From positions 124,001-188,000 of the forward strand of contig NZ_JAFIWC010000003.1 of assembly GCF_017163755.1 (NCBI RefSeq): 64,000 nt of DNA, given 5' to 3'. Below the pieces are notes generated by a model that worked only from the letters and a program-made list of their open reading frames with translations, searched no databases and had not been told where the DNA came from. Shown in pieces: positions 1-64,000 of the stretch. Numbering within the stretch: the first letter of the stretch is position 1; each line of letters begins with the position of its first letter. This DNA comes from Xanthomonas sp. (GTDB lineage Bacteria; Pseudomonadota; Gammaproteobacteria; Xanthomonadales; Xanthomonadaceae). Position numbers and translations under genes: made by a program.

Positions 1-1737
1 GCGCAGATGGAAGCACGTGCGAGCGTGAAAGGCCTGACGTACGTGGCTTTCACCGCCACACCCAAGGCCAAGACATTGGAGCTGTTTGGCCGCAAAGGTG
101 AAGACGGACTGCCAAAGCCCTTCCATGTCTACTCGATGCGGCAGGCAATCGAGGAGAAGTTCATCCTCGATGTGCTGAAGAACTACACCACCTATAACCT
201 GGCCTTCAAGCTTGCACACAATGGGCAAGAGTACGACCAGCTCCAAGTAGAGCGAAGTTCGGCGTTGAAAGGGATCATGCAGTGGGTGCGCTTGCATCCC
301 TACAACATCGCCAGCAAGGTGCAGGTAGTGGTAGAGCACTTCCGCGAGAACGTGCAGCCGTTGCTTGGCGGGAAAGCCAAGGCGATGGTCGTGGTCGGCA
401 GTCGCAAGGAGGCAGTGCGCTGGCAGAAGGCCATCCGCGGCTATATTGAGCGGCAGCACTATGCATTGGGCGTGCTAGTGGCGTTCTCGGGTGAGGTCAA
501 TGACCCGGATAGCTTCCCCGATGCAGTCGCCGAATCGAATCAACTGTTGAACCCCGGGCTGCGTGGGCGTGACATTCGCGAGGTCTTTAAGGAGCCGGAT
601 TATCACCTGCTCCTAGTGGCCAACAAGTTCCAGACGGGCTTCGACCAGCCGCTGCTGTGCGGCATGTACGTGGACAAGATGCTTGGCGGGATCCAGGCGG
701 TGCAGACGCTGTCGCGGCTCAATCGTTCCTATCCTGGAAAGGACACGACGTACGTGCTCGACTTCGTCAACGATCCTGCCGAGATCCTGAGGGCCTTCAA
801 AACCTATTACAAGACCGCGGAGCTTGCGTCGGTCACTGATCCGAATCAGGTGTACGACCTGCGTGCGAAGCTGGATGCAGCAGGTTACTACGATAGCTTT
901 GAGGTCGAGCGCGTAGCGCGTGTTGAACTGGATTTTGCGGGTACGCAGAAGCAGCTGGATGCTGCCATTGCGCCTGTGGCCGATCGCCTGCTGAAGCGAT
1001 ACAAGGCTTTGCAGCAAGAGAAGATCGAATCCGAAGCCCGGGATGACCAGAAGAAAGCGAAGGCCGCCAAGGATCAGCTGGACGCTTTGATCCTGTTCAA
1101 GAACGACATGGGTGTCTATATGCGTCTTTACGCATTCCTTGGCCAGATCTTCAACTATGGCAATACCGACATCGAAAAACGCTTTCTGTTCTTCCGGCGC
1201 CTGATTCCGTTGCTCGAATTTGGACGGCAGCGCGATACAGTGGACCTTTCCAAGGTCATCCTCACACACCACACGTTGAAGGGCCGCGGCAAGCAACCGA
1301 TGGGCCTCAATCAGGACGGCAGTTACAAGCTGGCACCGATGGATGCGGTGGGCAGTGGATCAGTACAGGAGAAGCAACAGGCCTACCTGGTGGAAATCAT
1401 CGAGAAGGTGAATGGTCTTTTCCAAGGTGAGCTGACCGATGATGACCAATTGGTCTACGTTAATGGCGTCATCAAGGGAAAGCTTCTGGAGAACGACACG
1501 CTGGTGCAACAGGCGAGCAGCAACAGCAAGGAGCAGTTCGCCAACTCGCCCGACCTGAAAGACGCGCTGATGCACGCCATCATGGATGCATTCGAAGCAC
1601 ACCAGACGATGAGCACGCAGGCGTTGGACTCTGAGCGCGTTCGCGATGGGTTGAAGGACATCCTTCTCGGTCCGGCTCAGCTGTATGAGGCGCTGCGAGC
1701 GCGATCGCTGTCTGGAGAGCCGCCCCGACTCCCGTAA
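1..1737 (+). CDS. hsdR: Type I restriction enzyme subunit R (HsdR), C-terminal part
   Basis: This is the ATP-dependent motor/endonuclease subunit of a type I restriction-modification system, which cleaves DNA lacking host methylation together with HsdM and HsdS. The reading frame is open at the left edge, so the N-terminal nuclease domain and first helicase lobe are missing. About 578 residues remain. Visible are the SF2 helicase signature FTATPK near the left end and the second-lobe segment NKFQTGFDQPLL...QTLSRLNR (motif V/VI region), followed by a lysine/glutamate-rich helical C-terminal region of the sort that contacts the methylase. The gene ends in TAA. Its base composition is visibly less GC-biased than the genes downstream, which fits horizontal acquisition. 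The hsdM and hsdS partners would lie to the left. Family assignment is firm; whether the system is intact cannot be seen. Confidence 0.9.
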   Translation, partial: AQMEARASVKGLTYVAFTATPKAKTLELFGRKGEDGLPKPFHVYSMRQAIEEKFILDVLKNYTTYNLAFKLAHNGQEYDQLQVERSSALKGIMQWVRLHPYNIASKVQVVVEHFRENVQPLLGGKAKAMVVVGSRKEAVRWQKAIRGYIERQHYALGVLVAFSGEVNDPDSFPDAVAESNQLLNPGLRGRDIREVFKEPDYHLLLVANKFQTGFDQPLLCGMYVDKMLGGIQAVQTLSRLNRSYPGKDTTYVLDFVNDPAEILRAFKTYYKTAELASVTDPNQVYDLRAKLDAAGYYDSFEVERVARVELDFAGTQKQLDAAIAPVADRLLKRYKALQQEKIESEARDDQKKAKAAKDQLDALILFKNDMGVYMRLYAFLGQIFNYGNTDIEKRFLFFRRLIPLLEFGRQRDTVDLSKVILTHHTLKGRGKQPMGLNQDGSYKLAPMDAVGSGSVQEKQQAYLVEIIEKVNGLFQGELTDDDQLVYVNGVIKGKLLENDTLVQQASSNSKEQFANSPDLKDALMHAIMDAFEAHQTMSTQALDSERVRDGLKDILLGPAQLYEALRARSLSGEPPRLP

Positions 1738-1826
1738 GTGGTTAGATGGTTGGCTCACGTTGGCTATTTACTAATTGCTTTCAAACACCTTGACGCGTCG
1801 CGCTGTCAGTAGCAAAATTACTAAAC

Positions 1827-2054
1827 GGAGCCTAGAAACTCCGCTAACAGCGGTACCCACCTCCGACAAACTGGTGGGTTTTTTGTGTCTGCATGCTTCG
1901 CAGGTGCAACCGACGCGACGTTCTGCGTCGGGAGGGCGGTGAATACAACACCCGCAAGGGGAATAAGCCCGCCGGCTGTTAGCGGTTTCTAGCCTCCCGA
2001 CTTCCCGTCCGCCATTGGCGGCGGATGGCCACTTCATGGAACGAGGAGGCGACG
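1827..2054 (+). promoter_or_regulatory. Candidate structured 5' leader RNA of the 2055-2586 gene pair
   Basis: A long-range inverted repeat pairs 1827-1851 with 1975-1997. The core CCGCTAACAGC/GCTGTTAGCGG is perfect over 11 bp and is extended by CTAGAAA/TTTCTAG and GGAG/CTCC. It encloses a terminator-like hairpin (1855-1879 plus T-run) and a CGACGC/GCGTCG hairpin (1911-1930). A further stem (2008-2013 with 2020-2025) precedes the Shine-Dalgarno GAGGAGG at 2043-2049. The CCTCC at 1993-1997 could pair either with the 5' arm or with the Shine-Dalgarno sequence, so control of translation is possible. The structure is read directly from the sequence; a regulatory role is inference. Confidence 0.55.
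1855..1884 (+). terminator. Intrinsic-terminator-like hairpin downstream of hsdR, inside the leader
   Basis: The perfect stem ACCCACC/GGTGGGT (1855-1861 with 1873-1879) has an 11-nt loop and runs into TTTTTT. It could end hsdR transcription, or act as an attenuator for the following small genes, because it sits inside the larger long-range stem. Confidence 0.6.
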
Positions 2055-2369
2055 ATGTCGGACTACAGCGTGGACGATCTTGAAATGCCGGGCTACTTCC
2101 TGCCCGAGGAGAGCCAGTTCCGGCTGGCGAGGCTGGCCAACCAGCTCAATTTCCTGGCGCGACTGGCGCGGCCGCGTACCCCGGCCGAAGAGCAGGCGGC
2201 TACGCCGGAGATACGCATGGGCGAGCTGGCGTTTTGCATGGAACTGCTCGCCGAACAGGTGAACCTGGTGCTGCGCGAGGTGTCGTGGCCGGCGCGCCGT
2301 CAGTCGCCTTACTCGAGCCAGGATCATGGCGCCGATACTGTGGCCGGGGTGGCGAGGGGGAGGAAGTGA
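2055..2369 (+). CDS. Small XAC0095-like protein
   Basis: This 104-residue protein begins MSDYSVDDLEMPGYFLPEES and continues with an amphipathic helical stretch (FRLARLANQLNFLARLA, about residues 22-38) and a second one ending in LAEQVNLVLREV. There is no signal peptide or membrane segment. The ATG at 2055 was chosen because GAGGAGG lies 5 nt upstream; an in-frame ATG at 2025 lacks such a site and falls inside the leader structure. The GYFLPEES pattern resembles the xanthomonad XAC0095 family of unknown function; this is a memory-based match, not a search. One base separates its stop from the next start, so the two are co-translated. No function can be assigned. Confidence 0.65.
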   Translation: MSDYSVDDLEMPGYFLPEESQFRLARLANQLNFLARLARPRTPAEEQAATPEIRMGELAFCMELLAEQVNLVLREVSWPARRQSPYSSQDHGADTVAGVARGRK

Positions 2370-2370
2370 G

Positions 2371-2586
2371 ATGGCCACTTCATCCTTCGCCTTCGGCATT
2401 GCCTTGGACCAGGCGGACACGCTGGACCGCCTGGTGCGGACGATCGCCGCCCATGGCGACGTGATTGCCGCGGGTAGTGTTTCTCATCTGGATCAGCGAA
2501 CCTTGCCCGCGCTTGGCGAGGCGATCTATGACGCGGCGCAGGCGGTGCGCGGCATCCTCGATGAGGTGGCCAAGCAGAAGCTTTGA
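2371..2586 (+). CDS. Small hypothetical protein, helical
   Basis: A 71-residue soluble protein (MATSSFAFGIALDQADTLDR...) predicted to be mostly helical. A first helix around LDQADTLDRLVRTIAAHG and a second around LPALGEAIYDAAQAVRGILDEV suggest a two-helix hairpin. The start is supported by GAGGAAG about 5 nt upstream, within the end of the preceding gene. It lies one base after that gene and shares the structured leader. Similar small helical proteins occur in families in pseudomonads and xanthomonads; no function is recognised. Confidence 0.65.
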   Translation: MATSSFAFGIALDQADTLDRLVRTIAAHGDVIAAGSVSHLDQRTLPALGEAIYDAAQAVRGILDEVAKQKL

Positions 2587-2748
2587 GCGGCGCGGCGCAG
2601 TAGCGGGCTTGGCCCAGCTGCTCCGGATGGCATGCCGATCCGGCTGTATGCCGTGCGGTTACAGAGAAGTGTCTGCCTCCGTGGAGCGGCGCTTGAGTAT
2701 GCTTGGCCCCTGCCAGGAAACAGTGCGGCCAAGCGCCAAGGAACCACG

Positions 2749-3954
2749 ATGCAGCAGAGCGAGGAGGCCGCCCCAGGTGGCGGTGGAGTAGGCGGGCGGG
2801 CGATGCAGCACGACGCGCCCGCCATGCCGCTGTGGCGCATGTTGCGCCAGACGTTCGGGGTGGACCTGAAATGGTGGGTGCCATGCTGGGGTGGCGGCAT
2901 GGTGCTGGCGCACTTCCTGCGCGTCGGTTACGTGCCGTCGTTGTCGCTGGGCGATCTTGGTGTGGTGCTGAGCGCGGTGGCATTGCTCGGCGGGATTGCG
3001 TTGCTTGGCTTCCTGGCGGTGCTTGCGTTGCCCGCATGCGTGATCGGGTTCCTGGTCGGTCAGCATCTGCTGATCGTCCCGTTGAGGCCGAGACAGGACG
3101 ATGCGCCGCGTAAGAGCTTGAAGTCTTACTACCGCCGCGCGCAGCTCGCACTTGGCCGTCGGAAGGAACGCGTCTTCGGCAGTCTTTGGCTGTTCGCAGG
3201 AGCGGCGCTCCTCAGCGCTGGGTACTACGCCATGATGCTTGCCTTGGCGCACTGGAAGTTCGGCCGTCTGGCGACTTACGGTGTGATTGCCGGCTTCAGT
3301 GTGGGCGCCTTTGCCTTGATGGTGCTGCTGGTGCTTTCGGATGTAGATCGCGTACGGCGATTTTGGCCGGTCTTGCGCAAGCGTCGTGGCACCTTTTCGT
3401 TGATGCTGTTGATGTACTTAGTGTTCTGGCCGCTTGCTGCTTTTGCGGTCGGCTATGTGGCACCTCCAATCGGGCGTCTGGATTGGTTCTATCTGGCACT
3501 TGCAGCCTTTATGGTCGTCTTTATGCATTGGGTCTTGTATGCGACGCATCGGGCGGAGTTGTCCAAGCGCCTGCGCGTTATCGGACCCGCGATGTTCATG
3601 GCCGTTGCATACAGTGGCGCGCTGCTGGGGACAGTGGATATCACCGCGCGCAAGCTCGGCATCGGCATGCTGCCGGGCGTGCAGCTGCAGTTGACGGAGC
3701 AGGGCTGCCAGATCGTCAAGGCGGCTTGGCCGGCGGCGCAGTGCGAACCGGCGCAGCCCGCGTCGAACGTGTACGTGTTGCGCTCGGTGGACGTGTTGAC
3801 GCGGTTGGGTTCGGATTTCTACGTGGCGCCGCCTGGCGGGCTCGGCGACGAGCACGCCCCGCGCTTCCTGATCCCGGCGAGCCAGGTGCTAAGTTGGAGC
3901 CGGGTGGAGATCTCCAAGAAGAATGCCGTTGCGGCTGCGCAACCGGGCAAATGA
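2749..3954 (+). CDS. Polytopic membrane protein of unknown function
   Basis: A 401-residue protein with about seven hydrophobic segments: WWVPCWGGGMVLAHFL, two around VVLSAVALLGGIALLGFLAVLAL, then SLWLFAGAALLSAGYYAMML, a segment at VIAGFSVGAFALMVLLVL, LMLLMYLVFWPLAAFAVGYV, and FYLALAAFMVVFMHWVLY. The last about 100 residues (from GVQLQLTEQGCQIVK) are hydrophilic, contain two cysteines and look like a periplasmic domain. The ATG at 2749 was chosen for AAGGA just upstream; the frame stays open further left, and a second ATG lies at 2803. No family is recognised. Transport, sensing or envelope roles are all possible. Confidence 0.7.
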   Translation: MQQSEEAAPGGGGVGGRAMQHDAPAMPLWRMLRQTFGVDLKWWVPCWGGGMVLAHFLRVGYVPSLSLGDLGVVLSAVALLGGIALLGFLAVLALPACVIGFLVGQHLLIVPLRPRQDDAPRKSLKSYYRRAQLALGRRKERVFGSLWLFAGAALLSAGYYAMMLALAHWKFGRLATYGVIAGFSVGAFALMVLLVLSDVDRVRRFWPVLRKRRGTFSLMLLMYLVFWPLAAFAVGYVAPPIGRLDWFYLALAAFMVVFMHWVLYATHRAELSKRLRVIGPAMFMAVAYSGALLGTVDITARKLGIGMLPGVQLQLTEQGCQIVKAAWPAAQCEPAQPASNVYVLRSVDVLTRLGSDFYVAPPGGLGDEHAPRFLIPASQVLSWSRVEISKKNAVAAAQPGK

Positions 3955-4118
3955 GTGGGATAGCTGCCGCGCCGCGTAGGCGCTGAGGAACGTGTGTCAG
4001 CGAGCCCCGCCTGAGCTTGCAATGCCCGCATCGTACGCCTTCTTCGTCATGACACCCGGCAGCAGTCCTCTTCACGCCTTGCGTCGTAGGCTCGGGCCGT
4101 CCATGAGGAGATACCGAT

Positions 4119-4328
4119 ATGAGCAAGCGCGACGACAACAAGCAAGGTGACACGGTGGATACCGACAAGGCGTCCGGCGGTTCGCCAGCAGATCCTCGCC
4201 AGACGCCGCCGCAGTCCGATCCGAAGGCCGGCATCGGGCGCGAGGTGGGCGATCTGGAGGATCCGGATGCGGTGGACGAAGACGGCGCGCTGCCGGGACG
4301 GGCGGGCGGTGGCCTGGCCGGTGGTTGA
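4119..4328 (+). CDS. Small acidic hypothetical protein
   Basis: A 69-residue, very polar protein rich in Asp, Gly and Pro (MSKRDDNKQGDTVDTDKASG... to ...GRAGGGLAGG) with no hydrophobic core, probably disordered. A good Shine-Dalgarno sequence (GAGGAG) lies 8 nt before the ATG, which is the main reason to accept the gene. Nothing around it suggests a partner: 164 bp separate it from the membrane protein and 224 bp from the convergent response regulator. Confidence 0.6.
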   Translation: MSKRDDNKQGDTVDTDKASGGSPADPRQTPPQSDPKAGIGREVGDLEDPDAVDEDGALPGRAGGGLAGG

Positions 4329-4552
4329 GTTGCTTGGCCGCGCCGATCGCCTGTAGCCGGGTGAGGGCGCGGTCGTCCATCGAAGCAATGCGGTGCCGCT
4401 GCCGGTAACAACGGCAGCGGTGACGGACAGGGATGGGTCGTGCAGTCACTCCGACGCCGACCGCTCCACCATGCGCCGCCACATCGCGCATCTGCGTCGG
4501 CCGGGGCCGGTTGGCCGACGTCTGCCTTCCGTCTGCCTTCCGCCGCGCTTCG

Positions 4553-5320
4553 TCAGTCGCCAGTCCCGTTGGTGACCAACCGCAGGAACACCTCGTGCTG
4601 GTACCGGCTCATGCGCAGCTGCTGGCCGGTGTCCATGGTGACCACGTGGTGGCCGTTGAACCAGGGGTGGATGGCCTTCACGCGGCGCACGTTGATGATG
4701 GCCGAGCGGTGCACGCGGGCGAAGTGGCGCGGGTCCAGGCGCGCGGCGACGGCGGCCATGGTCTCGCGCAGTTCGTGGGTGGCGCCGGCCAGGTGGATCT
4801 GCACGGTGTTGCGGTTGGCCTTGATCCAGACGATGTCGTCCACGTCGACGAACACCACGTGTTCGTCCACGCGCACGGCGATGCGCTGCAGGTAGGCGTC
4901 GCGCTGGCGCAGCGCGTCCAGCGCCTGCAGGATCTGCGCGGGACTGTTGCCGGCGCCGCCCACCCGCGTCCTGGCGCGCTGCAGGGTGGCGGCGAAGCGT
5001 TCGCGGCTGAACGGCTTGACCAGGTAGTCCACGGCGTTGGCTTCGAAGGCGCGCACGGCGTACTGCTCGTAGGCGGTGACGAACACGGTGGCGGGCATGC
5101 GTTCGGCGCCGATCTGCGCGACCACGTCCATGCCGGTCATTTCCGGCATCTGGATGTCCAGGAACACCAGGTCCGGGGAGTGCTCGCGGATCGCGGCCAC
5201 TGCGGCGGCGCCGTCGCCGCATTCGCCCAGCAGTTCGATGTCGGCCTGTTCGCGCAGCAGGCGCACGATGGCGTGGCGCGCGATCGGTTCGTCGTCGATG
5301 ACCAGCGCGGTCAGGCTCAT
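4553..5320 (-). CDS. LytTR-family response regulator
   Basis: A 255-residue response regulator that receives phosphate from the sensor encoded just upstream and binds DNA through a LytTR domain. The receiver domain spans about residues 4-115, with the acidic pair D9/D10, phospho-acceptor D55 in LVFLDIQMPE, T82 and K102 (DYLVKPF). The C-terminal half carries the LytTR signature (VDDIVWIKANRNTVQIHL... and FARVHRSAIINVRRVKAI). The start MSLTALVIDDEP was chosen because it overlaps the sensor's stop by 4 nt (ATGA), the usual arrangement for translational coupling. It matches the AlgR/LytR/YehT group in architecture; its target genes are unknown. Confidence 0.92.
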   Translation of the reverse strand: MSLTALVIDDEPIARHAIVRLLREQADIELLGECGDGAAAVAAIREHSPDLVFLDIQMPEMTGMDVVAQIGAERMPATVFVTAYEQYAVRAFEANAVDYLVKPFSRERFAATLQRARTRVGGAGNSPAQILQALDALRQRDAYLQRIAVRVDEHVVFVDVDDIVWIKANRNTVQIHLAGATHELRETMAAVAARLDPRHFARVHRSAIINVRRVKAIHPWFNGHHVVTMDTGQQLRMSRYQHEVFLRLVTNGTGD

Positions 5321-6420
5321 GCGGGCACGTGCTCCGGCGCGCCTTCGGCATCTTCCAGTTCGCGGAACGGCAGGCGCACGCGGCACACCACGCCCTGCGG
5401 CCAGGTGATGTCCAGGCGGATCTGCGCGTCATCGCCGTACAGTTCCTTCAGCCGCAGCCGGGTGTTGGACAGGCCGATGCCGTGGCCGGCGGGTTCGCTA
5501 CTGGTGTCCAGGGTGCTGTTGCGGTTGCGCACTTCGATCCAGATGTGGCCGTCCTCGCGGCGGCTCTCGATCTCTACGCGGTCGGCGCCGGCGTGGCGGC
5601 CGATGCCGTGCTGGATGGCGTTCTCCACGATCGGCTGCAGCATCAGGCTGGGCACGGCGCAGTCCAGCGTGGCCGGGTCGATGTACAGGCGCGTGCTCAG
5701 GCGGTCGCCGAAGCGCTTGCGCTGGATGCCCAGGTACAGGTCGAGCAGGGTGAGCTCGTGGCGCAGGGTGATCTCTTCGCCATCGAATTCCTCCAGCAGC
5801 GCGCGCAGCAGTTCGCTCAGGCGCAGCAGCATGTCCTCGGCCGAGGCGGTGTCCTCGTCTAGCAGGGTCACGATGGCGTGCAGCGTGTTGAACAGGAAAT
5901 GCGGCTGCAGCTGGGTCTTGAGCGCCTGCAGCCGCGATTGCGCCAGTTGCGTGGCCAGGCGCCCGGCCTCCAGTTCGCGGCGGTCGCTCTCGCTGCGGTA
6001 GTGCAGCGCCTGCTGGATGGCCAGCAGGCCCCAGTAGGTGAGCAGGCCGATGGCGAAGTGCTTGCTGAGGAACTGCCAGAGCTGCTCGGAGAAGTCGCCC
6101 TTGGAGACGAACGCGCCGGCGATCATCGCCAGCAGGGTGACGCCGCCGCTGGCGAGCAGTTGCGGGCCCAGCGAACGCAGCCGCAGCGGCGGGCGGATCG
6201 GGTAGCGCTCGCCCAGGCGGAACACCAGCGGCGCCAGCGCGGCCCAGGTGTACCACTGGATCATCGACCAGCGCATGTATTCGGTCAGCGCCCAGCGGTG
6301 GCTGCCGCTGTTGACCATGTCGTACAGGTAGCCCTGCACGGTGAAGGCGACGACCACCGCCGTCCACAAGCTCAGGTATCGGGTCAGGCCGATTTCCGTG
6401 GAACCCAGGCGGATGTTCAT
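5317..6420 (-). CDS. LytS/YehU-type sensor histidine kinase
   Basis: A 367-residue inner-membrane kinase. The first about 135 residues hold four hydrophobic segments (for example LWTAVVVAFTVQGYLY, YTWAALAPLVFRLG, LLASGGVTLLAMIAGAFV, AIGLLTYWGLLAI), with no large extracytoplasmic sensor domain. The His_kinase domain follows, with phospho-accepting H174 in LKTQLQPHFLFNTLHAI. The ATPase has an N-box (LQPIVENAIQHG, about 256-267) and a G-box (GHGIGLSNTRLRL, about 314). It overlaps the response regulator by 4 nt, so the two form one system. The signal sensed is not deducible. Confidence 0.92.
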   Translation of the reverse strand: MNIRLGSTEIGLTRYLSLWTAVVVAFTVQGYLYDMVNSGSHRWALTEYMRWSMIQWYTWAALAPLVFRLGERYPIRPPLRLRSLGPQLLASGGVTLLAMIAGAFVSKGDFSEQLWQFLSKHFAIGLLTYWGLLAIQQALHYRSESDRRELEAGRLATQLAQSRLQALKTQLQPHFLFNTLHAIVTLLDEDTASAEDMLLRLSELLRALLEEFDGEEITLRHELTLLDLYLGIQRKRFGDRLSTRLYIDPATLDCAVPSLMLQPIVENAIQHGIGRHAGADRVEIESRREDGHIWIEVRNRNSTLDTSSEPAGHGIGLSNTRLRLKELYGDDAQIRLDITWPQGVVCRVRLPFRELEDAEGAPEHVPA

Positions 6421-6628
6421 GGGGCGGCGCTCGGACGGGATGCGCCGATGCTAAGCGCCGCCGCGCGCGCTGAGAAGCGCTGTGGCCGATGGCTACGATT
6501 GGTCACGGCCGCGCGACGATTCGTCCCGGATCGCTTTGCGGCAGGCGGGGGGTGCGCGCCAGATGTGCGCAACGGTCCCGCGGCGGCATGCGTGCGGGGC
6601 GGTTCCCTTTCTGCCGGAGATCGTCGCC

Positions 6629-7012
6629 ATGCGCTTGTTCCGTACCGTAGTGCTCGCCAGTTCGCTGTTCGTTGTGGCCGCCGCCGCCCAGGCGCAGGAC
6701 GAGGGCCGGCTGCACTATCTGCAGCTGGTCAACCGAGCGCACGACAGCGTGACCTCGCTGGCGGTGGCCCACGCCGGCAGCGGCGCGTTCCGCGCCATCG
6801 CCGCCGACCCGCTGCGCGGCGGCGGCGACTCGGCCACGGTCGGCATCGCCGGCGCGGGCTGCCGCTACGACCTGCGCTTCGGCTTCAGCGACGGCCGCAC
6901 GCTGGTCTACAAGGACCTGGACGTGTGCCGGAACGTCCTGGTGCGCATCCGCCCGCTGCCGCGCAAGGCGGCCGGCACGCCGATGCAGTTCGTGGCGTCG
7001 ATGGGGCGCTAG
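6629..7012 (+). CDS. Small secreted protein of unknown function
   Basis: A 127-residue protein with a clear Sec signal peptide (MRLFRTVVLASSLFVVAAAA, cleavage likely after AQAQ). The mature part contains two cysteines (in AGCRYDLRFGF and DVCRNVLV) that could form a disulfide. The ATG at 6629 was chosen because it places the signal peptide at the N-terminus and has GGAGA upstream; the frame extends further left without a signal peptide. Its stop codon TAG is part of the CTAG target of the adjacent IS481 element, so the insertion leaves the protein unchanged. The family looks periplasmic; no function is recognised. Confidence 0.75.
   Translation: MRLFRTVVLASSLFVVAAAAQAQDEGRLHYLQLVNRAHDSVTSLAVAHAGSGAFRAIAADPLRGGGDSATVGIAGAGCRYDLRFGFSDGRTLVYKDLDVCRNVLVRIRPLPRKAAGTPMQFVASMGR
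7009..7012. repeat. CTAG target-site duplication, left copy
   Basis: CTAG here and at 8038-8041 flank the IS481 element. The left copy supplies the TAG stop codon of the secreted-protein gene. Confidence 0.75.
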
Positions 7013-8037
7013 CTGTGATCTCTCAGTAGGTTGTTCATCCGGGGCATCCCAGGAAGATGGGGGTTACCAAGCCAACCCAGCGCCCAGGAGCCCCGGATGA
7101 ACCTGCATGAACATGCCCGTTTGAGCCCTCGCGGTCGAGCCCTGCTCGTGGATCGCATCCTTGTTCAGGGATTGCGTGTGGAAGAAGCGGCGCATGCGGC
7201 AGGCGTGAGCGTGCGCACCGCCTACACGTGGCTCAAGCGATTCAGGCAGGAAGGTGCCGAAGGCTTGGCCGACCGCTCTTCACGCCCACACGCCTGCCCG
7301 CACGCGACGCGGCCAGAGTGGGTGGAACAGGTCCTGGAGCAGCGCCGGGCACGCCATAGCTACCGGCAGATCGCCCAGCACGTGCCGGTGGCACCCAGCA
7401 CGATCGCCCGGCTGTTGCGCCGCGCCGGCCTGCACCGGCTGGCCGAGCTGCAGCCGGCACCGCCGCAGAACCGCTACGAGTACGCCCGACCCGGCCAACT
7501 GCTGCATCTGGACATCAAGAAGCTCGGCCGGTTCCGTCAACCCGGTCATCGGGTCACGGGCGATCGTCAGGTGACCTCCGATGGCGCTGGCTGGGAGTAT
7601 GTCCATCTGGCCATCGACGATCATTCACGCCTGGCATTTGGCTCCATCGAGCCGGACGAGCGTGGGGCCAGCGCCTGCAGGGCCCTGTTGCAGGCGCTGC
7701 GCTACTACCGGGCCATGGGGGTGCGCGTCGAGCGCGTGCTGACCGACAACGGCGCGTGCTACCGCTCGCGCCGCTTCCGCCGACTTATCCGCCGGCTCGG
7801 CATGCGCCACCTACGCACGCGCCCCTACACGCCGCGCACCAACGGCAAGGCCGAGCGACTGGTTCAGACCTGCCTGCGCGAATGGGCCTATGCGCGCTCG
7901 TATGCCTGCTCTGAGCAACGCGCCAGCGCCTTCATCCCTTGGCTGCACCACTACAACTGGCACCGACCACACGCCACCCTCGGCTACGTACCCCCCATCT
8001 CACGCATCACACTGAACAACCTGGTGGGTTTACACAG
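7013..8037 (+). mobile_element. Intact IS481-family insertion sequence
   Basis: A 1025-bp element bounded by imperfect 25-bp terminal inverted repeats (7013-7037 and 8013-8037). Both begin CTGTG and end AGGTTGTTCA in the same orientation toward the element's interior, with 18 of 25 positions matching. It encodes one uninterrupted DDE transposase. The flanking CTAG direct repeats match the CTAG target preference known for IS481-type elements. Because the site is palindromic, the ends could be shifted by a base or two. The complete ORF, good ends and clean duplication suggest a recent insertion. Confidence 0.85.
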
Positions 8038-8041
8038 CTAG
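7097..8041 (+). CDS. IS481-family transposase
   Basis: A 314-residue transposase that cuts and joins the element's ends. An N-terminal helix-turn-helix (EEAAHAAGVSVRTAYTWLKRF, about 29-49) and a second HTH (SYRQIAQHVPVAPSTIARLL, about 88-107) precede an rve/integrase core with the catalytic triad D139 (HLDIKKL), D217 (VLTDNGACY) and E253 (NGKAERLVQ). Length is normal for the family. The ATG at 7097 follows AGGAG by 6 nt. The last two codons are completed by the target duplication: the element ends at 8037 inside AG, and the C plus TAG come from the CTAG at 8038-8041. Confidence 0.92.
   Translation: MNLHEHARLSPRGRALLVDRILVQGLRVEEAAHAAGVSVRTAYTWLKRFRQEGAEGLADRSSRPHACPHATRPEWVEQVLEQRRARHSYRQIAQHVPVAPSTIARLLRRAGLHRLAELQPAPPQNRYEYARPGQLLHLDIKKLGRFRQPGHRVTGDRQVTSDGAGWEYVHLAIDDHSRLAFGSIEPDERGASACRALLQALRYYRAMGVRVERVLTDNGACYRSRRFRRLIRRLGMRHLRTRPYTPRTNGKAERLVQTCLREWAYARSYACSEQRASAFIPWLHHYNWHRPHATLGYVPPISRITLNNLVGLHS
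8038..8041. repeat. CTAG target-site duplication, right copy
   Basis: The right-hand copy of the target. It contributes the third base of the last serine codon and the stop codon of the transposase gene. Confidence 0.75.
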
Positions 8042-8069
8042 CGAGCGGCCGGCATAGTCCAGCGCTTTT

Positions 8070-8258
8070 GTAGGAGCGGCTTCAGCCGCGACAAGGTCTA
8101 TCGGTAAAGCTGGTCGCGGCTGAAGCCGCTCCTACAGTGTTCGGTGTGCTTGTCGCAATGTGTTAGCGGGTCGGTCCAGCCGCAAGCTTTTTGTAGGGGC
8201 GACTTCAGTCGCGACATGGTCAATCGGTAGAGCCCGTCGCGGCTGAAGCCGCTCCTAC
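8070..8258. repeat. Two GTAG-type REP inverted pairs
   Basis: Two head-to-head pairs of about 23-bp REP palindromes (8070-8135 and 8193-8258). Each arm starts GTAGG(A/G)GCG and contains the self-complementary core GCGGCTTCAGCCGC or the GCGACTTCAGTCGC variant. Together they occupy most of the 316-bp gap between the IS element and the next gene. The GTAG foot is typical of REPs mobilised by RAYT transposases; no RAYT gene is in this window. The remaining sequence of the gap shows nothing recognisable. Confidence 0.85.
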
Positions 8259-8357
8259 AGGGGTGCGCTGTGCTCCATCGCACGACGTTGGGAGAGGAAC
8301 GCTGCGGCGTGGCGGCGTTGGCAGATGCCGGAGGCGATATCCGCCGCATGGCAGCGC

Positions 8358-8753
8358 TCAGCGCACCGGCTGCCCGTTCAATTGCCGCTCGACGATCTCC
8401 AGGATCGTCGCCACGCTGACCCCGAAGGATCCTGCGTTGCCTGCGTCGAACGCGGCTTTCCACTGCGCGTAGCCTTCGCGGTAGGCCGGGTCGGGCGTGT
8501 CGGTGCCGACCAGCGTGGCGCCGCTGCGTTCGAAGGTCTGTGCGATCACCGGCGCGTGCGGCAGGGAGTCGATCCAGCCGCTCGGCAGGGCGGGCTGGCG
8601 CAGCCGGATATCGCGCAGGGTCACGTGGTAGATCTCGCCGCCGAGCGGGTGCTGGTCGATCTGGTTGATCAGCAGCGTGGGCGTTTCGTCGGGCGTGCGG
8701 CCCTTGCAGCGCCAGAGCTGGCCGACGGCATAGGGGGTGGCGGTAGCGCTCAT
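8358..8753 (-). CDS. Conserved-looking hypothetical protein
   Basis: A 131-residue soluble protein. The N-terminal half (YAVGQLWRCKGRTPDETPTLLINQIDQHPLGGEIYHVTLRDI) looks like a small beta-barrel. The C-terminal half is helical, with a YAQWKAAFDAGNAG segment followed by TILEIVERQLNG. The ATG at 8753 was chosen at the start of the compact domain; upstream in-frame sequence overlaps the GH15 gene and is low complexity. It lies 89 bp downstream of GH15 on the same strand, so it may share its transcript. No function is recognised. Confidence 0.65.
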   Translation of the reverse strand: MSATATPYAVGQLWRCKGRTPDETPTLLINQIDQHPLGGEIYHVTLRDIRLRQPALPSGWIDSLPHAPVIAQTFERSGATLVGTDTPDPAYREGYAQWKAAFDAGNAGSFGVSVATILEIVERQLNGQPVR

Positions 8754-8842
8754 GCGGAACTCTTGAAGGAAACCAGCATGCATGATGCCCTTGCGCGCCG
8801 CCGCAGGGTAGGGCGCACGCCGCCACGCGCGCCGCAACCGGC

Positions 8843-10654
8843 CTATTCGCCGCCCACCGCCAGCGCAGCGTGGATCAGCGCCAGGTGGCTCAGGCCCTGC
8901 GGCATGTTGCCGAGCGCGGCGCCGCTGCGGGGGTCCACCAGTTCGGGCAGCAGGCCGACGTCGTTGCCGACGCACTCGAGCAGGCGCTCGAACAGGCGCC
9001 GGGCTTCGTCGCGTTCGCCGAGCAGGCCGTAGGCCTCCACCATCCAGAAGCTGCAGGCGATGAAGGCGCCTTCGCGCGCCTGCATGCCGCTGTAGCGGTG
9101 CAGCAGCGCGCCGTCTTCGCCGCGGCCCAGTTCGCGGCGGATCGCCTCGCGGGTGGCGACCATGCGTTCGCGGCGCGCCTGGCCCAGGCCGAAGCGCGAG
9201 GCCAGCATCAGGCCCGCGTCGAGCGCGTCGCTGCCGGCGTACAGGGTGTAGGCCTGCTTGTCCTCGGACCAGCAATGCGCATCGATCCATTCGAGGATGC
9301 GCGCCTGCTCGCGCTGCCAGCGCCCCAGCATCGCCTGGGATAGATGCCCGGCCTGGGCCAGTTCGCCGGCACGGCGCAGCGCCATCCAGCATTCGATCTT
9401 GGACATGGTGTAGTGCTGCGGGTCCTCCAGTTCCCAGAAGCCGGCGTCCTTGCGCATCCACGCGTCGGCGCACTCGTTGGCGAGCTCGAACAGCTGCTGC
9501 GCGGTGTGCGGGTCGAGGATGTGGCCGTGGTCGACGAAGCGCGAGGCCATCTCGAACACGTCGCCGTACAGGCACAGCTGCAGCTGGTCGTTGGCGGTGT
9601 TGCCCACGCGCACCGGGCGCGTGCCGCGGTAGCCGGGGATGTCGATCGCGCGCTCGTCCGGCACCCGTTCGCCGTGCAGGGTGTAGCACGGCCGGATCCA
9701 CGGGCGGTGCCGGGCGATGGTGCCCAGCAGCCAGCCGAACGCGGCCTTGGCGTCGGCCAGCGCGCCCACGCGCATGAACGCCTTGGTGGTGTAGGCGGCA
9801 TCGCGCACCCAGGCGTAGCGGTAGTCCCAGTTGCCGTTGCCGCCGATGGACTCGGGCAGCGAGGTGGTCGCCGCGGCGGCGATCGCGCCGGTGGGCGAGT
9901 ACCACAGGAACTTCAGCGCCAGCGCCGAGCGCAGCACCGCCTGCGGATAGCCGCCGTCGTAGCGGAGGTTGCCGGACCACTGCCGCCATTCCTGGTCGCT
10001 GCGCTCGATGCGCCCGTCGATGTCGGCCAGCGCGGCCACCGGCAGCGCATCGTCCTTGGCGGCGAGCACGGCGAGGACCTCGCGCTGGCCGGCGTGCAGG
10101 CGCAGGCGCCCGTGCACGCCGCGGTCGCCATAGTCGGACACGTCCAGCGCGTGCGAGTGGCGCAGCATCGCCATCACCGGGCCGATGTGGAACACGCGGC
10201 CGTTGGGCGTGTCGCTCATCCACGGGGTGGACTTGCCGGCGCGCGAGCCGGGGCGGAAGCACAGCTCGAACTCCACCACGCCCTCCAGCCCGTCCAGCCG
10301 CCGCGCCAGCTCCGACCACGGCAACCGCCCGGCCTCGCCGCTGTTGAGCGACTCGGTCAGCCGCGCGCTGCCGCCGTCGGTATGGAAGGTGGTTTCCAGC
10401 ACGTTGCTGCCGTCGCGGTAGCGGCGCTGCACGCGAGTGGCGCCAACCGGCGTGATCGCGAAGCGGCCGCCGTCGCGCGCGTCGAGCAGGCGGTCGAACA
10501 GCGGCGGTGCGTCCATCGTCGGCACGCACCACCAGTCGATGCCGCCGTCGAGGGCGACCAGCGCCACCGAGCGGCCGTCGCCCAGCGCGGCATAGCTCTC
10601 GATCGGCGCGGTGCCGTCGGCGTCGCGCTGCAGGTGCGGTGCGCGTGCGCTCAA
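8843..10654 (-). CDS. Glycoside hydrolase family 15 protein (glucoamylase/trehalase-like)
   Basis: A 603-residue cytoplasmic enzyme without signal peptide. An N-terminal beta-rich domain (IESYAALGDGRSVALVALDGGIDWWCVP) leads into an (alpha/alpha)6 barrel with the GH15 signature GNWDYRYAWVRDAAYTTKAF. Typical later blocks are MSKIECWMALRRAG, ARILEWIDAHCWSED and FIACSFWMVEAYGLLGERDEARRLFE. Family members hydrolyse alpha-glucosidic bonds, including trehalose; the substrate cannot be fixed here. The only credible start is TTG at 10654, 10 nt after the stop of the stress-type SDR, implying an operon. A stress-linked pairing with a general-stress-39-like SDR would suit trehalose or glycogen-type glucan turnover, which is inference. 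Confidence 0.87.
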   Translation of the reverse strand: MSARAPHLQRDADGTAPIESYAALGDGRSVALVALDGGIDWWCVPTMDAPPLFDRLLDARDGGRFAITPVGATRVQRRYRDGSNVLETTFHTDGGSARLTESLNSGEAGRLPWSELARRLDGLEGVVEFELCFRPGSRAGKSTPWMSDTPNGRVFHIGPVMAMLRHSHALDVSDYGDRGVHGRLRLHAGQREVLAVLAAKDDALPVAALADIDGRIERSDQEWRQWSGNLRYDGGYPQAVLRSALALKFLWYSPTGAIAAAATTSLPESIGGNGNWDYRYAWVRDAAYTTKAFMRVGALADAKAAFGWLLGTIARHRPWIRPCYTLHGERVPDERAIDIPGYRGTRPVRVGNTANDQLQLCLYGDVFEMASRFVDHGHILDPHTAQQLFELANECADAWMRKDAGFWELEDPQHYTMSKIECWMALRRAGELAQAGHLSQAMLGRWQREQARILEWIDAHCWSEDKQAYTLYAGSDALDAGLMLASRFGLGQARRERMVATREAIRRELGRGEDGALLHRYSGMQAREGAFIACSFWMVEAYGLLGERDEARRLFERLLECVGNDVGLLPELVDPRSGAALGNMPQGLSHLALIHAALAVGGE

Positions 10655-10664
10655 GGCGGCAGGC

Positions 10665-11567
10665 TCAGGACAGCAGCAAGCCGCCGGTGGCGCCGATGAT
10701 CTCGCCGGTGATGTAGCTCGATTCCTGCGAGGCCAGCAGCACGTACAGCGGGGCCATCTCCACCGGCTGGCCGGCGCGCTTGAGCGGGGTCTCCGCGCCG
10801 AACGCGGGGATCTTCTCCGGTGGCTGCCCGCCGCTGGGCTGCAGCGGGGTCCATACCGGGCCCGGCGCCACCGCGTTGACGCGGATGCCCTTCTCGGCCA
10901 GCTGCTGCGCCAGCGCCTGGGTGAAGTTGGCGATCGCCGCCTTGGTCGGCGCGTAGTCGATCAGCATCGGCGAGGGCTGGTAGGCCTGGATCGAGGAGGT
11001 GTTGATGATCGCCGCGCCCGGCGGCAGGTGCGGCACGGCGGCCTTGCACAGCCAGAACATCGCGAACACGTTGGTGCGGAAGGTGGCCTCGAACTGCTCG
11101 GTGCTCAGTTCGGCGATGTCCTTCACCGCGGTCTGCTTGCCGGCCACGTTGACCAGGATGTCCAGCCCGCCGAGCGCCTCCACGCTCTTGTCCACCAGCT
11201 GCTGGCAGAACGCCTCGTCCTGCAGGTCGCCGGGGAGGCTCACCGCCTTGCGCCCTTCGGCCTCGATCAGTTTCACGACCTCGGCGGCGTCCTGCTCCTC
11301 TTCAGGCAGGTAGTTGAGGACGATGTCGGCGCCTTCGCGCGCATAGGCGATGGCGGTGGCGCGGCCGATGCCCGAATCGGCGCCGGTGATCAGCGCCTTG
11401 CGCCCGGCCAGGCGGCCGAAGCCCTGGTAGGTCTGCTCGCCGTGGTCGGCGGCCGGCTTCAGCGCGTGCACGGTGCCCGGCGGCGACTGGGTCTGCTCGG
11501 GGAATTCGGGCTGCGGGAACTGGGTCAGCGGGTTCTGCATCGTGAACTGGTTCTTGGTGCCAGGCAT
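10665..11567 (-). CDS. SDR family oxidoreductase, YghA/general-stress-39 type
   Basis: A 300-residue NAD(P)-dependent short-chain dehydrogenase with the about 45-residue N-terminal extension ([22 protein letters not shown]...) typical of the YghA/GSP39 branch. The Rossmann motif TGADSGIG is at residues 61-68. NVAGK, INTSS and the catalytic YAPTK follow, and the protein ends in the usual [10 protein letters not shown]. The ATG at 11567 has AAGGAG 7 nt upstream. Members reduce small carbonyl compounds and are often stress-induced; the substrate is unknown. It is the first gene of a likely operon with GH15. Confidence 0.88.
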
Positions 11568-11677
11568 GCGGGATCTCCTTGGCGCGGGGGAGGGAGAGCA
11601 GGGCGCCGTCGAGGTATGCGCACTCGGCAGGCGCGAAACGAAGCGCCAGTATGGAAATCGCGCCGATGCGATGCGGT

Positions 11678-11965
11678 GAACGAATTGAACAGGGCGCGTG
11701 AATGTGTGACGGCGGCGGGTGCAGCGCATCGATGTGCGCATTGCGTGCAGACGCGAACCCCGTGCCTGCGTGGTCGTGCATCGTGCTGTCGAAGATGTAC
11801 CGCGAAAACCAGCGGCGCGGGCGCCGAACGAATGGCGCAGGGCGCGTGACCATGTGACGTGGCGACGCGGCGCATCGATGTACGCACTGCGCGCAGCCGC
11901 GAACCTGCCGCGCCTGCGCTGCGTGCTGCTGTCGAAGAAGCTCTGGCGCGGAAGAAGAACGCTAG
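11678..11965. repeat. Imperfect tandem duplication, about 145 bp, two copies
   Basis: Copy 1 (11678-11825) and copy 2 (11826 to about 11965) both start GAACGAAT, share CAGGGCGCGTGA, GCGCATCGATGT and TGCTGTCGAAGA in the same order, and diverge between. Together they fill most of the 394-bp gap between the two SDR genes. Short frames read through them (RIDVRxAxxREP is recognisable in both copies), but there is no convincing start, Shine-Dalgarno sequence or domain, so they are not called as genes. Confidence 0.7.
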
Positions 11966-12942
11966 CGGCGCGTGCGCCGCCACGCGATCACCGCCACCGT
12001 GGCCAGCGCGGCGACGGCGCCGACCGCGGCCACTCGGGTGGCCATCTGCGTGCGCGGCGCGCGCCGGCGCAGGCCGCCGTGCACGCCGCCGCCGAACAGC
12101 GGCGGCTGGAACACGTTGCCCGACGCGACCGGCGCCTGGGGCGCGCGCGCCAGGTAGCGCGAGAAGAAACGGCCCATGCCCGCGGCGAACGCGTTCGGCG
12201 CCAGCGCATGCGCCACGCGCATCGCGCCCACCGCCGGGCCGATCACCACGGTGGGACGCGGGCGCCGCAGCAGCCTGACCACCTCGCGGGCGACCTTGCG
12301 CGGATCGAGCATCGGCGGCGGCCCGCCGATGCGGCGCCCGGTGTAGTTGGCGCCATGCGCCAGACCCGGCGAGTCGACGAAGTACGGATAGACGTCGCAC
12401 ACGTGGATGTGCGGGTGGTCCACCAGTTCGGCGCGCAAGGCTTCGGAGAAGCCGCGCTGGCCGTACTTGCTGGCGCTGTACGCGGCCGCGTACGGGGTGG
12501 CGGCGAACCCGCCCATCGAGATCATGTTGACGAAGATGCCGCGGTCCTGGGCCAGGAAGATCCGCACCGCTGCGTGCGCATCGTGCATGTGCCCGATCAG
12601 GTTGGCCTCGACCACCGCGTCGCTGGCATCGACCGGCACCTCGTGGAACTTGCCGACCGCGCCCACGCCGACGTTGCTGAACCACATGTCGATATGGCCG
12701 AGGAACGCCACCGCCTTGTCCGCCAGCGCCTGCACCGCCTCGGCGTCCTTGACGTCGGTGGGCACCACCAGCACCTGGCCGCCGACGCGACGGCAACGCT
12801 GCGCCACCTGTTCCAGGGCCGCTTCGCCGCGTGCGGCGAGGACCAGTCTGGCGCCGCGCACCGCGAGCGCTTCGGCGGTCGCCTGGCCGATGCCGCTGGA
12901 GGCGCCGGTGATCACCACGTGGGCGCTGTGTGCTGTCGTCAT
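11962..12942 (-). CDS. SDR family oxidoreductase with C-terminal membrane anchor
   Basis: A 326-residue classical short-chain dehydrogenase: TGASSGIG near residues 13-20, SNVG, MISMGG and the catalytic YSASK. The C-terminal about 110 residues extend beyond the family core and end in a hydrophobic segment followed by arginines ([23 protein letters not shown]), likely a tail anchor in the inner membrane. The substrate is unknown. It is on the same strand as the SDR/GH15 genes but separated from them by the duplicated 394-bp gap, so it is probably a separate unit. Its stop codon lies at the very end of the tandem-repeat block. Confidence 0.85.
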
Positions 12943-13121
12943 GCGTCGGTGTCGCCTGTGTTGGGGGGGGCGGCTTCATGTTCCCAAGCGGGACGTTAAC
13001 GCGGTGCGGGCGAAAAGTAAGAATCCTGGTTGTCGCCCGCACGCGCCTGCGCGCGTCTCAGCCGCTGAGCCGTTCAGATGCTGGGATGGCGCTCCTTCGG
13101 TCGCGCCCCCATCTTCGGCCC

Positions 13122-13706
13122 ATGGACCTGTTCGCCCATCCCGACGATGCCCCGCAATGCCTGGTGCACGATGCCGAAGGCGGCATCCGCTACTGGCCGC
13201 GGCTGATCGACCCGGACACCGCGCAGGCGTGGTTCGAGGCGCTGCGCGACGGCGCGCGATGGCAGAGCCAGCGCCGCCCGATGTACGACCGGGTGGTGGA
13301 CGTGCCGCGGCTGCTGGCGTCGTATGGGCTGCAGGCGCTGCCGCCGACGCTGCCGTTGCGCGAACTGCACGCCGCGGTGCGGGCGCGGGTGCCGGCGCCG
13401 TACAACGCGGTGGGCCTGAACCTGTACCGCGACGGCCGCGACAGCGTGGCGATGCACAACGACAAGCTGCACACCCTGATCGCGCCGCATCCGATCGTGC
13501 TGGTGTCGCTCGGTGCGGCGCGGCGCATGAACATCCGCGCCAAGGCCGGCGAGCGCCGGACGGTGAGCGTGGAGCTTGCACCGGGCAGCCTGCTGGCGAT
13601 GAGCCATGCCTCGCAGCTGACCCACGAGCATGGCATCCCGAAGACGGCCAAACCGGTGGCGCCGCGGATGAGCGTGGTGTTCCGGGTGCGGCCGTTGCCG
13701 GACTGA
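13122..13706 (+). CDS. alkB: AlkB-family 2-oxoglutarate/Fe(II)-dependent dioxygenase
   Basis: A 194-residue DNA/RNA repair enzyme that oxidatively removes methyl groups (1-methyladenine, 3-methylcytosine). Iron ligands are visible as H112 and D114 (MHNDKLH) and H170 (EHGIPK). 2-Oxoglutarate is held by R182 and R188 in RMSVVFRVR. The substrate-binding NxYRDG segment (GLNLYRDGRDSVAMHND) is intact. The ATG at 13122 was chosen because it gives the family's compact length; the frame runs open further left without similarity to the family. It is monocistronic or weakly linked to the HD hydrolase 65 bp downstream. Confidence 0.9.
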   Translation: MDLFAHPDDAPQCLVHDAEGGIRYWPRLIDPDTAQAWFEALRDGARWQSQRRPMYDRVVDVPRLLASYGLQALPPTLPLRELHAAVRARVPAPYNAVGLNLYRDGRDSVAMHNDKLHTLIAPHPIVLVSLGAARRMNIRAKAGERRTVSVELAPGSLLAMSHASQLTHEHGIPKTAKPVAPRMSVVFRVRPLPD

Positions 13707-13771
13707 GCGTGCGGCAGCGGCGGGGCCGTGCCGATTCGCCGATAATGCGGCCCCATCCGATGGAGGGCCGC

Positions 13772-14383
13772 ATGACCGCACTCACCGAACGCTACGCACG
13801 CGCCGTGGAGTACGCGCGCATCGCCCATGCCGGGCAGGTGCGCAAGGGCACGGCGGTGCCGTATCTCAGCCACGTGCTGGGCGTATCGACGCTGGTGCTG
13901 GAGGCCGGCGGCGACGAGGACCAGGCGATCGCCGCGCTGCTGCACGACGTGGTCGAGGACTGCGGCGCCGCGCACGAGGCGGCGATCCGCGCGCAGTTCG
14001 GCGACGAGGTGGCGGCGATCGTGATGGCCTGCACCGACGCCAGCGCCGAGCGCAAGGCCGCGCACGACGAACCCGAGGCCAGGCGCCGCGACTGGCGCGC
14101 ACGCAAGCAGGCCTACCTGGCGCACCTGCGGCAGGCGCCGGCGCCGGTGCTGCTGGTGTCCTCGTGCGACAAGCTGTACAACGCGCGCAGCATCGTCGCC
14201 GACCTGGAAGACCCGGCGACCGGCACCGACGTGTTCGAGCGCTTCACCGCCGGGCGCGACGGCACCTTGTGGTACTACGCCACGCTGCTGGCGGTGTTCG
14301 CCGAGCGCGGCACGCCGATCCTGCGCCCGTTCGCGTCCAGCGTGAAGCGGATGCATGTGCTGGCCGGGGTGGCGTTCGCTTAG
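13772..14383 (+). CDS. HD-domain phosphohydrolase, SpoT/MESH1-like
   Basis: A 203-residue single-domain HD protein. H34 (YLSHVLG), the H58-D59 pair in LLHDVVEDC with E62/D63, and the D of CDKLYNARSI match the metal ligands and the conserved KLYN-R motif of the (p)ppGpp hydrolase domain of SpoT and MESH1. There is no synthetase, TGS or ACT domain, so it would be a small alarmone hydrolase; activity on other nucleotides is possible. The start at 13772 follows GGAGGG by 4 nt; an in-frame ATG at 13760 overlaps that site. It lies 65 bp downstream of alkB. Confidence 0.83.
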   Translation: MTALTERYARAVEYARIAHAGQVRKGTAVPYLSHVLGVSTLVLEAGGDEDQAIAALLHDVVEDCGAAHEAAIRAQFGDEVAAIVMACTDASAERKAAHDEPEARRRDWRARKQAYLAHLRQAPAPVLLVSSCDKLYNARSIVADLEDPATGTDVFERFTAGRDGTLWYYATLLAVFAERGTPILRPFASSVKRMHVLAGVAFA

Positions 14384-14569
14384 CCGCCTATGCCGGATCG
14401 CGGGGGGCGCCCACCATGCGCCGCCTCACGCGCAGGCCCCGTATGCGTCGCGGAGATGCCGGCCTTCGCTTTGCGTCCTCGTTCTTGCTGTCGCGGGGGG
14501 ACACGGGGATCGACTTCACCGCAGGCTGCGAATCGCACCATCGCGCGGAACTGCGCACCGCGCTTGCGG

Positions 14570-14848
14570 TCATTCGCCGTCGGCAACGAGCACTTCGTCC
14601 GCCCGGACCGACGCGTCCAGGAACGCCACGAACGCGACGACCCGCGCGTGTCGGCTGCCGGAAAGCAGCGATGCCAGCGTCTTCTGATGGGCGGGATAGA
14701 TCCTGCACGTCCCGTAGGGATCGATATGGAGGCCGGTCCTGTTCCTGAGTTCGCCGAACGCGCGCTCGAACAGGGCCAGTTCCGAGTCGGCGATCGCGAA
14801 CGACGGCCGCACGCCTGCGTCGTCGGAAAGGTAGGAGATGTCCAGCAT
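14570..14848 (-). CDS. Small hypothetical protein
   Basis: A 92-residue protein (MLDISYLSDDAGVRPSFAIADSE...) of mixed composition with an alpha/beta look and no signal peptide or membrane segment. The C-terminal part (ARVVAFVAFLDASVRADEVLVADGE) is hydrophobic enough to form a core. No strong Shine-Dalgarno sequence precedes the ATG at 14848. Small acidic single-domain proteins of this kind are often immunity or housekeeping accessory proteins, but there is no evidence for either. It is 91 bp upstream of the DUF1993 gene's 3' end on the same strand. Confidence 0.5.
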   Translation of the reverse strand: MLDISYLSDDAGVRPSFAIADSELALFERAFGELRNRTGLHIDPYGTCRIYPAHQKTLASLLSGSRHARVVAFVAFLDASVRADEVLVADGE

Positions 14849-14939
14849 GAGCGGCCGTCGATGCAGCGTCGGAGGCGAAAGGGTAGCTTTTTTCTGATCG
14901 CGCCGGCCTGCGGGTTCCGCCTTGGCCGGCGCGTGCGGC

Positions 14940-15464
14940 TCAGGACGGCAGGAACTGCTCGAACGGCCCCAGGTAGTCGAGCTTGCCCACCGCCAGGCCC
15001 TGCTGGCGCAAGATCGCGTGCGCGGTGGCCACGTGGAAGAAGAAGTTCGGCAGCGCGAAGGTGAGCAGGTAATCGGTGCCGTTGAAGCTGGGCTTGAACG
15101 TGCCGAAGCTCAGCGACACCTCGCGCTGCTCGGCGCCGTCCAGCGCGGCGGCGTCCACGCTTTCGAGGAAGCGCCGCGTGGCGGCGATGCGTTCGCGCAG
15201 TTGGGCCAGGGTGGTCTCGTTGTCGTCGAAGCGCGGCGGCACGATGTCGCTGAGGCGCCCGATGGTGTTCTTGGAGGTGTCCGAGGCGCGCTGGATCTGC
15301 CCGGCGAAGTTGAGCATGTCCGGCGCCAGCCGCGTGTCGGCCAGCGCGGTCGGATCCAGGCCGGCCTCCTGTGCGTGGCGCTCGGCCAGGTCGACGTAGT
15401 GCTGGAGCACGCCCAGGCCGCGCACGAACACGGGGACGGAGAGACGGTAGATCGGGACGGACAT
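14940..15464 (-). CDS. DUF1993 domain-containing protein
   Basis: A 174-residue protein matching the DUF1993 pattern: an N-terminal helix VPVFVRGLGVLQHYVDLAERHA, the RLAPDMLNFAGQIQRASDTSKNTIGRL block, and the ending FFFHVATAHAILRQQGLAVGKLDYLG. The fold resembles DinB-like four-helix bundles with conserved histidines (H22, H30 and the HVATAH pair), so metal binding is plausible; the function is unknown. The ATG at 15464 has AAAGGA upstream. It is divergent from the oxidoreductase gene at 15746, with 281 bp between them. Confidence 0.85.
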   Translation of the reverse strand: MSVPIYRLSVPVFVRGLGVLQHYVDLAERHAQEAGLDPTALADTRLAPDMLNFAGQIQRASDTSKNTIGRLSDIVPPRFDDNETTLAQLRERIAATRRFLESVDAAALDGAEQREVSLSFGTFKPSFNGTDYLLTFALPNFFFHVATAHAILRQQGLAVGKLDYLGPFEQFLPS

Positions 15465-15745
15465 GCTCGATTCCTTTACTGCTGGATGGAGGTGCGGGAC
15501 GCCGGGCTCCGCGACCCGGCGGGAAAGTGCGTGAGGCTGATGTGGGGCGGTGGCGGTGGAACGCAAGTGGCGGCATCCAATTGCCTGGCGCGCCGCGTGC
15601 GGACGCGCCCGCTTCCTGCATGACACCGAGCACGGCACTGCCACGGCACAGCGCATGGCCGGCCCCACCAATTTGGGTGATTGCCCCGTCGCACCGTGCA
15701 CCGCATGCTGTAGGCCAGATCCCTTCCCCCGTTCCAAGGATGCCG

Positions 15746-17449
15746 ATGAGCCTGATCGATACCCGTCGCCACCAGATGTTTCCCGAACTGGACCCGGTGC
15801 AGATCGACAGCGCGCTGCGTTTCGCCAGCGGCGCGGCGCGCAGCTTCGCGCCGGACGAGGAGGTGTTCGCGGTGGGCGAGCATCCGGCGCCGGTGTGGCT
15901 GGTGCTGCAGGGCACGCTGGCGGTGGTGCGCCGCGATGGCATGGGCCACGAGAAGCCGCTGGCGGTGCATACGCCCGGCCAGTTCAGCGGCGAGGTCAGC
16001 CAACTGGCCGGGCGCGCGTCGCTGGCCGGCGGCCGCGCCGGACCCGAGGGCTGCGTCGCGGTGCCGTTCGACGCGGCGCACCTGCGCGCGCTGATGGTCA
16101 GCTCGGCCGAAGTCGGCGAGATCGTGATGCGCGCGCTGATCCTGCGCCGCGTCGGCCTGATCGAAGGCGACGCCGCCGGCTCGGTGCTGATCGGCCAGCC
16201 CGGCGAGTCGCGGCTGACCGCGCTGCAGGGCTTCCTCACCCGCAACGGCTATCCGCACACCTTCCTCGATGCGGCCAACGACGACGAAGGCCGCGCGCTG
16301 GTCGAGCGCCTGGGCATCCGCCACGACGAACTGCCGCTGATGGTGTGCCCTGGAGGCGAGGTGCTCCGGCGCCCGGGCGACACCGAGGCCGCGCATTGCC
16401 TGGGCATGACCCCGGACCTGGACCCGAACAAGATCTACGACGTGGCGATCATCGGCGCCGGCCCGGCGGGCCTGGCGACGGCGGTGTACGCCGCCTCCGA
16501 AGGGCTGTCGGTGCTGGTGCTGGACCAGCGCGCGATCGGCGGCCAGGCCGGGGCGTCGGCGCGCATCGAGAACTACCTGGGCTTTCCCACCGGCATTTCC
16601 GGCCAGGCGCTGGCCGGACGCGCCTACAACCAGGCGCTGAAGTTCGGTGCCGAGCTGGCGCTGCCGCTGGAAGTGAAGCAGCTGCATTGCGAGGCGGCCG
16701 AGAGCGGGCGCTGCAGCATGCCGCTGCGGCTGGAACTGACCAACGGCACCCAGGTGCATTCGCGCACGGTGGTGATCGCCTCGGGCGCGCGCTACCGGCG
16801 GCCGCAGATCGCCAACCTGGCATCGTTCGAAGGCAACGGCGTGTCGTACTGGGCCTCGCCGGTGGAAGCGCGGCTGTGCGAAGGCGAGGAGGTGGCGCTG
16901 GTCGGCGGCGGCAATTCGGCCGGGCAGGCGGTGGTGTTCCTGGCGCCGAGGGTCGAGCGCCTGCACCTGATCGTGCGCGGCCCCGGGCTGGAAGCGTCGA
17001 TGTCGCGCTACCTGATCGAGCGCATCGCGGCATTGCCCAACGTGCAGCTGCACACCGGCACCGAGGTGGTGGCGCTGGAAGCCGGCGCCGACCAGCGCCT
17101 GGCCGGCGCGGTGTTCCGCGACCGCGCCAGCGGCGCCACCCACCGCTGCCCGCTGCGCCACCTGTTCCTGTTCGTCGGCGCCGACCCGAACACCGGCTGG
17201 GTGGACGGCTGCGTGCGGCTGGATGCCGGCGGCTTCGTCGTCACCGGTGCGGACGGCGCCGGCGGCAAGACCGCCGCGCCGCTGGAGACCGACCGCCCCG
17301 GCGTGTTCGCCATCGGCGACGTGCGCGCCGGCTCGGTCAAGCGCGTGGCCGCCGCGGTGGGCGAAGGCGCCGCGGTGGTCGCGCAGATCCATCAATTCCT
17401 GGCGCGGCATCCCGAGCCCGCCGCCGTCACCGAGAGGACTGGCCCATGA
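15746..17449 (+). CDS. Cyclic-nucleotide-domain FAD oxidoreductase with degenerate thioredoxin reductase module
   Basis: This 567-residue protein has three modules. Residues about 10-135 form a cNMP-binding beta-roll (SFAPDEEVFAVGEHPAPVWL...). Residues about 145-215 look like a thioredoxin/glutaredoxin fold without CxxC. Residues 230 to the end form a thioredoxin-reductase-like flavoprotein with GAGPAG (237-242), GGQAG, the second nucleotide motif GGGNSAG, and the terminal AIGDVRAGSVKRVAAAVGEG. The redox-active CATC of thioredoxin reductase is replaced by WASP (369-372), so classical disulfide reduction is not expected. ATG 15746 was chosen over 15740 for Shine-Dalgarno spacing (AAGGA). It overlaps the zinc-finger gene by 4 nt. 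Confidence 0.85.
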   Translation: MSLIDTRRHQMFPELDPVQIDSALRFASGAARSFAPDEEVFAVGEHPAPVWLVLQGTLAVVRRDGMGHEKPLAVHTPGQFSGEVSQLAGRASLAGGRAGPEGCVAVPFDAAHLRALMVSSAEVGEIVMRALILRRVGLIEGDAAGSVLIGQPGESRLTALQGFLTRNGYPHTFLDAANDDEGRALVERLGIRHDELPLMVCPGGEVLRRPGDTEAAHCLGMTPDLDPNKIYDVAIIGAGPAGLATAVYAASEGLSVLVLDQRAIGGQAGASARIENYLGFPTGISGQALAGRAYNQALKFGAELALPLEVKQLHCEAAESGRCSMPLRLELTNGTQVHSRTVVIASGARYRRPQIANLASFEGNGVSYWASPVEARLCEGEEVALVGGGNSAGQAVVFLAPRVERLHLIVRGPGLEASMSRYLIERIAALPNVQLHTGTEVVALEAGADQRLAGAVFRDRASGATHRCPLRHLFLFVGADPNTGWVDGCVRLDAGGFVVTGADGAGGKTAAPLETDRPGVFAIGDVRAGSVKRVAAAVGEGAAVVAQIHQFLARHPEPAAVTERTGP

Positions 17450-17751
17450 CCACGCGTTGCTCCCATCTTTCCACCATCGTCGAGGTCACCCCGAGCGCGC
17501 GCGGCTGCGAAGAATGCCTGGCGATCGGCAGCCCATGGGTGCACCTGCGCCTGTGCCGCAGCTGCGGCCACGTGGGCTGCTGCGACGACTCGCCGAACCG
17601 CCACGCCACCCAGCATTTCCACCAGACCGCGCACCCGATCATCGAAGGCTACGATCCGCCCGAAGGCTGGGGCTGGTGCTACGTGGACGAGACCGAAGTG
17701 GAACTCCCGGACCAGACGCCGCAGCTGGGGCCGATTCTGCGTTACGTGTAG
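17446..17751 (+). CDS. UBP-type (ZnF-UBP) zinc finger protein
   Basis: A 101-residue protein that is almost entirely one ZnF-UBP domain. Candidate zinc ligands are C5, H7, C21, C24, C37, C40, C45, H53, H57, H59 and H63, including CEEC, CRSCGHVGC and the HATQHFHQTAHP histidine cluster. In eukaryotes this domain binds the C-terminal GlyGly of ubiquitin; bacterial stand-alone versions are of unknown role. ATGA overlap with the upstream oxidoreductase indicates translational coupling, so the two probably act together. Confidence 0.88.
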   Translation: MTTRCSHLSTIVEVTPSARGCEECLAIGSPWVHLRLCRSCGHVGCCDDSPNRHATQHFHQTAHPIIEGYDPPEGWGWCYVDETEVELPDQTPQLGPILRYV

Positions 17752-17832
17752 CGGGCGGCGGGGCAGCGGCTTCGGACCGCATCGGGCTGGAAACCCTCCT
17801 GCGGTGCGCCAGCCGGCTTACCGCAAGTTCCT

Positions 17833-18177
17833 GTAGGAGCGGCTTCAGCCGCGACAGGCAGCTTGGAGTGTCGGTACATCCCGTCGGGGCTGAAGCCCCT
17901 CCTACAATGGACCCAGCCGGCTCGCCGCAAGCCCCTCCCTGTGGGAGCGACTTCAGTCGCGACGAACGAAGCGGTGCACTCGACGGCTGCGACAGCGTCG
18001 GGACTGAAGTCCCTCCCACAGTGCGCCCAGCCGGCTTACCGCAAGTTCCAGTAGGAGCGGCTTCAGCCGCGACAGGCACTTTGGAGTGTCGATACATCCC
18101 GTCGGGGCTGAAGCCCCTCCTACAGTGCACCCAGCCGGCTCGCCGCCAGCCCCTGTGGGAGCGACTTCAGTCGCGAC
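17833..18177. repeat. Cluster of seven GTAG/GTGG-type REP palindromes
   Basis: Three inverted pairs (17833-17905, 17941-18019 and 18051-18123) plus a single element (18155-18177) fill the 566-bp gap between the zinc-finger gene and the UvrA2 gene. Feet alternate between GTAGG and GTGGG, and cores between GGCTTCAGCC and GACTTCAGTC types. Pairs 1 and 3 are near-identical over more than 70 bp including the spacer (GGAGTGTCG), so a whole unit was duplicated. Nothing else recognisable lies in the gap. Confidence 0.87.
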
Positions 18178-18317
18178 GGGCGAAGCGGTAGACCTGCGGC
18201 TTCATCGCCATACACGCATGACGTCGCAACGCGCTCCGCACTCGCCACGCCGCCATGTACACGGCCGCATCCGGGCGACCCGCTAAGCTTGTGCGAGTTC
18301 TCGCCGACCGCCAGCCC

Positions 18318-20843
18318 ATGCCAAAACCGCCCGGTTCTACCGATCCCACCGTTGCCGGTTTCGTCCGCGTCCGTGGCGCACGCGAGCACAACCTCAAGAA
18401 CGTGGACGTGGACGTGCCGCGCGATGCGCTGGTGGTCTTCACCGGCGTGTCCGGCTCGGGCAAGTCCTCGCTGGCGTTCGGCACGCTGTTCGCCGAGGCG
18501 CAGCGGCGCTACCTGGATTCGATCTCGCCGTACGCGCGGCGGCTGATCGACCAGGCCGGCGTGCCCGAGGTCGACGCCATCGAAGGCCTGCCGCCGGCGG
18601 TGGCGCTGCAGCAGCACCGCGGCGCGCCGAGCACGCGCTCGTCGGTGGGCAGCGTCACCACCATCTCCAATTCGCTGCGCATGCTGTATTCGCGCGCCGG
18701 CCACTATCCGCCGGGGCAGGCGATCATCTACGCCGACGGCTTCTCGCCGAACACCCCCGCCGGCGCCTGTCCCACCTGCCACGGCCTGGGCCGCGTCTAC
18801 GAGGCGACCGAGGCGTCGATGGTGCCGGACCGTTCGCTGAGCATCCGCGAGCGCGCGGTGGCCGCGTGGCCGCTGGCATGGCACGGGCAGAACCTGCGCG
18901 ACATCCTCACCACGCTGGGCCACGACGTGGACGTGCCGTGGGCGAAGCTGCCGAAGAAGACCCGCGACTGGATCCTGTTCACCGACGAGCAGCCGGTGGT
19001 GCCGGTGTATCCGGGCTTCACCCTGGCGGAGGTGAAGGCCGCGCTGCGCAGGAAGATGGAGCCCAGCTACATGGGCACCTTCACCAGCGCGCGCCGCTAC
19101 GTGCTGCACACCTTCGCGACCACGCAGAGCGCGCTGATCAAGAAGCGCGTGTCGCAGTACCTGCTCAGCACGCTGTGCCCCACCTGCGACGGCAAGCGGC
19201 TGCGCCGCGAAGCGCTGTCGGTGACCTTCGCCGGGCTGGACATCGGCGAACTGTCGCAGCGCCCGCTGGCGCAGGTGGCGCAGATCCTGCGCCCGGCCGC
19301 CGAGGGCCGGGCGCGCAACGCCAGGCAGCATCCGGAGCAGGCGATCGCCGCGCAGCGCATCGCCCAGGACCTGCTGGCGCGCATCCGCATCCTGCAGGAG
19401 CTGGGCCTGGGCTACCTGACCCTGGAGCGCAGCACGCCGACGCTGTCGCCGGGCGAACTGCAGCGCCTGCGCCTGGCCACGCAGATCCGCTCGCAGCTGT
19501 TCGGCGTGGTCTACGTGATGGACGAACCGTCCGCCGGCCTGCACCCGGCCGACGCGCAGGCGCTGCTGGCGGCGCTGGACCAGCTCAAGGCCGCCGGCAA
19601 TTCGCTGTTCGTGGTCGAACACGAGATCGACGTGATCCGCCATGCCGACTGGATCGTCGATGTCGGCCCCGGCGCGGGCGAGCAGGGCGGGCAGGTGCTG
19701 TACAGCGGCCCGCCGGCGGGGCTGGCGCGCATCGAAGCCTCGTCCACCCGGCGCTACCTGTTCGGCGGCCACGCGCCGCTGCCGGGCCGCGCGCGCGAGC
19801 CGGCCGGCTGGCTGCGCCTGCGCGGGGTCACCCGCAACAACGTCGCCGGGCTGGACGTGGATATCCCGCTGGGCGTGTTCACCACCGTCACCGGCGTGTC
19901 CGGTTCGGGCAAGTCGTCGTTGGCGAGCCAGGCGCTGGTGGAACTGCTCGGCGAGCACCTGGGCCACGAGCGCGCCGATCCGGAAGAGGACCTGGACCCG
20001 CTGGAACGCAGCGCGCAGGTGCCGGTCGGCGGGCGCATCGTCGAGGGCCTGGAGCGGGTGCGGCGGCTGGTGCGCGTGGACCAGAAGCCGATCGGCCGCA
20101 CCCCGCGTTCCAATCTGGCCACCTACACCGGCCTGTTCGACCACGTGCGCAAGCGCTTCGCCGCCACGCCGGCCGCGCGCCGGCGCAAGTACGATGCCGG
20201 CCGCTTTTCGTTCAACGTGGCCAAGGGCCGCTGCGAGACCTGCGAAGGCGAGGGCGCGGTGTTCGTGGAACTGCTGTTCATGCCCAGCGTCTACGCGCCG
20301 TGCCCCACCTGCCACGGCGCGCGCTACAACGCCAGGACGCTGGAGATCGAACTGCGCGGGCACAACATCGCCCAGGTGCTGCGCCTGACCGTGGCGCAGG
20401 CGGAGGCATTCTTCGCCGACGACGCGGCGATCGCGCGCCCGCTGCAGGTGCTGCGCGAGGTGGGGCTGGGCTACCTGCGCCTGGGCCAGCCGGCGACCGA
20501 GCTGTCCGGCGGCGAGGCGCAGCGCATCAAGCTGGCCACCGAGCTGCAACGCGCGCAGCGCCGCGATACCGTCTACGTGCTGGACGAGCCCACCACCGGC
20601 CTGCACCCGGCGGACGTGGACACGCTGCTGCGGCAGCTGCACGGGCTGGTCGACGCGGGCAACAGCGTGGTGGTGGTCGAACACGACATGCGCGTGGCCG
20701 CGGCCAGCGACTGGATTATCGACATGGGGCCCGGCGCCGGCGACGAAGGCGGCGCGGTCGTCGTCGCCGGCGCGCCGCAGGCGGTGGCGCGGCATGCCGG
20801 CAGCCGCACCGCGCCGTTCCTGGCGCAGGTGTTGCAGGGCTGA
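18318..20843 (+). CDS. UvrA2-like ABC ATPase (class II UvrA homologue)
   Basis: An 841-residue cytoplasmic ATPase with two UvrA-type ABC modules. Walker [10 protein letters not shown] occurs twice (about residues 40 and 530). Signature sequences are LSPGELQR and LSGGEAQR, and Walker B motifs are [12 protein letters not shown] and [12 protein letters not shown]. Zinc modules are CPTCHG, CPTCDG and CETCEGEG...CPTCHG. The sequence runs from [14 protein letters not shown] almost directly to the first zinc module, so the UvrB-binding insertion of canonical UvrA (about 940 residues) is absent. Such UvrA2 proteins tolerate or bind bulky or drug-modified DNA rather than starting UvrB-dependent excision. 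The ATG at 18318 was chosen over an upstream in-frame start because homology begins just after it. Confidence 0.88.
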
Positions 20844-20917
20844 AGCGCTCCGGGGCGGCATGAACAACAACTACCGGTTTGAAAAGCTGAGAAAGTTAGG
20901 CCGGCAGCGGCGCTGCT

Positions 20918-21510
20918 AGCCCCTCTCCCACCGGGAGAGGGGTTGGGGCGAGGGTCGGGCGCGAAGCGCGCGGAATCGTTGCACCGGTGGCCCGTACCCT
21001 CATCCGCCCCTTCGGGGCACCTTCTCCCGACGGGAGAAGGAAGCGCCGCTAGCCCCTCTCCCCTCGGGAGAGGGGTTGGGGTGAGGGTCGGACGCGCAGC
21101 GCGCGCGATCGTTGCACGGGTGGCCCGTACCCTCATCCGCCCCTGCGGGGCACCTTCTCCCGAGGGGAGAAGGAAGCGCCGCTAGCCCCTCTCCCCTCGG
21201 GAGAGGGGTTGGGGTGAGGGTCGGGCGCGCAGCGCGCGCAATCGTTGCACGGGTGGCCCGTACCCTCATCCGCCCCTGCGGGGCACCTTCTCCCGACGGG
21301 AGAAGGAAGCGCTGCTAGCCCCTCTCCCAGCGGGAGAGGGGTTGGGGTGAGGGTCGGACGCGCAGTGCGCGCGATCGTTGCACGGGTGGTCCGTACCCTC
21401 ATCCGCCCCTGCGGGGCACCTTCTCCCGACGGGAGAAGGAAGCGCGCTAGCCCCTCTCCCCCCGGGAGAGGGGTTGGGGTGAGGGTAGGACGCGCAGCGC
21501 GCGCAATCGC
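20918..21510. repeat. 133-bp tandem repeat array, four full copies plus a partial fifth
   Basis: Copies begin at 20918, 21051, 21184, 21317 and 21449 (periods 133, 133, 133, 132); the fifth stops near 21510. Each unit holds two hairpins: AGCCCCTCTCCC...GGGAGAGGGG followed by TTGGGG(T/C)GAGGGT, and an opposite half with CACCTTCTCCC...GGGAGAAGG. The copies are close to identical, with changes concentrated in loops. The array fills the gap between UvrA2 and the convergent GH3 gene. Short frames crossing it only repeat the same peptide and are not genes. Confidence 0.9.
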
Positions 21511-21525
21511 CCGGCCGCCCCGGGA

Positions 21526-23808
21526 TCAGCCCAGCAGTTCGAAGCTCGCCGACACGCCGGCGGCTTCGGCCGACGGCGCCACCCACAGGTCGAACACGCC
21601 CGGCTCCACGGTGGGCGTGAGCGCCTGGCCGACGAACAGCAGGTCCTCGCGGCGCAGGCTGAAGGTCACCGTGGCGCTGCCGCCGGCCGGCACCGCGACC
21701 TTGCGGAAATCCTTCAGCTCGCGCACCGGGCGGGTGACGCTGGCGGCGCGGTCGCGCAGGTACAGCTGCACCACCTCCTCGGCGTCGCGGGTGCCGCGGT
21801 TGTGGATCCGCGCGCTGATCCGCACGCTGCCGTCGGCGGGCAGCCGCGCGTCGCTCAGGGTCAGCTCGCCGTACTCGATACGGCCATAGGTCAGGCCGTG
21901 GCCGAACGGGAACCGCGCGGCATTGGGCGCGGTGCGGTAGTGGGTCTTGTACGGCTGCAGCGCGTCCGGGCGCGGGTCGGGGCGGCCGCTGGGCTTGTGC
22001 GCATAGCTGTAGGGCGCCTGCCCGGATTCGTACGGGAAGCTCACCGGCAGGCGCCCGGACGGGCCATGCTCGCCGAACAGGATGTCGGCCAGCGCCGGAC
22101 CCGACGCCGAGCCCAGGAACCACGCCACCACGATCGCCGAGGATTCCAGCACCGGGCCGTCGATCACCAGCGCGCGGCCGTTGCTCAGCACCACCACCAC
22201 CGGCGTGCCGGTGGCCGCCACCGCCGCCAGCAGCGACTGTTGCGCGCTGGGGATGGCGATCTCGCTGCGCGACTGCGCCTCGCCCGAGTACTTCAGCGAT
22301 TCGCCGATCGCCAGCACCGCCACGTCCGCGGCCGCCGCCGCCTCCACCGCGGCCTGCACGCCGCCGGGCAGGCTGTGTTCGAAGTCGCAGCCCTCCACCA
22401 CCTGCAGCGCCTTGGGATCGGCCAGCAGCGTGCGCATCGCGGTGGCCAGGTCGTTGCCGCTGTCGTCGCCGCCGAACAGCGTCCACGGCCCGGCGCTGTC
22501 CACCCAGTTCTTCGCCATCGGCCCGATCAGCGCGATGCGCTGGCCGCGGCGCCGCAGCGGCAGCACCTGGTTGTCGTTCTTCAGCAGCACGATGGACTTG
22601 CGCGCCGCCTCGCGCGCCAGCGTCAGCGTTTCCGGGCGCCGCTGCCGTGCCTGCGCGCGTTCGGGCGCGATGCGCAGGAACGGGTCGTCGAACAGGCCCA
22701 GTTCGGCCTTGAACTGCAGCACGCGGCGCACCGAGGCGTCCAGCCGCGCCATCGGCACCTCGCCGGCGGCGACCAGGCCCGGCAGGTGCTGCAGGTACAG
22801 GCCGCTCTGCATGCTGATGTCCACGCCGGCCAGGAACGCCAGCTTGGCCGCCTCGCGCGCATCGGCGGCGATGCCGTGCGCGATCAGTTCCTGGTCGCCG
22901 GTGTAGTCGGACACCACCAGCCCGCGGTAGTCCCATTCCCCGCGCAGCACCTGGTCCAGCAGCCAGACGTTGGCGGTGGCGGGGATGCCGGCGATCTCGT
23001 TGAACGCGGCCATGGTGGTCACCGCGCCGGCGTCGAACGCGGCCTGGAACGGCGGGAAGTAGACCTCGCGCAGCGTGCGTTCGGAAAGGTCGACCGTGTT
23101 GTAGTCCAGCCCGGCTTCGGCCGCGCCGTAGGCGGCGAAGTGCTTCGGGCACGCGGCCATCGCGTCGGCATGGCCGATGCCTTCGCCCTGGAAGCCGCGC
23201 ACCCGCGCCTGCGCGAAGCGGCGCCCGAGCAGCACGTCCTCGCCGCTGCCTTCCACGCCGCGGCCCCAGCGCGCGTCGCGGGCGATGTCCACCATCGGCG
23301 CGAAGGTCCAGTCGATGCCGACTGCGGTGGCCTCCAGCGCGGCGGCGCGCGCGGTGCGCTGCGCCAGCTCCGGCTCGAAGCTGGCCGCTTCGGCCAGCGG
23401 CACCGGGAACACGGTGGTGAAGCCGTGGATCACGTCGGCGGCGAACAGCAGCGGGATCTGCAACCGGCTCTGCAGCGCCGCCTGCTGCAGCTGCTGGTGC
23501 CAGCGCACGTTGGAGCCGTTGAAGATGCCGGTCAGCCGGCCGGCGCGCGCGGCGGCCAGCTGGCCCTCGGCGGTCGGGCGCACGGTCACCGGATTGGCCG
23601 CGGCCGCGGCGTCGGTCTGCTGCGCCGAACCGGACAGGGTCAGCTGCCCGGCCTTCTCCTCCACGCTCATGCGCGCGATCAGCGCATCGATGAACGCGGG
23701 CGTCCTCGTCCCCGCGCGCGGCAGCGCGAACCCCATCGGCACCTGCGACAGCAACGCGAGCGAACCGGCGCCGAGCAACAGCCCGCGCCGCGTGGTACGG
23801 AACGCCAT
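21526..23808 (-). CDS. Glycoside hydrolase family 3 protein (BglX-like beta-glucosidase)
   Basis: A 760-residue exported beta-glycosidase. An N-terminal twin-arginine-like signal (TTRRGLLLGAGSLALL) ends around GFALP. The GH3 N-domain follows (LLFAADVIHGF, FAPMVDIARDARWGRGVEGSGED, CPKHFAAYG), with the nucleophile Asp in GLVVSDYTGD. The GH3 C-domain comes next (ARKSIVLLKNDNQVLPL) and a C-terminal fibronectin III-like domain (VRISARIHNRGTRDAEEVVQLYL). The order and length match periplasmic BglX. An upstream TTG would add two residues, but ATG 23808 has GAGGGG 8 nt before it. Substrate is probably beta-glucosidic oligosaccharide. Confidence 0.9.
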   Translation of the reverse strand: MAFRTTRRGLLLGAGSLALLSQVPMGFALPRAGTRTPAFIDALIARMSVEEKAGQLTLSGSAQQTDAAAAANPVTVRPTAEGQLAAARAGRLTGIFNGSNVRWHQQLQQAALQSRLQIPLLFAADVIHGFTTVFPVPLAEAASFEPELAQRTARAAALEATAVGIDWTFAPMVDIARDARWGRGVEGSGEDVLLGRRFAQARVRGFQGEGIGHADAMAACPKHFAAYGAAEAGLDYNTVDLSERTLREVYFPPFQAAFDAGAVTTMAAFNEIAGIPATANVWLLDQVLRGEWDYRGLVVSDYTGDQELIAHGIAADAREAAKLAFLAGVDISMQSGLYLQHLPGLVAAGEVPMARLDASVRRVLQFKAELGLFDDPFLRIAPERAQARQRRPETLTLAREAARKSIVLLKNDNQVLPLRRRGQRIALIGPMAKNWVDSAGPWTLFGGDDSGNDLATAMRTLLADPKALQVVEGCDFEHSLPGGVQAAVEAAAAADVAVLAIGESLKYSGEAQSRSEIAIPSAQQSLLAAVAATGTPVVVVLSNGRALVIDGPVLESSAIVVAWFLGSASGPALADILFGEHGPSGRLPVSFPYESGQAPYSYAHKPSGRPDPRPDALQPYKTHYRTAPNAARFPFGHGLTYGRIEYGELTLSDARLPADGSVRISARIHNRGTRDAEEVVQLYLRDRAASVTRPVRELKDFRKVAVPAGGSATVTFSLRREDLLFVGQALTPTVEPGVFDLWVAPSAEAAGVSASFELLG

Positions 23809-24129
23809 ATCCAAGTCCCCCTCAGCCCAGGCGCAACGCTAACGGATCGGCCACGAAAAGCTGTGACGCGCTGCACGATGGTTGCGGGCGCGACGCGCCG
23901 TGGCATCGGGATCGACTACGGCCCAAGTCGCGGTGCCGTGCACTAGGCGGTTCGCTTCGGTGCCGGGACACGACTTCGCCGGCGCGTAAAGGCCTGGCCT
24001 GGCCGAAGGGCCGCCGGATCGGCCGCGGCAAGCGCAAGGTTCGCCGCGAACAGGCCGCACGCTGCGCGTGGCGATCCGTGCTCGGCCGCGCCGCTGGCGA
24101 AGACGAAACCGCCAGCGCCGCCGTCATGC
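23809..24129. other. Gene-free gap, 321 bp
   Basis: No ORF with a plausible start, repeat or hairpin with T-run was found here. It presumably contains the GH3 promoter (minus strand). Confidence 0.5.
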
Positions 24130-24729
24130 TCAGGACGCGTACCACTCCCAGGCATCCAGGAACTGCGCGGCCTGGTCAGCGGTGCCCAGATACGATGCCA
24201 GGGACGACTCGACGGCCGCCCGCGCCGTTGCCAGCAGCTCATCGGTATCGTCGAACGCGTCGTCGCCCAGTTCCGCCATGGCATTGGCCACGGTGGCCAG
24301 GCCGCCGAACGCGGTTTCCAGCGTGGGCGCCAGCAGCCGGGGGCGCCACGCGCCCGCGCCATGGAACGCGAAGAACACCTCGCCGCTGGCGATGTCCAGG
24401 ATGAAAGGGTCCGCGCCTTGATCGGCGACCACCAGCCAGTGTTCGTTCCAGTCCGGCAGGCGTTCGCCGGTGAGGGCGTGCGTGCGGTATCCGGCCTGGC
24501 GCGACCACAGCTTGTGCAGCGGCGGGATGTCCACCGGATTGCCGCCGACCTCCAGCGACAGGCCGGTCGGGCCTACTTGGGCGTGATGGGTCTCGCCCCA
24601 CGGCCCCACCTGCGCATAGAAATCGGCGAGCGTCGCCGGTAGCGGCGTCGGTCCCTGCCAGTCGGAGGCCGGCTGTGGGCGCAGTTCGCCCCAGGGTTCG
24701 AGCAGCGTGCGCAGTGCGGCGTAATGCAT
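24130..24729 (-). CDS. SMI1/KNR4 (SUKH)-like protein
   Basis: A 199-residue soluble protein. The N-terminal half has the SUKH pattern: PLPATLADFYAQVGPWGE followed by IPPLHKLWSRQAGYR, then NEHWLVVADQGADPFILDIASGEVFFAFHGAG. The C-terminal half is an acidic helical region. SUKH proteins are commonly immunity proteins for contact-dependent toxins, but many are stand-alone and uncharacterised; no toxin gene is adjacent. The ATG at 24729 follows AAGGAC. Assignment is by pattern, not by search. Confidence 0.65.
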   Translation of the reverse strand: MHYAALRTLLEPWGELRPQPASDWQGPTPLPATLADFYAQVGPWGETHHAQVGPTGLSLEVGGNPVDIPPLHKLWSRQAGYRTHALTGERLPDWNEHWLVVADQGADPFILDIASGEVFFAFHGAGAWRPRLLAPTLETAFGGLATVANAMAELGDDAFDDTDELLATARAAVESSLASYLGTADQAAQFLDAWEWYAS

Positions 24730-24992
24730 TGGCGTCCTTGCGGCAAACGATGTGGCGGTACTTTACCTGCCCGCATGCAGGGTGTCGCGCGCCTTTGCGC
24801 AATGCCGCCACCGGACGGCCTCAGGCCGTTGGCCGCACGCTGATTGCCGCCGCCGCCGCCGCCGCCACGTCTGCCGACGGCCGCGTCGCAGCAGTGGCCG
24901 CATCTTCTGCCCGAGCGTCATGCGTGCGGTCGCAATGGCGATGAAGCCGGGGTCTTCGCCGCGCGGCGCAGTAGCGCGGCGCCGGTTGCGGT

Positions 24993-25020
24993 GGCCGGCG
25001 AGCGCTAGCGCTCGCCGGCC
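24993..25020. repeat. Perfect 28-bp palindrome overlapping a stop codon
   Basis: GGCCGGCGAGCGCT is followed directly by its exact reverse complement, with no loop, spanning the TAG of the small membrane protein gene (25005-25007). No T-run follows on either strand. It could be a cruciform/terminator element or a protein-binding site. Confidence 0.7.
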
Positions 25021-25289
25021 GTGGCCGTGGCCGTGGCCTGCGCGTCGCGCAGATTGTCGCGCTGCGCCAGGTCCTTGCCCATGCCGTAGCCGAGGACGAC
25101 GAGCAGGAAGGCGATCGCCAGCGCGGCGAACGCTCCGCGCTGGCGCGCGTCGCCGCGCATCGCGCTGCTGGCGGCCAGGCACACGAATGCCGCGCTGAAG
25201 CAAAGCGGATCGGCAAGCAGGCCAAGCGCCACGAACAGGCTGCTGGCGCAGGACAGGACCGCGGGTGCCACGCTCTTGTCGATGGACAT
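25005..25289 (-). CDS. Small membrane protein of unknown function
   Basis: A 94-residue protein with three hydrophobic stretches (SVAPAVLSCASSLFVALGLLA, PLCFSAAFVCLAASSAM and AFAALAIAFLLVVLGYGMG) and a short polar C-terminal tail rich in Ala and Thr. The ATG at 25289 follows AAGGAAGGG. It lies downstream of the alcohol dehydrogenase on the same strand, 150 bp away. No family is recognised. Confidence 0.6.
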   Translation of the reverse strand: MSIDKSVAPAVLSCASSLFVALGLLADPLCFSAAFVCLAASSAMRGDARQRGAFAALAIAFLLVVLGYGMGKDLAQRDNLRDAQATATATAGER

Positions 25290-25439
25290 CGTCGCCCTTC
25301 CTTTGCGGGGTCCACGGCCCATCGGGACCACGGCGGCAGGCCGGCAGGGGCATCGGCTACAGCCAGCCTCCATCGGGCATCGCCTGAGCGTACGGGGCGG
25401 TCAGGATGTCCTCGCCGCAGGGGCGGTCGCCCGAGCCGG

Positions 25440-26501
25440 CTACAGCGCCGAGCGCGCCATGTCGATCACGAAGCGGCAATGCACGTCGCCTTTCTGCAGC
25501 CGCGCGAAGGCGGCGTTGATCTGCTCCATCGCGATCACCTCCACGTCGGCGACGATGCCGTGCCGCTGGCAGAACGCCAGCATCTCGTGGGTGTCGGCGG
25601 TGCCGCCGGAGCCGGAACTGGCGATGCGGCGGCGGCCCATCGCCAGCGTCACCGGCGCGAAATCCAGCGTGTCCGGCAGGCCCAGCGAACACAGCGTGCC
25701 GTCCAGGGTCAGCGCCTGCAGCATGGGGTCCAGCGGGTAGGTCTGCGAGACCGTGTCGAGGATGAAGTCGAAGCGGAAGGCTTGCGCACGCATCTGCTCG
25801 GGGTCGGTGGACAGCACCACCTCGTGCGCGCCGAGGCGCTGCGCTTCGGCGGCCTTCTTCGGCGACGTGGTGAAGGCCACCACGTGCGCGCCGAGCGCAC
25901 GGGCGAACTTCACCGCCAGGTGGCCCAGGCCGCCGATGCCGCCGATGCCGACGGTGCTGCCCGGGCCCACGTTCCAGTGCCGCAGCGGCGAATAGGTGGT
26001 GACGCCGGCGCACAGCAGCGGCGCGGCCGCGGCCGGGTCCAGCCCGTCGGGCAGCGGGTAGACGAAATGCGCGTCGGCCACGTAGTACTCCGAATAGCCG
26101 CCGCGGGTACGGCTGCCGTCCACGCGGTCCTGGCCGTCGAAGGTGAGCGTGGGGAATTCGCGGCAGTACACCTCCATGTTCGCTTGGCACGGCGCGCAGG
26201 CGCGGCAGGCGTCGACGATGGTGCCGATCATCACCCGCTGGCCGATGGCGAATCCGGACACCGCCGCGCCCACTTCCACTACCTCGCCGACGATCTCGTG
26301 GCCGGGCACCAGCGGAAATTCGACGCCCCAATGGTTCACCGAGTGGAGGTCGGAGTGGCACACGCCCGAGTACAGCACCTTCACCGCCACGTCGCGTTCG
26401 CGTACCGCGCGGCGTTCGAATTGCCAGGGCACCAGCGCGCCGCCTTTTTCCAGGGCGGCGTAGGCGCGGGTCGGGCGGGGCGATCGGGCGGCGGCATGCA
26501 T
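25440..26501 (-). CDS. Zinc-dependent NAD(P) alcohol dehydrogenase, YahK/CAD type
   Basis: A 353-residue medium-chain dehydrogenase that reduces aldehydes. Catalytic zinc ligands are in GVCHSDLH and the GHEIVGEVVEVG block. The structural zinc site is DACRACAPCQANMEVYC. The coenzyme motif is GIGGIGGLGHLAVKFARALG. Length and order fit the cinnamyl-alcohol-dehydrogenase-like YahK group, which are broad-range aldehyde reductases. The ATG at 26501 has GGAG about 9 nt upstream. It is divergent from a TetR regulator 62 bp away, with palindromic sites in between, so it is very likely the regulator's target. Confidence 0.9.
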   Translation of the reverse strand: MHAAARSPRPTRAYAALEKGGALVPWQFERRAVRERDVAVKVLYSGVCHSDLHSVNHWGVEFPLVPGHEIVGEVVEVGAAVSGFAIGQRVMIGTIVDACRACAPCQANMEVYCREFPTLTFDGQDRVDGSRTRGGYSEYYVADAHFVYPLPDGLDPAAAAPLLCAGVTTYSPLRHWNVGPGSTVGIGGIGGLGHLAVKFARALGAHVVAFTTSPKKAAEAQRLGAHEVVLSTDPEQMRAQAFRFDFILDTVSQTYPLDPMLQALTLDGTLCSLGLPDTLDFAPVTLAMGRRRIASSGSGGTADTHEMLAFCQRHGIVADVEVIAMEQINAAFARLQKGDVHCRFVIDMARSAL

Positions 26502-26519
26502 CGGCAAGGCTCCAGGTGC

Positions 26520-26577
26520 TTTACAATTTGATTCGAAATGTAATTTTGACAAATTTACAAAGAATGTCAAGTGTAAA
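26520..26577. promoter_or_regulatory. Two candidate TetR operators between divergent genes
   Basis: In an AT-rich patch sharply different from its surroundings, site 1 is TTTACA-N13-TGTAAT (26520-26544), with inner near-symmetry ATTTgattcgAAAT. Site 2 is TTTACA-N12-TGTAAA (26554-26577). They are about 34 bp apart centre to centre, and site 2 overlaps the chosen regulator start. This arrangement would let the regulator repress both the dehydrogenase and itself. Confidence 0.6.
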
Positions 26578-27208
26578 ATCTCCCATCGTGGCCAAACCCT
26601 TGTCGGCCAAGGACACGCGGATCGTCGACGCGGCCTTGCAGCTGTTCCTTCGGCATGGCTACCGCAAGGTGAGCGTGGGCGACATCGCCGAGGCGGCGCG
26701 GATGTCGCGGCCGTCGCTGTACGCGTCGTTCGCGAACAAGGAGGCGATCTTCGCCGCGCTGGTGCTGCGCCAGCGCGAGCAATGCATGGCCCAGGCCGCG
26801 CTGCGCCTGAAGCCGGGGCAGGACCTGCAGGCGCGGCTGCGGCAGCTGTTCGACATCTGGGTGCTGGAGCCGGTGGCGGCGGTGATCGATTCGGAGAACG
26901 CCACCGAGCTGCTGGCCAACTGCGGCGACTATGCGCCCGAGGCGCTGGCCGATCTCTACGCGCACTTGGAAGCGCAACTGGTGGCCGCGTTGCAGCCGGA
27001 GGTGCGCGCGGACGCGGCGATGTCGGCGGCGGATATCGCCTACATCCTGCGCCTGGCCACCACCAGCCTGAAGGCCTCCGCCGACAACGAGGCGGACCTG
27101 CGCCGCCTGGTCGGCGGGCTGATCGTGATGGCGGTGGCGACGGTGCGAGCGGGCGAGGGTGCGGGCGGCGCTGCGACGGCAACCAGGCGCAAGCGCAGCG
27201 GCGGGTGA
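26564..27208 (+). CDS. TetR/AcrR-family transcriptional regulator
   Basis: A 214-residue one-component repressor. The N-terminal TetR helix-turn-helix (TRIVDAALQLFLRHGYRKVS, then IAEAARMSRPSLYASFANKEAIFAAL) spans about residues 18-65. The C-terminal domain is helical and ligand-binding. ATG 26564 is the nearest ATG; an upstream GTG (26516) and a downstream GTG (26588) are also in frame, and none has a strong Shine-Dalgarno sequence. Because site 2 overlaps 26564, the true start may be the GTG at 26588. It is divergent from the alcohol dehydrogenase; an aldehyde or related ligand is a reasonable guess. Confidence 0.87.
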   Translation: MSSVKSPIVAKPLSAKDTRIVDAALQLFLRHGYRKVSVGDIAEAARMSRPSLYASFANKEAIFAALVLRQREQCMAQAALRLKPGQDLQARLRQLFDIWVLEPVAAVIDSENATELLANCGDYAPEALADLYAHLEAQLVAALQPEVRADAAMSAADIAYILRLATTSLKASADNEADLRRLVGGLIVMAVATVRAGEGAGGAATATRRKRSGG

Positions 27209-27285
27209 GGCTGCCAGGCGCCTGGCGCTTGGGAAGGGCTTCGGCCTCGACGCTGGCCGCAACCGACAGGTCCACTGCTTCGTTC

Positions 27286-27472
27286 GTCGCGGCTGAAGCC
27301 GCTCCTACAGGAGCTTGCGGCGAGCTGGGTGGATGCACTGTAGGAGGGGCTTCAGTCCCGACGCTTTCCGAAGGCCAATAAGGGCCACCGCTTCGTTCGT
27401 CGCGGCTGAAGCCGCTCCTACAGAGCGTGCGGAGCTGGCTGGGCGCACTGTAGGAGGGGCTTCAGCCCCGAC
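27286..27472. repeat. Four GTAG-type REP elements
   Basis: Elements lie at 27286-27308 (reverse), 27340-27362 (forward), 27399-27421 (reverse) and 27450-27472 (forward), alternating in orientation within the 382-bp gap between the TetR gene and the DUF763 gene. Cores are GGCTTCAGCC or GGCTTCAGTCC variants. The rest of the gap shows nothing recognisable. Confidence 0.85.
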
Positions 27473-27590
27473 GCTGCCTGCGTGACTCCGCTACGCAACA
27501 GTGCTGAATCGCTCAGCCTTGCCATCGCGAGCGGATCGCGCAGTGAGATGCGGCCTCGCTACCCTGTGCGCCCATCCCTGGAGCCCCCGC

Positions 27591-29021
27591 ATGAGCCGAC
27601 GTTCCGGCAGCGCCGATCTTCCCCTGCACGGCGGGCGCGTGCCGCGCTGGCTGGGCGAGCGCATGACCCGGCTCGGCGCGGTGATGTGCCAGGCCATCGT
27701 GCACAGCTACGGGCGCGACGAACTGCTGCGGCGCCTGGCGCACCCGTTCTGGTTCCAGTCCTTCGGCGCGGTGATGGGCATGGACTGGCATTCCTCCGGC
27801 ATCACCACCAGCGTGCTCGGCGCGCTCAAGCGCGGGCTGGCGCCGCTGTCCGGCGAGCTGGGCATCCACGTATGCGGCGGGCGCGGGCGGCATTCGCGCG
27901 CCACCCCGGACGAGCTGCTCGCGGTGGGCGAGCTGACCGGCGTGGACGGGGCCGCGCTGGCGCGCGCCAGCCGCCTGGTGGCGAAGGTGGACAGCGCGGC
28001 GGTGCAGGACGGGTTCGACCTGTACCTGCACGGCTTCATCGTCAGCGACGACGGCCGCTGGGTGGTGGTGCAGCAGGGCATGAACGGCGCGAGCAAGCAG
28101 GCGCGGCGCTATCATTGGCTCTCCGAAGGGCTGACCAGCTTCGTCGATGCGCCGCACGCGGCGATCGACGGCCCGAGGCAGGGACGCATCGTCAATCTCG
28201 CCGACCATCGCGCCGCGGCCTCGCGCCTGGCGCAGGTGGAACTGCTGCAGGCGCTCGGGCCGGAGCGGATCGCGCGCGAGTACGGCGCGCTGGAAGCGTC
28301 GTCGGCGAAGGCGCCGGTGTCGGCGTCGCACGCCGCCGCGGGCAGGGCGCAGGGCGCTCCCGCCGCGCATGCCGCGCCGGGCGCGCGCGAGCCGGCCGCC
28401 GATGCGCTGTTCGCGCCGAGCGGCGATCTGTTCGCCGGCACCTGCGCCGCGGCCGCCGCGCCCTGGCGGCCCGGCGCGCAACCGCACCTGTCGCTGCCCG
28501 ATCACCACGAGGTGCGCGGCAGCGACGTGGTGGCGCGGCGGCTGCACGCCAACCTGGCGGCGGCGGCCGAATGCGGGCCGCAGGATTTCACCGAACTGCT
28601 GCAGGTGCCGGGAGTCGGCGCGCGCACCGTGCGCGCGCTGGCGATGGTGGCCGAGGTGCTGCATGGCGCGCCATGCCGTTTCACCGATCCGGCGCGGTTC
28701 TCGATGGCGCACGGCGGCAAGGACCGGCATCCGTTCCCGGTGCCCACGCGCGTGTACGACCACACCATCGGCGTGCTGAAGACCGCGGTGGCGCAGGCCA
28801 GGCTCGGGCGCGAGGAGAAACTGGAGGCGATCCGCCGGCTGGACGCGCAGGCGCGCCTGCTCGAACCGCATGCGCGCGGACCGTCGGTGGAGGCGCTGAT
28901 CGCGCAGGAACGGCGCGACTCGCATCTTTACGGCGGGCGCAGCGTGTTCGGCTGGGAGCCGCCGCCGGCGGCCGAGCCCGGCGAAGGCCTGCAGCGCACG
29001 GCGCGCAGCGCAGCGAAATAG
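27591..29021 (+). CDS. DUF763 domain-containing protein
   Basis: A 476-residue protein that starts with the DUF763 hallmark (TADLPLHGG-like: SADLPLHGGRVPRWLGERM) and continues with GFDLYLHGFIVSDDGRWVVVQQGMN and ARRYHWLSEGL. After an Ala/Pro-rich linker (about 235-300) there is a helix-hairpin-helix-like segment, LLQVPGVGARTVRALAMVAEVLHG, suggesting nucleic acid contact, then FSMAHGGKDRHPFPVP. The family function is not established; a nucleic-acid role is inference. The start at 27591 follows TGGAG by 8 nt. Confidence 0.88.
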   Translation: MSRRSGSADLPLHGGRVPRWLGERMTRLGAVMCQAIVHSYGRDELLRRLAHPFWFQSFGAVMGMDWHSSGITTSVLGALKRGLAPLSGELGIHVCGGRGRHSRATPDELLAVGELTGVDGAALARASRLVAKVDSAAVQDGFDLYLHGFIVSDDGRWVVVQQGMNGASKQARRYHWLSEGLTSFVDAPHAAIDGPRQGRIVNLADHRAAASRLAQVELLQALGPERIAREYGALEASSAKAPVSASHAAAGRAQGAPAAHAAPGAREPAADALFAPSGDLFAGTCAAAAAPWRPGAQPHLSLPDHHEVRGSDVVARRLHANLAAAAECGPQDFTELLQVPGVGARTVRALAMVAEVLHGAPCRFTDPARFSMAHGGKDRHPFPVPTRVYDHTIGVLKTAVAQARLGREEKLEAIRRLDAQARLLEPHARGPSVEALIAQERRDSHLYGGRSVFGWEPPPAAEPGEGLQRTARSAAK

Positions 29022-29152
29022 CGCGCGGCGCGCGCAGGCAGGAACCGCGGCTCGCTCCACATGGGCTTCGCCTGGCGTATGCCTGGGCTTTACTTCGCAG
29101 CTGCTACACCTGCTACCTTCGGCCACGTCGTGGCCGCTTGCAGGAGTACGAC

Positions 29153-29782
29153 ATGCCAGAGAAGAAGACGGCGGCGCGCGCCAAGCAGGCCAAGCGCAAG
29201 GGCAAGGCCGGGACCACCCAGGCCGGCGAATTCGTCCGCGACGAGATCGAGCGGGTACGCGAGGGCAAGACCGAGGTGAAGTCGACCAAGCAGGCGATCG
29301 CCATCGGCCTGTCGAAGGCGCGCCGCGCCGGGGTCAAGACCGGCGCGTCGAAGACCGCGTCCAAGGCGACCAAGAAGAAGGTGGCCAAGGAAGAGAGCAA
29401 GGGCGCCAGCCAGAAGAAACCCTCGCCGACGCGTTCGCGCGGCGCCAAGAAGGCGCTCAAGACCGCGAGCAAGGGCAAGACCGCCAAGCAGACGGTAGGC
29501 AAGAAGGCGTTGTCGTCGCAGGCCAAGAAGGCGGCGAGCAAGCGCACCGCGTCCAGCCGCTCGGCGGCGGCGAAGAAGGCCGCGCAGACCAAGGGATCTT
29601 CCGTGCGCAAGGCCGCGGCCAAGAAGGCGGCCAGGACGCGCAGCGCCGCATCGAAGAAGACCGCGAAGAAGTCGGCGACCAAGAAGACGGCGGCCAGGAA
29701 GTCGACGGCCAGGAAGTCGCCCGCGAAGAAGGGCGCGGCCCGGAAATCGAGCGGCACCAAGCGCGCGTCCGGGAAGGCCTAA
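29153..29782 (+). CDS. DUF6496 / histone-H1-like basic protein
   Basis: A 209-residue, extremely basic protein. The first about 65 residues form the conserved DUF6496-type domain (STKQAIAIGLSKARRAG preceded by GEFVRDEIERVREGK). The remaining about 145 residues are low-complexity Lys/Ala/Ser/Thr repeats (KKAA, KKTA, ARKS) like the tail of histone H1 or bacterial Hc1/AlgP proteins. It probably binds DNA nonspecifically and affects chromosome structure. The ATG at 29153 follows CAGGAG. Its last about 40 bp are the left part of a tandem triplication that extends to 30243. Confidence 0.85.
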   Translation: MPEKKTAARAKQAKRKGKAGTTQAGEFVRDEIERVREGKTEVKSTKQAIAIGLSKARRAGVKTGASKTASKATKKKVAKEESKGASQKKPSPTRSRGAKKALKTASKGKTAKQTVGKKALSSQAKKAASKRTASSRSAAAKKAAQTKGSSVRKAAAKKAARTRSAASKKTAKKSATKKTAARKSTARKSPAKKGAARKSSGTKRASGKA

Positions 29783-30243
29783 GCAAGTCGCGCGCGGCGA
29801 TGCCGGCGGCCGCAGCGAGGCAGCCGGCCTTGTCGCCCGGCGCTCAACGCGGTCGGGCGTCACAGCTCGGTGTACTTGGTGATGCGCCCCCTGGCGCGTT
29901 CGGCCGGATGTTCGCCGCGGAAAATCAAGCAGCACCAGCCTGCGCACGGCGTGCCGGCCGCCGCAACGATGGCCGCCGGCTCTGTCGCCCGCGCTCAACG
30001 CGGTCGGGCGTTCACAGTTCGGTGTACTTGGCGATGCGCCCCTGACGCGCTCGGTCGGATACTTCGCAGCGGAAATCGAGCGGCACCACGCGTCCAAGAA
30101 GGCCTGGGCGCCGCGCCTGCGCACGGTCTGCCGGCGGTCGCAGCGATGGCCACCGGCATCCGCCGGCGCTCACTGCGTTCGGGCGTTCACAGCTCGGTGT
30201 ATTTGGTGATGCGCCCCCTGGCGCGCTCGACCGGATACTTCGC
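29742..30243. repeat. Three tandem imperfect copies of the convergent gene ends
   Basis: Units of about 150-177 bp start at 29742, 29919 and 30071. Each begins with a version of GGAAATCGAGCGGCACCA (the 3' end of the DUF6496 gene) and ends with a version of CACAGCTCGGTGTACTTGGTGATGCGCC (the last codons of the MazG-like gene on the minus strand). The first unit's left end is still part of the DUF6496 gene and the third unit's right end is still part of the pyrophosphohydrolase gene. The middle copy is non-coding. This accounts for the 404-bp gap between the two genes. Confidence 0.85.
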
Positions 30244-30537
30244 CGCGTTCACCTGCATCTTCCGTCGCGCCGCGTCGATCGGGTCGATGCCCAGCTTGTC
30301 GCACAGCTGCAGCAGGTACAACAGCACGTCGGCCACTTCGCTGCCGACCTGGGCCTTCTTGTCGTCGGGCAGCTGTCGGCTCTGCTCGTCGCTGAGCCAT
30401 TGGAAATGCTCGAGCAGTTCGGCCGCCTCGACCGACAGCGCCGCGGCCAGGTTGCGCGGGGTGTGGAACTGGCCCCAGTCGCGCGCTTCGGCGAACGCGC
30501 GCTGGGCGGTTTGCAGGTCGTGGAGGCTGTCGGGCAT
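30187..30537 (-). CDS. MazG-like nucleotide pyrophosphohydrolase
   Basis: A 116-residue all-alpha NTP pyrophosphohydrolase of the MazG-like (RS21-C6/dCTPase) type. Metal-binding acidic residues are in the helix pair VEAAELLEHFQWL and EVADVLLYLLQLCDKLGID, the EExxE...ExxD arrangement of this fold. The C-terminus (KYPVERARGRITKYTEL) is typical. It likely hydrolyses noncanonical or modified dNTPs to keep the pool clean. No strong Shine-Dalgarno sequence precedes the ATG at 30537. Copies of its last about 20 codons occur in tandem immediately downstream. Confidence 0.85.
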   Translation of the reverse strand: MPDSLHDLQTAQRAFAEARDWGQFHTPRNLAAALSVEAAELLEHFQWLSDEQSRQLPDDKKAQVGSEVADVLLYLLQLCDKLGIDPIDAARRKMQVNAAKYPVERARGRITKYTEL

Positions 30538-30817
30538 ATACGCGGTCCGCGGGGCGTGACCTCGCATGCTAATGCAATGGCCGGTTCCCTGGCGGCGCTG
30601 GGCTACTGCGGCATGCGCACGCGGAAAGGCGGTGTCGGTGGAGGTGGAGGCCGCGATGGTTCGCTGGACGCGCGCCCAGGCGCGATGCCGATGCACCAGG
30701 GCTGCCCGCGCCTGGTCCGGTGCGTCCGACGCGATCTGCGGCATCGCGGCCCGGTGCGTTCCAGCGCCGCTGCGGCGGGCCGCGCCGCGATCGGCCATGG
30801 CATTGGCGCATGCCGTC

Positions 30818-31120
30818 TCACGCTTCGGCGGCTGCGCGCCAGCGGGCGATGGCGTCGCGCACGGCATCGTCGTATTCGCGGGACAGGTCGCGCGGATGGC
30901 TCGGCGTGGCGGTGAAGCGTACGTGTTCGGCCAGCGCATTGCAGGCGGCATGGCCGCCGTCCAGCACCGCGGCGCGCTCGGCGGCGTCGAGCCGGATCAA
31001 CAGCGAATAGCCCAGCCACGATGCGCTGCAGTTCACGTCGAGGAAATAGTCCTCGCCCGCGCGCAGCAGATACCAGTCGTGCGGCGCGTGGTCCAGTACG
31101 CTCAATGCGGTCTGGCTCAT
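30818..31120 (-). CDS. Small hypothetical protein
   Basis: A 100-residue soluble protein (MSQTALSVLDHAPHDWYLLRAGEDYFLDVNCS...), alpha/beta in appearance, with a C-terminal helix SREYDDAVRDAIARWRAAAE. The N-terminal half has a beta-rich DWYLLRAGEDYFLDV stretch. No family is recognised and no Shine-Dalgarno sequence is evident. Its compact composition and codon pattern argue for a real gene. The 280-bp gap to the pyrophosphohydrolase start holds nothing recognisable. Confidence 0.6.
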   Translation of the reverse strand: MSQTALSVLDHAPHDWYLLRAGEDYFLDVNCSASWLGYSLLIRLDAAERAAVLDGGHAACNALAEHVRFTATPSHPRDLSREYDDAVRDAIARWRAAAEA

Positions 31121-31681
31121 CGCCGCGCGGCCCGTTCGCCGGTTGCGCTCGCGCTGTCGCCGGCGCCTGTACGCCGCGTGCAGCGGTGTCGATCGCGAGG
31201 GCGCAACGCGTTTGCGCCGGGGCAGGTGGGAAGGCAGGGCGGGATCATGGGGCGTGATGCGTGGTTGCGATGACAACAGCGTAGCGGAACGGCCGGGATT
31301 GGGGATTTTGGCATTGGCAACCGCAGCTATGGAACGTGAAGGAGGGCGTCGACCGGTCTTGGTGCGCCCCGCTGCGATGGATGGCGCGAAGCATCGCCGC
31401 TCGCCGGTGTGTGCATTGCAGCAATCGGCTCGAGAGGCCGAAGACATCGCTGCAGTGATTCCCGCCCGGCAAGCGATCGCCATGCAGTCCGCCCGCCGTG
31501 GCGGTAAGCGTTTTCCAGCGACGTTCGTGAATGCGCCGTCGGCCGATTCGGCTGAGCGGTAAAGACATTGGTGCTTGAATTCGGCTTCAGTTCGTGTTCA
31601 AACTCGAGCGACGGACAGCTGCTCCCTCCGCGCGCCACAACGCATTGCGGCGCAACTTGATGGATCCAAGGAGTCATGACG
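31121..31681. other. Gene-free gap, 561 bp
   Basis: Frames on both strands here lack Shine-Dalgarno sites, domains and a protein-like composition, so none is called. The right part presumably carries the promoter of the secreted protein/metalloprotease pair. No repeats or hairpins stand out. Confidence 0.5.
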
Positions 31682-32107
31682 ATGAAGCTTCGTATCACGC
31701 CCGGAACATTGATGCTGTCCGGCCTGCTGTGCGCTGCCTGCTTTTCGGCGCAGGCGGCCGGCCAGGCGAACACGCTGAGCAGCTCCAAGGTCGGCATCGA
31801 TCCGGCCACCGGCAAGCTGCGTCCGCTCACTGCCGCCGAAAGCGCGGCGCTGGACCAGGCCGCGCCGGCGGCGCCGAGCAGCGCGCGTTCCAATGCGCTG
31901 CGCGGCGCGATCCCGCAGACCGACGCCGACGCGCGGGCGACCGAGCGGCGGATGTCCAACGGCACCATCGCGCGCAAGGTGCCGGCCAGCCAGATGAGTT
32001 CGGTGGTTGCCGCGCGCAATGCGGACGGCAGCGTCTCGATCCGCCACGCCGATGACGGGCAGGTGCCCGCCGACCACGCCGAGCAAGGAGAGCTTCCGAG
32101 TGAATAA
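31682..32107 (+). CDS. Secreted protein paired with a metalloprotease
   Basis: A 141-residue exported protein with a Sec signal (MKLRITPGTLMLSGLLCAAC, cleavage likely after AQA). The mature part is polar and low in hydrophobic core. It ends with VVAARNADGSVSIRHADDGQVPADHAE, reminiscent of the post-PEP-CTERM-1 pattern (low certainty). AAGGAG lies 8 nt before ATG 31682; an in-frame ATG at 31676 is only 2 nt from it, so 31682 is preferred. It overlaps the protease start by 8 bp. A propeptide-like, chaperone or substrate role for the protease is inference. Confidence 0.7.
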   Translation: MKLRITPGTLMLSGLLCAACFSAQAAGQANTLSSSKVGIDPATGKLRPLTAAESAALDQAAPAAPSSARSNALRGAIPQTDADARATERRMSNGTIARKVPASQMSSVVAARNADGSVSIRHADDGQVPADHAEQGELPSE

Positions 32108-33758
32108 GTCCGTCCTGGCCCTTTCCCTGACCCTGGCCGCCGCACTGGCGCCTTCCCCCGCCAGCGCCGCCAAGCTGGTGCTGATCAACGGCGACGCCGG
32201 CACCAGCGTCGGCCTCAACGACACCACCGCGGCCGCGCCGATCGGCGGCAATCCCGGCACCAGCGTCGGCGAGCAGCGGCGCATCGCCTATCAGTACGCG
32301 ATGGACGCGTGGGGCGCGGTGCTGCAGAGCAGCGTGGACGTCAAGGTGTATGCGTCGTTCGCGCGGCTCAACTGCACGCCGACCAGCGGCACCCTCGGCC
32401 AGGCCGGGCCCAACTGGATCGTCAACGACTTCCCCGGCGCCAAGCCGGACACGCTGTATCCGTCGGCGCTGGGCGATGCGATCGCCGGCGAGGACCTGGT
32501 GCCGGATCCGGCCGATCCGGCCGACATCTTCTCGCAGTTCAATGGCGACCTCGGCAAGCCGGACTGCCTGACCGGCTCGAGCTGGTACCTGGGCCTGGAC
32601 GGCAAGACCCCGGAAGGCCAGATCAATTTCCTCAACGTGGTGATGCACGAACTTGGCCACGGGCTGGGCGTCATCGGCCTGCTCAACAAGACCACCGGCC
32701 AGCTCGGCCTGGGCACCAACCTCACCGACGTCTATACCGCGCAGGCCTTCGACAACGTGCAGGGCAAGCGCTTCGACGACCCGGCGATGACCGACGCGCT
32801 GCGCGCCGAGGCGCTGCGCACGCCCGGGCGCACGGTGTGGGCCGGGCGCCGGGTCAATCGCGACGCGGCGCTGGTGCTGGACCGGCGCACCCTGCTCAAG
32901 GTGAGCGCGCCGGCCGCGGCGGCCGGCAGCTACGAGGTCGCCTTCGCCAGCTTCGGCCCGTTGGCCACGCCCGGCAATTTCCCGTCCAACCAGCTGGTGG
33001 TGGTCGACGACGGCGTCGCCGCGGCCTCGGCCAGCGACGGCTGCGAGACGCCCTTCGTCAACGCTGCGGCGGTGGCGGGCAAGGTGGCGATCGTCGATCG
33101 CGGCACCTGCGGCTTCGCGGTGAAGGTCAAGAACGCGCAGCTCAATGGCGCGGTCGGGGTGGTGGTCGCCAACAACGCGGCCGGGGTGCAGACGATGGGC
33201 AACGCCTCGCCGCCGATCGACGACATCGTGATCCCGGCGGTGATGGTGTCGCAGGCCGATGGCGCGCGGCTGAAGGCCAACGCGCCGGCGACGGCGGCGC
33301 TGGCCGAGGACCCGACCCTGCTGCAGGGCGCCGACGATGCCGGACGCACCCGGCTGTACACGCCCAGCGTGGTCGCCGGCGGCTCGACGTTCTCGCACTT
33401 CGATACCGCGCTGCAGCCCAATGCGCTGATGGAACCGTTCGACACGCCGGAAGTGCAGGCCCAGCTCAACGTCGACCTGACCCCGGCCCTGTTCGCGGAC
33501 ATCGGCTGGAAGCTCAACAACGGCAACGCGATGCTCGGCAGCTGCAACACGCGGGTCAAGGTGGTGGAGACCGGCGGGCTGATCCCCGGCGCCAACATCG
33601 CCGCGGAGAGCAACCTGTGCGCGACCGCCGCGGCGGGCAACCGCTTCCGCTACGTGCGCTGCATGGCCGACCATGCGCAGGACCTGGAACGGCAGGGCGC
33701 GATCAATCGCCTGCAGCTGGCGCACGTGTGGGTGTGCGCGGCGACCCATCGTCCGTAG
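32100..33758 (+). CDS. Secreted PA-domain metalloprotease
   Basis: A 552-residue exported protease. A Sec signal (VLALSLTLAAALAPSPASAA) leads to an N-terminal catalytic region with HELGHGLGVIG (HEXXH zinc motif). A protease-associated (PA) domain follows (NQLVVVDDG...GKVAIVDRGTCGFAVKVKNAQLNGAVGVVVANN), then the segment FSHFDTALQPNALMEPFD...FADIGW and a Cys-containing C-terminus. GTG 32100 follows AAGGAG, and the start lies inside the 3' end of the preceding gene. After HEXXH the metzincin third ligand position is Gly, so the third zinc ligand must come from elsewhere, perhaps the SHFD segment. Substrate unknown. Confidence 0.83.
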   Translation: MNKSVLALSLTLAAALAPSPASAAKLVLINGDAGTSVGLNDTTAAAPIGGNPGTSVGEQRRIAYQYAMDAWGAVLQSSVDVKVYASFARLNCTPTSGTLGQAGPNWIVNDFPGAKPDTLYPSALGDAIAGEDLVPDPADPADIFSQFNGDLGKPDCLTGSSWYLGLDGKTPEGQINFLNVVMHELGHGLGVIGLLNKTTGQLGLGTNLTDVYTAQAFDNVQGKRFDDPAMTDALRAEALRTPGRTVWAGRRVNRDAALVLDRRTLLKVSAPAAAAGSYEVAFASFGPLATPGNFPSNQLVVVDDGVAAASASDGCETPFVNAAAVAGKVAIVDRGTCGFAVKVKNAQLNGAVGVVVANNAAGVQTMGNASPPIDDIVIPAVMVSQADGARLKANAPATAALAEDPTLLQGADDAGRTRLYTPSVVAGGSTFSHFDTALQPNALMEPFDTPEVQAQLNVDLTPALFADIGWKLNNGNAMLGSCNTRVKVVETGGLIPGANIAAESNLCATAAAGNRFRYVRCMADHAQDLERQGAINRLQLAHVWVCAATHRP

Positions 33759-33780
33759 GCGACACCGGTTCGGGGACGAT

Positions 33781-33804
33781 CACCGGCGCCTTCGGGCGCC
33801 GGTG
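33781..33804 (+). terminator. Terminator-like hairpin after the metalloprotease gene
   Basis: Perfect 10-bp stem CACCGGCGCC/GGCGCCGGTG with a TTCG tetraloop, 22 nt after the stop, followed by TCGTTT. The T-run is weak but the stem is very stable. Confidence 0.65.
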
Positions 33805-34020
33805 TCGTTTGCGCGGTGGCGCGAGCGCCTGTCTGCGCGCCGCCGGCATGAGGCATGCGCCGCCGCCGTCTTCTTCGGCAGCGCGACGGACGCACGGCGC
33901 CGATCGCTTGCCGAGCGTGTCGCGCCGGGTGCGCGCCGGCACGACTGCCACCGCGAACGACGGCGGCACCCTCATGGCGCCAGGCTACAATCGCCGGCCC
34001 GTTTTCGAGGCCCTACATCG

Positions 34021-34674
34021 ATGCACGACGAATTCGACGCGATCGCGGCGGGCGCCGGTTTCGCGCTGCCGCCGCTGCTGGCAGACTGGTACCGCCGCGG
34101 TCTGACCACGATGGGCGGCGATGCGCTGCCGGCGCTGGGCAGCGACTACGACATCGAATGGCTGGACCCGGCTGCCTGCCGGCAGACCATCGGCGAGTGG
34201 TTGAACCCGCAGGCGCAGCAGGGCATCGCCTTCTTTCCGTTCGCGCAGTCGGGCGCCGGCGACGCCTATTGCCTGGTGCGCCTGCCCGACCAGCGCCTCG
34301 GCGTGGCCTGCGTGTGGCACGACGAGGACGAGAGCACGCTGCAGTACGCGTCGTTCGATGCGTTCGTCGCCGCCCGTTTCACGCAGGTGTTCGGCGACCT
34401 GGGCGCGGTGCCGGCCGAGGGCCAGGACGCGGCGCAGTTCGTGCGGCAGGACGTGGCACGTTGCACCGAGGCGATGGAGGCGCCGCTGCGCGAACTGCTG
34501 CGCCAGCAGAGCCGCTTGCCGGTGCAGTCGCTGGACTACCGCAGCGGCCCGAAGGCGCGCCCGGAAACCGTCAGCGCGCTGATCCCGCAAGCCACGCAGC
34601 AGGCGCAACTGGCCTCGCTGGAACTGGCCTCGCCGGTGGCGTTCGCGACCGTGCCGCGCTGGGAGCTGGAATAG
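34021..34674 (+). CDS. SMI1/KNR4 (SUKH)-like protein
   Basis: A 217-residue soluble protein: LPPLLADWYRRGLTTMGGDALPALGSDYDIEWL fits the SUKH start, followed by QGIAFFPFAQSGAGDAYCLVRLPDQRLGVACVWHDEDE and SFDAFVAARFTQVF. The C-terminal about 70 residues are outside the core. It is not obviously a copy of the SUKH-like protein at 24130. The start at 34021 is the first codon of the recognisable domain, with a weak GAGG upstream. It may be an orphan immunity protein or have an unrelated ligand-binding role; no toxin is nearby. Confidence 0.65.
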   Translation: MHDEFDAIAAGAGFALPPLLADWYRRGLTTMGGDALPALGSDYDIEWLDPAACRQTIGEWLNPQAQQGIAFFPFAQSGAGDAYCLVRLPDQRLGVACVWHDEDESTLQYASFDAFVAARFTQVFGDLGAVPAEGQDAAQFVRQDVARCTEAMEAPLRELLRQQSRLPVQSLDYRSGPKARPETVSALIPQATQQAQLASLELASPVAFATVPRWELE

Positions 34675-34705
34675 CGGCGCCGATCCGCCTGCACGGCGCC
34701 GGCGG

Positions 34706-35815
34706 TCAGCGCCGCGCCGCCGCGCCTTCGCCGCGCATCAGCGCTTCGACTTCGGACTGCGCGACCATCGCGTTGTCGCCGGGCGTGGTCATCGCCAGCG
34801 CGCCGTGCGCGGCGGCGTAGTCGACCGCCGCCTGCGGCCCGGCGCCGCATAGCAGGCCGTGGATCAGCCCGGAAACGAACGCGTCGCCGCCGCCGACGCG
34901 ATCGAGGATGTCCAGGTCGCGCGCGACCGAGCGGTAGCTGGCCTGGCGCGTGTGCAGCACGCCGGCCCAGTGGTTGCGCGAGGCCGAATGCGCATCGCGC
35001 AGCGGGAACGCCACCGCCTGCAGCTGCGGATAGCGCTGCAGCGCCAGCCGCGCGGCGGCCTCGGCGGGCGCCGGGTCCATCGGCGTGCTGCGTTGGCCGA
35101 CACCGCTCATGTCCAGGCCCAGGCAGCCGGCGAAGGAATACTCGTCGCCGACCAGCAGGTCGCATTCGGCGACGATGCGCTGGTTGACGTGGCGTGCCGC
35201 ATCCGGATCGGGATGGCTGTTCCACAGGCTGGCGCGGTAGTTGAGGTCGTAGGACACCATCGCGCCGTGGCGGCGCGCGGCCTGCACCGCGGCGATCGCG
35301 GTCTGCGCGGTGGTTTCGGACAGCGCGGCGAAGATGCCGCCGGTGTGCAGCCAGCGCGCGCCGCGGTCGCCGAACACCGCCGCCCAGTCGAATTCCTCCG
35401 GGCGCAACTGCGCGGCGGCCGAGTAGGCGCGGTCGGACACGCCCAGCGCGGCGCGCACGCCGAACCCGCGCTCGGTGAAGTTCAGGCCCATGCGCGTGTT
35501 GCGGCCGATGCCGTCGTGGTCGCGCCACACCAGGTGCCGGGTGTCGCAGCCGCCTTGCAGGATCAGGTCCTCGGCGAGCAGGCCCAGTTCGTTGCGCGGC
35601 AGCGCGGTCAGCGCCACGGTGGGGCGGCCGAAGGTCTTGCGCAGGCCGCGCGCGACGTTGTATTCGCCGCCGCCTTCCCACACGCGGAACTGGCGCGCGG
35701 CGCGGATGCGGTCCTCGCCCGGGTCCAGACGCAGCATCACCTCGCCCAGCGCCGCGCAGTCCCAGCGGCGCGGGGCGGGCAGGGCGGCGAACGCGGGATC
35801 GGCCGCCGCGCTCAT
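34706..35815 (-). CDS. kdgK: PfkB-family sugar kinase, probable 2-keto-3-deoxygluconate kinase
   Basis: A 369-residue cytoplasmic kinase that should convert KDG to KDPG with ATP, linking uronate breakdown to the Entner-Doudoroff aldolase step. The PfkB N-terminal signature is GEVMLRLDPGEDRIR...FRVWEGGGEYNVARGL. The ATP/catalytic-base motif is DRVGGGDAFVSGLIHGLL. Substrate-region patterns (NFTERGFGVR, VSYDLNYRASLW) fit KDG kinases. Overlap of ATGA with the SGNH gene makes it the last gene of the alginate operon. The Asp of GGGDAF is the expected catalytic base. Confidence 0.88.
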   Translation of the reverse strand: MSAAADPAFAALPAPRRWDCAALGEVMLRLDPGEDRIRAARQFRVWEGGGEYNVARGLRKTFGRPTVALTALPRNELGLLAEDLILQGGCDTRHLVWRDHDGIGRNTRMGLNFTERGFGVRAALGVSDRAYSAAAQLRPEEFDWAAVFGDRGARWLHTGGIFAALSETTAQTAIAAVQAARRHGAMVSYDLNYRASLWNSHPDPDAARHVNQRIVAECDLLVGDEYSFAGCLGLDMSGVGQRSTPMDPAPAEAAARLALQRYPQLQAVAFPLRDAHSASRNHWAGVLHTRQASYRSVARDLDILDRVGGGDAFVSGLIHGLLCGAGPQAAVDYAAAHGALAMTTPGDNAMVAQSEVEALMRGEGAAARR

Positions 35816-37092
35816 CGGGCCGTGCAGCCGAACAGCGACAGGTCGATGGCGTTGGCCATGCGCGCATAGCCTTCGTCGTTGGGGTGCAGGTGGTCGCGGG
35901 TGATGGCGGCCGGCAGCGATTCGGCGTTGTCCGGCATGCGCAGGATCGCGTCGAAGTCGATCACCCCGGCGAACGCCTTGCCGTCGCGGACGAAGCGGTT
36001 CACCGCCTGGCGCGTGGCCGCGGACACCGGCTCGTAGCGCTCGGAACCGCCGAACGGGGTCAGCGTCGCGCCGATGGTGCGGATGCCGTGCTGGCTCAGC
36101 CGCGCGACGATCTGCCGGTAGCCCAGCCGCATGTCCTCGGCGTTGCGCCCGGGCACGAAGTTGGGCGCGCCGTTGTAGCGGATGTCGTTGATGCCCTCGA
36201 ACAGCACCACGTGGGTGACGCCGGGCAGCGACAGTACGTCGCGGTCCAGGCGCGAGATCGCGCTGGGGCTGCGGCCATGGTCGAGCAGCTTGTTGCCGCT
36301 GATGCCGGCGTTGAGCACCACCACGCGGCCGGGGCAGGCCTGGTCCAGGCGCCGCGCCAGCAGTGCCGGCCAGTCGCCGTGGCTGCCGCGGGTGGCGGTG
36401 GCGCCCTCGGTGATCGAATCGCCCAGCGCCACCACCACGGTGGGCTGTTGCGGAGTCTGCGCGTAGACCGCCGACACCACGTTCTGCCGATAGCTCAGCG
36501 CGACCTTGTCGTCCACCTCGGCCTTGCCGGCGGCCACGCGCAGCGGCGTGCGCCGCACCGCCGGGCGGGCCGGCTCGGGGAAGTACAGGCTCAGCGCCAC
36601 GTCGGCGAAGGCCGGCGCGCGCAGCGCCACCGGGTCGCTGAGCAGCACCGCGCCGGGCGGCAGGACGATCTCGGCGCGGCCGTCGAACAGCACCGGTAGC
36701 GCCGGCCGGCCGTTGCCGGCGATGCGCGCCGACGCCGCGCCGATCTTCAGCGGCTGCGCGCCCAGTTCGTTGCTGATGCGAAAGCGCAGCGCCTGCGCGG
36801 CGATGCCCAGGCGCATGTCCTGGCGCACGGTCTGGTCGGCGAACTGCAGCGGCGCCTCGGGGGTGCCGTCGAGCCGGTCCGGCGCCGGCGACGCGGTCCA
36901 GGCCGGCACCCAGTGCTGCGCCGGTTGCGCCAGCGCCGGGGTGGCCAGTATCCATGCCAGCGCGGTTGCGGCGATCCATCGCCGCAGCGTGCCCGTCCCG
37001 GGCATATCCATCGGTGCGCGGTTCGATGGCCGCGTGCCGGCGGGCCGATCCGTGCGTGGCCGGCTTGCGCGCGGCAGGCTGCTACCGAACAT
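35812..37092 (-). CDS. SGNH/GDSL hydrolase in the alginate operon
   Basis: A 426-residue exported esterase-type hydrolase. Block I is ALGDSITEGA with the nucleophile Ser, block II is AGISGNKLL, block III is EGINDIR, and block V is DHLHPNDEGYARM with Asp/His. The N-terminal about 190 residues form a beta-rich domain common in plant-cell-wall and polysaccharide esterases. The start at 37092 has AGGAG 7 nt upstream, but the signal peptide (RRWIAATALAWILATPALAQ) begins about 37 residues in, so ATG 37011 is an alternative. Placement between the DEH reductase and KDG kinase suggests removal of ester groups, such as acetyl, from alginate oligosaccharides (inference). Confidence 0.87.
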   Translation of the reverse strand: MFGSSLPRASRPRTDRPAGTRPSNRAPMDMPGTGTLRRWIAATALAWILATPALAQPAQHWVPAWTASPAPDRLDGTPEAPLQFADQTVRQDMRLGIAAQALRFRISNELGAQPLKIGAASARIAGNGRPALPVLFDGRAEIVLPPGAVLLSDPVALRAPAFADVALSLYFPEPARPAVRRTPLRVAAGKAEVDDKVALSYRQNVVSAVYAQTPQQPTVVVALGDSITEGATATRGSHGDWPALLARRLDQACPGRVVVLNAGISGNKLLDHGRSPSAISRLDRDVLSLPGVTHVVLFEGINDIRYNGAPNFVPGRNAEDMRLGYRQIVARLSQHGIRTIGATLTPFGGSERYEPVSAATRQAVNRFVRDGKAFAGVIDFDAILRMPDNAESLPAAITRDHLHPNDEGYARMANAIDLSLFGCTAR

Positions 37093-37114
37093 GAAGTGCT
37101 CCTACGCGCTGGGG

Positions 37115-37867
37115 TCAGGAAAAATACACGCCGCCGTTGACGTCGAGGTTGGCGCCGTTGATGAAGCTGGCCGCATCGGAGGCCAGGTACACCGCGGCAT
37201 CGGCCGCTTCCTCGGCACGGCCTTCGCGGCGCAGCGGGGTGGCGTTGGCGACGAAGGCGCGCACTTCCGGCTTGGTGAAGTCGTCGTGGAAGCGGGTGGC
37301 GATCATGCCGCAGCACAGCGCGTTGACGCGGATGCCGCGCGGGCCCAGTTCCTTGGCCATCGCGCGCGAGAAGGTCATCACCGCGGCCTTGGCGGTGGCG
37401 TAGATCGCCGCGCCGGGACCGCCGCCGTCGCGCCCGGCCAGCGAGGCGAAGTTGACGATCGCGCCGCCCTCGGCCATGTGCGGGGCCACCGCCTGCGTGG
37501 TCAGGTACACCGACTTCAGGTTGAGGTCCATCACCTGGTGGAAGAAGGCCTCGTCGATGTCGGCCAGCGGCTTGCGCGCGACCATGCCGCCGGCGACGTT
37601 GACCAGGATGTCGATGCGCGGGCCGAACGCCTGCTGGGTCGCCGCGACCAGGCCGGCGACGGCCTGCGCGTCGGCGGCGTCGGCGCGGTGCACGATGGCC
37701 TGGCCGCCGGCGGCCTGGATCTGGCGCAGCGTCTCGTCGGCGCTGGCGGCGTCGTTGGCGTAGTTGATGCACACCTTGGCGCCGGCGGCGGCCAGCTTCA
37801 GCGAAACCGAACGGCCGATGTCGCGGCCGCCACCGGTGACGATGGCCACCTTGTCTTTGAATTGCAT
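37115..37867 (-). CDS. SDR oxidoreductase, probable DEH reductase of alginate catabolism
   Basis: A 250-residue classical SDR: TGGGRDIGRS (11-20), VNVAGG, NFASLAGRDGG and the catalytic YATAK, ending in NGANLDVNGGVYFS. In this context it most probably reduces 4-deoxy-L-erythro-5-hexoseulose uronate (DEH), the spontaneous product of unsaturated monouronate, to 2-keto-3-deoxygluconate for KdgK. The assignment rests on neighbours; sequence alone gives only a generic glucose-dehydrogenase/3-oxoacyl-reductase-like SDR. The ATG at 37867 follows AAAGGA. The gaps are 41 bp from the MFS gene and 22 bp to the SGNH gene. Confidence 0.85.
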   Translation of the reverse strand: MQFKDKVAIVTGGGRDIGRSVSLKLAAAGAKVCINYANDAASADETLRQIQAAGGQAIVHRADAADAQAVAGLVAATQQAFGPRIDILVNVAGGMVARKPLADIDEAFFHQVMDLNLKSVYLTTQAVAPHMAEGGAIVNFASLAGRDGGGPGAAIYATAKAAVMTFSRAMAKELGPRGIRVNALCCGMIATRFHDDFTKPEVRAFVANATPLRREGRAEEAADAAVYLASDAASFINGANLDVNGGVYFS

Positions 37868-37908
37868 GAGTCGTGAGTCCTTTGCGTTGCGGGGGAAAGG
37901 GAAGGCGA

Positions 37909-39225
37909 TCAGCCGCGCGCGGCGGGATCGTCGAGTTTCTCGATGCGGCCGGTGACCAGCCACACCGCGGCCAGCGACGCCGGCACCAGCGCGGCGACGA
38001 GGATGAACATCGGTGCGTAGGAGCGCGCGGTCATCACCGGCACCAGCCAGGTGGTGATCAGCGTGCCGGCCACCGCGGCCATGCCGCCGATGCCGGCCAG
38101 CGAGCCGACCGACTTGCCGTCGAACAGGTCGCCGGGCAGGGTCTGGATGTTGCCGATGGCGATCTGGAAGCCGAACAGCACCGCGGCGATGGTCAGCACC
38201 GCGACGGTGGGATCGGCGGCGAGCACCGCGCCGAGCAGCGCCGGCGCCATGATCACCCCGCCCAGGGTGATGGTCCATTTGCGCGCGCGGTCCACGCTCC
38301 AGCCCGAGGCGATCAGCCGCCCGGACAGCCAGCCGCCGGACAGGCTGCCGAGCATCGCGCCGACGAACGGCACCCAGGCGAACGCGCCGATCTGCTTGAT
38401 GTCGAAATGGAAGGTCTCGGCCAGGTAGATCGGCAGCCAGGAGACGAACAGCCACCAGATCGGATCGATGAAGAAGCGCGCCAGCACGATGCCCCAGCTC
38501 TGCCGGTGCGACATGATCTGGCGCAGGCTCGGCAGGTAGGCCGGCTTGGCCGAGGCGGTGCCGTCGGCCGGAGCGTCGAGGATCAGCGCGCGCTCGGCGG
38601 CGTCCACCCACGGATGCTTGTCCGGGCCGGCGCGGTAGATCACCAGCCACGGCAGCAGCCACAGGAAGCCCAGCGCGCCGACCAGCACGAAGGTGCCCTT
38701 CCAGCCCAGCCACAGGAACAGCAGCGCGATCAGCGGCGCCGACACGATCGCGCCGATCGAGGCGCCGGCGTTGAAGATGCCTTGCGCCAGCGCGCGCTCG
38801 CGCGCCGGGAACCACTCGGCGTTGGCCTTGACCGCGCCCGGCCAGGCGCCGGCCTCGCTGATGCCGAGCATCGCCCGCACCACGCTGAAGGACAGGATCG
38901 AATGGGTCACCGCGTGCAGGGCGATGGAGATCGACCACACCGCGATCGACAGCGCAAAGCCCATGCGCGTGCCGATGATGTCGAACAGGCGCCCGAACAC
39001 GAACTGGCCGGCCGCGTAGAACAGCATGAAGATCGTCACCAGCAGCGCGTAGTCCTCCTTGGTCGCGCCGATGTCCTGCGAGATCGCCGGCCACATCACC
39101 GCCAGCGCGTTGCGGTCGATGTAGTTGATGACCGTGGCCACCGCGATCAGGCTCACGATCATCCAGCGCACCGCGCTGCGCTTGCGCGAGGGCGTGGCGC
39201 CGGCGGGGGAGGGCGCGGCGCTCAT
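37909..39225 (-). CDS. MFS transporter, ACS family (hexuronate/monouronate uptake)
   Basis: A 438-residue inner-membrane carrier with twelve predicted segments. It has the ACS-type start (RWMIVSLIAVATVINYIDRNALAVM) and loop motif GRLFDIIGTRMGFALSIAVWS. Further typical sequences are MLGISEAGAWPGAVKANAEWFP and ANAGAS-like IFNAGASIGAIVSAPL. This family (ExuT, GudP) moves hexuronates with protons or cations. Here it should import the unsaturated monouronate/DEH released in the periplasm. ATGA overlap with the PL17 gene indicates translational coupling. Confidence 0.9.
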   Translation of the reverse strand: MSAAPSPAGATPSRKRSAVRWMIVSLIAVATVINYIDRNALAVMWPAISQDIGATKEDYALLVTIFMLFYAAGQFVFGRLFDIIGTRMGFALSIAVWSISIALHAVTHSILSFSVVRAMLGISEAGAWPGAVKANAEWFPARERALAQGIFNAGASIGAIVSAPLIALLFLWLGWKGTFVLVGALGFLWLLPWLVIYRAGPDKHPWVDAAERALILDAPADGTASAKPAYLPSLRQIMSHRQSWGIVLARFFIDPIWWLFVSWLPIYLAETFHFDIKQIGAFAWVPFVGAMLGSLSGGWLSGRLIASGWSVDRARKWTITLGGVIMAPALLGAVLAADPTVAVLTIAAVLFGFQIAIGNIQTLPGDLFDGKSVGSLAGIGGMAAVAGTLITTWLVPVMTARSYAPMFILVAALVPASLAAVWLVTGRIEKLDDPAARG

Positions 39226-41462
39226 TTGCCACCTGCGGCGCGGTCGAAGCGCGCATAGCCGCCGCGCCAGGCATAGCGTTGTCCGTGCGCCTGCACGCTG
39301 TGCTCGCGGCCGTCGGCGGCATCGTCGGCCACCGCCAGCGCCAGGGTCCTGCCCGTGGCCAGGGTCAGCACGATCAGCTCGGCGTCGTCGCCGCGCACGC
39401 GCTCGATCGCGCGGATGCGGCTGTCGGCGCCGTGCACGTATTCGGCGGTGCCGTTGTACTCGCCGTGCGGTTCCAGCACGCCGAAGAAGGTGACGTCGGC
39501 CGCACCGTCCACGCGCTGCAGCAGCAGCGGCTCGCGGCGCAGGTTGAAGTCCGGGTCGTTGGCGCCGCTCTCGGCCAGGATCGCGCGCGACGGCGCGCTG
39601 CTGCCGAAGCGGTAGCTGTAGAAGCGCCCGTCCAGCAGCCAGCTCAGGCTGCGCGGCGCCGTCGATGCGTCGCTGGTCGCGTCCACCCACAGGTGCTGGT
39701 AGCCGTTGGCCTTGCCCAGCACCGGGCGCTGCGCCAGTTCGCGCTGCGCCTTGAAGCCGACCTGCATGATGTGGCCGTTGAAGTGCAGCGGCAGGTCGTA
39801 GCGCGCCGGCCTGGCGCCGTCCACGCGCACCAGGTCGATCACGATCGGCAGCGCCAGGTCCGGGTGCTTCAGCAGCGCCTGGGTGCGGGTGAAAGCCACG
39901 CCTTCGTAGGCGTGGTCCATGCGCGCGGAGACGATCTGGGTGGCGTCGTCGTGCGCGAACAGCAGCGGCGTCGGCGCGTACTTCTCGCCCACGCGCCAGT
40001 CGCCGTCGAAGTGGCTGCGCTCGTCCACCACCAGCGTGTTGTGCGCCACCGTGGTCTTGGCCCAGCTGTTGTTCTCGGGCAGGTAGATGCCGCCGGACTT
40101 GGCCTCCACGTTGAGGAAGCGCGCCGCGCCGTAGTCGGTGACCACGCGCTGGCCGTTGTCGTAGAACAGCCAGTTCAGCTTGTCGAAATGGCCGTGGCCC
40201 ATGCCCTGGGAGGTGTTCTTCATCACCAGGGTCTGGCCGTCCTCGCCGCCGTCGCGCAGGATCGCCAGCGCGCCGTGGTCGCCGTCGGCGCCGTCGCGCA
40301 ACAGCGCCGAGCGGAACGCGAACGGCCTGGCCTTGTCCTGCGCCAGCGCGGTGGCGATGCCCAGGCCTTCGGGGGTCAGCAGCACGCGCTGCTGGCGCTG
40401 GGCGATCGACAGCAGCCGCGCGTCGTGGCTCTGCGCGTAGGCGATGCCGAGGCCGGCGACCAGTTCCTCGGTATCCAGGCCCTTGTCCAGGATCGCGTCG
40501 TTGATCGGGAAGAAGTAGCCGGCATAGCTGCTCTGCACCAGCGTGTCCACCGCCTTCAGCAGCACCCCGTCGCGGCGCTGGAAGATCTTCTGCTGCGGCT
40601 GGTTGCGCTCGATCGCATTGGCGAACAGCACGAACGGCGCCAGCGCGTAGCGCTGGTAATAGGGGCCTTCGGCGTAGTAGCCGTCGGGCGAGAACAACTG
40701 GTCGATCTGCTTGAGGAAGCCGGCGCTGTCGTCCTGCTTGCTGCCGCGCAGCGCCTTGTCGACCAACGTCTGGTCGCGCAGCACGTAGCCGGTCATGCCG
40801 ACCGCGGCCACCGCCCAGGTGGCGTGGTTGTGGATCTTGTCGAAGTTGTCCGGGCTCTCGTCGCACAGGAACCGCGCCATGCGCCGGAACACCTGCTCGT
40901 CGATGGTCTGGCGCTCGGTGGGGCTCAGGCTGTCGCGGATCGCGTCGTAGCCCTGCGCGGCGTAGACCAGCCACACCGAATCGTTGAGCGACTGCCAGAA
41001 CAGCCGGCCCGGCACCTGGCCGCGTCCGGCCGGATGCGCGCCCAGCGTCGGGTACAGCTTGGCGTAGGCCAGCAGCAGGTCGCGCGCGTAGTCGGCGTAG
41101 GCGCGCTCGCCGGTGAGCCGGTACAGCGCGCCGGCGGCCTGGATCGCCTGGTAGTTGCGCTTGTGCTGCTCGTGGCTGGCGCCGCCGCCCGGATCCTTCG
41201 GCACCGGCACGTCGATGCCGGCGCGCATCGCCGCGCGCACGCTGGCCACCGCGCGTTCCTGTTCGCGCGCGAACAGCGGATAACGCTTGCCGTCGGCCGC
41301 CATCTGCCGCCATTGCGCGGCGGTCACCAGCACCGGCGCGGTTTCGCCGGCCGCGGCCGCGGCGCCCTGGGGCGCATCGGTGGCGGCGAAACTCAGGCTG
41401 CAGGGAAGGGTACTGCCGGCGCCGATCAGCACCAGCAGCATCAGACGGTTGCGACGTTTCAT
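39222..41462 (-). CDS. PL17-type oligoalginate lyase (heparinase II/III-like)
   Basis: A 746-residue exported exo-lyase that trims alginate oligosaccharides to unsaturated monouronate. A signal peptide (LMLLVLIGAGSTLPCSLSFA) is followed by an (alpha/alpha) toroid with N212-H213 in IHNHATW and the tyrosine-rich GYYAEGPYYQRYAL (261-274), which match the catalytic Asn/His/Tyr region of PL17 enzymes such as Alg17c. The C-terminal heparinase II/III-like beta domain has GMGHGHFDKLNWLFYDNG and HNTLVVD. It overlaps the PL6 gene by 4 nt (ATGA). Cleavage and mechanism are family knowledge; specificity was not tested. Confidence 0.9.
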   Translation of the reverse strand: MKRRNRLMLLVLIGAGSTLPCSLSFAATDAPQGAAAAAGETAPVLVTAAQWRQMAADGKRYPLFAREQERAVASVRAAMRAGIDVPVPKDPGGGASHEQHKRNYQAIQAAGALYRLTGERAYADYARDLLLAYAKLYPTLGAHPAGRGQVPGRLFWQSLNDSVWLVYAAQGYDAIRDSLSPTERQTIDEQVFRRMARFLCDESPDNFDKIHNHATWAVAAVGMTGYVLRDQTLVDKALRGSKQDDSAGFLKQIDQLFSPDGYYAEGPYYQRYALAPFVLFANAIERNQPQQKIFQRRDGVLLKAVDTLVQSSYAGYFFPINDAILDKGLDTEELVAGLGIAYAQSHDARLLSIAQRQQRVLLTPEGLGIATALAQDKARPFAFRSALLRDGADGDHGALAILRDGGEDGQTLVMKNTSQGMGHGHFDKLNWLFYDNGQRVVTDYGAARFLNVEAKSGGIYLPENNSWAKTTVAHNTLVVDERSHFDGDWRVGEKYAPTPLLFAHDDATQIVSARMDHAYEGVAFTRTQALLKHPDLALPIVIDLVRVDGARPARYDLPLHFNGHIMQVGFKAQRELAQRPVLGKANGYQHLWVDATSDASTAPRSLSWLLDGRFYSYRFGSSAPSRAILAESGANDPDFNLRREPLLLQRVDGAADVTFFGVLEPHGEYNGTAEYVHGADSRIRAIERVRGDDAELIVLTLATGRTLALAVADDAADGREHSVQAHGQRYAWRGGYARFDRAAGGK

Positions 41463-43654
41463 AGAACCGGCTCCGCGGCGTAATCGGATTGCAGCGCCGG
41501 CGTGCCGACGAACTGGTTGCGGGTGGCGATCAACTGCGGGGTGCCGGTGGTGCGCCTGGCGCTGACCGGACCGCTGTCGACGAACTGGTTGTCGTGCAGG
41601 AACGCGCGCTGCACGCCGTGCAGGCGCAGCGACGGCACCGCGGCGCCGCCGACGCGCTCCAGGCGCGTGCCGCTGACCGTCAGCACCGGGCCGAAGGTGC
41701 TCTCGTCGCGGCCGCCGCGGTACAGGTCCACCGCCGGGCCGCCGATGCGGCGGAACTGCGAGTCGGCGATCTCCACGCGCTCGGCGTTGTAGGTGCCGCG
41801 GTCGTCGGTCTCGGCGCGCGCGGCCAGCACCGCGCCGGACACGTCCTCGACCTGCAGCCGGCGCAGCGCGATGCGCTCGGCCAGGGTGCCCTTGCCGAGC
41901 GCGATCACGTCGAAGCCGCGGTTGACGGTGAGGCCGTGGATGCGGCTGTCCTCCACGACCAGTTCGTAGTTGGCCGCGTGGGAGCCGGCCGCGGTGCGGA
42001 TCACCGCGTTGCCGACCTCGTCCGGCGCCGCGCTGCCGTCGATCTGCAGCCGCGACAGCTTCAGCGCGCCGCCGGCGTCGATCTGGAACAGGGTCGAGCG
42101 CGAGAACGCGATCTGCGCCTGGCCGCGCGCCGGGCCCTCGACGGTGAGCGGGCGGTCCAGCGCCAGCACCTGGTTGACCAGGTAGTGGCCGGAGGCCAGC
42201 TGCAGGCGGTCGCCGGCGGCGGCGCCGGCCACGGCCTGGGTCAGGGTGTCGTCGCCGGGCAGCACGCGCTGGCGGCGGCCGCTGTCCAGCGCGGCCTGCG
42301 GCGCTTCCTTCGGGTACCAGCTCACCCCGACCTCGCTGCGCGGCACGTAGCTCAGCGCCGGATCGGCGCCCACCCCGGCGGCGTTGCTGGCGACCAGCAG
42401 GCCGGTGGCCGCGCGGGTCATCGTCACCGTGCGCCCGGCGACGCCGCCGGGCAGCAGCGGCGAGGCCGACGGGCTCTGCACGTTGCCGCTGAAGGCGATG
42501 CCGGACAGGTCGCCGAGCACGCGCACCGGGTCGCGCGCGCCGACGATCAGGTTCTCGGCGAAGTCGCTGTTGATCGGCGCGGCGGTGCGCTCGTCGTCCT
42601 TGCCGGCGCCGAAGAACAGCTGCTTGCTGTCGACGAAGGTGTTGCGCTCGATCAGCGCCTGGTCCACCTGCACGTAGCGGTTGGCCGGCGAATTGGGCAC
42701 GCCGTACATGATGCTCAGCGCCGACGAATAACCGTCGCCGGTCAGGCCTTCCAGGTAGTTGTTGCGCACCGTCTGTTTGCGGTTGATCACGCGGATGCCG
42801 CCGGTGTCGCTCTTGCCGTCGCCGAAGAACACGTTGTTCTCGACCAGGTTGCCGTCGCCGTGGCGCAGCACCAGCGCCCCGCGCGACTGCTTGAACACGT
42901 TGCCGCGGTAGGTGTTGCCGCCGGACTTGTTGGACACCACCTCCACCTCGCCGTCGCAGCCTTCGAACCAGTTGTTCTCCACCAGCGAGTTGGAATCGGA
43001 CGTGGCGTCGTTGCTGGTGCCGATGCGCAGCGTCTCGCCGCCGTTGGCGCCCAGGTTCGGACGCGGCCCGAACCAGTTGTGGTCGATGCGGTGGCGGTTG
43101 TCCAGGCCCTGCACGGCGTCGCGCACCACCACCATCGTCGGGCCGGCGTTGTTCTTGCCGACCAGCTGGTTGTGGTCGAAGCGGTTGTCGGTGTCGTACA
43201 TCGCCACCCAGTTGTCCGAGCGGCTGCGGTCGGGCTGGTTAAAGCGGTCGACCACCACCCCGGTGATGCGGCTGTGGCGCGCGCGCGCCTTGCTCGAGGT
43301 CCGGAACGCCAGCACTTCGCCGGTCGGACTGTAGCCGTCGCGGAACACCAGGTTGGAGACCACCAGGTACTCGCCGGCCATGCGCAGATTGGACTGGCCG
43401 GTGACGAACACCTTGCCCGGGGTCTGCGCGGTCAGGGTGATCGGCTGTGCGGCGGTGCCGGTGCCGGTGAACACGATCTGGAAGTCGCGCCATTCGCCAT
43501 CGGCCAGCACCACCTTGTCCCCGGGCTGCAGGGCAGTGGTGGCGGCGGCGTATTCGGCGGGGCTGGCGACCAGGATTTCAGCGGCGTCGGCGTGAGATGT
43601 CGCGATGGCGACGAACAGCAGCGCAAGGCCTGCGCGTGTAGCGTTCGATGACAT
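41459..43654 (-). CDS. PL6-family alginate lyase
   Basis: A 731-residue exported lyase, first gene of the alginate operon. A Sec signal (ALLFVAIATSHADA) leads into a parallel beta-helix of the chondroitinase B/PL6 type. Catalytic residues fit K243 (SNKSGG) and R264 (LVLRHGDG), with acidic metal ligands E236 and E238 in GEVEVV and N-rich turns (NNWFEGCD). A second beta-helix region (about 470-730) makes this the two-domain PL6 form. It should cleave alginate polymer or oligomers for PL17. The ATG at 43654 follows GGGAGG. Confidence 0.9.
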   Translation of the reverse strand: MSSNATRAGLALLFVAIATSHADAAEILVASPAEYAAATTALQPGDKVVLADGEWRDFQIVFTGTGTAAQPITLTAQTPGKVFVTGQSNLRMAGEYLVVSNLVFRDGYSPTGEVLAFRTSSKARARHSRITGVVVDRFNQPDRSRSDNWVAMYDTDNRFDHNQLVGKNNAGPTMVVVRDAVQGLDNRHRIDHNWFGPRPNLGANGGETLRIGTSNDATSDSNSLVENNWFEGCDGEVEVVSNKSGGNTYRGNVFKQSRGALVLRHGDGNLVENNVFFGDGKSDTGGIRVINRKQTVRNNYLEGLTGDGYSSALSIMYGVPNSPANRYVQVDQALIERNTFVDSKQLFFGAGKDDERTAAPINSDFAENLIVGARDPVRVLGDLSGIAFSGNVQSPSASPLLPGGVAGRTVTMTRAATGLLVASNAAGVGADPALSYVPRSEVGVSWYPKEAPQAALDSGRRQRVLPGDDTLTQAVAGAAAGDRLQLASGHYLVNQVLALDRPLTVEGPARGQAQIAFSRSTLFQIDAGGALKLSRLQIDGSAAPDEVGNAVIRTAAGSHAANYELVVEDSRIHGLTVNRGFDVIALGKGTLAERIALRRLQVEDVSGAVLAARAETDDRGTYNAERVEIADSQFRRIGGPAVDLYRGGRDESTFGPVLTVSGTRLERVGGAAVPSLRLHGVQRAFLHDNQFVDSGPVSARRTTGTPQLIATRNQFVGTPALQSDYAAEPVL

Positions 43655-43933
43655 GTTCCCTCCCTAGGAGCGCCCGGATGGCGCCGCTGGTGGCCGGATG
43701 GTAGCAGAGGTCGAACACTCGTCAACCAGATTTGCATACCAAATTTCGATTATCTGGACTGCGTACTTGGCGCGGAATTCATGCTGCATCCGCACATAAA
43801 ATAGAGGGCAATCGCACTTACCAATTGGCCTATGCGGATATTTCTACCAATTTGTTGACATTGGTCGAAAGTGGGTTAAGGCTGCGCCCCCAGGTCCGTA
43901 GCCCTACGGCATTTACTCGGGAGGAGAGAACTC
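43655..43933. promoter_or_regulatory. Divergent promoter region of the alginate locus with candidate GntR operators
   Basis: This 279-bp region separates the PL6 operon from the TonB receptor gene. It is AT-rich in its middle. ACCAAT-N8-ATTGGT at 43846-43865 is a perfect 6-bp-arm inverted repeat. A further CCAATTGG palindrome lies at 43821-43828, and TACCAAA occurs at about 43737. CCAGAT/ATCTGG (43726-43731 with 43752-43757) brackets the left part. These are good candidates for the FadR-type regulator encoded at 46970. No promoter boxes are claimed. Confidence 0.55.
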
Positions 43934-46864
43934 ATGCGGCACCCCAATCCGGTCATGTCCGCCAGTCGCGCGCGCCCCCTGGCGCTGCGCAGCGTCCTGG
44001 CCTGCGCCATCGTCGCTTCGCTGGGCAGCGGCACCGCGCTGGCGCAACAGGCCGCGCCGGCGGCGCAGGCCCCGGACGCCGGCCAGGCCGCAGCGCCGGC
44101 CGCCGGCGCCACCACCCTGGACCAGGTCCAGGTCACCGGCATCCGCGGTTCGATCCAGTCCTCGATCAACAAGAAGCGCGACGACACGGTGGTGTCGGAC
44201 GTGCTGTCGGCCGAAGACATCGGCGACCTGCCGGCACCGTCGCTGGCCGACGCCATCGAGACCCTGACCGGCGCGGCGTCCACTCGCGACAAGACCGGCG
44301 CATCGGAAATCTCGATCCGCGGCCTGGGCGCGTTCCTGAGCAGCACCAACTTCAACGGCCGCGAGATCACCAACGGCAGCGGCGACCGCTCGGTGAACTT
44401 CAACATGTTCCCGGCCGAGTTGATCAACACCGTGGCGATCTACAAGACCCAGCGCGCGGACCTGATCGAGGGCGGCGTGGCCGGCACCATCGGCCTGGAG
44501 ACGGTCAAGCCGCTGGACTACGGCAAGCAGGCGATCCAGCTCGACGGCCGCGGCAGCTGGGCCGAGTACGACAGCAAGTACCGCGACAAGGACGGCATCG
44601 GCTGGCGCGGCACGGCCAGCTACGTGGACCAGTTCGAACTGGCCAGCGGCGGCAAGCTCGGCGTGTCGATCGGCCTGCAGGCGCTGGACGGCACCGACCC
44701 GGAAGAGAGCATGACCAGCGGCTCGACCTGGTACGCCTGCGACGGCACCCAGAACGTGACCAACGCCAACTGCGCCGAAGTGGACGCCGACGCCGTCGCC
44801 AACGGCGCGCCGTACTACCTGGTGCCGAGCAGCCGCATCTACCGGCTCAAGCAGGAGCGCAACGACCGCCAGTCCGAGTTCGCCGCGGTGCAGTGGAAGC
44901 CCAACGACCTGCTCGAGGTCAACGTCGACTACGAACACACCGACCGCAACTGGCACGAGACGCGCTCGGACCTGAGCCTGTCCAACACCCGCCGCGGCAT
45001 CGTCAACCGGCAGGTCGACGACAATGGCGTGCTGCGCAGCTACTCCGGCAACACCTCGATCGACTCCACCTCCACGCTGTACGACCGCAACGAGGAATAC
45101 ACCGGTGGCGGGGTGAACATCATCCTGCGCCCCAGCGTGGCCTGGGAGATCTCCACCGACCTGTCGTACTCGCACACCCTGCGCCAGGACACCCAGCGCA
45201 TGACCCGCCTGCGCGCCAACGCGCGCGACGTGAACAACGCCGTGGTGCCGGGCATCAGCAGCGGCACCACCGGCTACGTCAACTACGACTGGGCCGACCG
45301 CGGCGACGTGCCGAGCATCGCGCTCAACCCGGCGTTCGACGTCAACGACTGGGACGCCTACACCGGCGCGGCGCGCGTCACCTCCGAGGAGGAGGAGAAC
45401 GAGCACAGCATCCGCGCCGGACGCTTCGACGTCAGCTACCTGCCCGAGGACGGCTTCCTGACCAAGGTCAAGTTCGGCCTGCGCGCCAGCCAGGCCGACT
45501 ACACCTACTTCGACAACACCATCACCACCGACATCAACGCCACCGGCGCCGGGCGCGCGCAGATCATCGCCGCCAACCAGGCCTGCCGCGCGCCGTTCCC
45601 GCAGGACGACTTCCTCGACGCGGCCAGCGGCAACACCATCTCCAGCTGGGCCTACTTCGATCCGGGCTGCCTGTACGAGGCGTTCCGCGGCAGCAGCGAC
45701 ACCGGCGTGGACCCGAACTACATGGATCCGAACAACGTCGACGTGGTGGAGAAGACCAGGGCGCTGTTCCTGATGGCCGACTTCCGCAGCGAGCTGTGGG
45801 GCCTGCCGGTGTCCGGCAACATGGGCGTACGCTGGGTCAAGACCGACGTGCGTTCGCAGGGCGTGCGCGCCGACCTGGACCTGGTCGACAACGGCGCCGG
45901 CACCATCCGCCTGCAGCCCACCGGCACCTACCAGACCCTGGTCAGCAAGGCCAGCAACGACAAGCTGCTGCCCAGCGTCAACGCCGCCTTCGAGCTGCGC
46001 GATGACCTGCTGCTGCGCCTGGGCGCCTACCGCGCGATGTCGCGTCCGGACATCTCCGCGCTGGGCTCGGGCCGCAACGTGAACCTCACCGGCACCGAGA
46101 ACTTCACCAGCCTGGAAGAGGCCCTGGCCGGCATCACCGCCACCGGCAACCCGCAGACCAAGCCGCTGATGTCGTGGAACGGCGACGTGTCGCTGGAGTG
46201 GTATCCGAACGAGGACACGCTGCTGGCCGGCGCGCTGTACTGGAAGCAGTTCAACGGCGGCACCGAGACCGCGCTGTTCGACGAGACCTTCGTCGTCGAC
46301 GGCCAGAGCGTCACCGTGCCGGTGCCGCGCCAGGTGACCACCGACGAGAACAGCACGCTGACCGGCTTCGAGCTCAGCGCCGCGCACCGCTTCTCCTACC
46401 TGCCCAAGCCGCTGGACGGGCTCGGCTTCAAGCTCAGCTACAACTACGCCGACACCGACTACGAAACCCAGGACCCGCGCCTGGGCGAGCAGGTCGACTC
46501 CACCGGCGCGGTGATCCCGGCCATCGTCGATCCGGCCGGGCTGAGCGGCTTCTCGCGCCACGTGCTGTCCGGCTCGCTGTACTGGGAGCTGGGCCGCTTC
46601 GACATGCAGGCCATCGGCAAGTTCCGCTCCAAGTACTACCAGGACTTCACCGGCAACACCGCGCAGCAGAACCGCTACTACGGCGACAACACCAGCGTGG
46701 ATTTCCGCGCCCGCTACCGGGTCACCAAGAACCTGTCGTTCTCGCTGGAGCTGATGAACCTGACCAACGAGCCGCGCGTGGCCTACCAGCCCATCTACGG
46801 CAACTTCCGCGAGTACGTGACCTACGGGCGGCGTGCGTATTTGGGTGTACGATACAAGTTCTGA
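43934..46864 (+). CDS. TonB-dependent outer-membrane receptor, alginate locus
   Basis: A 976-residue SusC-like/FecA-group receptor that should take up alginate oligosaccharides across the outer membrane using TonB energy. A signal peptide ends ALAQ. The TonB-box-like region TLDQVQVTG leads to the plug (GDLPAPSLADAIETLTGAAS, SIRGLGAFLSSTNFNGREI, NMFPAELINTVAIYKT). The 22-strand barrel ends in the classical aromatic C-terminus LGVRYKF. This plug architecture matches xanthomonad carbohydrate receptors. The ATG follows GGAGGAGAGA. It is divergent from the lyase operon and followed by its own terminator and the GntR gene. Confidence 0.93.
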   Translation: MRHPNPVMSASRARPLALRSVLACAIVASLGSGTALAQQAAPAAQAPDAGQAAAPAAGATTLDQVQVTGIRGSIQSSINKKRDDTVVSDVLSAEDIGDLPAPSLADAIETLTGAASTRDKTGASEISIRGLGAFLSSTNFNGREITNGSGDRSVNFNMFPAELINTVAIYKTQRADLIEGGVAGTIGLETVKPLDYGKQAIQLDGRGSWAEYDSKYRDKDGIGWRGTASYVDQFELASGGKLGVSIGLQALDGTDPEESMTSGSTWYACDGTQNVTNANCAEVDADAVANGAPYYLVPSSRIYRLKQERNDRQSEFAAVQWKPNDLLEVNVDYEHTDRNWHETRSDLSLSNTRRGIVNRQVDDNGVLRSYSGNTSIDSTSTLYDRNEEYTGGGVNIILRPSVAWEISTDLSYSHTLRQDTQRMTRLRANARDVNNAVVPGISSGTTGYVNYDWADRGDVPSIALNPAFDVNDWDAYTGAARVTSEEEENEHSIRAGRFDVSYLPEDGFLTKVKFGLRASQADYTYFDNTITTDINATGAGRAQIIAANQACRAPFPQDDFLDAASGNTISSWAYFDPGCLYEAFRGSSDTGVDPNYMDPNNVDVVEKTRALFLMADFRSELWGLPVSGNMGVRWVKTDVRSQGVRADLDLVDNGAGTIRLQPTGTYQTLVSKASNDKLLPSVNAAFELRDDLLLRLGAYRAMSRPDISALGSGRNVNLTGTENFTSLEEALAGITATGNPQTKPLMSWNGDVSLEWYPNEDTLLAGALYWKQFNGGTETALFDETFVVDGQSVTVPVPRQVTTDENSTLTGFELSAAHRFSYLPKPLDGLGFKLSYNYADTDYETQDPRLGEQVDSTGAVIPAIVDPAGLSGFSRHVLSGSLYWELGRFDMQAIGKFRSKYYQDFTGNTAQQNRYYGDNTSVDFRARYRVTKNLSFSLELMNLTNEPRVAYQPIYGNFREYVTYGRRAYLGVRYKF

Positions 46865-46871
46865 AACGCAG

Positions 46872-46900
46872 CGGCGCGGCCCCCGGACCGCGCCGTTTTT
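46872..46900 (+). terminator. Intrinsic terminator after the TonB receptor gene
   Basis: Stem CGGCGCGG/CCGCGCCG (46872-46879 with 46888-46895) with an 8-nt loop and TTTTT directly after it, 8 nt beyond the stop codon. It would separate or attenuate transcription into the regulator gene. Confidence 0.85.
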
Positions 46901-46969
46901 CGAGCCGGATCAGACCCGGGCCAGGCGCCCCAGGGCTGATGCGGAACACACCAGACGGGTCCTGCTCGA

Positions 46970-47713
46970 ATGTCCGAAAACCGCCTCTACCAGTCCATCG
47001 CCGCCAAGATCCTGTCGCTGATCGAATCGGGCGAGTTCCCGACCGGTTCGCGCCTGCCGGGCGAACGCGACCTGGCCGAGCGCTTCGGCGTGAGCCGGGT
47101 GACCATCCGCGAGGCCGAGATCGCGCTGGAGGCGCAGGGCTGGATCGCGATCAAGACCGGGTCGGGCGTGTACGTGCGGCCGCGGCCGATCGATGCGCAG
47201 GGCGCGCTGCCAGACGTCAGCGCCTTCGACCTGACCGCCGCGCGCACGGTGATCGAGGCCGAGGCGGCGGCGCTGGCCGCCGGCCGCCTGACCGATGCGG
47301 ACATCGACGAACTGCAGGCGCTGGTCACCGCGATGTCCGACCCCACCGCGACCGAAGAAATGGCCGGCGAATACGACCGCCGTTTCCACCTGGCGATCGC
47401 GCGCATGTCCGGCAACCCGGTGGTGGAGTACTGCATCCACCTGATCTGGCGCATGCGCAACGAACTGCCGCGGGTGCGCCAGGTCTACGCCCATGTCTGC
47501 CACCAGGACGACCACGCGCGTACCGACGAGCACGCCGCGATCCTGCAGGCGCTCAGGACCCGCGACCCGGCCAAGGCGCGCAACGCGATGCGCAACCATT
47601 TCCAGCGCCTGTTCGAATCGATGCTGGAGGCCACCGAGAACCAGGCGCTGGCCGAGATCCGCCGCCGCACCCAGCAGGACCGCGAGCGCTTCCTGGCCAC
47701 CACGCGGATCTGA
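46970..47713 (+). CDS. GntR-family (FadR/FCD) transcriptional regulator of the alginate locus
   Basis: A 247-residue regulator. The winged helix-turn-helix spans about residues 10-70 (FPTGSRLPGERDLAERFGVSRVTIREAEIALEAQGWI, KTGSGVYV). The C-terminal all-helical FCD domain includes the metal/ligand histidines of FADR-type proteins (RRFHLAIARMSGNP, H in VCHQDDHARTDEHAAIL, RNHFQRLF). It is probably a repressor released by a uronate intermediate such as DEH or KDG, and its likely targets are the ACCAAT inverted repeats at 43821-43865. The ATG at 46970 lacks a strong Shine-Dalgarno sequence. Confidence 0.88.
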   Translation: MSENRLYQSIAAKILSLIESGEFPTGSRLPGERDLAERFGVSRVTIREAEIALEAQGWIAIKTGSGVYVRPRPIDAQGALPDVSAFDLTAARTVIEAEAAALAAGRLTDADIDELQALVTAMSDPTATEEMAGEYDRRFHLAIARMSGNPVVEYCIHLIWRMRNELPRVRQVYAHVCHQDDHARTDEHAAILQALRTRDPAKARNAMRNHFQRLFESMLEATENQALAEIRRRTQQDRERFLATTRI

Positions 47714-48099
47714 ACCGGCGGGCGAGGGCGCGCGGCACTTCCGCTCATCCCGTCGCCGGCACCTGCGCCTTGCCAGCGCACTGCGCCGTTCGCCGGTGGC
47801 TGGTGCATGCAGCATCTTGCGGCTGGCTTCGGCCAGCGTTTCTCGCATCGGGTTTGCGCAATTCCGCCGTCACGGCGACTGCGCGAGCGGCCTGGCGCCA
47901 CTGCGCCATGCGCATGCTGAACGGGCAGGCTTTTGCCGGCGCCGGCCGCAGCGTCAACCGCAGGGCGGGTGCGTGCCGGTCGCGCGCCGACACCCGGCCC
48001 GTCGCGGGGCTCGAACCGGCTGCCGTGTTCACGCTTAGCGGCGCCGCCGGCTGCTATGCCTGACGCCCTGCGGGCTCTGTGGCCTGCCCTGGATTCCCG
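47714..48099. other. Gene-free gap, 386 bp
   Basis: Frames in this gap have no Shine-Dalgarno site, domain or hydrophobic pattern, and no repeats or terminators were noticed. It presumably holds the promoter of the glucan synthase gene. Confidence 0.5.
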
Positions 48100-51000
48100 A
48101 TGACTTCCCACTGGCGCGCGCTGCGCCGACGGCTGCTTCCTTATCGGCGCAGCCTGCTCGGCCTGCGCACGAGCTTGCTGCGCCACCGCCGCCAACGGCT
48201 GCATGCCGAAGAACCGCTGCGTGCGCAGCTGCTCAATGCCGAACAGATGGCGCTGCACGGCCAGGCGCTGGCGCGCGTGCACCGCGTGCGCAGCGGACGC
48301 AGTCCGGAAGCGTTGCTGGCGCGGCTGAAGCAGAACGAGGACATGCTGCGCGACGCGCTGGCGATGCTGGCGGGCATGGTCCGCGACGACGTGCGCATCA
48401 CCCCGGCCGGGGAGTGGCTGCTGGACAACTTCTACCTGGTCGAAGAGCAGATCCATACCGCGCGCCGCCATTTGCCCACCGGCTACAGCCGGCAGCTGCC
48501 GGCGCTGGCGCAGGGGCCGTCGATCGGGCTGCCGCGCGTGTATGCGCTGTCGATGGACGCCATCGCCCACGGCGACGGCCGCATCGACGCCGACACCACC
48601 AGCCGCTTCGTCGCCGCCTACCAGACGGTGACGCCGCTCAAGCTCGGCGAGCTGTGGGCGATCCCGATCATGCTGCGCCTGGGCCTGCTGGAGAACCTGC
48701 GGCGGGTCGCGGCGCGGGTGATGCGCGACGGCATCGACCATCGCCTGGCCAGCGACTGGGCCGACCGGCTCAACACCACCGCCGCGCAGGATCCCAAGAG
48801 CGTGGTGCTGGTGGTGGCGGACATGGCGCGCTCGCAGCCGCCGCTGTCCGGCGCCTTCGTCGCCGAACTGGTGCGCGGGCTGCACGGCCGCGGCGGCGTG
48901 CTGGCGATGCCGGTGACCTGGGTCGAGCAGTGGCTGGCCGACAGCGGCCACCGCGTCGATGAACTGGTGCACGCCGAAAGCCAGCAGCAGGCCGCCGACC
49001 AGGTGTCGATCAGCAACAGCATCGCCAGCCTGCGCTTCCTGGCCACGATGGACTGGCGCGACTTCGTCGAAGAGCTGAGCGTGGTCGAACGGCACCTGCG
49101 CCAGGACCCGCACGGCACCTACGCGCAGATGGATTTCCATACCCGCGACAGCTACCGGCACAGCGTCGAACTGCTGGCGCGGCGCAGCGGCGCGGCGGAG
49201 TCGGCGGTGGCCGAGTGCGCGGTGCGGCTGGCGCAGGCCGCGGCCGGCGACGATGGCCGCCACGTCGGCTACTACCTGGTCGACGACGGCCTGCCCGAGT
49301 TGCAGGCGGCGATCGCCACGCTGCCGCAGGCGCGGCGCAAGCCGCGGGTGGCGGTGCGCACGCTGCCGCTGGCGGCGTACCTGGCGCCGATCGCGGCGAT
49401 CGCCGCGATCGGCAGCGGGATGCTGCTGCGCCAGCTGCAGGGCCTGCCGCAGGCCGCGCCGTGGTGGCTGTGGGCGAGCACCGCGCTGCTCGGCGCAGTG
49501 GTGTTCAGCGAGCTCGGCATCGCCCTGGTCAACTGGGCGGCGACGATGCTGGTGCCGCCGCGCACGCTGCCGCGGATGGACTTCAGCAAGGGCCTGCCGG
49601 CGGCCTCGCGCACGCTGGTGGTGGTGCCGAGCATGCTCAGCGATACCGCCACCGTGGACGAACTGGTGGAGTCGCTGGAGGTGCGCTTTCTGGCCAACCG
49701 CGACCCGCAGCTGCATTTCGCGCTGCTGACCGATTTCCTGGACGCCGCGCAGGCGACGCTGCCCACCGATGCGGCGCTGCTGGACCATGCCGCGCACCAC
49801 ATCGTGCGCCTCAACCAGCGCTATGCGCCGGAGAGCGGCGACCGTTTCTTCCTGCTGCACCGCCCGCGGCTGTGGAATGCCGGCGAGCGCGCGTGGATCG
49901 GCTACGAGCGCAAGCGCGGCAAGCTGGCGGCGCTGAACCGGCTGCTGCGCGGCGGCGCGGTCGAGGCCGATTTCAGCGAGGTGATCGGCGCGGTCCAGGC
50001 GCTGGCGCAGGTGCGCTACGTGATCACCCTGGACGCGGACACGCGGCTGCCGCGCGACGCGGCGCGCGAGTTCGTCGCCACGCTGGCGCATCCGCTCAAC
50101 GCCGCGCGCATCGACCCGCGGCAGGGCCGCGTCACCCGCGGCTACGGCATCCTGCAGCCGAGCGTCGGCAGCAGCATGAGCGGGCACCGCGTCACCCGCT
50201 ATGCGCGCCTGTTCGGCAGCGAGCCGGGCATCGATCCGTACACGCGCACGGTGTCGGACGTCTACCAGGACCTGTTCGGCGAAGGCTCCTTCGTCGGCAA
50301 GGGCATCTACGACGTGGACGCCTTCGAGCACACGCTCGCGGGCCGTTTCCCCGACAACCGCATCCTCAGCCACGACCTGCTGGAAGGCTGCTACGCGCGC
50401 GCCGGGCTGGTCAGCGACGTGCGCCTGTTCGAGGATTACCCCTCGCGCTACGCGGTGGACGTCAAGCGCCGCACGCGCTGGATCCGCGGCGACTGGCAGC
50501 TGCTGCCGTGGCTGTTGCCGTGGGTGCCGGGGCCGCAGGGCGGCTACCGGCGCAACACCCTGTCGGTGCTATCGCGCGGCAAGCTGCTGGACAACCTGCG
50601 CCGCAGCCTGGTGCCGATCGCCGGCACCGCGCTGCTGGTGCTGGGCTGGGCCTGGCTGCCGCGGCCGGCGGCATGGACCGCGTGGCTGCTGGGCCTGTTC
50701 GTGCTGCCGGTGCTGGTGCCGGCCCTGCACAACCTAGTCGCCAAGCCGCTGGACATGGGCTGGCGCCTGCACCTGAGCGCATTGGGCAGGGCGCTCGGGG
50801 CGCAGCTGCAGCGCGCGGCGGTTTCGCTGGCATGCCTGCCGTACGAGGCCGGCTACAGCGCGCTGGCGATCGCGCGCACGCTGTGGCGCATGGCGCTCAG
50901 CCGGCGCAGGCTGCTGCAATGGCACGCGTCCAGCGAGGTCGAGCGTGCGCTCGGCCGCGGCGGCGCCGCCGAACTGGGGCACATGGCGCCGGCCGCGCTG

Positions 51001-54000
51001 TTCGCGGTGGCCACGCTGGCGCTGCTGGCGTGGCGGCAGCCCTCGGCCTTGTGGGTGGCCGCGCCGGTGCTGGCGCTGTGGCTGGCCTCGCCGGCGCTGA
51101 TGGCATGGATGGGGCATGCCGGCGCGCCGCGCCGCTCGCAGCTGTCGCTGCCGCAGCGCGCGTTCCTGGGGCGGCTGGCGCGGCGCACCTGGGCGTTCTT
51201 CGAAGTGCACCTGCGCGAGGAGGATCACTGGCTGCCGCCGGACAACGTGCAGGAGCATCCGCAGCTGGTGGTGGCGCGGCGTACCTCGCCGACCAACATC
51301 GGCCTGGCGCTGCTCGGCAACCTGGCCGCCTACGACCTGGGCTACCTGCAGGTGGAGGGCGTGATCGAGCGCACCCGGCGCACCCTGGCGACGATGGAGA
51401 CGCTGCCGCGGCACCGCGGCCACTTCTACAACTGGTACGACACCGAGACCCTGCAGCCGCTGCCGCCGGCCTATCTGTCGACGGTGGACAGCGGCAACCT
51501 CGCCGGACACCTGCTGACCCTGCGCCAGGGGCTGCTGGCGCTGTGCGACGCGCCGGTCCTGTCGCCGGCCACGTTCGACGGCCTGGCCGATACCTTGGGC
51601 GTGCTGCGCGAAGACTGCGGCGCGCCGGCGCGTGAACACACCGCGCTGGACGCGATGCTGGACAGCTTCGCCGCCGACCTGGAGGCGCTGCGCGCGCAGC
51701 CGGCGACGCTGGCGCAGGCGTGGTCGGCGCTGAGCGCGCTGGCCGCGCAGGCGACGACGATCGCCGGCCTGTGGCCGCCGTCCTCGCCCACGCTGGAAAC
51801 CCCGGCGCAGGGCCCGGCGCCGTACCGCCCGCACCTGCTGCTCGACGCGTGCACCGCGGCGCTGGACGAACTGCGCAGCTTCGCGCCGTGGATCGCCAGT
51901 CGCGCCGGCGCCGCCGCGGCGGACCCCGACGCCGACGCCGGGCGCGTGCCGACACTGCGCGAACTGGCCGCCGGCAACCCCGACGCCGACGCGGCCACGC
52001 GCGCGCGGGCGCGGATCCACCAGCTCGAGCGGCTGGCGCATGTCGCCGGGCAGCTGTCGCTGATGGAATACGGCTTCCTCTACGACCCGGCCCGGCGGCT
52101 GCTGGCGATCGGCTACAACGTCGACGAGCGGCGCCTGGACCAGGGCTATTACGACCTGCTGGCGTCGGAGGCGCGGCTGTGCAGCTTCGTCGCCATCGCC
52201 CAGGGCCAGCTGCCGCAGGAGAGCTGGTTCGCGCTGGGGCGGCTGCTCACCGAGGTCGACGGCGAGGCCACGCTGCTGTCGTGGAGCGGCTCGATGTTCG
52301 AGTACCTGATGCCGCAGCTGGTGATGCCCAGCTATGCCGACACGCTGCTCGACCAGACCATGCTGCACGCGGTCAACGCGCAGATCGCGCACGGCGCGCG
52401 GCACGGGGTGCCGTGGGGCGTGTCCGAGTCCGGCTACAACGCGGTCGATGCGCGGATGAACTACCAGTACCGCGCGTTCGGCGTGCCCGGCCTGGGCCTC
52501 AAGCGCGGCCTGGACCAGGACCTGGTGATCGCCCCGTACGCCAGCATGATGGCGCTGATGGTGGCGCCGGAAGCGGCCTGTGCCAACCTGCAACGGCTGA
52601 CCGACGAAGGGTTCGGCGGGCGTTTCGGCCTGCACGAGGCCATCGACTACACCGCCGGGCGCGTGCCGCCGGGCCAGGACCACGCGCTGATCCGCTCGTT
52701 CATGGCCCACCACCAGGGCATGGGCCTGCTGGCGCTGGACCATCTGCTGCGCGACCAGCCGATGCAGAAGCGCTTCGCCGCCGACGCCGAATTCCAGGCC
52801 ACGCTGCTGCTGCTGCAGGAGCGCATCCCGCGCGCCGGCGTGTTCCATCCGCACGAGGCCGAGGGCGCGGCGCTGCGCAGCAGCCAGGCCGAGCGCGAAG
52901 GCGAAACCCAGCTGCGGGTGTTCCGCGAACCGGGCGCGCCGCGGCCGGCGGTGCAACTGCTGTCCAACGGCCGCTACCACGGCCTGCTGACCAGCGCCGG
53001 CGGCGGCTACAGCCGGCTGCGCGACATGGCGATCACCCGCTGGCGCGAGGACGGCACCCGCGACAACTGGGGCAGCTTCTGCTATCTGCGCGACGTGGAC
53101 AGCGGCGACTACTGGTCGGCGGCGTACCAGCCCACCGCGGTGGCGGTGGACCACTACGAAGCGATCTTCTCCGACGCCAAGGCCGAGTTCCGCGGCCGCA
53201 AGCGCGGCTACGACACGCACATGGAAGTGGCGATCTCGGCCGAGGACGACATCGAACTGCGCCGGCTGCGGATCAGCAACCGTTCGCGGCATTCGCGCAC
53301 CATCGAGATCACCACCTATGCCGAAGTGGTGCTGGCGCCGGCGATCTCCGACGAGCTGCACCCGGCCTTCAGCAACCTGTTCGTGCAGACCGAGATCGAG
53401 CGCGACAAGCAGGCGTTGCTGTGCACGCGGCGGCCGCGCGCGCACGACGAAGTGCCGCCGTGGATGTTCCACCTGGTCGCGGTGCACGACGCCGACATCG
53501 GCGCGATCTCCTACGAGACCGACCGCGCGCGCTTCCTGGGCCGCGGCAACAGCGCGCGCACCCCGCGCGCGTTGACCGGCGCCGCGGCGCTGTCGGACAC
53601 CGCCGGCTCGGTGCTCGACCCGGTGGTCGCGATCCGTTGCCGCATCGTGCTGGCGCCGGAACAGACCGCGATGATCGACATGGTCTACGGCGTCGGCGGC
53701 GACCGCGCCGCGTGCGCGGCGCTGATCGACAAGTACCGCGACCGGCGCCTGGCCGACCGCGTGTTCGACCTGGCCTGGACCCACAGCCAGGTGGTGCGCC
53801 GGCAGATCAACGCCTCGCAGGCCGATGCGCAGCTGTACGAGCGCCTGGCCGGGCTGATGGTGTACGTGCATCCGTCGCTGCGCGCCGACAGCGAGCTGCA
53901 GCTGCGCAACCGTCGCGGCCAGTCCGGCCTGTGGGGGCATGCGATCTCCGGCGACCTGCCGATCGCGCTGCTGCAGATCGGCGACGCCGACAACATCGAG

Positions 54001-56847
54001 CTGGTGCGGCAGATGGTGCAGGCGCACGCGTACTGGCGGCTCAAGGGCCTGCATGCGGACCTGGTGATCTGGAACGAAAGCCAGAGCGGCTACCGGCAGC
54101 AGCTGCAGGAGCAGATCCTGGGCATGATCTCGGCCGATCCGGACGCCAGCATGCTCGAACGCCCGGGCGGCATCTTCGTGCGTCCGGTGCAGAACATCTC
54201 GCAGGAGGACCGGATCCTGCTGCAGGTGGTCGCGCGGGTGATCGTCAGCGACCAGCGCGGCACCCTGTCCGCGCAGATCGGCCGGCACCTGCCGCCGGCG
54301 CGCGGCATGCCCGAGCTGGTGCCGCTGCCGGCCGACGCGCTGGCCGAGGACGCGTCGGCGAGCGGACCGGCGCCGGTCGCCGACGGCGATGGCGACGAGG
54401 ACAGCGCGCCGTGGCCGTTCGAGGCCGCGCACGCGCAAACGCTGTTCGACAACGGCACCGGCGCGTTCGCCGCCGACGGGCGCGAATACCAGATCACGCT
54501 GCGCGAAGGCGCGCCGACGCCGGCGCCGTGGTCGAACGTGCTGGCCAACGCCCAGCTGGGCACGGTGCTCAGCGAAAGCGCCGCCGGCTACACCTGGTTC
54601 GAGAACGCGCACGAGTTCCGCCTGTCGCCGTGGCACAACGACCCGGTCGCCGACACCTGCGGCGAAGCGTTCTACCTGCGCGACGAGGACAGCGGCCGGG
54701 TCTGGTCGCCGCAGCCGCTGCCGTGCCGCGGCGAAGGCGAGTACCACACCCGCCACGGCTTCGGCTACAGCGTCTACGCGCACGTGCAGGACGGCATCGC
54801 CAGCGAACTGTGGGTGTACGTGGCGCTGCACGATGCGGTGAAGTACTCGGTGCTCAAGCTGCGCAACCTGTCCGGGCGCCCGCGGCGGCTGTCGGCCACC
54901 GGCTACGTGGAGTGGGTGCTGGGCGACCTGCGGATGAAATCGCAGATGCACGTGGTCACCGAGCAGGACGGCGCCGGCGGCGCGCTGCTGGCGCGTAATC
55001 CCTACAACACCGAGTTCGCCGGGCGCACCGCGTTCTTCGACGCCGACGCCAGCGTGCGCAGCTGCAGCGGCGACCGCACCGAGTTCCTCGGCCGCAATGG
55101 CGACATGGCCGATCCGCAGGCCTTGCGCCGCGAGCGCCTGTCCGGCCGGCTGGGCGCGGGGCTGGATCCGTGCGCGGCGATCCAGGTGCCGCTGGCGCTG
55201 GCCGCCGGCGCCTCGTGCCAGACCGTGTTCCGCCTCGGCGCCGGCCAGGACCACGACGCCGCCGTGGAACTGGCGCGGCGGGTGCGCGGACGCGACGCCG
55301 CGCACGACGCGCTGGACGCGGTGCGCACGCATTGGCGCCAGCTGCTCGGCGGACTGCAGGTGAACACGCCCGATCCCAGCGTGGACCTGCTGGTCAACGG
55401 CTGGCTGCCGTACCAGACCCTGGCCTGCCGTTACCTGGCGCGCAGCGGCTACTACCAGTCCGGCGGCGCGTTCGGCTTCCGCGACCAGTTGCAGGACCTG
55501 ATGGCGCTGGTGCACGCCACCCCGGCGCTGGCGCGCGAGCACCTGCTGCTCAGCGCCGCGCACCAGTTCCCGCAAGGCGACGTGCTGCACTGGTGGCATC
55601 CGCCGCAGGACCGCGGCGTGCGCACGCGCTGCTCCGACGACTACCTGTGGCTGCCGCTGGCGGCGTGCCGCTACCTGCAGGTCACCGGCGACCACGGCGT
55701 GCTCGACGAGGGCGTGCGCTACATCGAGGGCCGCAGCGTCGGCAGCGACGAGGAGTCGTACTACGACCTGCCGGTCATCTCGCATGAACGCGCGCCGTTC
55801 TACGCGCACTGCGTGCAGGCGCTGCGCCGCGGCATGGCGCTGCTCGGCGAACGCGGCCTGCCGCTGATCGGCACCGGCGACTGGAACGATGGCATGAACC
55901 GGGTGGGCGAGGGCGGCAAGGGCGAGAGCGTGTGGCTGGGCTTCTTCCTGTACCACGTGCTGCAGCAGTTCGCCGCGGTCGCGCGCGGCCGCGACGACGC
56001 CGCGTTCGCCGACGAATGCGACGCCGCGGCGCGGACCCTGCGCGGCAACCTCGATGCGCATGCCTGGGACGGCGACTGGTACCGGCGCGCCTGGTTCGAC
56101 GACGGCACCGCGCTGGGCTCGGCGCACAGCGACGAGTGCCGCATCGACTCGATCTCGCAGAGCTGGTCGGTGCTGTCCGGCGCCGCCGCGCCGGCGCGCG
56201 CGCGCCAGGCGATGGCGTCGCTGGACCGGCACCTGGTCAAGCGCGAGGCCGGCCTGATCCAGCTGCTGGACCCGCCGTTCGACCGCACCGACAAGGACCC
56301 GGGCTATATCCGCGGCTACGTGCCCGGCGTGCGCGAGAACGGCGGCCAGTACACCCACGCGGCGGTGTGGGCGGCGATGGCCTTCGCCCAGCTCGGCGAC
56401 GGCGAGCGCGCGTGGGAACTGGCACGCATGATCAATCCGATCCGGCACAGCCTGGATGCGGCGGCCAGCGAACGCTACAAGGTCGAGCCCTACGTGCTGG
56501 CCGCCGACGTGTACGGCGTGGCCCCGCACGTCGGGCGCGGCGGCTGGACCTGGTACACCGGCTCGGCCGGCTGGATGTACCGGCTGCTGGTCGAATCGCT
56601 GCTCGGCCTGCACCGCGAGGGCGACACCCTGCAGTTGCGGCCGTGCCTGCCCGCCGACTGGGACGGCTGCCAGCTGCAGTACCGCTACTACGAGAGCGTC
56701 TATCACATCGAGGTGAGCCAGGTCGACGCCGCCATGCCGGCCCAGCTGAGCGTCGACGGACAGGCGCAGGACGGGGCGAGCGTCGCCCTGGTCGACGACG
56801 GCGGCGTGCACCGCGTGCACTGGCGGCAGCCGCGCCCGCGCGCATGA
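48100..56847 (+). CDS. ndvB: Cyclic beta-1,2-glucan synthase NdvB
   Basis: A giant inner-membrane enzyme of 2915 residues that makes periplasmic cyclic beta-1,2-glucan, an osmoregulatory and host-interaction glucan. The N-terminal region is followed by membrane segments and a GT84 glycosyltransferase with DAD around residue 645 (VITLDADTRLP), SHDLLEGCYARAG and RRTRWIRGDW. Further membrane segments lead to a glycoamylase-like module (SESGYNAVDARMNYQYRAFG), two GH94-like modules, and the phosphorylase-type catalytic Asp in GTGDWNDGMNRVG. The length matches NdvB/ChvB/Cgs. ATG 48100 is preferred over an upstream GTG at 48079; neither has a strong Shine-Dalgarno sequence. Confidence 0.93.
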   Translation: MTSHWRALRRRLLPYRRSLLGLRTSLLRHRRQRLHAEEPLRAQLLNAEQMALHGQALARVHRVRSGRSPEALLARLKQNEDMLRDALAMLAGMVRDDVRITPAGEWLLDNFYLVEEQIHTARRHLPTGYSRQLPALAQGPSIGLPRVYALSMDAIAHGDGRIDADTTSRFVAAYQTVTPLKLGELWAIPIMLRLGLLENLRRVAARVMRDGIDHRLASDWADRLNTTAAQDPKSVVLVVADMARSQPPLSGAFVAELVRGLHGRGGVLAMPVTWVEQWLADSGHRVDELVHAESQQQAADQVSISNSIASLRFLATMDWRDFVEELSVVERHLRQDPHGTYAQMDFHTRDSYRHSVELLARRSGAAESAVAECAVRLAQAAAGDDGRHVGYYLVDDGLPELQAAIATLPQARRKPRVAVRTLPLAAYLAPIAAIAAIGSGMLLRQLQGLPQAAPWWLWASTALLGAVVFSELGIALVNWAATMLVPPRTLPRMDFSKGLPAASRTLVVVPSMLSDTATVDELVESLEVRFLANRDPQLHFALLTDFLDAAQATLPTDAALLDHAAHHIVRLNQRYAPESGDRFFLLHRPRLWNAGERAWIGYERKRGKLAALNRLLRGGAVEADFSEVIGAVQALAQVRYVITLDADTRLPRDAAREFVATLAHPLNAARIDPRQGRVTRGYGILQPSVGSSMSGHRVTRYARLFGSEPGIDPYTRTVSDVYQDLFGEGSFVGKGIYDVDAFEHTLAGRFPDNRILSHDLLEGCYARAGLVSDVRLFEDYPSRYAVDVKRRTRWIRGDWQLLPWLLPWVPGPQGGYRRNTLSVLSRGKLLDNLRRSLVPIAGTALLVLGWAWLPRPAAWTAWLLGLFVLPVLVPALHNLVAKPLDMGWRLHLSALGRALGAQLQRAAVSLACLPYEAGYSALAIARTLWRMALSRRRLLQWHASSEVERALGRGGAAELGHMAPAALFAVATLALLAWRQPSALWVAAPVLALWLASPALMAWMGHAGAPRRSQLSLPQRAFLGRLARRTWAFFEVHLREEDHWLPPDNVQEHPQLVVARRTSPTNIGLALLGNLAAYDLGYLQVEGVIERTRRTLATMETLPRHRGHFYNWYDTETLQPLPPAYLSTVDSGNLAGHLLTLRQGLLALCDAPVLSPATFDGLADTLGVLREDCGAPAREHTALDAMLDSFAADLEALRAQPATLAQAWSALSALAAQATTIAGLWPPSSPTLETPAQGPAPYRPHLLLDACTAALDELRSFAPWIASRAGAAAADPDADAGRVPTLRELAAGNPDADAATRARARIHQLERLAHVAGQLSLMEYGFLYDPARRLLAIGYNVDERRLDQGYYDLLASEARLCSFVAIAQGQLPQESWFALGRLLTEVDGEATLLSWSGSMFEYLMPQLVMPSYADTLLDQTMLHAVNAQIAHGARHGVPWGVSESGYNAVDARMNYQYRAFGVPGLGLKRGLDQDLVIAPYASMMALMVAPEAACANLQRLTDEGFGGRFGLHEAIDYTAGRVPPGQDHALIRSFMAHHQGMGLLALDHLLRDQPMQKRFAADAEFQATLLLLQERIPRAGVFHPHEAEGAALRSSQAEREGETQLRVFREPGAPRPAVQLLSNGRYHGLLTSAGGGYSRLRDMAITRWREDGTRDNWGSFCYLRDVDSGDYWSAAYQPTAVAVDHYEAIFSDAKAEFRGRKRGYDTHMEVAISAEDDIELRRLRISNRSRHSRTIEITTYAEVVLAPAISDELHPAFSNLFVQTEIERDKQALLCTRRPRAHDEVPPWMFHLVAVHDADIGAISYETDRARFLGRGNSARTPRALTGAAALSDTAGSVLDPVVAIRCRIVLAPEQTAMIDMVYGVGGDRAACAALIDKYRDRRLADRVFDLAWTHSQVVRRQINASQADAQLYERLAGLMVYVHPSLRADSELQLRNRRGQSGLWGHAISGDLPIALLQIGDADNIELVRQMVQAHAYWRLKGLHADLVIWNESQSGYRQQLQEQILGMISADPDASMLERPGGIFVRPVQNISQEDRILLQVVARVIVSDQRGTLSAQIGRHLPPARGMPELVPLPADALAEDASASGPAPVADGDGDEDSAPWPFEAAHAQTLFDNGTGAFAADGREYQITLREGAPTPAPWSNVLANAQLGTVLSESAAGYTWFENAHEFRLSPWHNDPVADTCGEAFYLRDEDSGRVWSPQPLPCRGEGEYHTRHGFGYSVYAHVQDGIASELWVYVALHDAVKYSVLKLRNLSGRPRRLSATGYVEWVLGDLRMKSQMHVVTEQDGAGGALLARNPYNTEFAGRTAFFDADASVRSCSGDRTEFLGRNGDMADPQALRRERLSGRLGAGLDPCAAIQVPLALAAGASCQTVFRLGAGQDHDAAVELARRVRGRDAAHDALDAVRTHWRQLLGGLQVNTPDPSVDLLVNGWLPYQTLACRYLARSGYYQSGGAFGFRDQLQDLMALVHATPALAREHLLLSAAHQFPQGDVLHWWHPPQDRGVRTRCSDDYLWLPLAACRYLQVTGDHGVLDEGVRYIEGRSVGSDEESYYDLPVISHERAPFYAHCVQALRRGMALLGERGLPLIGTGDWNDGMNRVGEGGKGESVWLGFFLYHVLQQFAAVARGRDDAAFADECDAAARTLRGNLDAHAWDGDWYRRAWFDDGTALGSAHSDECRIDSISQSWSVLSGAAAPARARQAMASLDRHLVKREAGLIQLLDPPFDRTDKDPGYIRGYVPGVRENGGQYTHAAVWAAMAFAQLGDGERAWELARMINPIRHSLDAAASERYKVEPYVLAADVYGVAPHVGRGGWTWYTGSAGWMYRLLVESLLGLHREGDTLQLRPCLPADWDGCQLQYRYYESVYHIEVSQVDAAMPAQLSVDGQAQDGASVALVDDGGVHRVHWRQPRPRA

Positions 56848-57056
56848 ACACGCGCCCGCAGACCCAGGCCGAACTGAACCACCTGGCGGCGATGCTGCCG
56901 GAGTGGATCGCGCATCTGCGCGATCCGGCCGAGTTCTGGCCGCAGTTCGACGCGCTGGCGCGGGAACTGCTGCAGCGCGCCGACCCGGCCGATGCGGCCT
57001 ATGCGCGCGCTGCGCTGGCGAGGATGCGCGCCAATGCGCCGGTGTCGCCGCGATGA
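56844..57056 (+). CDS. Small protein coupled to ndvB
   Basis: A 70-residue soluble helical protein (MNTRPQTQAELNHLAAMLPE...) with DPAEFWPQFDALARELLQR and YARAALARMRANAP, both amphipathic helices. It begins on the ATGA overlap with ndvB, so it is translationally coupled, and it is not a frame-shifted shadow since ndvB ends there. No family is recognised. The constant linkage suggests a role in glucan synthesis or assembly, which is inference. Confidence 0.65.
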   Translation: MNTRPQTQAELNHLAAMLPEWIAHLRDPAEFWPQFDALARELLQRADPADAAYARAALARMRANAPVSPR

Positions 57057-57155
57057 GCGCCGGCATGCGCCGCGACGCTGGGTTCACGGCATGGTCACCC
57101 CGGATGCACAGCCGCTGACCCCACACTGCGGCTCACGTCGCAAGAGGCCTCCCCC

Positions 57156-58319
57156 ATGCAAGCGCTCACCTATCACGGCACCCGCGATGTCCGTGTGGAA
57201 ACCGTGCCCGATCCGGTACTGGTCGACGCCGACGACATCGTGCTGCGCGTCACCGCCACCGCGATCTGCGGCTCGGACCTGCATCTGTACCGCGGCAAGA
57301 TCCCCGACCTGCACGACGGCGACATCCTCGGCCACGAGTTCATGGGCGTGGTCGAAGAGATCGGCACGGGCGTGCAGCGGCTGAAGAAAGGCGACCGGGT
57401 GGTGATCCCGTTCGTGATCGCCTGCGGCGAATGCTTCCACTGCCGGCTGTCCGAATACGCCGCCTGCGAAACCACCAACACCGGCAAGGGCGCGGCGCTG
57501 AACCAGAAGGGCATCCGCCCGCCGGCCGCGCTGTTCGGCTACAGCCATCTGTACGGCGGCATCGCCGGCGGCCAGGCCGAATACGTGCGCGTGCCCAAGG
57601 CCAACGTCGGCCCGCTGGTGATCCCCGACGTGCTGCACGACGAGCAGGTGCTGTTCCTGTCCGACATCCTGCCCACCGGCTACCAGGCCGCGCTCAACGC
57701 CGGCATCGGCCAGGGGGCCACCGTGGCGATCTTCGGCGCCGGCCCGGTCGGGCTGATGACCGCGGCGTGCTGCCGCATGCTCGGCGCCGAACGCATCTTC
57801 ATGGTCGACCGCTATCCGTACCGGCTGGACTTCGCGCAGCGCGCCTACGGCGTGATCCCGCTCAACTTCGAGGAGATCGACGATCCGGCCGACATCATCG
57901 TCGGCCAGACCGACGGCCGCGGCGTGGACGCCAGCATCGACGCGGTCGGCTTCGAGGCCAAGGGCAGCACGGTGGAGACAGTGATGGCCACGCTGAAGCT
58001 GGAAGGCAGCAGCGGCACCGCGCTGCGCCAGTGCATCGCCGCCACCCGCCGCGGCGGCACGGTCAGCGTGCCGGGCGTGTACGCCGGCTTCATCCACGGC
58101 TTCCTGTTCGGCGACGCGTTCGACAAGGGGCTGACCTTCAAGATGGGGCAGACCCATGTGCAGCGCTTCATGCCGGAACTGCTCGAGCACATCGGCGAAG
58201 GCCGGCTCAAGCCCAGCGAGATCATCTCCCATCGCCTGAGCCTGGCCCAGGCCGCCGAAGGCTACGACATCTTCGACAAGAAGGAGCAGGACTGCCGCAA
58301 GGTGATCCTGACGCCTTGA
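57156..58319 (+). CDS. Zinc-dependent alcohol dehydrogenase, glutathione-independent formaldehyde-dehydrogenase type
   Basis: A 387-residue medium-chain dehydrogenase. Catalytic zinc motifs are [11 protein letters not shown] and [12 protein letters not shown]. The structural zinc site is [15 protein letters not shown], and the coenzyme motif is [20 protein letters not shown]. Long inserts such as [31 protein letters not shown] are typical of the glutathione-independent formaldehyde dehydrogenase branch. It likely oxidises formaldehyde or related aldehydes; substrate not proven. Shine-Dalgarno GAGG lies about 9 nt upstream of the ATG. It lies 99 bp after the ndvB-coupled gene. Confidence 0.88.
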
Positions 58320-59034
58320 CCGCGGCAGCCGCTGCCGGACAGGGCGCAGCGGCTGGCGTCGCCGCGCGATCCGGCAACGGCGGCCGCGCAGGTCGATCCC
58401 TGCAGACGTTGCCTGGCATGCGCGGGCCATGGGCCGTGCGCGGTCACGGCAACGGATTGCCTATCCCGGGTGCCTGGCGGCATGTTCCGCGGCAAGCTTG
58501 GGTGTCGGCAATGCGTTTCCGTCCCGCAGGGTGATGGCGGTCGCGTTGCTGGTCAGTTCTATTTTCCTGGCAGCGGACGCCATCGTCGCGCCGGCGGCAT
58601 GCGCGCCACGCATGTCTCGGCAGGAACCATGCGTGGCGCGCCGCCCGCATACGCCGGGCCGGCGCGAGCCGCCGATGACGCCGCTGCCGCCTGCACCAAG
58701 CAGCGCCAGGCCGACCGCGCAGGCCCAAGCCGCTTGCTGCGGCGCAGCGCCCGTTTTGCGCGGCGACAGCCTGCCGGCCGGGTGCCGACAGGCCGCCGAA
58801 GCGGCGCCGAGTGGCCGTCCGCGGGCGGGGCCACCGGCGGCGGCAGGGCCTGATTTGCCGCGCAACGCAAAGCGCCGCGGCGGCGGCCATCGCCCGGGAT
58901 AAGTTTTTCGCCGAAGCCGCTGCGCGGCCGCCATGGCCTGCGCCATCCGCTCGCGGCTGTCAATATGCGCGTGATTATTTGCATATGTTTCAATCAGTTA
59001 GCTACTTGCGCACAGGACGGCCGCGAACGCGCGT

Positions 59035-59080
59035 TTGTCCACAAGGGGTGTGGATGACTTCTGCATAAGGCTGTGGATAA
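59035..59080. promoter_or_regulatory. Cluster of three DnaA-box-like 9-mers
   Basis: TTGTCCACA at 59035-59043 (one mismatch to TTATCCACA), TGTGGATGA at 59049-59057 (one mismatch, reverse) and TGTGGATAA at 59072-59080 (perfect, reverse). The first two form an inverted pair around AGGGG. They sit beside the AT-rich patch at about 58967-59010. Neither dnaA nor another replication gene is nearby. Confidence 0.5.
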
Positions 59081-59120
59081 ACCTGGCGCCGGCCCGGGCC
59101 GCAACCGTGTCAAGAGCGAT

Positions 59121-59145
59121 GGCGAAAAATTCGCCACGCTTTTTT
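59121..59145 (+). terminator. Terminator-like hairpin
   Basis: GGCGAA-AAA-TTCGCC stem-loop at 59121-59135, then ACGC and a T-run (TTTTTT) at about 59140-59145. It has no coding gene directly upstream on the plus strand, so it could end a small untranslated RNA. Confidence 0.5.
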
Positions 59146-59389
59146 AACGCTCGCCCGCGGACGGGTGCAAGGTGCCGTCGCCGCTGCCGAATAGCGGGCG
59201 GGGACGCCGGCACGGACGCCGCGCCGGGCCGCATCCACGTCCGCGTCGCGTCCGCGCGCGCGGCGCCGCCAAAGGCACATCGTCCTGCAACCGGCGGATC
59301 GCACGCACTGGCTACACTGCGCGGCTCAAGGAAGCCGGCGCGGCGCCGATAGGTTCGCTAGGCGGCGCTGGAAAGGCCGGACCGCGCCC

Positions 59390-60940
59390 ATGGCGGCGGA
59401 CGACGACGGTATCCCAGTGTCCGCACGTCCGGACCGCCATGCGTCCCCGGAGAGATCGAACGTGCTGTTGCCGACCCTCGCTATTGGCCTGCTGCTGGCG
59501 CACCTGCTGGTCGCGTACCTCGGTGGCGGCGCCGCCACGCCGGCGGCGCAGTGGCTCGGGCTGGCGGTGCAGGGCGTGGCGGTACTGGCGGTGCTGCGGC
59601 AGCGCGGCCGCGCGGCGGCGGTGGACCGCGTGCTGTGGCGGCTGCTCGCCTATGCGGCCGGCATGCAGATGCTGTGGACCGCGTGCAACCTGCTGGCGCC
59701 GCAGTGGCCCGAGCATGCCGTGGCGCTGCTGCAGGCCGGGGTCACGCTGTCCGGGCTGTCGATGATTCCCGCGCTGTACCTGATCGCGCGCTCGTTCAAC
59801 CGCCAGCAGCCGCGTGCGATCCTGGTGCTCGACGCGACGCTGTCGCTGGTCGCCGCGGGCCTGCTGTACCTGTTGATCCAGCTCGCGCTGGCCGGCGGCA
59901 ACGGCGTGTCGGGGCCGAACATCACCCTGATCATCCACCATGCCGACGCGATCGGCCTGCTGCTGGCGTCGATGGCCACGCTGCGCCTGTTCGGCGCCGG
60001 CGGCAGCGGCCGGCGCCGCTTCTATCTCAGCGCCTGCGCCTACCTGTGGATCAACGGCGCGGTGGCGGCGCTGTACAACCGGATCGAGATGAGCGGGCTG
60101 CCGTGGTGGGGCGGGGTGCTGATCGACCTGCCGGGCGTGGCGCTGGCCCTGGTCGCGGCGCTGCCCAACGGCCGCTGGCTGCGCCATGGGCGGCCGTCGT
60201 TGCGCGGCGCGGAACTGATCGCCGCGTTCGCGCCGATCGTGTTCTCGCTGGCGGTGCTGCTGCTGGCGATCAGCGTGTCGCGGGTGAGCTTCGTCTGGGG
60301 CATGATCGCCGCGACGCTGGCGGTGATCGTGTACGGGGTGCACGTGGCCTTCATCCACAGCCAGCATCTGGAGATCCAGCGGCTGAGCCGGCTGGGCACG
60401 CGCCGCCTGCAGCAGCAGGTGGCGCGCGACCCGCTGACCGGCATCGCCAACCGGATCGGGCTGGACGCGCGGCTGCGCGGCCTGCGCGGCGGCCAGGACT
60501 GCTCGCTGCTGATGATCGATATCGACTACTTCAAGCAGTTCAACGACAGCCAGGGCCACGTGGTCGGCGACGCCTGCCTGGTCGAGGTCGCCACCGCGCT
60601 GGCCGCGGCGTTGCCGGCGCCGGAGGCCACCGTGGCCCGCTACGGCGGCGAGGAGTTCGCGGTGGTGCTGCCGAACACGCCGGTGCAGGCTGCGCGCGAT
60701 ACCGCGCAGCAGTTGCTGCTGGCGATCGAGCGGCGCGGCATCGCCCATCCGGCCAGTCCGCTGGGCGTGGTGACGGTCAGCATCGGCATCGCCACGCGCC
60801 CGGCCAGCGCGGCCGCGGCGATCGCGCTGTTGCGGCAAGCCGACGCGGCGCTGTACCGGGCCAAGCACGGCGGCCGCAACCGCTGCGCGCACGCGCAGGA
60901 TGCGGCGGCGGACGCGCAGAGCGTCGCCACGCCAGGCTGA
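59390..60940 (+). CDS. GGDEF-domain diguanylate cyclase
   Basis: A 516-residue inner-membrane enzyme that makes cyclic di-GMP. The first about 340 residues contain eight or more hydrophobic segments (from LLPTLAIGLLLAHLLVAYL to FVWGMIAATLAVIVYGVHVAF), a membrane sensor region without a recognised ligand domain. The GGDEF domain has DPLTGIANR, MIDIDYFKQFND and the active-site motif RYGGEEFAVV. The inhibitory RxxD I-site is absent (Ala at both positions), so product inhibition is not expected. The start at 59390 has GGAAAGG upstream at somewhat long spacing. Confidence 0.9.
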   Translation: MAADDDGIPVSARPDRHASPERSNVLLPTLAIGLLLAHLLVAYLGGGAATPAAQWLGLAVQGVAVLAVLRQRGRAAAVDRVLWRLLAYAAGMQMLWTACNLLAPQWPEHAVALLQAGVTLSGLSMIPALYLIARSFNRQQPRAILVLDATLSLVAAGLLYLLIQLALAGGNGVSGPNITLIIHHADAIGLLLASMATLRLFGAGGSGRRRFYLSACAYLWINGAVAALYNRIEMSGLPWWGGVLIDLPGVALALVAALPNGRWLRHGRPSLRGAELIAAFAPIVFSLAVLLLAISVSRVSFVWGMIAATLAVIVYGVHVAFIHSQHLEIQRLSRLGTRRLQQQVARDPLTGIANRIGLDARLRGLRGGQDCSLLMIDIDYFKQFNDSQGHVVGDACLVEVATALAAALPAPEATVARYGGEEFAVVLPNTPVQAARDTAQQLLLAIERRGIAHPASPLGVVTVSIGIATRPASAAAAIALLRQADAALYRAKHGGRNRCAHAQDAAADAQSVATPG

Positions 60941-61008
60941 GGCCGCGAGGCGCGGCGAGGCCGCCATCGTGCCAACATGGCGGTTGTCTTCCTGCACGTT
61001 CGATCGCG

Positions 61009-61734
61009 ATGGCGCACAAACTCCTATGGCCGTGGTTGCCGCTGTTGCTGGGCGCGGCCGGCGCCGCGCAGGCTCTGGAACCGCCCCCGGTGCGCTACCC
61101 CGCGCTGCCGGCAAACGGCGGCGATGCCGGCGCCTTCGTGCCGCCGGGCTGGACGCTCGAATCCCGGCAACGCGGCGATCTGGACGGCGACGGCCGCGAC
61201 GACCTGCTGCTGGTGCTGAAGATGGCCGATCCGGCCAACGTGGTGGACAACGGCGGCTTCGGCCCGGACCGCTTCGACACCAACCCGCGCATGCTGGCGG
61301 TGGCCTTCGCCGATGGCGCCGGCTACCGGCTGGCGCTGAGCGACCACGCGCTGATCCCGCGCGCCGAGTTCCCGAACATGGAGGACTATCTCGACGGCGG
61401 GCAACCGCGCATCGCGCGCGGCGGGTTCTCGGTGAACCTGCACCAGTTCTCCAGCGCCGGCAGCTGGAGCGCATCCGAAACCACGTTCCTGTTCCGCCAC
61501 CAGCAGGGCTGTTTCCGGCTGATCGGCTACGACGTGCACCACCTGCATCGGGGCAGCGGCGAGGTCCGCGAGCTCAGCGTGAACTACCTGACCGGCAAGG
61601 CCAAGCTGAGCGAAGGCAGCATCGAAGACAGCGCGCTGCGTACGCGCTGGCGCCGGCTGCCCAAGCCGCCGCTGCGCTGCCTGGAGCAGGTCGGCGATGG
61701 GCTGGCCTTCGATCCTGGCGTGGAGCGCGACTGA
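61009..61734 (+). CDS. Secreted protein of unknown function
   Basis: A 241-residue exported protein with signal peptide (LLWPWLPLLLGAAGAAQA). The DLDGDGRDDLLLVLK stretch resembles FG-GAP or calcium-binding repeats seen in surface proteins. It then has PNMEDYLDGGQPRIARGGFSVNLHQFSSAGSWSASETTFLFRHQQGCFRLIGYDVHHLHR. The ATG at 61009 is the first codon before the signal; the frame is open upstream without a start-like context. It lies 68 bp after the GGDEF gene, possibly co-transcribed. No family is recognised. Confidence 0.7.
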   Translation: MAHKLLWPWLPLLLGAAGAAQALEPPPVRYPALPANGGDAGAFVPPGWTLESRQRGDLDGDGRDDLLLVLKMADPANVVDNGGFGPDRFDTNPRMLAVAFADGAGYRLALSDHALIPRAEFPNMEDYLDGGQPRIARGGFSVNLHQFSSAGSWSASETTFLFRHQQGCFRLIGYDVHHLHRGSGEVRELSVNYLTGKAKLSEGSIEDSALRTRWRRLPKPPLRCLEQVGDGLAFDPGVERD

Positions 61735-62145
61735 GCGCAGTGCCCGCGAACGCGCGTAAAGCAAAGCACGTGCGCGGCAACGGAGAGAAGTAGCGAGCGT
61801 CGGCATCGGCATGGGAGCGCTCGAGCGGTGCGGCGAGAACGATGGCGTGACCCGCCCTGGGCCAGGCCCACCTCGGTTGTGCGTTCCAGCGCAGCAGTTG
61901 ACGGTCAGCGGGCCATGAGAGCGCCTCTGGCGGCTTGGCCCATCGTCGCGATGCGCGCTACTGATTAAGCCCGTCGCGACGAATGGCCCACCCGGCGCGT
62001 CGCTCCCGCAGGCGGCCTCGTCTGGACAGGAAATGGGCAGCGCAGCCGCGATGCATGCCGAGGCCGGCGAGCGCGGTGCCTGTCGCGGAAACACCAGCCC
62101 CGGCATGCGGGGCTGGCGTGGCGATACGCGGCAGGGCCCGGCGGG
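61735..62145. other. Gene-free gap between convergent genes, 411 bp
   Basis: No credible ORF on either strand. Only the hairpin at 62094-62116 stands out. Confidence 0.5.
62094..62116 (-). terminator. Terminator-like hairpin after gcvP
   Basis: Stem CCAGCCCCG/CGGGGCTGG (62094-62102 with 62108-62116) and loop GCATG, 30 nt beyond the gcvP stop on the minus strand, followed by TGTTT. The stem is strong but the T-run short. Confidence 0.6.

Positions 62146-64000
<1,855 letters not shown>

Follow-up and report, generated by a model that had tools for sequence, protein, structure and literature searches.

According to PMC5320573, RNase P releases the antisense RNA C4 of phages P1 and P7 from a longer transcript, and the loop segment b′ of C4 partly covers the ribosome-binding site; both the c4 antisense RNA and the c4-a1b1 motif are listed by Weinberg et al. 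(PMC2864571). In the phage P1 record (immI), promoter, a1, b1, C4 RNA, a2, b2 and icd follow one another in this order, and a hairpin followed by a T run lies between b1 and C4. The Rfam models give this record 68.8 bits for C4, 51.0 bits for c4-a1b1 and 35.1 bits for isrK, the last being below the cut-off of 50, and the sRNA-Xcc1 family (RF02221) has no match in it. The isrK score comes from the a1/b1 stretch with its hairpin (L205 231-312), a hint that isrK may represent the 5′ module of C4-type loci. IsrK itself (RF01394) belongs to the Salmonella prophage Gifsy-1, in which one promoter is reported to yield both a terminated short RNA and a read-through mRNA, and the short isoform to bind the read-through mRNA in trans, making it translationally active (PMC4825925). 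In Acinetobacter baumannii, phage-derived C4-like sRNAs that fit the Rfam C4 motif have multiplied in the host and are apparently processed from longer transcripts, according to PMC5320573.

sRNA-Xcc1 was mapped as an 88-nt RNA in Xanthomonas campestris (PMC2996969) and is reported to be carried in vesicles, with predicted plant targets, in Xylella (PMC12189769), and to lie upstream of symE in Xanthomonas integrons (PMC12444791). The Rfam model RF02221 spans only the 3′ part of the leader discussed below and comprises no 5′ module, terminator hairpin, C4 link or clan. In the open-access literature searched, we found no paper tying sRNA-Xcc1 to C4; in PMC12189769 the two terms stand in separate rows of one table. 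Here, we describe a leader from Xanthomonas sp. whose comparison with these systems suggests that sRNA-Xcc1, studied so far as a trans-acting RNA, is more simply the antisense half of a phage-type leader, its best-supported partner being its own 5′ module.

Architecture of the leader

The window, namely the whole stretch of 64,000 nucleotides analysed, carries the leader on its + strand. Just 5′ of it ends a partial HsdR protein of type I restriction (7-1737; T1R_D3-like by Pfam and, at 72.8 bits, under the cut-off of NCBIfam). The leader is preceded by a promoter-like sequence, TTGACG-N17-CAAAAT (1790-1818), with an expected RNA start at about 1825, which places the beginning of the outer stem close to the expected 5′ end of the transcript. 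This stem, noticed in the initial annotation as an inverted repeat of about 22 pairs, does consist of 22 predicted pairs between 1827-1851 and 1975-1997 and encloses the block 1827-1997; the fold of 1820-2060 has a predicted energy of –110.6 kcal/mol (z = –5.31), a value reached by none of 200 shuffled sequences. Its 5′ arm is formed by an outer segment, a1 (1827-1839), pairing with 1986-1997, and an inner segment, b1 (1844-1851), pairing with b′ (1975-1982). The terminator-like hairpin and the further stem expected inside the block are located where they had been placed in the predicted fold: the former (1855-1884) pairs 1855-1861 with 1873-1879 and runs into T residues at 1879-1884, and the inner stems beyond it start at 1883/1909 and 1910/1931. 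Because its loop is 11 nt long, this + strand hairpin is not listed by a simple terminator scan that admits loops of 3-8 nt.

The 3′ part of the block, at 1927-2009, is a member of sRNA-Xcc1 (RF02221), with 75 bits against a cut-off of 53 in the covariance model search, which adds to the initial observation. Within this C4-like antisense RNA we distinguish a closing stem (1927-1935 with 1993-2001), b′ (1975-1982) and a′ (1986-1992); a hairpin at 1910-1931 shares positions 1927-1931 with the closing stem. Downstream, a Shine-Dalgarno sequence, GGAGG (2045-2049), precedes the ATG at 2055 of a 104-aa protein of the XAC0095 family (2055-2369; NF047335, 88.2 bits, cut-off 34), followed by a second small protein of 71 aa (2371-2586) with no NCBIfam match and a weak Pfam match below the cut-off. 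By eye, frames resembling the 71-aa protein are also found downstream of two other copies in the same genome (L001 and L004).

The layout corresponds to that of phage P1 immI in the order of its parts. A promoter of its own is followed by a1/b1 segments lying upstream of, and complementary to, the antisense RNA, and a hairpin with a T run separates b1 from the latter. As in the C4 of P1 and P7 (RF01695, RF03163), the antisense words are in a loop (b′) and a linker (a′), and antirepressor genes stand behind the relatives of the element. Unlike in P1 and P7, the core sequence and the inner stem are different, a2/b2 are lacking, and an XAC0095 gene takes the place of icd/ant: no antirepressor or icd gene follows the leader in the window, whereas such genes are present downstream in relatives and phages. 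The score match is also lacking in either direction. In fact, at E up to 1 the region 1700-2100 of the window matches no Rfam family but RF02221, with no match for C4 (RF01695), c4-a1b1 (RF03163) or isrK (RF01394), and a search for C4 in the sRNA-Xcc1 copies from 20 relatives was negative at E up to 5; window-type RNAs therefore differ in this respect from the C4-like sRNAs of A. baumannii. By these sequence comparisons the leader is C4-like in its layout, and its scores place it outside Rfam C4. The occurrence of a terminator-like hairpin inside a closed stem had been judged unusual; for this kind of locus it is not odd, because P1 has its hairpin at the same place.

Covariation, distribution and gene company

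Four sRNA-Xcc1 copies above the cut-off are present in the genome of origin, all sharing the whole block including the 5′ module; a fifth match (L005), with 19.9 bits and thus below the cut-off, was taken as a chance match and dropped. On the 3′ side, XAC0095-family genes are found in the window and at L003 (40 bits) and SymE genes at L001 and L004. RF02221 was detected at E up to 0.001 in 77 of 397 genomes of the order (69 above the cut-off) and in 58 of 398 genomes drawn from the phylum (40 above the cut-off). The 63 loci from the searches of the own genome, the order and the phylum, with 120 more and less one repeat (L178, at the same place as L063), make a set of 182. By a sequence rule on the first bases of the match, and not by a tree, these were divided into 140 class II loci, whose match begins with GxxGGGAGG and which include the window, and 42 class I loci. 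Covariation was studied in an alignment of 79 of the 83 non-redundant class II loci, four (L037, L043, L044 and L045) being omitted as too divergent; L092 and L109, poorly aligned at the 5′ end, were retained and depress the pairing counts. L092 (G061:C2) has, upstream of its full core, a second and incomplete sRNA-Xcc1 core containing an N, possibly an assembly seam, and at L045 a weak c4-2 match (2890-2958; 34.8 bits, cut-off 41) lies near an sRNA-Xcc1-like leader.

In these 79 loci, the outer stem, the terminator hairpin and the hairpin 1910-1931 taken together are paired in 93.6% of the cells. Double changes occur at 22 of 32 pairs, in 230 cells, against a mean of 58.6 in shuffled alignments (none of 500 as high), and the covariation score is 0.291 versus a maximum of 0.046 for slid versions. 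The helix formed by a1 is paired in 94.5% of the cells, with double changes at 6 of 11 pairs, and that formed by b1 is the strongest, with double changes at all 8 pairs and 89.2% of the cells paired; in addition, the stretches corresponding to 1844-1848 and 1978-1982 are exact reverse complements in 65 of the 79 rows, using 30 different words. The terminator-like hairpin covaries at 5 of 6 tested pairs and the hairpin 1910-1931 at 3 of 7 (96.0% paired). The covariation in the long stem that had been proposed as a check is strong. In the closest relative by protein search, X. bonasiae (L206), both sides of the stem have changed together with respect to the window, in a compensated manner. The sRNA-Xcc1 closing stem is paired in 99.9% of the cells, but it is conserved rather than proved by covariation, since 7 of its 9 pairs are invariant. 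RNAalifold also chose the outer stem on the same alignment, with a modest covariation term of –3.47 kcal/mol.

The promoter-like motif is held at a nearly fixed distance. TTGAC is present within 50 nt 5′ of the arm in 124 of the 134 class II loci with a recognisable arm, at 36-40 nt in 122 of them, compared with 4 of 134 in the control interval 50-100 nt upstream of the arm. Taken as comparative sequence evidence, these data indicate that the leader is real and under strong selection. Avoidance of shared b′ words between copies of the same genome was not seen: among the class II loci with a readable b′ word (134 of 140), and excluding loci without a genome label, words were shared by 11 of 189 within-genome pairs and 421 of 8589 between-genome pairs.

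As to the genes behind the element, 45 proteins were profiled on the class I side (41 from 39 class I loci and 4 from divergent class II loci), including 11 SymE, 5 Bro-N, 2 pRha, 1 P22_AR_N and 1 KilA-N; several PHROGs antirepressor families also have matches, each to as many as 6 of the proteins. In class II, in which 138 loci had a called frame, 62 of 89 scanned proteins are XAC0095 and 8 are SymE. Furthermore, the leader has blastn matches in 13 phage and 12 plasmid records; the element is just 5′ of annotated antirepressor genes in phages Aaphi23, Bordetella vB_BaM-IFTN1 and Rac-SA53, and in Smp131 the annotated antirepressor frame spans it. The suggestion that comparable leaders precede small-protein families elsewhere is supported, and extends to other genes, the families concerned being SymE, phage antirepressors and XAC0095. 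The genome of origin also harbours two true Rfam C4 copies (L188, G000:C75:71703-71787, 76.1 bits; G000:C15:63613-63694, 64.2 bits); by eye, the L188 copy is followed by a SymE-like frame, so that both leader types seem to serve the SymE family. As for the protein encoded in the window, XAC0095 of X. citri is reported as detected only in planta, and its transposon mutant is among those listed with altered virulence (PMC2653504).

The association was also examined from the side of the protein. A search of contigs for XAC0095 gave only two loci, and a separate genome search was used, yielding 30 loci that are mostly the best match per genome and not a random sample; in these, the sRNA-Xcc1 core is directly upstream in 22 of 30 by pattern, and at L232 by Rfam score, and the a1b1-plus-terminator pattern in 20 of 30. 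No core is directly upstream at L233, L235, L238, L240 and L241. At L227, L230 and L232, an a1/b1-like arm and an sRNA-Xcc1-like core are present and the terminator hairpin is apparently absent, by eye and by pattern.

Pairing partners and proposed mechanism

In some class I loci (e.g., L007, L049, L056, L064 and L181) a third segment at the ribosome-binding site repeats the 5′ words, and the middle strand can therefore pair with either. The 95% control level of complementarity at the ribosome-binding site is reached by 16 of 42 class I and 5 of 140 class II loci, and over all 182 loci the median score (19.0) is close to the control mean (18.7). A swap test, based on uninterrupted helices and 25 swaps within the same class, in which a locus is said to beat the swaps when it exceeds at least 24 of 25 (about 8% by chance), was applied to both classes. 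At the ribosome-binding site the class I mean is 18.0 against 15.0 when swapped, with 12 of 42 loci beating the swaps and about 3 expected, whereas class II shows no excess (14.5 against 14.2; 13 of 140 loci). In the 5′ region both classes exceed the swapped values, with 19.9 against 16.7 and 13 of 42 loci in class I, and 20.6 against 16.5 and 53 of 140 loci in class II. In the window, the duplex score between the antisense strand and the ribosome-binding site is 19, against a 95% control level of 25, and no a2/b2 is seen; the exact paired motif occurs nowhere else in its genome, as far as exact matches are concerned. The a1/b1 segments are therefore the only recognised partner of the antisense strand and, as judged from sequence, a second target was either lost from the window or never present there.

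We consider it probable that the leader is a self-targeting antisense module of the C4 type, likely of phage ancestry, re-used by XAC0095 and SymE genes. This reading is suggested by the complementarity of b′, in the hairpin loop, and a′, in the linker, to b1 and a1, and by their co-evolution, including the compensated change in L206. It also draws on the constant spacing of the promoter-like site, the order of parts in common with P1, the position of the element ahead of antirepressor genes in phages and of antirepressor and SymE families in relatives, the excess of matches at the class I ribosome-binding site, the mapped RNA of X. campestris and the SymE-like frame behind the true C4 copy L188. 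Some transcripts would stop at about 1884 as a short species of roughly 60 nt; the output of one promoter, a terminated short RNA together with a read-through transcript, would then match that of IsrK (PMC4825925), in spite of the lack of an isrK match in the window. Read-through transcripts would be cut near 1927, by RNase P if the analogy with C4 holds, and the freed antisense RNA would bind a1/b1 on other copies of the leader. In class I, the gene behind the leader, antirepressor or SymE, could in addition have its ribosome-binding site masked by this RNA. The window lacks that second target, so that here the antisense RNA would act through a1/b1, affecting either the short RNA or the extent of terminator read-through. 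The short RNA itself may be an activator or a decoy here, because the short isoform of IsrK is reported to activate its read-through mRNA (PMC4825925).

The predicted folds change with the extent of the RNA. Alone, the segment 1825-1884 folds into two hairpins, that of a1 and that of the terminator; the full leader favours the outer stem, with mean pair probabilities of 0.94 for a1 and 0.999 for b1 and near zero for the closing stem, and an RNA starting at 1927 forms the sRNA-Xcc1 closing stem. As the latter shares bases with both the outer stem and the hairpin 1910-1931, these would be mutually exclusive forms. The predicted locking out of the closing stem in the full leader counts against the reading as a C4-type module, under which processing must win over refolding; so do the lack of score homology to C4, c4-a1b1 and isrK, the lack of a target at the ribosome-binding site of the window and of most of class II, the small share of class I loci that reach the control level there, with a median over all loci at the control mean, the absence of an RF02221 match in P1 and the apparently hairpin-less loci L227, L230 and L232.

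A more tentative proposal concerns the xanthomonad class only, in which a phage translational repressor may have turned into a transcription attenuator, the antisense RNA, out of contact with the ribosome-binding site, acting solely on a1/b1 of the nascent leader and so setting the read-through of the terminator. Every locus would then regulate itself by feedback, independently of the others, through a recognition word that can be exchanged. Two loci examined by eye, L234 and L236 (G032:C1 and G211:C11), would fit such attenuation; in both, an a1/b1-like arm and a terminator-like hairpin lead directly into the XAC0095 gene, with no intervening sRNA-Xcc1. Searching two genomes for an antisense counterpart to these arms returned nothing but the arms. 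L234 continues with another arm, then an sRNA-Xcc1-like stretch and another gene.

The reading as a C4-type module would offer a directly testable mechanism, a reason for the position of sRNA-Xcc1 ahead of symE, and a single frame for RF02221, C4, c4-a1b1 and isrK. The window copy differs from the symE leaders of Xanthomonas integrons in preceding an XAC0095 gene.

Other explanations

The initial annotation suggested a switch, here taken as acting only in cis, in which access to the Shine-Dalgarno sequence depends, by way of CCTCC (1993-1997), on whether the outer stem or an alternative to it forms. The two pairings it supposed, and a third, are possible in the predicted folds: the partner of CCTCC is the 5′ arm in the full leader, whereas it is the Shine-Dalgarno sequence in an RNA starting at 1885 and 1931-1935 in an RNA starting at 1927. 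The predicted openness of the start codon varies (0.39, 0.49 and 0.70). The switching itself is not supported, given that the predicted openness of the Shine-Dalgarno sequence is nearly constant (0.15, 0.17 and 0.16), because a local hairpin otherwise covers it, and that class II has no excess of complementarity at the ribosome-binding site. Pairing of CCTCC with the Shine-Dalgarno sequence is thus possible in one predicted form, without evolutionary support, and a cis-only switch, which would also account neither for the phage relatives nor for the promoter and the terminator-like hairpin, appears unlikely.

Quite unlikely, too, is that the element is a gene for a trans-acting sRNA that merely lies upstream of a small-protein gene and has its true targets elsewhere. 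The title of Chen et al. (2011) describes sRNA-Xcc1 as trans-acting, and the several copies per genome would agree with such a gene, but the core stands directly upstream of most of the sampled XAC0095 genes, its paired motif has no second exact occurrence in the genome, and it co-evolves with its own 5′ arm.

Finally, a DNA element, i.e., an integron recombination site or the end of a mobile element, is very improbable: among Xanthomonas integron cassettes, symE with sRNA-Xcc1 is the most widespread according to PMC12444791, and an inverted repeat in several copies per genome would suit such an element, but the repeat varies between loci by compensated words, starts near a promoter at a fixed distance and ends before the gene.
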